33,563 bases of DNA from Candidatus Sulfopaludibacter sp. SbA3 (GTDB lineage Bacteria > Acidobacteriota > Terriglobia > 20CM-2-55-15), in NCBI GenBank assembly GCA_945865815.1, contig CAMBFR010000037.1:1-33563 (forward strand), in the 5' to 3' direction. Numbering within the stretch: position 1 is the stretch's first letter; the number at the start of each line of letters is the position of its first letter. Positions 1-33,563 of the stretch are shown piece by piece. The notes beneath the pieces are model-generated. The model did no database searches and had not been told where the DNA came from. It saw only the letters and a list, made by a program, of their open reading frames with translations. The position numbers and the translations under genes are program-made.

Positions 1-33
1 AGACAGGAGGGGAATTAGTAGGCCTATAAAGAA

Positions 34-1041
34 ATGATTACCGACGCCATTCAGAAGCTCATTGAACGAAGCGATCTCACGGCAGCCGAAGCTCGTTCGG
101 CCATGGAAGAGATCATGGCGGGCAAGGCGAGCGATGCCCAGATAGCGGCATTTCTTACGGCGCTGCGAATGAAAGGCGAAACCTCGACCGAGCTCGTGAG
201 TTTTGCCCGCGTCATGCGCGAAAGAGCTGAGAGATTCTGGGATGGCGAGGTTCTTGCAGTATTGGATACAGCCGGCACAGGGGGAGATCGATCCGGCACG
301 TTCAATATTTCAACCGCGGCAGCTTTTGTCGCGGCCGGGGCTGGAGTTCGCGTTGCCAAGCACGGAAATCGCGCGGCCAGCAGCAAGTGCGGAAGCGCCG
401 ACGTCATGGAAGCCCTTGGCGTCGATATTCAGATGCCGATTGAAGTCCTCCGCAGGGCGGTAACGGAAGTCGGCATCGGTTTTCTATTTGCGCAGCGCTT
501 TCACAGTTCAATGAAGTACGTTGCCCCTGTGCGATCGCAACTCAAGGTAAGAACCGTCTTCAATATTCTTGGGCCGCTCGCGAATCCGGCCTCAGCCCGC
601 TTTCAAGTTATTGGCGTGGCATCGGCCGAAGTGATCGATCTGATGTCGAATGCACTGGCAGGTCTGGAAGTGGAGCACGCTTTCGTCGTTCACGGGGATG
701 ATGGCGTCGATGAGATCTCCCTGTCGGCGAGAACGCAAGTGACCGAAGTTCGTGGTGGCGAGATGCGGACCTTTTTCATAAGTCCCGAAGACTTTGGCAT
801 CGCGCGCGCGTCCGCTGAATCTATCCGCGGTGGCGACGCCCCGGAGAATGCTGCCATCATTGAGGGTGTACTCGGCGGCAACCCCGGTCCCCACCGGGAT
901 GTCGTGTTGCTCAACGCTGCGGCCGCGATTACCGCGGGCGGCGCCGCGGAAAGTCTCAATGAGGGAATTCGCGTAGCCGCAGACTCGATCGACAGCGGAT
1001 CGGCTCTGAAGAAACTGCAGGCGCTGCGGGAATTTCGATAG
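34..1041 (+). CDS. trpD: Anthranilate phosphoribosyltransferase (TrpD)
   Basis: The product transfers phosphoribose from PRPP to anthranilate, the second step of the tryptophan branch, in the cytoplasm. It is 335 residues, normal for TrpD. The PRPP-binding glycine loop (DTAGTGGD, about residues 78-85), the following FNIST and the KHGNRAASSKCGSAD stretch (about 109-123) are all present. The ATG overlaps a TGA at 35-37, so an upstream reading frame may end there as a stop-start overlap; this could be the tail of trpG, but only 33 bases precede the gene and I cannot identify it. A purine-rich stretch at 5-12 is too far upstream to be a normal ribosome site. It is the first of seven consecutive aromatic biosynthesis genes. 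Confidence 0.95.
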   Translation: MITDAIQKLIERSDLTAAEARSAMEEIMAGKASDAQIAAFLTALRMKGETSTELVSFARVMRERAERFWDGEVLAVLDTAGTGGDRSGTFNISTAAAFVAAGAGVRVAKHGNRAASSKCGSADVMEALGVDIQMPIEVLRRAVTEVGIGFLFAQRFHSSMKYVAPVRSQLKVRTVFNILGPLANPASARFQVIGVASAEVIDLMSNALAGLEVEHAFVVHGDDGVDEISLSARTQVTEVRGGEMRTFFISPEDFGIARASAESIRGGDAPENAAIIEGVLGGNPGPHRDVVLLNAAAAITAGGAAESLNEGIRVAADSIDSGSALKKLQALREFR

Positions 1042-1050
1042 ACGGGATAT

Positions 1051-1842
1051 ATGAAGACACTCGAGAGCACACACATACTGGCGCAGATCGTTGAGGCCAA
1101 GCGCAAACGGCTTCAGGACGCGCGCCTGCGTGTGCCAGAAGCGATTGTCCGCCGGATGGCGGAAACCGTGCCGGCTGCGCCATCGTTCCATGATGCCTTG
1201 CTCACACCACGGCGAGTGCGGATCATCGCGGAATTGAAGAAAGCCTCTCCATCCAGAGGGGTGCTGAGCGAGAGCCTCGACATCGAAAAGACCGCACACG
1301 TCTATGCCAGGGCCGGCGCCGTCGCGATTTCCGTGGTGACCGAGGAGGATTTCTTCCAGGGCGATCTCGCCTGGCTGAACAAAGCGCGCAAGAGCTCCGG
1401 CCTTCCGGTACTTCGAAAGGACTTCGTCTTCGACCCTTTTCAGGTTTACGAGACGCGCGGGGCCGGCGCCAGCGCGATTCTTCTTATCGTGGCCATGCTC
1501 GATCCGGCGCAACTCAAGGATCTACTGGCTGTGGCAGAGAGCGTGAAGCTCGACGCCCTCGTCGAAGTACACGATGAGAACGAGTTGGATGAGGCCCTTG
1601 GCGCCGGGGCCACGATCATCGGTGTGAACAACAGGAATCTGAAGACATTTGAAGTGGATCTTCAGACATCCTACAGACTCGCGAAGCTCATTCCCGAAGA
1701 CCGGCTCCTGGTCGTTGAAAGCGGCATCCACAATCGCGAGGACGTGAACGGATTGGTTGATGCCGGGGCCGATGCATTTCTTGTCGGCGAATACTTCGTC
1801 ACCTCGGATGATCCCGCATCGGCGCTTCGGGGCTTGCTGTGA
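1051..1842 (+). CDS. trpC: Indole-3-glycerol phosphate synthase (TrpC)
   Basis: The enzyme closes the indole ring of CdRP to give indole-3-glycerol phosphate in tryptophan synthesis. It is a 263-residue single-domain TIM barrel. Family motifs visible include IAELKKASPSRG (about 59-70, with the phosphate-binding and catalytic Lys region), LRKDFVFDPFQVYE (about 121-134) and the C-terminal VESGIHNREDV and GADAFLVGE phosphate-binding loops. TrpF is a separate downstream gene here, unlike the enterobacterial TrpC-TrpF fusion. The gene follows trpD by 9 bases and its stop overlaps the trpF start, indicating translational coupling. Confidence 0.95.
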   Translation: MKTLESTHILAQIVEAKRKRLQDARLRVPEAIVRRMAETVPAAPSFHDALLTPRRVRIIAELKKASPSRGVLSESLDIEKTAHVYARAGAVAISVVTEEDFFQGDLAWLNKARKSSGLPVLRKDFVFDPFQVYETRGAGASAILLIVAMLDPAQLKDLLAVAESVKLDALVEVHDENELDEALGAGATIIGVNNRNLKTFEVDLQTSYRLAKLIPEDRLLVVESGIHNREDVNGLVDAGADAFLVGEYFVTSDDPASALRGLL

Positions 1843-2471
1843 CACGCGTCAAGATCTGTGGAATTACGGAGTTTGAAGACGCGCGCGACGCGGTGCTTCT
1901 GGGCGCCGCCGCAATCGGCCTGAACTTTTGTGAAAAGAGCCCGCGTTACATCGAGGCTTCAAAGGCGGCGAAGATCATCGAGCAGCTTCCGCCCTTTGTG
2001 ACGATCGTGGGGGTTTTCGTGAATCATCCGGATCCGCAGAACCTGGAAGACTTCGCATTGTCATTGGGTCTGCACGCCGTTCAGCTTCATGGCAACGAGA
2101 CGCCGGACTACTGCTCGATGATCCAGCGTGTCAAGGTCGTGAAGGCCCTTCGCGTCGATGAGACTTTTCGAGTCGACCTCATGCGAAATTACGGAGCCGG
2201 AACGTTTCTCCTGGACGCCAGTAATCCGGGATCCGGTCAGGTGTTCGACTGGAATCGGGTCTACGGAGCGAATGCGTTCGGATCTATCATCATCGCCGGC
2301 GGGATGACTGACGGCAACGTCGGGGAGGTTATCAACAAACTCCATCCTTTTGCGGTGGATGTTGCCAGTGGCGTTGAGTCCGCTCCCGGCAAGAAGGACT
2401 ACGACAAAATGCGGCGCTTTATCGAAGCCGTGCAGTGCGCGGACGTCGCGCTAATGGACTCGTCATCATGA
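1839..2471 (+). CDS. trpF: Phosphoribosylanthranilate isomerase (TrpF)
   Basis: The enzyme performs the Amadori rearrangement of PRA to CdRP, the step between TrpD and TrpC. It is 210 residues, the standard monofunctional size. The N-terminal [14 protein letters not shown] contains the catalytic Cys (KICG), and the catalytic Asp region lies in [18 protein letters not shown]. The C-terminal [16 protein letters not shown] is the usual phosphate-binding end. Translation starts at a GTG that overlaps the trpC stop (GTGA), and its own stop overlaps the trpB ATG, so all three are probably coupled. The last residues (about 200-210) are a poorly conserved tail. Confidence 0.94.
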
Positions 2472-3634
2472 GCACAAAAGGACATTTCGGCGATTACGGC
2501 GGGCAATTTGTTCCCGAAACTTTGATGCATCCGCTCGAGGAACTCGAGGCCGCATACGACGCCGCGCAGCGTGATCCGGCGTTCCATGCCCGGCTCGACG
2601 ACCTCTACCGGAATTACTCCGGCCGCCCGACACCTCTCTACTTCGCGGAGAGGCTCACCAGCGAGTGGGGCGGCGGCAGGATTTACCTCAAGCGTGAGGA
2701 TTTGAATCATACGGGTGCGCACAAGATCAACCATTGCCTTGGCCAGGGATTGCTCGCCGTGCGGATGGGCAAAAAGCGTGTCATCGCGGAAACGGGCGCA
2801 GGTCAGCATGGAGTCGCATCCGCGACGGTGTGCGCGCTGCTCGGACTGGAATGCGACGTCTACATGGGAGAAGAGGACATCCGCCGCCAGGAATTAAATG
2901 TGTTTCGAATGAAGCTGCTTGGCGCGCGCGTCATTCCCGTCTCCTCCGGCAGCAAAACTCTCAAAGATTCCATTAACGAAGCGATGCGGGATTGGGTGAC
3001 CAATGTCCGGACGACCTATTACATGCTTGGATCCGTGCTTGGCCCGCATCCGTACCCAACCATGGTCCGCGACTTCCAATCCGTGATCGGCCGGGAGGTT
3101 CGTGTACAGATCATCGAAAAGGAGGGACGTCTGCCCGATGTTCTCGTCGCCTGCGTTGGGGGAGGCAGCAACTCGATCGGCCTGTTTTACGACTTTGTTC
3201 AGGACAGCCGGATCCAGATGATTGGCGTCGAAGCTGGAGGCCGCGGTCCGAAGCTCGGCGATCACGCGGCACGGTTCTCCGGGGGCAGGCCCGGGGTTTT
3301 GCACGGGACGTACTCGTACATTTTGCAGGATGCCGATGGGCAGGTCGTGCCCACGCACTCGGTTTCGGCCGGACTCGATTATCCGGCCGTCGGACCGGAG
3401 CACGCCACACTGCACGACACCGGCCGCGTTACCTATACGTCCATCGATGATCGGGAAGCGCTCGCCGCTTTTAACGAATTGTGCCGGCTTGAAGGAATCA
3501 TTCCTGCGCTGGAAAGCGCCCACGCCGTGGCCCAGGCGAAGAAGCTGAAGCTGTCTCCCGATCAGATCGTGGTGATCAATCTATCCGGCCGCGGTGACAA
3601 GGACGTCGCCGAAGTCATGCGGATAATAGGATGA
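2468..3634 (+). CDS. trpB: Tryptophan synthase beta subunit (TrpB)
   Basis: This PLP enzyme condenses indole with L-serine to make tryptophan, paired with TrpA. I start it at the ATG at 2468, which overlaps the trpF stop (ATGA) and gives the usual 388-residue protein beginning [18 protein letters not shown] longer frame from 2435 would add 11 unconserved residues. The PLP lysine is K86 in HTGAHKIN, the glycine-rich phosphate loop is GGGSNSIG (about 224-231), and the substrate loop ETGAGQHG is intact. It is the standard TrpB1 class by these motifs. The gap to trpA is 43 bases, the largest between the trp genes. Confidence 0.96.
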
Positions 3635-3677
3635 TCGGCCGCGAAAGCAAGCTCGAGGCAATGCAGCACTTTAATAT

Positions 3678-4445
3678 ATGAATCGCATCGAAAAGGCGTT
3701 TGCCCGCAAAGCGTTCATCCCCTACATCACGGCTGGCGACCCCAGTCTGGAAGTCACACGTGATCTTGTTCTTGCGATGAGTGCCGCGGGCGCGGACATC
3801 ATCGAGCTGGGTGTGCCGTTTTCGGACCCGATAGCCGACGGGCCCGTGATTCAGCGCGCAACCGAGCGCGCGCTGAATCACGGCGTCACGCTCGCGAAAG
3901 TACTGCAATTGGTGAGGGAGATTCGCAAACAATCGCAGGTACCACTGATGCTGTTCAGCTATTTCAACCCGCTCTTAAACTATGGCCTCGAAAGGCTGGC
4001 TAAGGACGCCGTGGACGCCGGCGTGGATGGCGTGCTTGCGAGCGACCTCACTGTTGAAGAATCGGAGCCGTACCGGAGCGCGATGAGCAGGGCCGGATTG
4101 AATACAGTCTTCCTGGCGGCTCCGACGAGTTCTTCCGAACGGTTGACCACAATTGCGAAGGCATCGACCGGGTTTCTCTATGCGGTATCGCGAACCGGCG
4201 TGACCGGCGAGCGGCAGGAGCTGGCTGCAGATTTGAAAGAGTTTCTCGCAACGTTGCGGCATCACACAAAATTGCCGATCGCTGTCGGTTTCGGCATATC
4301 GACTCCCGAGCAGGTACGGGCCGTGTGGCAGGAGGCCGATGGCGCCGTCGTGGGCAGCGCAATCGTTAAAGAAATAGAAAGGCACATCGGCAAAAGCGAT
4401 CTTGTAGACCGTGTAGCCGCCTTTTCGAAATGGTTGAGAGCATGA
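3678..4445 (+). CDS. trpA: Tryptophan synthase alpha subunit (TrpA)
   Basis: This TIM-barrel subunit cleaves indole-3-glycerol phosphate and channels indole to TrpB. It is 255 residues. The two catalytic acids are visible in IIELGVPFSDPIADGP: E43 and D54 by this numbering, matching the Glu/Asp pair of the family. FIPYITAGDP at the N-terminus and the phosphate-binding VGFGIS and GAVVGSAIV stretches near the C-terminus are present. The stop codon overlaps the ATG of the chorismate mutase gene, so TrpA and AroQ expression are probably coupled. Confidence 0.95.
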   Translation: MNRIEKAFARKAFIPYITAGDPSLEVTRDLVLAMSAAGADIIELGVPFSDPIADGPVIQRATERALNHGVTLAKVLQLVREIRKQSQVPLMLFSYFNPLLNYGLERLAKDAVDAGVDGVLASDLTVEESEPYRSAMSRAGLNTVFLAAPTSSSERLTTIAKASTGFLYAVSRTGVTGERQELAADLKEFLATLRHHTKLPIAVGFGISTPEQVRAVWQEADGAVVGSAIVKEIERHIGKSDLVDRVAAFSKWLRA

Positions 4446-4729
4446 ACATAGAAGATTGGCGTCGCAAAATCGATGAGATCGACCGCAAGCTGGTTGATCT
4501 TTTGAACGAGCGCTCCCAATGCGCTATTGAAATCGGGAAAATCAAGAGAGTCACACAAATGCGAGTTTACGATCCGGATCGTGAGCGCCAGGTGTTCGAG
4601 AACGTGACGCGCCGGAACGGTGGGCCGCTGGATCACGAAAGCCTGAAGCGGCTATTCGAGCGTGTGATCGATGAGTGCACTCGAATTGAGCGGCGCACGT
4701 CGGCCAGTGATTCGGACACAGAAGTATAA
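4442..4729 (+). CDS. aroQ: Chorismate mutase, AroQ type
   Basis: A stand-alone 95-residue AroQ-fold chorismate mutase converts chorismate to prephenate, the first step of the phenylalanine/tyrosine branch. The start at 4442 is chosen because it overlaps the trpA stop (ATGA) and follows a GAGAG stretch; a start at 4430 would add four residues. Helix 1 reads RRKIDEIDRKLVDLLNER, followed by AIEIGKIK and YDPDRERQVFENV, which carry the family's active-site Arg, Lys and Glu positions. It sits between trpA and tyrA, so trp and tyr/phe branch enzymes share a transcript. The acidic tail (about 86-95) looks unstructured. Confidence 0.9.
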   Translation: MNIEDWRRKIDEIDRKLVDLLNERSQCAIEIGKIKRVTQMRVYDPDRERQVFENVTRRNGGPLDHESLKRLFERVIDECTRIERRTSASDSDTEV

Positions 4730-4762
4730 GTCGGAGTTTTAGATACATAACCGCCGCGTCAA

Positions 4763-5509
4763 ATGGCATTACCTGAATCAGTCACGATTGTCGGAACAGG
4801 TCTTATTGGAGGTTCGCTGGCGCTTGCGCTGAAGCGCGCCGCGCCCGGGATTCGTGTGGTCGGAGTCGACAGGTCCGAGGCGCTTGCCGAGGCACAGGAG
4901 CTGGGCATCGTGGAAGCAGGCGATCCGCGGGCGTCCGAATTGTTCGTGCTTGCGGCTCCCGTGGGACAGATCCTGAATCTGCTCGACGAGCTGAATCCCG
5001 GCCACGCGCTCGTCACCGATGTAGGAAGCACAAAAGCGGCGATCTGCCGCAAAGCCGAAGAACGCGGAGTCCGCTTCATTGGCGGCCATCCCCTGGCCGG
5101 TTCCGAGAAAAGCGGGCCCCGAGCCGCCAGCGCCGATCTGTTCAAGGGCACGCACTATTTTCTCTGTCCTGTTTCCACAACGCCTCCGGACGCTACAAAG
5201 GTAATGGTGGAACTGGTCTCGGCCGTTGGCGCCATCCCCCGGATCATTTCACCTGATGAGCACGATCGGCTGGTGGCCCAAATCAGCCATCTGCCCCAGC
5301 TCGTCTCCGATATACTGGCCGCGCATACGGCTTCCAACTACGACTTCGCAGGCCCGGGCCTGAAGTCCATGACGCGCCTTGCGGCGAGTCCCGCAAGTGT
5401 CTGGCGCGATATCTTTAAGACGTCCGGGTTTTTGCCGCATGAAATCCGGTCTTTCATGAATCGCCTCAGCGAAGCTCTGGAGGCGCTGGAGCGAGACAAG
5501 AATGAATAA
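4763..5509 (+). CDS. tyrA: Prephenate dehydrogenase (TyrA)
   Basis: The enzyme oxidatively decarboxylates prephenate (or arogenate) to the tyrosine precursor with NAD(P). It has 248 residues: an N-terminal Rossmann fold with GTGLIGGS (11-18), then the helical prephenate domain. The active-site stretch GGHPLAGSEKSG contains His109, and ISHLPQLVSDIL is a typical later motif. No ACT regulatory domain is present, so feedback control by tyrosine through that domain is unlikely. Substrate preference between prephenate and arogenate cannot be decided by eye. Its stop overlaps the start of scoA by eight bases, tying aromatic synthesis genes to the CoA-transferase pair. Confidence 0.93.
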   Translation: MALPESVTIVGTGLIGGSLALALKRAAPGIRVVGVDRSEALAEAQELGIVEAGDPRASELFVLAAPVGQILNLLDELNPGHALVTDVGSTKAAICRKAEERGVRFIGGHPLAGSEKSGPRAASADLFKGTHYFLCPVSTTPPDATKVMVELVSAVGAIPRIISPDEHDRLVAQISHLPQLVSDILAAHTASNYDFAGPGLKSMTRLAASPASVWRDIFKTSGFLPHEIRSFMNRLSEALEALERDKNE

Positions 5510-6203
5510 GGTGGTTCACGATTCGCTCGAGGCCATTGCCGGACTCACGGACGGCGCAACCATCATGGTGGGTGGCTTTGGCCTGTGCGGCATCCCGGAA
5601 AACCTCATTGCCGCGATCCGCGAGAAGGGCGTCAAGGACCTTACCGTCATCAGTAACAATGCCGGAGTCGATGAGTTCGGTGTCGGAGTCCTGCTTTACA
5701 ATGGGCAGATCCGAAAAATGATTTCCACGTACGTCGGCGAGAACCAACTGTTTGAAAGGCTCGCGCTTTCCGGTGAGCTGGACGTGGAGCTGGTTCCTCA
5801 GGGAACGTTCGCCGAACGCATTCGAGCAGGCGGCGCCGGCATTGCGGGTTTCTACACCCCGGCGGGGTACGGCACCCTTATCGCCGAAGGCAAAGAAACG
5901 CGCGAGTTTGACGGCCGCATGCACATTCTGGAGCGCGCTCTGACCGCCGACTTTGCATTTGTGAAAGCATGGAAAGGCGATCGATGGGGCAACCTTGTTT
6001 ACAGAAAGACAGCCCGCAATTTCAATCCGGTTATGGCGACCGCCGGGCGAGTTACAGTCGCAGAGGTGGAGAATCTGGTGCAGGTCGGAGAGTTGGAGCC
6101 GGACTCCGTACACACTCCCGCGATTTACGTTCAACGAATCCTGCAGGGCACGAATTACTCCAGGCGTATCGAGAAGCGGACCGTTAGAAAGCGGGGTGCT
6201 TAA
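5502..6203 (+). CDS. scoA: 3-oxoacid CoA-transferase, subunit A
   Basis: Subunit A of a class I CoA-transferase, most similar in motif to succinyl-CoA:3-oxoacid CoA-transferase. It acts with subunit B to move CoA between succinate and acetoacetate. It is 233 residues, the usual size. The N-terminal GATIMVGGFGLCGIPENLI (about 20-38) is the family signature. It overlaps tyrA by eight bases and abuts scoB directly (TAAATG). An acetate/butyrate-acetoacetate CoA-transferase is an alternative, since substrate specificity is not readable from motifs. Confidence 0.93.
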   Translation: MNKVVHDSLEAIAGLTDGATIMVGGFGLCGIPENLIAAIREKGVKDLTVISNNAGVDEFGVGVLLYNGQIRKMISTYVGENQLFERLALSGELDVELVPQGTFAERIRAGGAGIAGFYTPAGYGTLIAEGKETREFDGRMHILERALTADFAFVKAWKGDRWGNLVYRKTARNFNPVMATAGRVTVAEVENLVQVGELEPDSVHTPAIYVQRILQGTNYSRRIEKRTVRKRGA

Positions 6204-6866
6204 ATGAGCGGTCTGCCGATCCGTGAAATTATCAGCCGCCGAATCGCCCGCGAGATGAAAGACGGATTCACCGTGAATCTCGGCATCGGAATGCCGACGC
6301 TCTGCGCCAACTACATTCCCGAGGGCATGGAGGTGCTCCTGCAATCGGAAAACGGGCTGCTCGGCATTGGTCCGTTTCCGATCGAGGGATCCGAAGACCC
6401 CGATCTCATCAACGCCGGAAAGGAAACGGTGACGGAAATTCCCGGCGCATCGTACTTTTCCAGCGCCGATTCATTTGCCATGATCCGCGGCGGTCACGTG
6501 GACCTCACAGTTCTTGGCGCGATGGAAGTGGATGAACTCGGGAACCTGGCCAATTGGATGATTCCGGGCAAGATGGTCAAAGGCATGGGTGGCGCCATGG
6601 ACCTCGTGGCAGGGGCAAAGCGCGTAATCGTGGCCATGGAGCATGCGACGAAGGAAGGGAAACCGAAGATCCTCAGGAAATGCAGGCTTCCACTGACAGG
6701 CCTCGAAGTTGTCGATACGATCGTTACCGAGCTGTGCCTGCTCGATGTGACTCCCCGCGGGCTGGTTCTGCGCGAACTTCGCGAGGGCGTGACGATTGAC
6801 GAGGTCCAGCGCGTAACGGAACCAAAGCTGATCGTCGAAGGCGATGTTCGGAAGATGGAATTTTAG
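6204..6866 (+). CDS. scoB: 3-oxoacid CoA-transferase, subunit B
   Basis: Subunit B carries the catalytic glutamate that forms the acyl-CoA thioester intermediate. It is 220 residues. The active-site signature [10 protein letters not shown] is intact with E49, preceded by [11 protein letters not shown], the usual entry loop. The gene starts immediately after the scoA stop. Together the pair would allow acetoacetate activation or ketone-body use. Being downstream of tyrA may simply reflect operon packing, although acetoacetate is also an end product of tyrosine breakdown. A REP-like hairpin follows the stop. Confidence 0.93.
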
Positions 6867-6871
6867 AATTT

Positions 6872-6920
6872 GTCCCTCTCCCTCCGGGAGAGGGTGCCGC
6901 GAAGCGGCGGGTGAGGGTGT
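6872..6920. repeat. REP-like double-hairpin repeat
   Basis: Immediately after scoB lies a 9-bp perfect stem with 3-base loop (6874-6882 with 6886-6894), followed by a second hairpin (GCCGC at 6896-6900 with GCGGC at 6904-6908) and GGGTGAGGG. This combination resembles a widely dispersed intergenic repeat of bacterial chromosomes. It has no T-tract, so it is not a classical terminator. It may stabilise the upstream mRNA end or mark the boundary between the CoA-transferase and nucleotide-sugar genes. No second copy was noticed in this window. Confidence 0.6.
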
Positions 6921-6941
6921 TGGGCGGCACCCGGCTTGCGT

Positions 6942-7247
6942 ATGAAGCTGAATTCCATAGTCATTGTGAATCTTCAGAATCCCAAGGAGCGGTTCTTCGG
7001 CCGCCTTCTCGAAATTACATCGCCGGGTGTGACTGTGCGCGGCATCGACCTGCATGCATTCGAGGACTGGATGAATCACATCAACGATCGTGAGGAGAGC
7101 GGGGTCCGTCCGACGACCATGTTTTTTCCGCTCCATCGAATCGAGAAAATCCTTCTCGACGAGGGTATTGGCGCGATTCCGTCCCTGTCGGACACTTTCC
7201 TTACCAGGGTTGGATCGGCGGTTGAAGAGCATCTGGAGCAGGAATGA
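6942..7247 (+). CDS. Small protein of unknown function
   Basis: I do not recognise this 101-residue protein. The start at 6942 gives MKLNSIVIVNLQNPKERF; a TTG at 6936 would add two residues. It has no signal peptide or membrane segment. The pattern of short beta-like strands (SIVIVNL, RFFGRLLEITSPGVTVRGIDL) and a later FFPLHRIEKILLDEG suggests a compact beta-rich fold, loosely like an Sm/PilZ-type small barrel, but this is only impression. Its stop overlaps the start of the UDP-glucose dehydrogenase gene (ATGA), so it is probably co-translated with that gene. No clear ribosome site is visible. Confidence 0.75.
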   Translation: MKLNSIVIVNLQNPKERFFGRLLEITSPGVTVRGIDLHAFEDWMNHINDREESGVRPTTMFFPLHRIEKILLDEGIGAIPSLSDTFLTRVGSAVEEHLEQE

Positions 7248-8539
7248 ACATCGCTGTCATCGGTACCGGATACGTAGGTCTTGTTGCTGGAGCGTGCTTC
7301 GCAGAGAGCGGCAATGATGTCATCTGCGTCGATAACGATGCCGCGAAGATTGAAAACCTGAAGAACGGTGTCATTCCCATCTACGAACCCGGCCTTCCCG
7401 AGCTCATCGAGCGGAATATCCGTGAGGAACGCCTTACTTTTTCCACCGATCTCGAAGCGGCGATAAAGAAGACGTTCGTTATTTTCATTGCCGTCGGGAC
7501 GCCCATGCTGCCGTCCGGCGCCGCCGATCTCGGCAGTGTTTATGAGGTGGCGTCTGCGATCGGGCGTGTGATGGATCGTTACAAGGTGATCGTTACGAAA
7601 TCGACGGTTCCTGTCGGCACGACCGAGCAGATCCAGGCTTTAATCAGGAAGGAGACGAAGCAACCGTTCGACGTGGTGGCCAATCCGGAATTTCTCAAGC
7701 AGGGCTCGGCAGTCGAAGATTTCATGAAGCCCGACCGCATCGTTGTTGGATCGGCCGATCCTCGCCCGGCGGAAATTCTGAGGGACCTTTACGCGCCCTT
7801 CGTTCGCACCGGCGGCCCTGTGCTCTTAATGGACATTCGTTCCGCCGAGATGCTGAAGTACGCGGCCAATGCGTTTCTCGCGGCCCGAATTTCGTTCATG
7901 AACGAGATCGCAAATCTTTGCGAACAGGTCGGAGCCGATGTCGAAATGATTCGCAAGGGTCTGGCATCGGATTCGCGAATCGGACCCGCGTTCCTGTTTC
8001 CCGGCGTCGGTTTCGGCGGCAGTTGTTTTCCGAAGGATACTCGCGCGCTGATCCAGACAGGTGTCCAGCAGGAGTACGAGATGAAGATCCTTCAGGCAGT
8101 CGACACGGTGAATACGCTTCAGGCGTTGCGCTTCGTGGACAAGATTCGCAGCCATTACGGCAATCTGAGTGGAAAGCGGCTCGCCTTGTGGGGACTGTCT
8201 TTCAAGCCGCGCACGAACGATATGAGAGACGCGCCGTCGATTACCATCATCGAGACGCTTCTCCAGGAAGGCGCCGCTATTGTGGCGTATGATCCCGCGG
8301 CGATTGAAGATGCCAGGCAGATGTTTGAAACCCGAATCGAGTATTCGGGCGCCAACTACGCGTGTCTGGAGGGCGTCGACGGCCTCCTCGTGGTGACGGA
8401 ATGGCAGGCGTTCCGCAATCCGAACTTCGAACGAATGAAATCGCTCATGAACCAGCCGGTCATCTTCGACGGCCGAAACATTTACGATCCGGCGCACCTT
8501 CGCGAGCTTGGATTTACCTATTACGGTATCGGCCGCTGA
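7244..8539 (+). CDS. ugd: UDP-glucose 6-dehydrogenase
   Basis: The enzyme oxidises UDP-glucose twice with NAD to UDP-glucuronate, feeding cell-surface polysaccharide synthesis. It is 431 residues. The N-terminal Rossmann motif is IGTGYVGL (about 5-12), YEPGLPEL marks the substrate region, and the catalytic Cys261 is in GGSCFPKD. The conserved STVPVGTT and [14 protein letters not shown] blocks are present. It starts the nucleotide-sugar set, with its product being the substrate of the next gene's enzyme. It overlaps the preceding small gene by four bases. Confidence 0.95.
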
Positions 8540-8540
8540 T

Positions 8541-8570
8541 GAAGACGTTGAAGACGATGAAGACGATGAA
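8541..8570 (+). repeat. Short tandem repeat, 9-base unit (GAAGACGAT)
   Basis: Directly after the ugd stop are three consecutive imperfect copies of GAAGACGAT (the first has GTT) and a partial fourth. They fill almost the whole gap before the next start codon. If the next gene used an upstream start, the repeat would encode an Asp/Glu-rich extension; I judge it non-coding spacer. Slippage here could change the distance between the two genes. Confidence 0.55.
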
Positions 8571-8576
8571 ACGGAA

Positions 8577-9533
8577 ATGACGTCGCCATTGAGAGCCGTT
8601 GTCACCGGTGGGGCGGGGTTTCTCGGCAGTCATCTTTGTGAGCGTCTTCTGGATCTCGGCTATGAAGTTCTGTGCCTCGACAATCTGCTCACCGGAAACG
8701 AGCAGAACATCGCTCACCTCGCCGGTATTCCGCGATTTCACTTTCTGAAGCAGGACGTGACCGAGCGAATGGACGTGGATGGTCCGGTTGATGCGGTCCT
8801 CCACTTTGCCTCGCCGGCCTCGCCGATCGATTATCTCGGCATGCCGATTGAGACGCTCAACGCCGGATCGATAGGCACCCACAAAGCCCTCGCATTGGCC
8901 AAGGATAAGAAAGCGCGGTTTCTACTGGCGAGCACCTCCGAGGTATATGGCGATCCACTCGTCAATCCGCAGCCGGAAACGTACTGGGGAAATGTGAATC
9001 CGATCGGCCCTCGTTCGGTATACGACGAAGCCAAGCGGTTTGCCGAAGCGATAACGATGGCCTACCGCCGCTATTACGAGGTGGATACGCGGATTGTCCG
9101 GATCTTCAATACGTATGGCCCGCGGATGAGGCCGAACGATGGCCGCGTGGTTTCCAACTTCATCGTGCAGGCGCTGCGTGCGGATTCGCTGACGATTTAT
9201 GGAGAAGGTACGCAGACACGGAGCTTCTGCTATGTTTCCGATCTGATATCTGGAATTGTGGCTCTGCTTCAGGCGGCGCCTGGTGATGCGATGGCAATGC
9301 CGTTCAATATGGGAAACCCCGAAGAGCGCACCGTGCGGGATCTGGCTTCCAGGGTTCTTGCATTGACGGGAAGCTCGAGCGCGATTGAGGCGCGAGACCT
9401 GCCGGTGGATGATCCACAACTGCGATGTCCCGACATTACGCGAGCCATGAATATTCTGGGCTGGCGGCCCGAGGTCGATATCGACCAGGGATTACGGCTT
9501 ACAATCGCCTACTTTCGGAAACAAGCCGCGTGA
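8577..9533 (+). CDS. uxs: UDP-glucuronate decarboxylase (UDP-xylose synthase)
   Basis: This short-chain dehydrogenase/reductase family enzyme converts UDP-glucuronate, the product of the preceding gene, to UDP-xylose. From the ATG at 8577 it has 318 residues. The NAD motif is TGGAGFLG (10-17). [23 protein letters not shown] with catalytic Y149/K153 in YDEAK, and [19 protein letters not shown] are specific to the UXS group rather than to 4-epimerases. A longer frame from 8508 would overlap ugd and add an acidic repeat-encoded leader, which I reject. The stop overlaps the GTG of the next gene. Confidence 0.92.
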
Positions 9534-10510
9534 TTCTAGTCACTGGTGGAGCGGGTTATATCGGAAGCCATACGGTCAGGGCGCTGGAGGCAGCGGGTTT
9601 CACGCCGGTCATTCTCGACAACTTCTCCACAGGGCACCGTTCGTTTGTAGGTGGAACTCCGCTGTTCGAAGCAGATATCTGTAGTCCTTCGGACATGCAC
9701 AGCGTATTCGCAAAGTATCCGATCGAAGGGGTTCTCCATTTTGCGGGAAAGGCGCTGGTTCCGGAATCGTACGAGAATCCGGAGCTGTACTACCGGACAA
9801 ACGTAACCGGCGGATTGAACCTGCTGTCGGCAATGAAGGCGCACGGGGTGCGGCATCTGATCTTTTCTTCAACGTGCGCCACTTACGGTGTTCCGGAAAG
9901 CGTACCCATCACGGAAGCGCATCCACAGCGGCCTATCAATCCGTACGGCGAAACAAAACGCGCTTTCGAGCGAGCCCTGCATTGGTTTAACGAGTCGTGT
10001 GGATTGCAGTATTTATCGCTTCGCTATTTCAATGCTGCCGGCGCCGACGCTTCCGGCCAGATAGGCGAAGACCACGATCCGGAAACCCATCTGATTCCGC
10101 TGGCGCTCGATGCCGCGGCCGGCCGCCGGCATGACGTAAAGATCTTCGGCACGGACTATCCCACGCCGGACGGAACCTGCCTGAGAGACTACATTCATGT
10201 TTCGGATCTTGCCCGCGCCCACGTTACCGGGCTGCGGGCGCTGTTGGATGGCCGCGTGAAGTCTCAGCCAATCAACCTGGGCACGGGCCGGGGCTATTCG
10301 GTTCGTGAGGTTGTCGAGTCCGTTCGGCGGGTTACGGGGCGGGAGTTTACGGTGCGCGAAACGTCGCGCCGCGAGGGAGATCCACCGGTGCTGGTAGCTG
10401 CCGTGGATCGTGCGAGAGAATTACTGGAGTGGACGGCAGTGGAAAGCGATCTCGACCGGATCGTGGCCTCCGCCTGGAAATGGCTTATGGTTCGTCCTCG
10501 TTCGAATTGA
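9530..10510 (+). CDS. galE: UDP-glucose 4-epimerase (GalE)
   Basis: The enzyme interconverts UDP-glucose and UDP-galactose using bound NAD. I start it at the GTG at 9530, which overlaps the uxs stop (GTGA) and puts the Rossmann motif [12 protein letters not shown] right at the N-terminus, giving 326 residues. The 35 residues that a longer frame from 9425 would add lie inside uxs and are not conserved-looking. Catalytic Y139 and K143 are in YGETK, the [10 protein letters not shown] block precedes them, and RYFNAAGAD is typical of GalE. The last 26 bases overlap a convergent minus-strand gene. Confidence 0.93.
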
Positions 10511-10925
10511 GAAAACCCAGCACGCTGTGAATTCCCGTTGCGACCGCGGAAATTGTATACGCGGGGCTTGCCACGGCGTCTCGAATCTTCCCGCCGCTCA
10601 TGGCCGTCTTCCGTTCGATACGTTCAAATTTCGCATCGATCTTCGCAATGCTGGCAGACCAATTCCGGGTCGCCTTATCGAGAACTGGATCGAACGCAAG
10701 CAGCTTTTCCCTGGTGATCTCGGTGACCCTGCGCGCCTGTTCCGCTGCCACTTTTACCGAATTCACAACCGCTACCGTCTCCTTGCTTTTCCCAAACTCC
10801 ATCGTCGTTTCGGATACACGGGTAACGATGCCGGCAAAGGTCTTGTAGGCGAACCAAATGAGCATTGTGTTCACCACCAGGGCGACACTCGTGAAGGCGA
10901 GGAAAATAACCAGCTTCAGTTCCAT
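10485..10925 (-). CDS. Small single-pass membrane protein of unknown function
   Basis: The 146-residue product has one N-terminal hydrophobic segment (about residues 4-28, ending WFAYKTF) followed by a long, charged, helix-prone region that could form a coiled coil. This architecture resembles DUF948-type envelope proteins, but I cannot assign a function. It lies 46 bases downstream of the large sigma-54 regulator on the same strand, so it may be the last gene of that unit. Its 3' end overlaps galE tail-to-tail by 26 bases, leaving no room for a separate terminator. Confidence 0.75.
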   Translation of the reverse strand: MELKLVIFLAFTSVALVVNTMLIWFAYKTFAGIVTRVSETTMEFGKSKETVAVVNSVKVAAEQARRVTEITREKLLAFDPVLDKATRNWSASIAKIDAKFERIERKTAMSGGKIRDAVASPAYTISAVATGIHSVLGFLNSNEDEP

Positions 10926-10971
10926 GGCCGCTTAGCATACATGATTGGCATAGAAAGTCTGGGGGCGAAAG

Positions 10972-13900
10972 TCACCGGTTGGCCGCGCTATTTCGATAAG
11001 GCCGAAAGTCGAGGAGACATTTGCTGCGCCGGAGAAAGTCCATAAAGCGCCGGTATTCTTTCGCCCGCAGATGGAAGCTCGACGCAAGGTCTTTGTAAGA
11101 GCCGCGTGTGGATCGAAGGCCGAGATCGACCAGCGCGGTTACCTTCTCGCGGGAAATATCGCGCTTCTTGTATCTGTCTTGCACGGCAGACCAGAAGCTC
11201 TTTCTTCCCTCGATGAGATCGTTGAACCAGGCGGACACGTCATCGCCGTTAGCGGCTTCCCTATTCTCGCTCCCGGCCGCCACTCCTGTGATGGTTGTAC
11301 TTTTTGAGAGGAAAAACGATCTTTCTACGATGTTCTGAAGTTCCCGGACGTTACCCGGAAAATTGTAGGCCGATAATCCATCGAAAAAGCCGGCTGCAAG
11401 ATGTTTCCTCGTTTTGTTTGCGGCGTTCAAACGATCCAAAAGTGTTTGTGCCAGATGTGGGATGTCTTCGCGTCGGTTTCGAAGGGCAGGAAGCGTGATA
11501 TGCAGCACCTTGAGCCGATAAAGCAAATCGCTTCGGAATCGCTTTTCCTGGACGAGTTTGTCGAGGTCGCAGTTTGTGGCTGCAATCAAACGAACGTCTA
11601 CCGGCCGGGCGCGCGTTTCACCAATCCGCCGTATTTCGCGTTCCTGGATCACCCTGAGGAGTTTCGCCTGCAAACTTGGGGTCGTATTTCCGATCTCATC
11701 GAGAAAGATGGTTCCCTTATTCGCGGCTTCAAAGAGTCCGGGCCGATCGGTAACGGCGCCGGTAAACGCGCCTTTTTGGGAACCGAACAATTCGCTCTCG
11801 ATCAGCGTTTCGGGAATAGCTCCGCAGTCGACGGCAATAAACGGGCCTGAAGCCCGGCCGCTGCACTTATGAATGGCCTTGGCTACCAGTTCCTTGCCTG
11901 TCCCACTCTCCCCTTCTATCAGGACGGTGGTTCCGGACCGCGCGGCTGTTTCCACGTGCAAATAGACTTGCCGCATCACTTTGGAGTTTCCGACCATACC
12001 GTGAAACTCGGTGGCCTGAGTGGATGGACGTGGTTCCGTATTCCGGGCTTCGATCTGATCCAATGCTCCGCTGGCAACTGTGCCCAGAATCGTCAAAAAC
12101 TCCAGTTCCTTTTCCGCCAGAGGCGGCTCGATGGGTCGGCATGACACGTAGACGCCGCCGCTATGGCGTTCAGACTGGAATGGAACCCATGCAACCGTAT
12201 CTTTGGTGGGATTCTTTTCGCTTCCGAAATAGATCCTGCCCCTTGCTTTGTCACTCAGGCCGGCGACCCTTTTCGTCAACTCCTGTGAAAGCTTAACGCG
12301 GACGGGATGCCAGTCTATCCTGTCGCCGCGCTTCAACATGACCACAGCCCTGCGCCGAATGCTCGTGTCGAGTGTCTGGACCAGAGACGACGCAAAAGAG
12401 TCGACATCCTTGGCGACACCCGCGGAGACAGTCAATCGGTAGAGTCCCCGGAAGAGCCTGTCATCCTGGTGCGCCTCTCGCATTTCTCCATGCAGCGCCA
12501 GGACCGGCAGCTCAACTTGTTTTACACACTCATCAAGCAGCCGCCGCGCCTCCTTTCTCCACGACTTCGCCATATACCGCGCCCTGAATTTGAGCGGTAC
12601 CTGCTCGAGCAACTCCGTCGTGGTTGACGTGCTCTTGAGCAAGTATTCCTTCGCAGTCAGATAATGCCCACGCTGCATCTGATGAGCGCCAATATGAAAC
12701 GCACTCTCCGCAACCAACTCCGGCATCCCAATCTCCGACGCCAACCGAAACGCCTGGGCGAGGAAGCGCGCTCTTTGAGAACTTGCTTCTGCGGCCAATC
12801 CACGTATTAGAGCCGCGGTCGCCATGAGTGGCTTGTAACCCTGCCGGGCAGCAGTGTTGTAGCTTTGCGATGCCTCCTTCCATGCCTCCGAGCGTCTACC
12901 AAAGGCGAGGAATGACCTGGCCAATTCCAGTTCGATCTTGCACTGCTGATAAACAGTCTCTGAGTCAGCTGAAATCCGGAGTCTTTGCTGCAAAGACTCA
13001 ATACTTCGAAGAGCCAATTTCTCAAAGCGAGCTCGCAACAGTATTACTTCGGTCTGGTAAAAGCTCGTTTTGAAAATAGCCAGAGTGGCTAGTGAATTAA
13101 GAATACCTTCCGCAATTCCATTAGCGCCAAGCCGGATGTAGATGTCGCATTGTGCCAATCCTATGAACATGTTGTCGGACTGATAGCGTGCATCATCATT
13201 CAGGTCTATCCTTCGGATACTGTCGATTGCTAGGCGATACCGGCCCGATTCGGCGTAGAACAATGCTGCGTCAGCTGTTACTACTTGCAAACTCCTCAGA
13301 TCAAAGCTACGGTCCCTCCTACGAATATTCTTCATTACTTCGATAGCTGCTCTGAAACACTGTTCTGCGCATTCGAAATTTCCAAGCTTCGTTTCAATCG
13401 CGCCCAGATTGCCATTGCATAGGGCTTGGATGGGAACGTAGTTGACTTCACATGCCCATTTCTGTGCCTTCAGTTGAATCTTCCGGGCGAGTTCTAAATG
13501 ACCCATTTGATCTAAACAGAATGAAAGATTGTTCAAATGTGCCCTATTCTTACTCTCCGTTAATACGAAAGTACGCAATAGCTCCGCGGCATCCCGGAAC
13601 TCTGCTTTGCTGAGAAGGAGGTACGCACGAACCTTTTTAACCCGGACGGCGCCTTCGGGAGTCATATTCATGGCGCGCTCCGCCAAAGCGAGGCTTTCTT
13701 CTGCACCGGCGAAATCACCACCTCGCAACAGCGCTTCACTCAGTTGTGCGCGAGCTGTCACCAAGAAAGTAGACTCTGATGGAAGGCAAGTTATCGCACG
13801 CTTGAGGAGTTCAATTCGATCAGCGGCAGCATGTCCGTGCTCGGGTGTCGCCAACAAAACGCAGAGATACGAAGTTGTCTCCGGATCATGCAAAGCTTCG

Positions 13901-16008
13901 CTCGACAAAAGTAACTGCTCATAGATTCGACGAGCAACGGCTTGGTTTCCCATCGCTGCGTAGGACCTTGCCAGTTTTATTGAGTCCTGCAACGATAGTG
14001 AGCGACCGAGATGGGCTGCACAGCGCCCAGCACTCTTGAAGAGTTGCGCTGACTGCTTATACCTCTTTTGTTCAAACTGGTCTCTAGCAAGCTTTCCGTA
14101 TAGAAGGCATGCACATTCGTAGAGTCGACCTTTGAACGCATGGTAAGCCCTCAGTGTCTCGTCGCCCGTATCGGTGTGCTCTAGAGCGCGGTATGCGGAA
14201 GCGTGAAGACGCGTCCTTCTGGAATTCGAGAGTCGAGCATATACCTTGTTCCGGACGCTTGGGTATCTTATGGCTAAGCCGGCAGTTGAGCGTTCGGCCA
14301 AACCTGACGCAAGAAGCCTGCCGACACTATCCTTAAACAAGTCCCCTCGAATCTGAGCAATTTCTTGAATGGTCGAATAGGCAATTGGGCGGTCAAACAC
14401 CGAGAGGATCTGACACACCGTGCGACTCATTCTCGGCAGTCTAGTCAGTTTGGATTGAACCAACCTGTCCACCGACAACGGCAATTCGTGATGCGATAAG
14501 AGAGGGTCTTTACATCCCAAATAGCCCTGGATGAAATATGGATTTCCCGCAGCCAGTTCTACAATGCGATTCTGACGATCACTCGATTCTTCAAAATAAC
14601 TTACCAGTGTCCGTGAGTCTTCTCTGTTCAGAGGTGGAAGAAAGACTTGCAGCAATTCATTGCCGAGAGACGAAAGAGAGACATCTTCTGGGAATTCAGG
14701 TTGCTTCGTAACAATGAGGTGGATCGGTGTCTCGGAAGCTCGATAACACATTTGTCGTACAAGCTGAACCGTTAGGGCCGTTGCGAAATGAAAATCCTCG
14801 ATAACAAGAGTGAGCCGCCGGTTTCTGGATAATTTGTGGAAGAGGGAAACTAGGTCATTGAGGGTGCGCTCAACTGGATAGTTTGTAGTCACTGCTATCG
14901 AGACATTAGTCTTGTCGTCGGAAAACAGATATGGAATCTGCGAACGCAATGGACCAAGTTCTTGCGCAAGGCTGGCCCTGTACGTAGGCGCTTGAAGCTC
15001 TAATACTGTCTTGAGTCCGCCTATTATTGCCTTAAGTTCATTCTCCTTCGAATCCTCGCAGCGCGTATAGATGAACGCATCACTGGAAAAACGACTTCTT
15101 GAATGCAATTCTTCAATAAACCGAGTCTTGCCAACTCCGGCTTGTCCCTCAACTACGGCTACTCTTAATCCGGTGGGACCGTGTCCCCGGAAAAAGGTCT
15201 CAACCTTCGCGATCTCTGTCTCGCGTCCGACAATCGGAGCTCGTTCTGCACTGAAACATCGTGATTTGTAGCTGCGGAGAAGTGCCGAATAGCCCGCTTG
15301 CCGCTTCTGCGGATTCTTGTGCACTAGCTGTGCAATCGCATCTGAAAGGCTTTTGTCGATCAGGCAAACACTACTCAGGGGTTTTGGGGCAGCCCACATG
15401 TACTTAAATCTAAGGTTCTCCAGAGCGATGTCCTGAAACGGATCCTTACGAGAAAAATAGCGATACAGAAGAACGCCCAGTGAGTAGTAGTCGCTCTCCG
15501 AACTCGGATTTTGCCCCGCGAGTACTTCCGGTGCGACAAATCTAATGTCTTCTTCAGTTAATTGGGTATCTCCCGCCGCAAAAGGCAAGGGGTCAGCCAA
15601 TTTCAGCCGACCGGACGACGCAAACAGATTCGACGGCCGAATTCTTCCGTGAACTAGTCCTCTGGAGTGAATGAATGAGACTGCATTGACTAAGTCCCCG
15701 ATGGAATCAGGTCTTACCATTGAGAGTGACTGTGAATCGGGAAAATGCTCACGAACCAAATACAAGTGCTGTTTGGGAGTCAAACCAGCCTCAAATAGGT
15801 TGGCCAAGAGCGGATGTTTAGTGCCTACGTGCCATGAAAAAAAAGCCAGCAAAGCGTTGCGATCGCAGCTGAAGGTGGTTCTGGGGAAAATTTTGAGCAC
15901 AACATTGGATCTGCCACACTCGCGATCATTCACAAGAAAAGTACCGCCTCTTTGAGACTCCTTGAAAGATCGAATTGGTTCAAAACGCGGTGAAAGGGTG
16001 AACTTCAT
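10972..16008 (-). CDS. Giant sigma-54 activator: pseudokinase, AAA, TPR, GAF, AAA+
   Basis: The 1678-residue cytoplasmic protein has this order: a Ser/Thr kinase-like domain (about 1-250), a signalling NTPase (Walker A GQAGVGKT at 288-295), a long helical/TPR-type region (about 600-1150), a GAF-like region (about 1190-1320), a sigma-54 AAA+ domain (Walker A GESGTGKE at 1366-1373, GAFTGA at 1413-1418, Walker B FLDEIG at 1435-1440), and a C-terminal DNA-binding-type tail. The GAFTGA loop means it can contact sigma-54 RNA polymerase. The kinase domain keeps the ATP lysine (K39), but the HRD motif is HGR (120-122) and DFG is DPL, so the catalytic Asp is missing and it is probably a pseudokinase. 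It starts 91 bases after the HD-GYP gene on the same strand. Its target promoters are not visible here. Confidence 0.9.
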   Translation of the reverse strand: MKFTLSPRFEPIRSFKESQRGGTFLVNDRECGRSNVVLKIFPRTTFSCDRNALLAFFSWHVGTKHPLLANLFEAGLTPKQHLYLVREHFPDSQSLSMVRPDSIGDLVNAVSFIHSRGLVHGRIRPSNLFASSGRLKLADPLPFAAGDTQLTEEDIRFVAPEVLAGQNPSSESDYYSLGVLLYRYFSRKDPFQDIALENLRFKYMWAAPKPLSSVCLIDKSLSDAIAQLVHKNPQKRQAGYSALLRSYKSRCFSAERAPIVGRETEIAKVETFFRGHGPTGLRVAVVEGQAGVGKTRFIEELHSRSRFSSDAFIYTRCEDSKENELKAIIGGLKTVLELQAPTYRASLAQELGPLRSQIPYLFSDDKTNVSIAVTTNYPVERTLNDLVSLFHKLSRNRRLTLVIEDFHFATALTVQLVRQMCYRASETPIHLIVTKQPEFPEDVSLSSLGNELLQVFLPPLNREDSRTLVSYFEESSDRQNRIVELAAGNPYFIQGYLGCKDPLLSHHELPLSVDRLVQSKLTRLPRMSRTVCQILSVFDRPIAYSTIQEIAQIRGDLFKDSVGRLLASGLAERSTAGLAIRYPSVRNKVYARLSNSRRTRLHASAYRALEHTDTGDETLRAYHAFKGRLYECACLLYGKLARDQFEQKRYKQSAQLFKSAGRCAAHLGRSLSLQDSIKLARSYAAMGNQAVARRIYEQLLLSSEALHDPETTSYLCVLLATPEHGHAAADRIELLKRAITCLPSESTFLVTARAQLSEALLRGGDFAGAEESLALAERAMNMTPEGAVRVKKVRAYLLLSKAEFRDAAELLRTFVLTESKNRAHLNNLSFCLDQMGHLELARKIQLKAQKWACEVNYVPIQALCNGNLGAIETKLGNFECAEQCFRAAIEVMKNIRRRDRSFDLRSLQVVTADAALFYAESGRYRLAIDSIRRIDLNDDARYQSDNMFIGLAQCDIYIRLGANGIAEGILNSLATLAIFKTSFYQTEVILLRARFEKLALRSIESLQQRLRISADSETVYQQCKIELELARSFLAFGRRSEAWKEASQSYNTAARQGYKPLMATAALIRGLAAEASSQRARFLAQAFRLASEIGMPELVAESAFHIGAHQMQRGHYLTAKEYLLKSTSTTTELLEQVPLKFRARYMAKSWRKEARRLLDECVKQVELPVLALHGEMREAHQDDRLFRGLYRLTVSAGVAKDVDSFASSLVQTLDTSIRRRAVVMLKRGDRIDWHPVRVKLSQELTKRVAGLSDKARGRIYFGSEKNPTKDTVAWVPFQSERHSGGVYVSCRPIEPPLAEKELEFLTILGTVASGALDQIEARNTEPRPSTQATEFHGMVGNSKVMRQVYLHVETAARSGTTVLIEGESGTGKELVAKAIHKCSGRASGPFIAVDCGAIPETLIESELFGSQKGAFTGAVTDRPGLFEAANKGTIFLDEIGNTTPSLQAKLLRVIQEREIRRIGETRARPVDVRLIAATNCDLDKLVQEKRFRSDLLYRLKVLHITLPALRNRREDIPHLAQTLLDRLNAANKTRKHLAAGFFDGLSAYNFPGNVRELQNIVERSFFLSKSTTITGVAAGSENREAANGDDVSAWFNDLIEGRKSFWSAVQDRYKKRDISREKVTALVDLGLRSTRGSYKDLASSFHLRAKEYRRFMDFLRRSKCLLDFRPYRNSAANR

Positions 16009-16099
16009 AACTCAGGGCAGCGACAAATCAGGTTACACGAAAGCCCGTGCTCGCGGATTTCCGCGTTCAATGCGATCAACAGTGTCTAAAACAGTGCGA

Positions 16100-18550
16100 C
16101 TAATCGGAGGATTGAAAATGCCTAAGCCGACGTTTCACAGCGGAACGTAGTGCGCGGTCGTCGCGCATTTGCCACTCTCCAACTGACAAGAGAGCTTCCA
16201 GGTCACCGCCATCCTCGGGAAAGATAGAAATGCCGATGGATGTAGGCAAGGGAATTTCAGTATCGACGCGGGCTGTAAACCGAAAATGATCAAGGGTATT
16301 CTGCAGACGGGATTTCAGCGCCTCAGCTTGCTCTCGACTTAGTCTGGGACTCAATGCAATGAACTCGTCGTTCGCATAACGAACGAGTAAATCGGTATCT
16401 CTGAGTTCAGATCGAAGATATTTAGCCACGGACCGGATGGCTTCATCGCCCAGCATATAACCCCACCGTCTTCTGATGACCTTTAAGTCGTCAAGATTTA
16501 TGGTTAAGAGAGCGACCGGATACTCATATCTCTGTGCGTCCATCACAATCTGATCGAACATCAGGTACAGCTGAAAACCGTTTGGTACTCCGGTGAGCGA
16601 ATCGAATAGGACCGTCTCATCGCCGATCGCCTTCGTGCACTTCGAAAGAGCGAGGGCGGTCTGAGAAGCAACAATCTCCAAACGTCGGAACTCTTCCTCA
16701 GTAAACTTCACCTTTTCTTTTCGATAAAGAGACACTGCTCCGTAGACGGTCCCGCTTCGATGTATTGGGACGATCGCGGACAGCTCAAAGTCAGGACGAG
16801 GTTCAGAACAACCCAGAAAATCGGGGAATGGAGGTAAGTTGCACAGAGCCTGCCTATTTGCTGCGACCCAACCTGTCAATTTTTGCTCTAGTCCTAAACT
16901 CATGGTCTCTAGCCCTGAAGCATGTAGCCCCAGCACATGTTCCGCAGTGACTATTCCTCTGTCTAGATCTGCCATAAAAAATATGCCCGCATCGAAAGTA
17001 ATGAGGTTGCTGAGTTTCGAACCAACGAACGTGAGTACATCTTTAGCCGTGAGGCATTGGATTTCAGCGCGAGCAAATTCGAAAATTGAATACAGTTCAC
17101 GCTGAACTTCCGCTCCAGCGTGCAGCGCTTTGCCATAAGTCACGATTGGCTGTACGCGTTCTAGTTTTCGTATGTCAGGGCCCTCAGGCTGCACTTCTAT
17201 GCGCCAAGGGTCGATTTCAGGTATTTCGACAGCCCGCCCAGCGGCACTAATTGTGTCAAGGTTGTTAACAAACATTTCCACGATTTTGGGATCGTAGGCA
17301 CGCCCTGATTCACGATGAAAGAACTCGACGACTTGCTGCCTGTTCATCGGCGCACGGTAAGGTCGATCAGTCGTTAGAGCGTCATAGCAGTCGACTAAGG
17401 AAAGGATGCGCGCGCTTAACGGAATCTCCTCTCCAAACAATCCATCCGGGTAGCCCTTGCCATCCCATCGTTCGTGATGAGACTTGACGATTGGTATGAC
17501 TGGATACGGGAAGTTGATGTTCTTGAGCATATTGGCACCAACGACCGGATGGATCTTCATTTTCTCGAACTCGGTTTCCGTCAATACTGTTGGCTTATTC
17601 AGAATGTACTCGGGAATCGCTATTTTCCCTATGTCGTGCAGCAAGGCCCCAGCCCTGATCGCCATTACTTCCTTATCTCCAACTATTCCCATGCACTTCC
17701 CGAGTGTCACCGCATACGCCTGAACCCGGCGGATGTGCCCATGCGTGTACTTGTCCTTGGCGTCGACGACATCGGCCATAGCCTCAATAGCTTGGAGATA
17801 GAGTTCATTGAGTTCAGAGATGTGTACTTGAGCCTGTTGGTACTTTTCCACATAAAAGGCGTAGAGCTGGTAAAGAACGACAGCTACAGGGAGGGATAAC
17901 AGAAATATGGAGAATCCAGCACGTTCAAGAAAAAGCGAAATGAGGCCCGCGGCTGCTGCTGATCCGAAAAAATTAAGCAGATAGAGGCCAAGACCCTCTT
18001 GCCAAACGCTTAGAAATGAATCGCCGGAGGAGAAGGCCAAGGCCAATGAAATCGTGCAAGTGTTGATAACGAACCAGACCAGAGCGACTGTGCCGAGACC
18101 TAAGATCAGGTCAGCAGGATAGCCAAACCCATGCTGACTAGCAAATGCATAGGCCTGCGCCATCGCCCATATTGACAGTGCGGAGCATGCCAAATTGAAC
18201 AGCAACCTGTGCATCGACATGCCCGATAAGGAAGGCCAACCATAACGTCGGACATTATTTGTAAGGGCTGTTGCAATGATATTAGCCCAATACGCTAACA
18301 GTGCGGGCCCAGGACCGAAGTGTATAAGGGCCAAAAACGTGAAGACATCGCCCATTGAAATGACGACCGAAGGCAGTTGTGGCAAATGCAGGTTTATCGT
18401 GGCTACAAACAAGGAAGCTAAAACGAAGAGGACCCAGGTGGCCGAATAGTCTCCACCATCCCTCAGTACAAAATAAGCAAAAGGGATGGCTAGGATGTAG
18501 ACCAGCACAAGATACGCTTTGCACCGGTTAGGCAGAGTTCGCCAGTCCAT
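16100..18550 (-). CDS. Membrane HD-GYP / GAF / degenerate GGDEF protein
   Basis: The 816-residue protein has about six to eight N-terminal membrane segments (to about residue 232), then an HD-GYP domain (about 255-430), a GAF domain (about 480-635) and a GGDEF domain (about 645-810). HD-GYP residues look complete: LLHDIGK (H305, D306), HHERWDGKGYP (358-368) and the following D-rich SLVDCYDALT. This predicts c-di-GMP phosphodiesterase activity. The GGDEF signature is ANDEF (726-730), so cyclase activity is doubtful, but the I-site RxxD (RDTD, 717-720) is at the canonical five-residue spacing, so c-di-GMP binding may persist. It sits just downstream of a peptide gene controlled by c-di-GMP riboswitches. 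A hairpin lies between them. Confidence 0.92.
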   Translation of the reverse strand: MDWRTLPNRCKAYLVLVYILAIPFAYFVLRDGGDYSATWVLFVLASLFVATINLHLPQLPSVVISMGDVFTFLALIHFGPGPALLAYWANIIATALTNNVRRYGWPSLSGMSMHRLLFNLACSALSIWAMAQAYAFASQHGFGYPADLILGLGTVALVWFVINTCTISLALAFSSGDSFLSVWQEGLGLYLLNFFGSAAAAGLISLFLERAGFSIFLLSLPVAVVLYQLYAFYVEKYQQAQVHISELNELYLQAIEAMADVVDAKDKYTHGHIRRVQAYAVTLGKCMGIVGDKEVMAIRAGALLHDIGKIAIPEYILNKPTVLTETEFEKMKIHPVVGANMLKNINFPYPVIPIVKSHHERWDGKGYPDGLFGEEIPLSARILSLVDCYDALTTDRPYRAPMNRQQVVEFFHRESGRAYDPKIVEMFVNNLDTISAAGRAVEIPEIDPWRIEVQPEGPDIRKLERVQPIVTYGKALHAGAEVQRELYSIFEFARAEIQCLTAKDVLTFVGSKLSNLITFDAGIFFMADLDRGIVTAEHVLGLHASGLETMSLGLEQKLTGWVAANRQALCNLPPFPDFLGCSEPRPDFELSAIVPIHRSGTVYGAVSLYRKEKVKFTEEEFRRLEIVASQTALALSKCTKAIGDETVLFDSLTGVPNGFQLYLMFDQIVMDAQRYEYPVALLTINLDDLKVIRRRWGYMLGDEAIRSVAKYLRSELRDTDLLVRYANDEFIALSPRLSREQAEALKSRLQNTLDHFRFTARVDTEIPLPTSIGISIFPEDGGDLEALLSVGEWQMRDDRALRSAVKRRLRHFQSSD

Positions 18551-18581
18551 AATTAGTGTGATCTGGCCTTCTAGCCGTTAG

Positions 18582-18615
18582 GCGCCTCAGACGAAAGTCC
18601 TTGCGTCTGAGGCGC
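18582..18615 (-). other. Strong intercistronic hairpin
   Basis: A perfect 12-bp inverted repeat (GCGCCTCAGACG at 18582-18593 with its complement at 18604-18615) surrounds a 10-base loop. It lies between the stop of the 44-residue peptide gene and the HD-GYP start. No T-tract follows on the minus strand, so it is unlikely to be a full intrinsic terminator. It could protect the peptide mRNA 3' end or reduce read-through into the HD-GYP gene, letting the peptide be made in excess. Confidence 0.65.
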
Positions 18616-18632
18616 GTTGCGACTCGGCACCG

Positions 18633-18767
18633 TTAGATCCAGATTACGCTGTAATGTTCTTTCTTGGCCGTTCGACCATTCACTTCCCACTGAGCGCTGG
18701 GTGCAACCTTGTTTTCGAGTTCTTCGATTTCAGACAATTCAGTAGCAACGATGGTTATCTCACTCAT
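18633..18767 (-). CDS. 44-residue peptide under c-di-GMP riboswitches
   Basis: I do not recognise this peptide. It starts at 18767 with a very good ribosome site (GGAGGAG, seven bases upstream). The product begins MSEITIVATELSEIEELENK, an acidic, probably helical N-terminal half that could act as a leader. The second half contains Trp27, a basic patch (RTAKKEH, 32-38) and a hydrophobic end SVIWI. There is no cysteine, no signal peptide and no membrane segment. It is the first gene after two c-di-GMP-I aptamers and a terminator. On the same strand upstream is a PqqD-like/M50/HlyD fusion, which suggests a precursor peptide that is bound, cut and exported. That role is inference; a small regulator is also possible. 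A 102-residue frame from 18941 is rejected because it reads through the terminator hairpin. Confidence 0.8.
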   Translation of the reverse strand: MSEITIVATELSEIEELENKVAPSAQWEVNGRTAKKEHYSVIWI

Positions 18768-18863
18768 GGTTTTGCTCCTCCAGTAAATTATTGAGTTAAA
18801 TTCTTGTTCCGGCAGTTGATTGTAGTGGCCACTTAAAAGCGATCCCCGTTTGTGGATTTGATC

Positions 18864-18910
18864 CAAAAATAGAAACGGGCTGCCTCGAGGCGAATGCCTC
18901 TGGCAGCCCG
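18864..18910 (-). terminator. Intrinsic terminator, riboswitch expression platform
   Basis: On the minus strand, CGGGCTGCC (18910-18902) pairs with GGCAGCCCG (18884-18876), enclosing an inner stem GAGGC/GCCTC with a four-base loop. It is followed directly by a T-rich run (18875-18866, TTTCTATTTT). It lies 27 bases after the proximal aptamer and about 100 bases before the peptide start, which is where a transcription-control platform is expected. A GUAGCC at 18961-18956, inside the aptamer's third helix, could pair with GGCUGC of the terminator's 5' arm as an antiterminator. That would make ligand binding favour termination, but the polarity is not proven. Confidence 0.85.
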
Positions 18911-18937
18911 ACTGACATGGTCGACACGAGCAGCCCA

Positions 18938-19020
18938 ACAAAGTTCAACAGTTTTGGCTACACATGCTGACGGTAGTCTCGAAGCTTTGCGTCCCCGTCT
19001 TTCAACGGGTTTGCCTTTGT
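18938..19020 (-). ncRNA. c-di-GMP-I (GEMM-I) riboswitch, proximal copy
   Basis: On the minus strand the RNA contains GGCAAACC, a hairpin capped by a GAAA tetraloop (CCGUU-GAAA-GACGG), and GGGACGCAAAGC, the diagnostic GEMM-I conserved core. The outer helix is formed by ACAAAG (19020-19015) with CUUUGU (18943-18938). A CUAC/GUAG pair fits the third helix. The length of 83 bases is normal for the class. This copy is followed by a terminator and then the 44-residue peptide gene. The class is known to bind cyclic di-GMP. Confidence 0.9.
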
Positions 19021-19082
19021 CAGGAGGAATGCTCGGGTGGAGGGGCAACCACTTTCTCAGTAAACAAGGTCGCCATCTCCTA

Positions 19083-19179
19083 CCTCTGGCGGCCCAACCA
19101 GCGTGGCCCGCTTACTCCAGCGGACTTTAGCTTTGCGGCTTTGCGTCTCCGTTTTTCAACGGGTTTGCCTGTACAAAGG
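19083..19179 (-). ncRNA. c-di-GMP-I (GEMM-I) riboswitch, distal copy
   Basis: This is a second, independent aptamer about 60 bases upstream of the proximal one. It has GGCAAACC, a CCGUU-GAAA-AACGG tetraloop hairpin and GACGCAAAGC, plus a GGUUGGG near the 3' side. The outer helix appears to be CCUUU (19179-19175) with AGAGG (19087-19083). The segment between the aptamers shows no T-tract terminator, so this copy seems to work together with the proximal one rather than having its own platform. Outside the core hairpins the two copies differ clearly, so they are not a recent duplication. Confidence 0.84.
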
Positions 19180-19227
19180 ATTCAGACTTACGTTTCTAGG
19201 ACAAAAGAGCGGAAAGCTAAACTAAAA

Positions 19228-19256
19228 ATACTAAAACTTTGGAAAAATCTTGTCAG
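19228..19256 (-). promoter_or_regulatory. Candidate sigma-70 promoter for the riboswitch/peptide transcript
   Basis: CTGACA (19256-19251) and TAGTAT (19233-19228) are separated by 17 bases in an AT-rich stretch right after the M50 gene stop. A start near 19221 would give a leader of about 450 bases holding both aptamers. The -10 box matches only four of six positions, so read-through from the M50 gene on the same strand remains possible. Confidence 0.45.
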
Positions 19257-19276
19257 GCATGGTACCGGCGGAAGGT

Positions 19277-21658
19277 TCAGGGCAGGAGATACCAGAATTC
19301 GGTCCGGATCCAGCGAACTATCCGGCGCGTCATTAAATCAATGATGCGGCGCTCGCCACAATAGATATGGGCAACGCCGGTCATATCCGGCTTCAACATC
19401 AATCCATCGTTGGGTACCTCGCTCCGGACCACAACCATCTGCTGCTCGTTTACGGACTGCGCTACAGGTGCAATGAAGTCCACGCGTCCTTGAATTTCCA
19501 GCGACGGGAAGCTGCGCGGCTTCATCCGGATTTCATTGCCTGGCCGCACATCCGCGAGTTCTTTTTCAGGTACCAGCATTTCTACAGTCACGCGGCTGAT
19601 TTCCACGAGGCGCATCAGTTCGTCGCCTGCCTCCAAAAACTCGTTAAGCTTGCGCTCTACGAACGGAGTAGCCACCACACCGTCGATCGGCGCCCGCACT
19701 TCGGTCCTGCCGAGTTCCTCGCTCAGGTTGTCCACCTGGGTCTGCAGCTTCCCTACCTCGGCCTCCGTCTGGCGGATCAACTCCGGGCGATTCCCTGCCT
19801 GCATGAGCCTCAATTCGCTCTCAGCTTCGGCGAGCTCGCGGGCTTTCAAATCGGCTTCGCGATCGCCGGTCTCGGAAACGACGCGGATCGACGCTTCAAT
19901 CTCGGCGATTTCGTTTTCACGGACGCGGACCGCGGTTTCGGCTTTGTCCAGCTCGGACCGCGCTATCAAGCCACCGCCGAACAACTCGCGCGCGCGTCTA
20001 CGGTTTTGCTCGTCGAGCTGCAGCTCCGAGCGCTTCCGTTCGAGCACTTGCGCCAATTGGTTGCGCTGCTCCTGGTTGCGGCGGGCGTTGCCGAGTTCGA
20101 CGCGCTTGGTTTCCACAAGCTTCTGCTTGCGGTCGAGTTCCTCGGCCCTTGCGCCGGCGCGCAGGAGCGTGAGCGCGGTCTTTCTGGTTTCCAGGTCGCC
20201 ACTCAACTCGGAAATGCGCTGCTGCTTGGCAAAATCGCGCAGCCGCGCCAGAAGATCGCCCTTGGTCACCCGGCTTCCTTCACGCACCAGCATGTCAACG
20301 ATGATTCCATCCGTCTCGGCCCGGACCGCAATTTCGCTGCGGGCTACAATCTTGAACTCGGCCGGAATCTTGAGCTCCCAGCGTCCCACAAACGCCACCA
20401 GAAGGGCGACCGCCACAATTCCTGCATTCCGATATTTTCGAAAAGCGGCACGACTGATCACGGCCCGTACTCCGGCCATGGATTCCATAGCCGTTCTTCT
20501 CAAGGTTAATGTGGAAAACATCATGAAACCGACGAACCCGGCAAAGGCCCAGTTGGACGTCGCCCAAGTATACAAGGCGCCATACACATATATTAATAAG
20601 GTTGTGGAAAACACGAGCGAGGCCAGGCCGTACGTCAATTGCGCCCGGTCTTCCCTCCACGGGCGCCGGGATGGATGCTTCCCTGCTTTCCCTCCAATCC
20701 AATTCCATAATGAGTCGATGGACTTCTTCCGAAGGTTCGGAATCTCGAGGTAGTCGCTCAGCATGTAATAACCGTCGAGTTTAATGAGGGGATTGAAATT
20801 CACGAGAGTCTGCAGGCCGGAAAACAGCACGACAATCACGACGATCTGATGGATGAATGCATCCGGGGCGGTTACGCGCCAAACAATCGTGCAGAGTCCC
20901 CAGATAACGAGCTGGAAGTATCCACCTGCCAGAGTCACCAGCATCCGATTGCGTTTCGAAGGGAACATCCAGGAATCGCTTACGTCGCAATAAAAAGCCG
21001 GTTGAAAGTAAATGAGCATGAGGCCGAGTTCATGAACCTTCCCTCCAAAATGACAACACGTCAGGCCATGAGCAAACTCGTGGATGGTGACAATCGTAAA
21101 AACAACAAGCCAGATGAAGAAAAGGCCCTGAATATTGAACAAACTCTCAATGCCTGCGCCTAACTGGTCCCAGTGCAGAAAAGTGAGCGTAAAGCCCGTG
21201 ACGATTGATGCCAGCGCGAACACCTGGAACCACGCTGTAAATGCCCATCGTGTACGCGGAAGCAGCCAGGAGAAGACCTTTTCGGGATTGAGCGAGGCAA
21301 CTTTCCAATAAAAAAAACCTTCCTCGCTGTCGGCGGTCTTGCGGCTCTTGTACGAGGCGAGCTTCTCGCGTCCTTCGGCGCTATCGAGCAGAAGCTTGTC
21401 TTCAAGGGATGCGAAGAATGCCGTTATGGTTGAGGCGGAGACGGCTCGGTCGAGCTTTTCGGCTACACGTGCGGCGACTGTTTCGGCATCAATCGGTTCG
21501 CGGAGCAGGTCCAGAATTGCAGCCTGGCTTTCTGTGAATCGGAAGTACCGCCTGGTGAGTGGGTCCTTGACGACGAGGTATGTCTTGCCTTGCTGCTGCT
21601 GACGGGAGAATTCAAGGTCCGGCCGGAGCTGCACCGCGTAAGACAGGTTCTGCTCCAT
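19277..21658 (-). CDS. PqqD-like / M50 metalloprotease / HlyD adaptor fusion
   Basis: The 793-residue protein has three parts. Residues about 10-95 resemble a PqqD-type winged-helix domain (YFRFTESQAAILDLLREP), a fold that in peptide-modification systems binds precursor leaders. Residues about 130-425 are a multi-pass M50 (site-2 type) protease domain with HEFAH (193-197) and the second metal-ligand motif NPLIKLDGYY (289-298, D295). Residues about 430-770 are a HlyD-like adaptor: a lipoyl half-motif (VRAETDGIIVDMLVREG), a long coiled coil (about 475-650) and a second lipoyl half (VRAPIDGVVATP). The arrangement belongs to the putative peptide zinc metalloprotease group. It probably processes and/or exports a peptide across the inner membrane. 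No ABC ATPase or TolC gene is in the window. The start has no obvious ribosome site. Confidence 0.88.
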   Translation of the reverse strand: MEQNLSYAVQLRPDLEFSRQQQQGKTYLVVKDPLTRRYFRFTESQAAILDLLREPIDAETVAARVAEKLDRAVSASTITAFFASLEDKLLLDSAEGREKLASYKSRKTADSEEGFFYWKVASLNPEKVFSWLLPRTRWAFTAWFQVFALASIVTGFTLTFLHWDQLGAGIESLFNIQGLFFIWLVVFTIVTIHEFAHGLTCCHFGGKVHELGLMLIYFQPAFYCDVSDSWMFPSKRNRMLVTLAGGYFQLVIWGLCTIVWRVTAPDAFIHQIVVIVVLFSGLQTLVNFNPLIKLDGYYMLSDYLEIPNLRKKSIDSLWNWIGGKAGKHPSRRPWREDRAQLTYGLASLVFSTTLLIYVYGALYTWATSNWAFAGFVGFMMFSTLTLRRTAMESMAGVRAVISRAAFRKYRNAGIVAVALLVAFVGRWELKIPAEFKIVARSEIAVRAETDGIIVDMLVREGSRVTKGDLLARLRDFAKQQRISELSGDLETRKTALTLLRAGARAEELDRKQKLVETKRVELGNARRNQEQRNQLAQVLERKRSELQLDEQNRRRARELFGGGLIARSELDKAETAVRVRENEIAEIEASIRVVSETGDREADLKARELAEAESELRLMQAGNRPELIRQTEAEVGKLQTQVDNLSEELGRTEVRAPIDGVVATPFVERKLNEFLEAGDELMRLVEISRVTVEMLVPEKELADVRPGNEIRMKPRSFPSLEIQGRVDFIAPVAQSVNEQQMVVVRSEVPNDGLMLKPDMTGVAHIYCGERRIIDLMTRRIVRWIRTEFWYLLP

Positions 21659-21674
21659 TTGTTTTTCAGTTTAA

Positions 21675-21714
21675 CAGAGACAACAAGACCCTGCGGTCTA
21701 TCGATCGCAGGGTC
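21675..21714 (-). terminator. Terminator-like hairpin after the cold-shock gene
   Basis: On the minus strand GACCCTGCG (21714-21706) pairs perfectly with CGCAGGGTC (21695-21687) over a 10-base loop, followed by a T-rich TTGTTGTCT. It starts ten bases after the cold-shock stop and ends just before the M50 fusion gene, which therefore probably has separate transcription or depends on read-through. Confidence 0.7.
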
Positions 21715-21723
21715 CCGAAATCG

Positions 21724-21933
21724 TTACGGAGCTTTTTCGACGTTTTCAGCCTGGAATCCCTTTGGTCCCTGAGTGATCGTAAACTCAACGTCATCGCCTT
21801 CCTTCAGCGTTTTGTATCCTTCGCTGACGATGGCCGAATAGTGGACAAATACATCCCCGCCCGAAGCCCTCTCAATAAACCCGAAGCCCTTTTTGTTGTT
21901 GAACCACTTCACCTTGCCTGTTTCTTTACTCAT
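21724..21933 (-). CDS. csp: Cold-shock protein (CspA family)
   Basis: A 69-residue single cold-shock domain that binds single-stranded RNA/DNA and melts mRNA structure. RNP1 (KGFGFI, 15-20) and RNP2 (DVFVHY, 27-32) are intact, and the N-terminal [11 protein letters not shown] is standard. A good ribosome site (AGGAG) precedes the ATG. The gene has its own strong promoter about 125 bases upstream, giving a long 5' UTR as seen in other cold-shock mRNAs, and a terminator hairpin after the stop. Confidence 0.96.
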
Positions 21934-22056
21934 TACCGCCGACTCCTTTTTTACTTGTAACTATTTCTGTCTAAACTTCGCGGTTGAGAGAGGGCAACGA
22001 TTTCGGAATTACTCTTTCTCCATCTGCAAGATGCCGCAAAGTGTAAACCGTCGGGC

Positions 22057-22084
22057 ATTATACTCAAACCAAACAGGGTGTCAA
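22057..22084 (-). promoter_or_regulatory. Near-consensus sigma-70 promoter of csp
   Basis: TTGACA (22084-22079) and TATAAT (22062-22057) both match consensus perfectly, spaced by 16 bases. Transcription would start near 22050 and leave a 5' UTR of about 115 bases before the csp ATG at 21933. It is the strongest promoter seen in the window. Confidence 0.85.
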
Positions 22085-22145
22085 CTTCCGATGTCGCCGA
22101 TAAGTTCAGGCTGCCAAAAGGGTTGTCGCGATCCCATTGCGCCTC

Positions 22146-23180
22146 CTACCGGATCAACATGCAGTCGCCGTAGCTGTAGAAACGATACCTTTGTCCTATA
22201 GCGTGGCTGTACGCGTTTTCAATCATCGAACGGGAACTAAAGGCCGAGACCAGCATGAGCAGTGTCGACCGTGGAAGATGAAAGTTTGTCAGCAGGCCGC
22301 CGACGGACGCGAACTCATAACCAGGGAGAATAAACAGGTCCGCATTACCGGTTCCCGCTTCAAACCGGCCGAACCGCCGCAGGATGTATTCGAGCGTGCG
22401 AGTGGATGTTGTGCCCACCGCCACGATCCGACGGCCGGCGGTATGGGCCTCGTTCAAGGCTGCCGCGGTTTTGGGAGTAATTTCGTATCGTTCGGGCTTG
22501 AGAACGTGCTCTCGCGGATCTTCACTTCGAACAGGAAGAAAGGTTCCAACGCCTACGTGGAGGGTGATCTTGAGAATCTCAATGCCCCGATGCCGCAGCG
22601 CATCAAACATTCCTTCCGTGAAATGGAGCCCTGCGGTCGGTGCAGCCACCGCTCCTAGAGAGTTCGCGTACACCGTCTGGTATTCGACCGTGTCGGACGC
22701 GGCGTCTTCCCTGTCGATGTACGGCGGCAGCGGCATATGCCCGTACCGTTCGAGAAACGCTTCGACGCCCACAGATGACTTCCATTCGAGCAATCGCAGG
22801 CCGTGCGGCGTCGCTTCGCCGAAAATTCCCGCTGCTCCGTCAAAGTCCACCCGGTCTCCGGGCCGGATTCGCTTGCCCGGATGACACAGGACTTCCCAGA
22901 GATCCGGGCCCACGGGCGCGGCAAACAGCACCTCGATTTTGCGGCGGCTGCCGGAGGCGCGTTGCAAGGTTCCATAGGTGCGAGAGCGCATCACACGCGT
23001 ATCATTAATGACGAGCACGTCCGAGGGCTGAAGAAGCTCCGGCAAGTTAACGAAAGCGCTGTCGGTCAGTTGTCCGGTGCGCCGGTCGAGAACCATCATC
23101 CGCGAAGCGCCTCGCGGGCGGACGGGCTCGCGCGCAATCAACTCCGGCGGCAACTCATAATCAAAATCTGAAAGCTTCAT
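22146..23180 (-). CDS. queA: tRNA preQ1(34) S-adenosylmethionine ribosyltransferase-isomerase (QueA)
   Basis: QueA transfers and isomerises the ribosyl part of SAM onto preQ1 at tRNA position 34, making epoxyqueuosine. It is 344 residues. Family blocks are clear: MKLSDFDYELPPELIA at the start, VLVINDTRVMRSR, AAPTAGLHFTEGMFDALR, ITLHVGVGTFLPVR, VGTTSTRTLEY and LLTNFHLPRSTLLMLVSAF. The start lies only eight bases from the start of the divergent methyltransferase gene, so both use a shared upstream region or promoters inside each other's coding sequence. Both genes act on RNA modification. Confidence 0.96.
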   Translation of the reverse strand: MKLSDFDYELPPELIAREPVRPRGASRMMVLDRRTGQLTDSAFVNLPELLQPSDVLVINDTRVMRSRTYGTLQRASGSRRKIEVLFAAPVGPDLWEVLCHPGKRIRPGDRVDFDGAAGIFGEATPHGLRLLEWKSSVGVEAFLERYGHMPLPPYIDREDAASDTVEYQTVYANSLGAVAAPTAGLHFTEGMFDALRHRGIEILKITLHVGVGTFLPVRSEDPREHVLKPERYEITPKTAAALNEAHTAGRRIVAVGTTSTRTLEYILRRFGRFEAGTGNADLFILPGYEFASVGGLLTNFHLPRSTLLMLVSAFSSRSMIENAYSHAIGQRYRFYSYGDCMLIR

Positions 23181-23188
23181 TTCTTCTG

Positions 23189-24358
23189 ATGGTTAACGGG
23201 CAAGTCGTTATACGCAAACGCGGCGCAGACCGCATTAAGCACGGGCACTTATGGGTGTACCGCAGCGACATCGTCGAAGTGAAAGACGCCCAGCCTGGAG
23301 ACATAGTCCGGGTCATCGACCAGCGCGGAACCACAATCGGCAAAGCGTTTTTCAGCTCACAGTCACAGATCGCGCTTCGTTTTCTCGCCCGCGGCGACGC
23401 CACAATTGACGAGGAATGTTTCCGCAAGCGCTTCGAAGCCGCAGACCAGTTTCGGGAACGCCTGGGAGTGGATCCCCTGTTGAGCCGCCGCATCCACTCC
23501 GAGGGCGATCTTCTGCCGGGCATTATCGTCGATCGCTACGGAGACCGAATCGTGGCCCAGAGCCTGATTCAGGCCAGCGATCGCCTTCAGCCTCTGATAA
23601 CCCGGATACTCACCGAGAGATACCATCCGCGATCCATTCTCTTTCGAAATGATAGCAGGGTGCGCGAACTCGAAGGGCTTGAGCTGAAGCAGGAAGTCGT
23701 CGGCGATCCCCTGCCGGAAATGATCACGGTTGACGAAGATGGGTTACAGGTTTCCATTCCACTGGCCGCAGGCCAGAAGACCGGCGCTTACCTGGACCAG
23801 CGCGATAACCGCCGCGCCGCAAAACAGTACGCGCACGGCGCGGCGCTGGACGCTTTCAGTTACGGAGGGGCGTTCGCGTTGCACCTGAGCAGCGTATGCG
23901 ATTCGGTGGAAGCCGTGGACATTTCGGCGCCGGCTGTCGAGCTCGTTCGGGCCAATGCGGAGCGCAATAACCTGAAGAACATCACCGCCATCGAGGCGAA
24001 CGTCTTCGACTTCCTGCGCCAACGCCACAGCGAAAATGCGCGCTACGACACGATCGTGCTCGACCCGCCCGCCTTTGCCAAGAACAAGGACAGTCTCGAA
24101 GGCGCTCTGCGCGGCTACAAGGAAATCAATAACCGGGCAATGAGACTCCTACGCCCGCACGGCATCCTTATTACATGCTCCTGCTCTCACCACGTGAGCG
24201 AAGCCCTTTTTGCGGAGATGCTCGCCGATGCGGCAAATGACGCCGGCCGCTGGATCCGCGTCATCGAACGGCGCATTCAAGCGGCAGATCACCCGGTTTT
24301 ACTGACAGTTCCAGAGACTTTGTACCTGAAATGTTTCATCTTGGAAATCATATATTGA
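23189..24358 (+). CDS. rlmI: Class I rRNA methyltransferase, RlmI-like
   Basis: The 389-residue protein has an N-terminal PUA-type RNA-binding domain (about 1-75, with HGHLWVYRSDI) and a C-terminal Rossmann methyltransferase domain (about 170-389). The SAM-binding motif is ALDAFSYGGAFALHL, followed by AVDIS, a VLDPPAFAK catalytic-type motif and a CSCSHH motif with the cysteine typical of m5C enzymes of this group. By this architecture it is an RlmI/COG1092-type 23S rRNA cytosine-C5 methyltransferase; the exact target base cannot be read. The promoter of the hsp20 gene begins within its last codons. Confidence 0.88.
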   Translation: MVNGQVVIRKRGADRIKHGHLWVYRSDIVEVKDAQPGDIVRVIDQRGTTIGKAFFSSQSQIALRFLARGDATIDEECFRKRFEAADQFRERLGVDPLLSRRIHSEGDLLPGIIVDRYGDRIVAQSLIQASDRLQPLITRILTERYHPRSILFRNDSRVRELEGLELKQEVVGDPLPEMITVDEDGLQVSIPLAAGQKTGAYLDQRDNRRAAKQYAHGAALDAFSYGGAFALHLSSVCDSVEAVDISAPAVELVRANAERNNLKNITAIEANVFDFLRQRHSENARYDTIVLDPPAFAKNKDSLEGALRGYKEINNRAMRLLRPHGILITCSCSHHVSEALFAEMLADAANDAGRWIRVIERRIQAADHPVLLTVPETLYLKCFILEIIY

Positions 24359-24383
24359 CAGTCATACGCTCAGATCATATGTT
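24355..24383 (+). promoter_or_regulatory. Promoter of the hsp20-clpB unit
   Basis: TTGACA (24355-24360) and TATGTT (24378-24383) are spaced by 17 bases. The -35 box overlaps the last codons of the preceding methyltransferase gene. Start of transcription would be near 24390. No CIRCE operator was seen here, so regulation may differ from that of groEL. Confidence 0.65.
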
Positions 24384-24417
24384 GTTATTCGACTAAGATA
24401 TTGGGAGGATTTGACCA

Positions 24418-24861
24418 ATGGCCGTTACAAGATGGGATCCGTTCCGAGACTTAAACCTGTTGCAGGACCGTATGAACCGTCTGTTCGATGATGCCGGGCG
24501 CGGATGGAGATCCGATGAACCGGTTTCCACCACGACCTGGAGCCCCGCGATCGACATATTTGAAACAGAGGGCGAAATCGTTGTAAAAGCGGAACTTCCG
24601 GGCTTGGATCGCAAGGATATTACGGTCCATCTGGAGAACAACGTCCTGACTCTTCGTGGCGATCGCCGGTTCGCAAAAGAGAGTAAGGAGGAGAATTATC
24701 ATCGGATCGAGAGATCTTATGGAGGATTCAGCCGGGCATTTTCGATCCCGATGTCTGTGGACGAACAGAGCATCAGCGCCGATTACAAAGACGGGATTCT
24801 GAATATCCGGCTCCCCAAGAAGGAGCAGGCTAAGCCGAAGCAGATCAGGATCAACGAGTGA
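24418..24861 (+). CDS. Small heat-shock protein (Hsp20/alpha-crystallin)
   Basis: A 147-residue ATP-independent holdase that binds unfolding proteins. It has a short N-terminal arm (WDPFRDLNLLQDRMNRLFDD), the alpha-crystallin domain from about 42 to 135 (PAIDIFETEGEIVVKAELPGL through YKDGILNIRLPK), and a C-terminal IRI anchor (I-x-I motif) just before the end. A clear ribosome site GGGAGGA lies upstream. It is followed 32 bases later by clpB, a natural partner because Hsp20-bound aggregates are substrates for ClpB. Confidence 0.94.
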   Translation: MAVTRWDPFRDLNLLQDRMNRLFDDAGRGWRSDEPVSTTTWSPAIDIFETEGEIVVKAELPGLDRKDITVHLENNVLTLRGDRRFAKESKEENYHRIERSYGGFSRAFSIPMSVDEQSISADYKDGILNIRLPKKEQAKPKQIRINE

Positions 24862-24893
24862 AGGCATCAAAAAAGTAAGGATTGGGAATATCC

Positions 24894-27464
24894 ATGATTC
24901 GTTTTGAGAAACTAACTATCAAGGCTCAGGAAGCGCTGCAGTCGGCGCAGAGTCACGCCCAGGAATTGGGGAATCCCCAGATCACGTCCGATCATCTGCT
25001 CTGGGCGTTGATCCAGCAGAAGGACGGTGTCGTGATGCCGATTCTTCAGAAGCTGGGGACGAATCTGCAGACGCTGGCGGGTGGCCTGGCCGATTCCGTG
25101 GCCAGGCTGCCGAAGGTGCAAGGGCAGGCGGAAATCCAACTTTCGCCCGCGCTCAACCGCATCCTCGAAGACGCGCTGAAGGAAGCCGACCAGTTCAAGG
25201 ACGAATACGTGAGTACCGAGCACCTGTTGATCGCGTTATCGAATGGAAAAGGCGAGGCTGTATCGCAGATCCTGCAGTCGCATGGCGTCACGAAGGACGC
25301 GATCCTCAAAGTGCTGGTGTCGATTCGGGGGACACAGAAAATCACGGATCCCAATCCGGAAGAGAAGTACCAGGCGCTGCAACGGTATTCCCGCGACCTG
25401 ACCGATCTTGCGCGCAAGGGAAAGCTGGATCCGGTCATCGGGCGGGACGAAGAAATCCGGCGAGTGATGCAGGTCCTTTCGCGGCGCACCAAAAACAATC
25501 CGGTGCTGATTGGCGAGCCGGGCGTTGGAAAGACCGCGATCGTCGAGGGCCTGGCTCAACGCGTGATCGCTGGAGATGTGCCGGAGTCGCTCAAGCGGAA
25601 AAAGATCGTCGCGCTCGATCTTGGGGCGATGGTCGCGGGAACGAAGTATCGCGGCGAATTTGAAGACCGGTTGAAAGCGGTCATGAAGGAAATCGAAGAC
25701 GCGGGTGGGGGAATCGTACTCTTCATTGACGAGCTGCATACGCTGGTGGGCGCGGGAGGCGCAGAAGGCGCCATCGACGCATCGAATATGCTCAAGCCCG
25801 CATTGGCGCGTGGAGATCTGCGATGCATCGGCGCCACCACGCTGAACGAATATCAGAAGTACATCGAAAAGGACAAAGCGCTGGAACGCCGGTTCCAGAA
25901 GACATATGTCGGGGAGCCCACGGTTGAAGACACTATTGCGATCCTTCGAGGCCTGAAGGAGCGATACGAGATCCATCATGGCGTGAAAATCAAGGATTCG
26001 GCGATCGTCGCCGCTGCAATGCTGTCCCATCGGTATATCGCCGACAGGTTTCTACCGGACAAGGCGATCGATCTTATCGATGAAGCGGCTGCGAGCCTGC
26101 GCATGCAGATCGACTCGATGCCGGTGGATATCGAATCGGTCGAGCGGCAGGTCATCCAGCTTGAAATCGAGCGCCAGGCACTGACCAAGGAAGACGATCC
26201 GGCCTCGCGTGAACGGCTGGGCCTGATCGAAAAGGAACTTGGTGAATTGCGCGAGCGCTCAACCGAAATGAAGCTGAGGTGGCAGCGCGAGAAGGAATTG
26301 ATTCAGAGCGTGAGGACGCTCAAAGAGGGAATCGAGGAGGCACACATCGAAGAACAGCAGGCCGAGCGGCAGGGCAACTACGCGAAGGTTGCCGAGATCC
26401 GCTATGGCCGCCTTCAGGAACTGGATCGAAAACTCAAAGAGGCTAATGCCACGCTGGAAGGCCCTCAACAGAACGAACGAATGCTGAAAGAGCAGGTTGA
26501 CGAGGAAGACATCGCTCACATCGTCGGAAAGTGGACCGGCATACCGGTTTCAAAGATGCTCGAAAGCGAAATCCAGAAGCTGGTTCGGATGGAAGGGCTT
26601 CTTGCGAACCGCGTTGTAGGCCAGGACGAAGCGCTCAAGGCGGTGGCGAATTCAATTCGCCGATCCCGCGCAGGCCTTCAGGATACGAACCGGCCGATCG
26701 GCGTGTTCATGTTTCTGGGCCCGACGGGCGTGGGTAAGACGGAAACCGCGCGCGCTCTTGCGGAGTTCCTGTTTGACGACGAGCGTGCGATGATCCGCGT
26801 CGATATGTCCGAGTACATGGAAAAGCACTCGGTTTCGCGGCTGATCGGCGCTCCTCCGGGATATGTCGGTTACGAAGAAGGCGGACAGCTTACCGAAAGC
26901 GTCCGCCGCCGTCCGTATGCTGTGATCCTGCTGGACGAAATCGAAAAAGCGCATCCGGATGTCTGGAACATCATGTTGCAGATATTCGACGACGGGCGTT
27001 TGACCGACGGCAAAGGCCGGACCGTCGATTTCAAGAACACGGTTGTCATCATGACCTCGAACGTGGGCGTTGGTCTGGCTGCCTCGAATGTCAGGGAAGA
27101 GTTGAAGGCCCACTTCAAGCCGGAGTTCCTGAACCGGATCGACGACATTGTGATCTTCCAGAGCCTCGGAAAAGAGGAGATTTCCAGGATTATCGAGATT
27201 CAGCTCGCAGTGCTTCGAAAACACCTTGCCGATCGCAAGATCACCCTCGACCTCACGCCGAGTGCTCGCGAAGCGCTGCTGAAGGAAGGATACGATCCGT
27301 CGTTCGGAGCGCGGCCGCTCAAGCGGGCTATCCAAAAGCTGCTGGCGGACCAACTGGCGCTTAAGCTGCTTGAAGGAACGATACAGCCGGGCGAACACGT
27401 TGTTGCCGACGTTTCGAACAGCGGCGAATTTACGTTCAAGGGGGTTCCCGCCGTAGCCTCCTGA
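24894..27464 (+). CDS. clpB: ClpB protein disaggregase
   Basis: ClpB is a hexameric AAA+ ATPase that pulls proteins out of aggregates with DnaK. From the ATG at 24894 it has 856 residues, standard for ClpB; a TTG at 24882 would add four. It contains the N-domain (1-145, two Clp repeats), NBD1 with Walker A GEPGVGKT (207-214), the long coiled-coil middle domain (about 405-525) that distinguishes ClpB from ClpA/ClpC, and NBD2 with Walker A GPTGVGKT (609-616). The AAGGA ribosome site is about 12 bases upstream. No ClpP-binding loop was noticed. It is probably co-transcribed with hsp20. Confidence 0.97.
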
Positions 27465-27498
27465 CAGGCGGCTGCGCGCCGGATTGGATTCGGACCCC

Positions 27499-29872
<2,374 letters not shown>

Positions 29873-29886
<14 letters not shown>

Positions 29887-30277
29887 GAAGTTTCCCCCTG
29901 CCAAGTAGCTCGACAATGCCTTGGCTGACGAACGGAGCCGCGGTTGCGCCGAGCAGGAGACCGCTCAGTGATCGCGCAATTGGAGAATCGACAAGCAACC
30001 ACGCGACGACGAATTCCGCAATCAGGATAAGCATCGACGCTTTCAGCCATCGCGAACTGGGCGCCAGCCCGGCCGCCAGGGAGGCAAGGAATCCAAGATA
30101 GATTGATGCGCACCGAATGCAGACTGGAAGCGCCTCCCCGGCAATGAACCAGGATCGCGAGGGATCCTGGTGACAGATGATGGAAAAGAATAAGTAAATC
30201 GGGGACAGGCCGGCAAGGGGAGCAGCAAGGATGGCCATGCACCAGAGCGAAGCGGCGACCAGTGGGATTCGATTCAC
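29873..30277 (-). CDS. DUF2085 family membrane protein
   Basis: The 134-residue protein has about four hydrophobic segments and the DUF2085 signature: CHQ (C35-H36-Q37) followed by CIRCASIY (C53-R55-C56). The conserved Cys/His set suggests a metal or redox site, but the family function is unknown to me. It lies three bases after serS on the same strand and overlaps the zinc-ribbon gene downstream, so the three form a probable operon. Confidence 0.82.
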
Positions 30278-30280
30278 GGC

Positions 30281-31567
30281 TTAGATAATGGTTTCCGGCC
30301 GAATCACACTTTGGCCGTCCAGGTATGGCCGTAGCGCTTCGGGAATCACGACGCTGCCATCCTTCTGTTGGTAGTTTTCCATTAACGCAATCCAGGTGCG
30401 TCCTATTGCAAGGCCTGAACCGTTCAGCGTGTGGGCGAAACGAACCTTCTCGCCCGCGGAGGGACGATAACGGATATTCGCGCGCCGCGCCTGAAAGTCC
30501 TGAAAGTTGCTGCACGACGAAATCTCACGGTATCCATTCTGCCCGGGGAGCCACACTTCGATGTCGTAGCTCTTGGCGGCCTGAAAACTCATGTCGCCGG
30601 TCGAATGGATCACGACTCGATACGCAATTTCCAGCCTCTTCAAAATGTCTTCCGCGTCGAGAACAAGCGCCTCCAGATCGGCGTTGGAATCTTCCTGCCT
30701 CGCGAATTTGACGAGTTCGACCTTGTTGAACTGGTGTTGACGGAAGATCCCTCGAACGTCCTTGCCGTACGATCCTGCTTCACTCCGGAAACAGGGAGTA
30801 AAGGCCGCGAACTTGATTGGAAGCCGCTCGCCGTCGATGATCTCGTCGCGATAAATGTTCGTAACCGGCACCTCGGCAGTGGGTATCAGGTAGTACTCCG
30901 TATCCTTGACCTTAAACAGCTCCGCTTCGAACTTTGGCAGGCTGCCGGTTCCGAACAGGCTCTTCGCGTTCGCCATGAAAGGAGGCATGATCTCGCGGTA
31001 TCCGTGTTCCTTCGTGTGGATATCCAGCATGAAGTTCAGCAGCGCCCGTTCCACGCGTGCGCCGGCCCCCGCCAACAAGGGGAAACGGGAACCCGTGATC
31101 TTGGTTGCACGCTCGAGGTCGAGTATCCCCAGTGGGGGACAAAGATCCCAATGAGCCTTGGGTTCAAAGTCAAAGCTGGGAGGGGCGCCAACCCGCCGGA
31201 CTTCCACGTTTTGCTCGTCGGTAGCGCCTATGGGAACGGCGGGATCGGGCAGGTTGGGAATCGTCGATGCGAACTGAAATAGACCGTCCTCGAGTCCTCG
31301 GAGCGACTCTTCCAGAGTCTTAATTCGGTCCGAAACAGCCTTCATTTCGCTTCGCATGGCCGTAACATCGGCTTTCTGTTTAACAAGCCTTCCAATCTCT
31401 TCGGAAGCCGTGTTTCGGGTCTGCCGCAGGCCCTCAAGTTCCTGAATGACCTGCCTTCGCTCACCATCCAGACGCTGAAACGTCTCTACGTCGAGCGCAA
31501 AACCACGGGTCGACAACCTCTCGCGGGCGGCCTGGATGTTCTCGCGCAGATATCCGATATCCAACAT
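30281..31567 (-). CDS. serS: Seryl-tRNA synthetase (SerS)
   Basis: A class II synthetase that charges tRNA-Ser (and tRNA-Sec if present). I choose the ATG at 31567, giving the typical N-terminus MLDIGYLREN and 428 residues, with AGGG upstream; an ATG at 31588 would add seven residues. The N-terminal coiled-coil arm (about 25-105) binds the tRNA. Motif 2 (FRSEAGSYGKDVRGIFRQHQFNKVE) and motif 3 (LNGSGLAIGRTWIALMENYQ) are clear. It is divergent from the GWxTD gene. Confidence 0.96.
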   Translation of the reverse strand: MLDIGYLRENIQAARERLSTRGFALDVETFQRLDGERRQVIQELEGLRQTRNTASEEIGRLVKQKADVTAMRSEMKAVSDRIKTLEESLRGLEDGLFQFASTIPNLPDPAVPIGATDEQNVEVRRVGAPPSFDFEPKAHWDLCPPLGILDLERATKITGSRFPLLAGAGARVERALLNFMLDIHTKEHGYREIMPPFMANAKSLFGTGSLPKFEAELFKVKDTEYYLIPTAEVPVTNIYRDEIIDGERLPIKFAAFTPCFRSEAGSYGKDVRGIFRQHQFNKVELVKFARQEDSNADLEALVLDAEDILKRLEIAYRVVIHSTGDMSFQAAKSYDIEVWLPGQNGYREISSCSNFQDFQARRANIRYRPSAGEKVRFAHTLNGSGLAIGRTWIALMENYQQKDGSVVIPEALRPYLDGQSVIRPETII

Positions 31568-31610
31568 GGCCCTGAGATTGTAGTGCATGTGGAGGCAAGG
31601 GAGAAGGCGA

Positions 31611-31638
31611 TTGACTCTTAAATCGTTAGTGCTATGAT
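31611..31638 (+). promoter_or_regulatory. Promoter of the GWxTD gene
   Basis: TTGACT (31611-31616) and TATGAT (31633-31638) each match consensus at five of six positions, spaced by 16 bases. It lies in the gap between divergent serS and the GWxTD gene. A start near 31645 gives a leader of about 47 bases to the ATG at 31692. Confidence 0.7.
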
Positions 31639-31691
31639 ACTTGCCTGATAATTTACCGGACGCTTACAGCATAATGACCCGAGGTGCTTGT

Positions 31692-33302
31692 ATGACTCGA
31701 AGAGCGATTCTGGCGATGATGGCCTGGATCCTGCTACTCACGTCTTTCCCTATGGCCGCGCAAAGGCGCGAACAACCGCAGAACAACAATAACAACCGTT
31801 CCCGCGCGCAGGAGTTGGCAAACCGCGCTCTGCGGAGATGGATAGACGAAGACGTCGCCTACATCATTACGAACGAGGAAAGAACTGCGTTCAACCGGCT
31901 GCAGACCGATGAAGAGCGTGAGCAGTTCATCGAGAATTTCTGGTTGCGCCGCGATCCCACTCCCGACTCGATCGAAAACGAGTTCAGGGAAGACCATTAC
32001 GGACGGATCGCATACGCGAATGAGCGATACGCCTCGGGCATACCGGGCTGGAAGTCGGACCGGGGAAGAATCTATATCATCCATGGCGAGCCCGCTGAAA
32101 TCGAGTCCCACCCCTCCGGCGGAACGTATCAGAGGCCTATTGAGGAAGGTGGCGGGACGACGAGCACATTTCCTTTCGAGACCTGGCGTTATCGATTTAT
32201 TGAAGGGATCGGCACCAACGTCATCTTTGAGTTTGTGGATCCAACGATGACCGGCGAGTACCGGTTTACCATCGATCCCAGTGAAAAGGACGCTTTGCTG
32301 CATGTGCCCGGCGCGGGCTTGACGGACTACGAAGCGTACAACGGTGTCGATAAATCGGAGCGATTGAACAGGGATTCGGCCACGCTGGGCAACGGTCTTG
32401 CAACAGGCCGGATGAATCAGTTCGACCGTCTGCAGTTGCTGGCCGATGCTTTCAGGCCCCCCGCAATCAAGTTCAAGGATCTCGAGAGTATTGTTACAAC
32501 AAACCTCTCATTCAATCTGCTCCCGTTTAATTTTCGGACCGATTTCGTTCGTGTCACCGATGAAACGATCCTGACGCCGGTCACGATTCTTCTTCAAAAC
32601 AAGGATCTGGCGTTCCAGGAACAGGAAGGCATTCACAGGGCGACTGTGAACGTTTACGGACGCATTACGGGAATCAACGGCCGCGTTGCCCAGGCATTTG
32701 AAGATACGATCGCGCAGGATGTGCCGACAGCATTGTTCAAGTCGACGCTGGAGACTGCTTCGATTTATCAGAAAATCGTTCCGCTCCGGCCCGGCCTCTA
32801 CAAGATCGATCTGGTAGTGAAGGACACCCATAGTGGAAACGTCGGAACCATCAATCAACGCCTTGCCGTCCCCCGCTATCCGGACGAAAAGCTCTCGATC
32901 AGTTCGGTAATTCTGGCCGACCTCATTGAGGACCTTCCCCCGCGGCAGGTGGCCACCGGTTCGTGGATTCTGGGTGGCATGAAAGTTCGGCCGAATGTGA
33001 AAGATGAATTTCGGCGAAACGCAAACCTTAAGGTCTGGTTCCAGGTTTACAACCTGAAAGTGGATGAACAATCGCATAAACCTTCTGCAACTCTCGAAAT
33101 GCTCATCACGCGCAACGGTCAGGAAGTGAAGAAAATCGTAGAAGATTCCAATGAGCTTTCCGGAGCCGCTCAGCAGATGACGCTGACAAAGAGTTTGCCC
33201 CTGGCCGACTTTGAGCCGGGAGAGTATTCGCTGCAGGTGAAGGTAACGGATAATCTCAGCAAGGAGATTATCTCTTCGAACGAAAAGTTTGCCGTTCGCT
33301 GA
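31692..33302 (+). CDS. Exported GWxTD-domain protein
   Basis: The ATG at 31692 is preferred because GAGGT lies six bases upstream and it places a signal peptide at the N-terminus (basic MTRRAIL, hydrophobic core, AAQ cleavage-like end near residue 24). The ATG at 31674 or a TTG at 31641 would only lengthen the leader. The 536-residue product then has an Asn/Arg-rich linker and a GWxTD domain (about 45-200): DEEREQFIENFWLRRDPTP and GWKSDRGRIYIIHGEP (G119-W120). The C-terminal half looks beta-rich, perhaps Ig-like (QVKVTDNLSKEIISS). The domain is frequent in Acidobacteriota; its function is unknown. Confidence 0.9.
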   Translation: MTRRAILAMMAWILLLTSFPMAAQRREQPQNNNNNRSRAQELANRALRRWIDEDVAYIITNEERTAFNRLQTDEEREQFIENFWLRRDPTPDSIENEFREDHYGRIAYANERYASGIPGWKSDRGRIYIIHGEPAEIESHPSGGTYQRPIEEGGGTTSTFPFETWRYRFIEGIGTNVIFEFVDPTMTGEYRFTIDPSEKDALLHVPGAGLTDYEAYNGVDKSERLNRDSATLGNGLATGRMNQFDRLQLLADAFRPPAIKFKDLESIVTTNLSFNLLPFNFRTDFVRVTDETILTPVTILLQNKDLAFQEQEGIHRATVNVYGRITGINGRVAQAFEDTIAQDVPTALFKSTLETASIYQKIVPLRPGLYKIDLVVKDTHSGNVGTINQRLAVPRYPDEKLSISSVILADLIEDLPPRQVATGSWILGGMKVRPNVKDEFRRNANLKVWFQVYNLKVDEQSHKPSATLEMLITRNGQEVKKIVEDSNELSGAAQQMTLTKSLPLADFEPGEYSLQVKVTDNLSKEIISSNEKFAVR

Positions 33303-33330
33303 GGACCCCTGTCAAACAGGAGAACTGCTC

Positions 33331-33447
33331 ATGACGCGAGTACAACGAGGTGCTCGGGTTTTAGTTTTCGCATGTATTGCGCTATTTCTGTTTCCGCTCG
33401 CCGCCGCTTCAGCCGATCTAGCCCTACCTTCGCATCAGACGTCATAG
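33331..33447 (+). CDS. 38-residue signal-peptide-like ORF, possibly a truncated gene
   Basis: Not long enough for most gene finders, this frame has a good ribosome site (CAGGAGA, about ten bases upstream) and lies 28 bases after the GWxTD stop. It encodes a convincing signal peptide (basic start MTRVQRGAR, hydrophobic core, AAASA cleavage-like site near residue 28), then only ten residues before TAG. It may be the remnant of a secreted-protein gene that lost its body, or a real short exported peptide. The remaining 116 bases show no clear gene. Confidence 0.45.
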   Translation: MTRVQRGARVLVFACIALFLFPLAAASADLALPSHQTS

Positions 33448-33563
33448 AACTCGGATTTGGTGGCGGAATTATGCATGAATAGGCCGACTCGTCATACATG
33501 AAAGAAGAGTAGGAAACCAGCGGTCCAATTCGAAAGCTTTCACGGCACGGCGTTGTTGAGCGT

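Follow-up and report, generated by a model that had tools for sequence, protein, structure and literature searches.

GEMM-I (c-di-GMP-I) riboswitches are known to control genes of motility, adhesion and c-di-GMP turnover. Tandem c-di-GMP-I riboswitches are already known and common, with 347 doublets described (PMC9481103) and with the triple tandem Bc3-5 of Bacillus thuringiensis (PMC4759541). The cooperative architecture with one terminator was listed in the 2022 review of tandem riboswitches for the glycine and guanidine-II classes, not for c-di-GMP-I (PMC9481103). Here, a stretch of 33,563 nucleotides (the window) from a gp5 Acidobacteriota genome was analysed, in which two c-di-GMP-I aptamers lie before the gene of a short peptide. 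The locus was read, with somewhat better than even confidence, as a c-di-GMP-controlled operon in which an ON switch at aptamer 2 is sharpened by aptamer 1, a RiPP-like precursor is the first product and an HD-GYP protein provides feedback.

Two c-di-GMP-I aptamers in series

The whole window was searched by cmscan at the gathering thresholds, and exactly two matches were obtained, both of the c-di-GMP-I type and both on the minus strand. Aptamer 1 (19085..19179, minus strand) matched the full RF01051 model with 61.7 bits (E 6.3e-10) and was aligned with its relatives. Aptamer 2 (18898..19024, minus strand) matched the full RF03167 model (c-di-GMP-I-GGC) with 64.7 bits (E 2.7e-13) and also RF01051 with 70 bits, and the RF01051 cut-off of 35 was thus passed at full length by both copies. 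The two minus-strand GEMM-I cores in series that had been claimed in a first-pass annotation were borne out by these scores; its interval (18938-19179) stops short of position 18898, where aptamer 2 ends on the 3' side. GGCAAACC, a GAAA-capped P2 hairpin and GACGCAAAGC were seen in both copies, as it had described. P1 of aptamer 1 is formed by CCUUUG (19179-19174) and CAGAGG (19088-19083) on the minus strand, the latter strand being CAAAGG in the related genomes G009 and G006, and P3 of aptamer 2 carries an extension that is specific to the window in the alignment with relatives. These two matches were the only ones for c-di-GMP-I in the 4.34-Mb genome, whose gp5 placement rests on its relatives.

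Both aptamers keep the ligand-selecting G (G20 in the Vc2 numbering) together with A47 and the 3' C, the positions being assigned by us from the known Vc2 structure. Since the selecting G is present in both, both should sense c-di-GMP, that is, one ligand and not two. A pair of ligands (c-di-GMP and c-AMP-GMP, the selection between which is discussed in PMC9481103) was rejected on the basis of this G. Of the steeper or two-input response that had been suggested for the series, the two-input part therefore falls, and the steeper part is plausible and matches published tandem c-di-GMP-I riboswitches (PMC4759541, PMC9481103). The GGC variant was also rejected for aptamer 2: the RF03167 consensus reads GACGCGAA, with G after GACGC, and aptamer 2 reads GACGCAAAG, with A47 kept at that place as in ordinary GEMM-I. 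The GGC label was given by the overall score only, and aptamer 2, judged from its sequence, is an ordinary c-di-GMP-I aptamer despite a score above the GGC cut-off. The RNA part of the locus is secure at the level of sequence and fold, and its response to c-di-GMP is a predicted one.

Several aptamers of related genomes were recorded in addition. In aptamer 2 of G006 (L016 1501-1612), the selecting G is replaced by C (ACAAACGCAAACC), so this copy is possibly a ghost aptamer, the tandem being conserved in other respects. The G004 leader (L068, G004:C184, 3560-3800) is a decayed tandem GEMM-I with both cores lost and a peptide gene downstream, in which a remnant of aptamer 1 P3 and a strong terminator are kept. 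In other genomes of the class (L014 and L009, both 1501-2300), GEMM-I elements that stand alone, each with a terminator, precede genes of short-zinc-finger/helix-turn-helix-like regulators.

Terminator, linker and direction of the switch

An intrinsic terminator (18865..18910, minus strand) was found by folding, with an CGGGCUGCC/GGCAGCCCG stem of -29.9 kcal/mol and the U-rich tail UUUCUAUUUUU. It was missed by a rule-based terminator scan, because its rules exclude stems in two parts with a bulge as well as long loops. The folded leader was far more stable than its shuffles (z -4.15), and a strong terminator is also kept in G009 (-31.6 kcal/mol) and G004 (-36.7 kcal/mol). The terminator is followed by the Shine-Dalgarno sequence GGAGGAG (18775..18781, minus strand) and the 44-aa open reading frame, which agrees with the earlier description of one terminator and then a small gene with a strong ribosome site.

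The 5' arm of the terminator, CGGGCUGCC (18910-18902), is at the same time the 3' strand of P3 of aptamer 2, and the ligand should therefore turn expression ON: ligand-bound aptamer 2 would block the terminator, and high c-di-GMP would be the ON state. This overlap is absent from the first-pass annotation, and an ON switch is expected for G009 as well. In the predicted fold at equilibrium the terminator beats aptamer 2, so the decision between ON and OFF must be kinetic.

The linker between the aptamers (19025..19084, minus strand) contains a hairpin and CCCGAGC (19037-19031) and no conserved terminator. The same two-tier hairpin was predicted for the linkers of the window, G009 and G006 (-20.9, -17.5 and -21.2 kcal/mol, respectively), and CCCGAGC at the linker end is invariant in these three genomes. 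In the predicted minimum-energy fold, the P1 strand CCUUUGU of aptamer 1 can pair alternatively with ACAAAGG, with which aptamer 2 starts. From the hairpin linker, this alternative pairing and the lack of a strong terminator belonging to aptamer 1, it follows that aptamer 1 probably sharpens the response; bound aptamer 1 would probably free aptamer 2.

The two aptamers could also be independent riboswitches with one terminator each, a pseudo-cooperative doublet like Bc3-5 and not a device with a single platform, which we regard as a real though less favoured possibility. The 347 described doublets speak for it, c-di-GMP-I being classed in this way (PMC9481103), as does a hairpin of -10.3 kcal/mol with a UUGUUU tail on the 3' side of aptamer 1 in the window, which could be a second, poor terminator. 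This hairpin is, however, imperfect (one mismatch) and is not conserved in G009 and G006, both of which lack a U-run after aptamer 1, and the linkers of all three genomes fold alike and carry CCCGAGC. The shared linker fold, the absence of a U-run in the two relatives and the weakness of the window hairpin favour a single strong platform in which aptamer 1 would tune aptamer 2, a view that is taken here with moderate confidence.

Promoters were also sought before the operon. Sigma-54 consensus sequences were included because a neighbouring protein is a sigma-54 activator; they matched in the window at chance level, with none near 19200-19300. One 9/12 match to the sigma-70 promoter (19256-19228) was not above chance.

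The peptide, its putative exporter and the downstream genes

Just upstream of the riboswitch and the peptide gene lies a gene (19277..21658, minus strand) that was not mentioned in the first-pass annotation. Its 793-aa product was assigned by profiles, AF2 and Foldseek as a fusion of a PqqD-like RiPP recognition element (RRE), an M50 site-2-type protease and an HlyD adaptor (the exporter below). The first 110 residues were modelled by AF2 with a pLDDT of 85, and the 14 best Foldseek matches of this domain in the PDB were all RiPP-recognition proteins (probability 0.84-1.00, with modest E-values, the best being 7e-3), among them PqqD, TbiB1 (with leader peptide), MibB, ThcOx, sactipeptide maturases and TigE. 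The Pfam PqqD match was weak for the window protein (0.07) and 4.7e-5 for one relative. The N-terminal domain thus models as a RiPP recognition element, which supports leader recognition by a chain that also carries the protease and the export adaptor.

The peptide MSEITIVATELSEIEELENKVAPSAQWEVNGRTAKKEHYSVIWI (18633..18767, minus strand) consists of a leader-like EELExKxAP motif and a YxVIW tail. GTDB genomes were scanned with an exporter alignment, which gave 80 loci. The strict motif was present in 49 short open reading frames no more than 4 kb away from the exporter gene (475 kb in all), at 29 of the 80 loci and always on the exporter strand, and it occurred neither in the remaining 474.5 kb nor in shuffled sequence. 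For an outgroup profile, the family peptides were used after removal of all gp5 and family f8 peptides; with this profile the frame of the window peptide ranked first of the 1026 window segments (E 3.6e-4, the next being 0.032). Hosts of the peptide system include Acidobacteriota, Rokubacteria, Verrucomicrobia, Planctomycetes, Zixibacteria, Eisenbacteria, one betaproteobacterial MAG and others. No significant family was found for the window peptide in Pfam and NCBIfam, and the papers searched contained neither EELExRIAP strings nor the combination of PqqD, M50 and HlyD. What had been called an unknown peptide can thus be refined, from its sequence, to a member of an apparently undescribed, multi-phylum family of short peptides that share the conserved motif EELExRIAP and are linked to a protease-exporter with an RRE.

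A conserved leader motif, a variable tail and adjoining genes for putative leader recognition and processing were all found, as for RiPP precursors, and several hosts carry 3-4 paralogues with a constant head and diverse Gly/Asn/Pro-rich tails. The peptide would accordingly be a RiPP-like precursor whose EELExKxAP motif is bound by the PqqD-like domain, and the M50/HlyD fusion would cleave it and help in its export; its maturation, export and function are all inferred. No maturation enzyme was seen beside the peptide gene, two SPASM proteins being encoded elsewhere in the genome, and a Lant_dehydr_N protein gave no match in the genome (nor did any positive control). The peptide may therefore be unmodified. 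This absence of a modification enzyme nearby would also suit a peptide that the upstream protein neither processes nor exports and that works as a partner inside the cell, for instance by regulating the M50/HlyD protein or the kinase/sigma-54 activator described below, as would the tiny C-termini of some peptides (e.g. MVYELRLEELEARIAPSRWGAD) and the linkage to that activator in two families. Such a role is judged unlikely, since recognition element, protease and HlyD adaptor in one chain are the toolkit expected for leader recognition, cleavage and export, and since a constant head with diverse tails is found in precursor peptides.

Two further sets of peptides were observed. In family f8, peptides end in APNVIWVS, APNVIWTGN and APNILWGV (L072 4230-6257, L074 11074-13077 and L075 9507-11429), and the S8 subtilases adjoining them carry C-terminal repeats with the same motif (NVLWSS/NVIWSS/NIIWGG). 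The peptide family has one more locus in this genome and in relatives (L198, G000:C92, 6452-6372 and 6819-6757, minus strand; also L199, L200, L203 and L204). There, EELEAKVAPDGGETVLP peptides, often in pairs, are encoded next to an M17 leucyl aminopeptidase and an aconitase-like protein, and GEMM-I is absent.

Riboswitch and peptide are found together again in three relatives, with a tandem in G009 and G006 and with a single aptamer in G003. The order in G009 is exporter, tandem GEMM-I, MKETYGVIWV, MTDNMNLTNEIILIEELEPKTAPSGLASGVLD, a second MKETYGVIWV and the contig end. In G006, exporter, tandem GEMM-I and MNETYGVIWV run to a contig end, and at another contig end MNENTNILNEITVIEELEEKIAPSGLWDTD is followed by the HD-GYP and kinase genes. 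G003 has the exporter, one GEMM-I, MIEKDAALLLDIVEVEELELKIAPDSGSVPIIE and HD-GYP, and G004 the exporter, the decayed aptamers, the kept terminator, MKENYGVIWTEIIDIEELEAKIAPSGSAAVTED, HD-GYP and kinase. A degenerate DNA pattern for YxVIW was found only at these loci in 11 family genomes. In G009 and G006 the module forms a 10-aa open reading frame of its own, whereas it makes up the N-terminal part of the peptide in G004 and the C-terminal part in the window; the two G009 copies differ by four synonymous and zero non-synonymous changes. As head and tail are separate reading frames in relatives, the window peptide joins the two. Contigs of two MAGs (L039 3678-4016 and the contig ends of L040/L041) break between the riboswitch and the HD-GYP gene, inside a region where peptide reading frames of 10 aa and about 30 aa seem to alternate in an array.

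GEMM-I was not found at the peptide-system locus of the family f8 relatives, and in genomes from other phyla that carry the peptide system, which were searched through 30 loci, none of the GEMM-I loci retrieved lay beside the peptides. The linkage is, as far as searched, confined to one gp5 Acidobacteriota family; this points to a widespread and older peptide cassette that came under c-di-GMP control there.

The first-pass annotation had remarked that the first regulated gene is not a cyclase gene. The first gene is indeed the peptide gene; the statement is incomplete, as 83 nt past it starts an unmentioned gene (16100..18550, minus strand) for an 816-aa membrane HD-GYP/GAF/GGDEF protein (Pfam HD_5 128.6 bits, GGDEF 95.3 bits). 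The HD-GYP motifs are intact (HDIGK at residue 305, HHERWDGKGYP at residue 358), and the GGDEF site is degenerate (RYANDEF), as also in G003, G004 and G006; it is intact in the family f8 relatives. By these motifs the protein is a probable c-di-GMP phosphodiesterase. A 12-bp hairpin after the peptide gene (18582..18615, minus strand, -23.6 kcal/mol) has no U-tract, so read-through into the HD-GYP gene is likely, and the hairpin is probably a stability or processing element. Given the distance of 83 nt, this enzyme of c-di-GMP turnover is probably in the same operon. Read from the mRNA of the peptide, it would lower c-di-GMP, and if it is a phosphodiesterase, c-di-GMP would feed back on its own removal.

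Genes of c-di-GMP turnover are the classic GEMM-I targets. With the HD-GYP gene 83 nt downstream and no U-tract terminator between, the riboswitch might serve the phosphodiesterase as ordinary c-di-GMP feedback, the peptide frame being a leader that can be dispensed with or a translational attenuator. We consider this unlikely. Across phyla, the motif of the peptide is kept next to the exporter, in most cases with no riboswitch, and G004 retains the peptide though its aptamers are lost. The occurrence of YxVIW as a separate reading frame or as an N- or C-terminal fusion is unlike an attenuator. In G003, a terminator-like hairpin with a U-rich tail divides the peptide and HD-GYP genes, which favours the peptide over the enzyme as the output.

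The next gene (10972..16008, minus strand) encodes, according to domain profiles, a 1678-aa Ser/Thr kinase-AAA-TPR-sigma-54 activator; in two families it keeps synteny with the peptide system, of which it may be a regulator.

Comparison with described systems

A wider reading, which is put forward only tentatively, is a cooperative GEMM-I device of two aptamers and one terminator that drives RRE-M50-HlyD/EELExRIAP secretion together with its own phosphodiesterase, the peptides being an undescribed RiPP-like class in at least five phyla. If this were true, entry into the high-c-di-GMP state would release an extracellular peptide. A RiPP-like peptide under GEMM-I control would connect a secreted small molecule or signal directly with c-di-GMP, and a multi-phylum peptide family with a one-protein partner for recognition, proteolysis and export would be a testable new peptide system.

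On the protein side, the fold of PqqD and other RiPP recognition elements is shared by the N-terminal domain of the exporter, the sequence match being marginal (Pfam 0.07). An M50-type protease is shared with RiPP clusters that encode the daptide intramembrane metalloprotease (NF041824) or the epipeptide protease YydH/LiaK (NF058609); the window protease differs from both in its fusion to an HlyD adaptor. The daptide model matched residues 11-387 of the fusion with 228.1 bits, below its curated cut-off of 300, and no daptide precursor or other daptide genes were seen near the locus. A PEARL-type RiPP was rejected, the sole hint being a weak, non-significant match of the peptide motif region to the ammosamide/lymphostin leader NF033737 (E 0.072).

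On the RNA side, two like aptamers, linker structure and probably a single expression platform are shared with the tandem glycine riboswitch, whereas ligand and aptamer are different and cooperativity is here only proposed. With Bc3-5 and the doublets, the locus shares a series of at least two GEMM-I aptamers ahead of a single transcription unit. The published tandems are treated as complete riboswitches with a platform each, whereas the window has a structured linker and one strong terminator and regulates a RiPP-like peptide gene; the linker-joined doublet is thus a natural test of a cooperative GEMM-I with one terminator. The main find is an apparently undescribed peptide family, and what sets the locus apart from known tandems is the regulated product together with the linker-joined arrangement.
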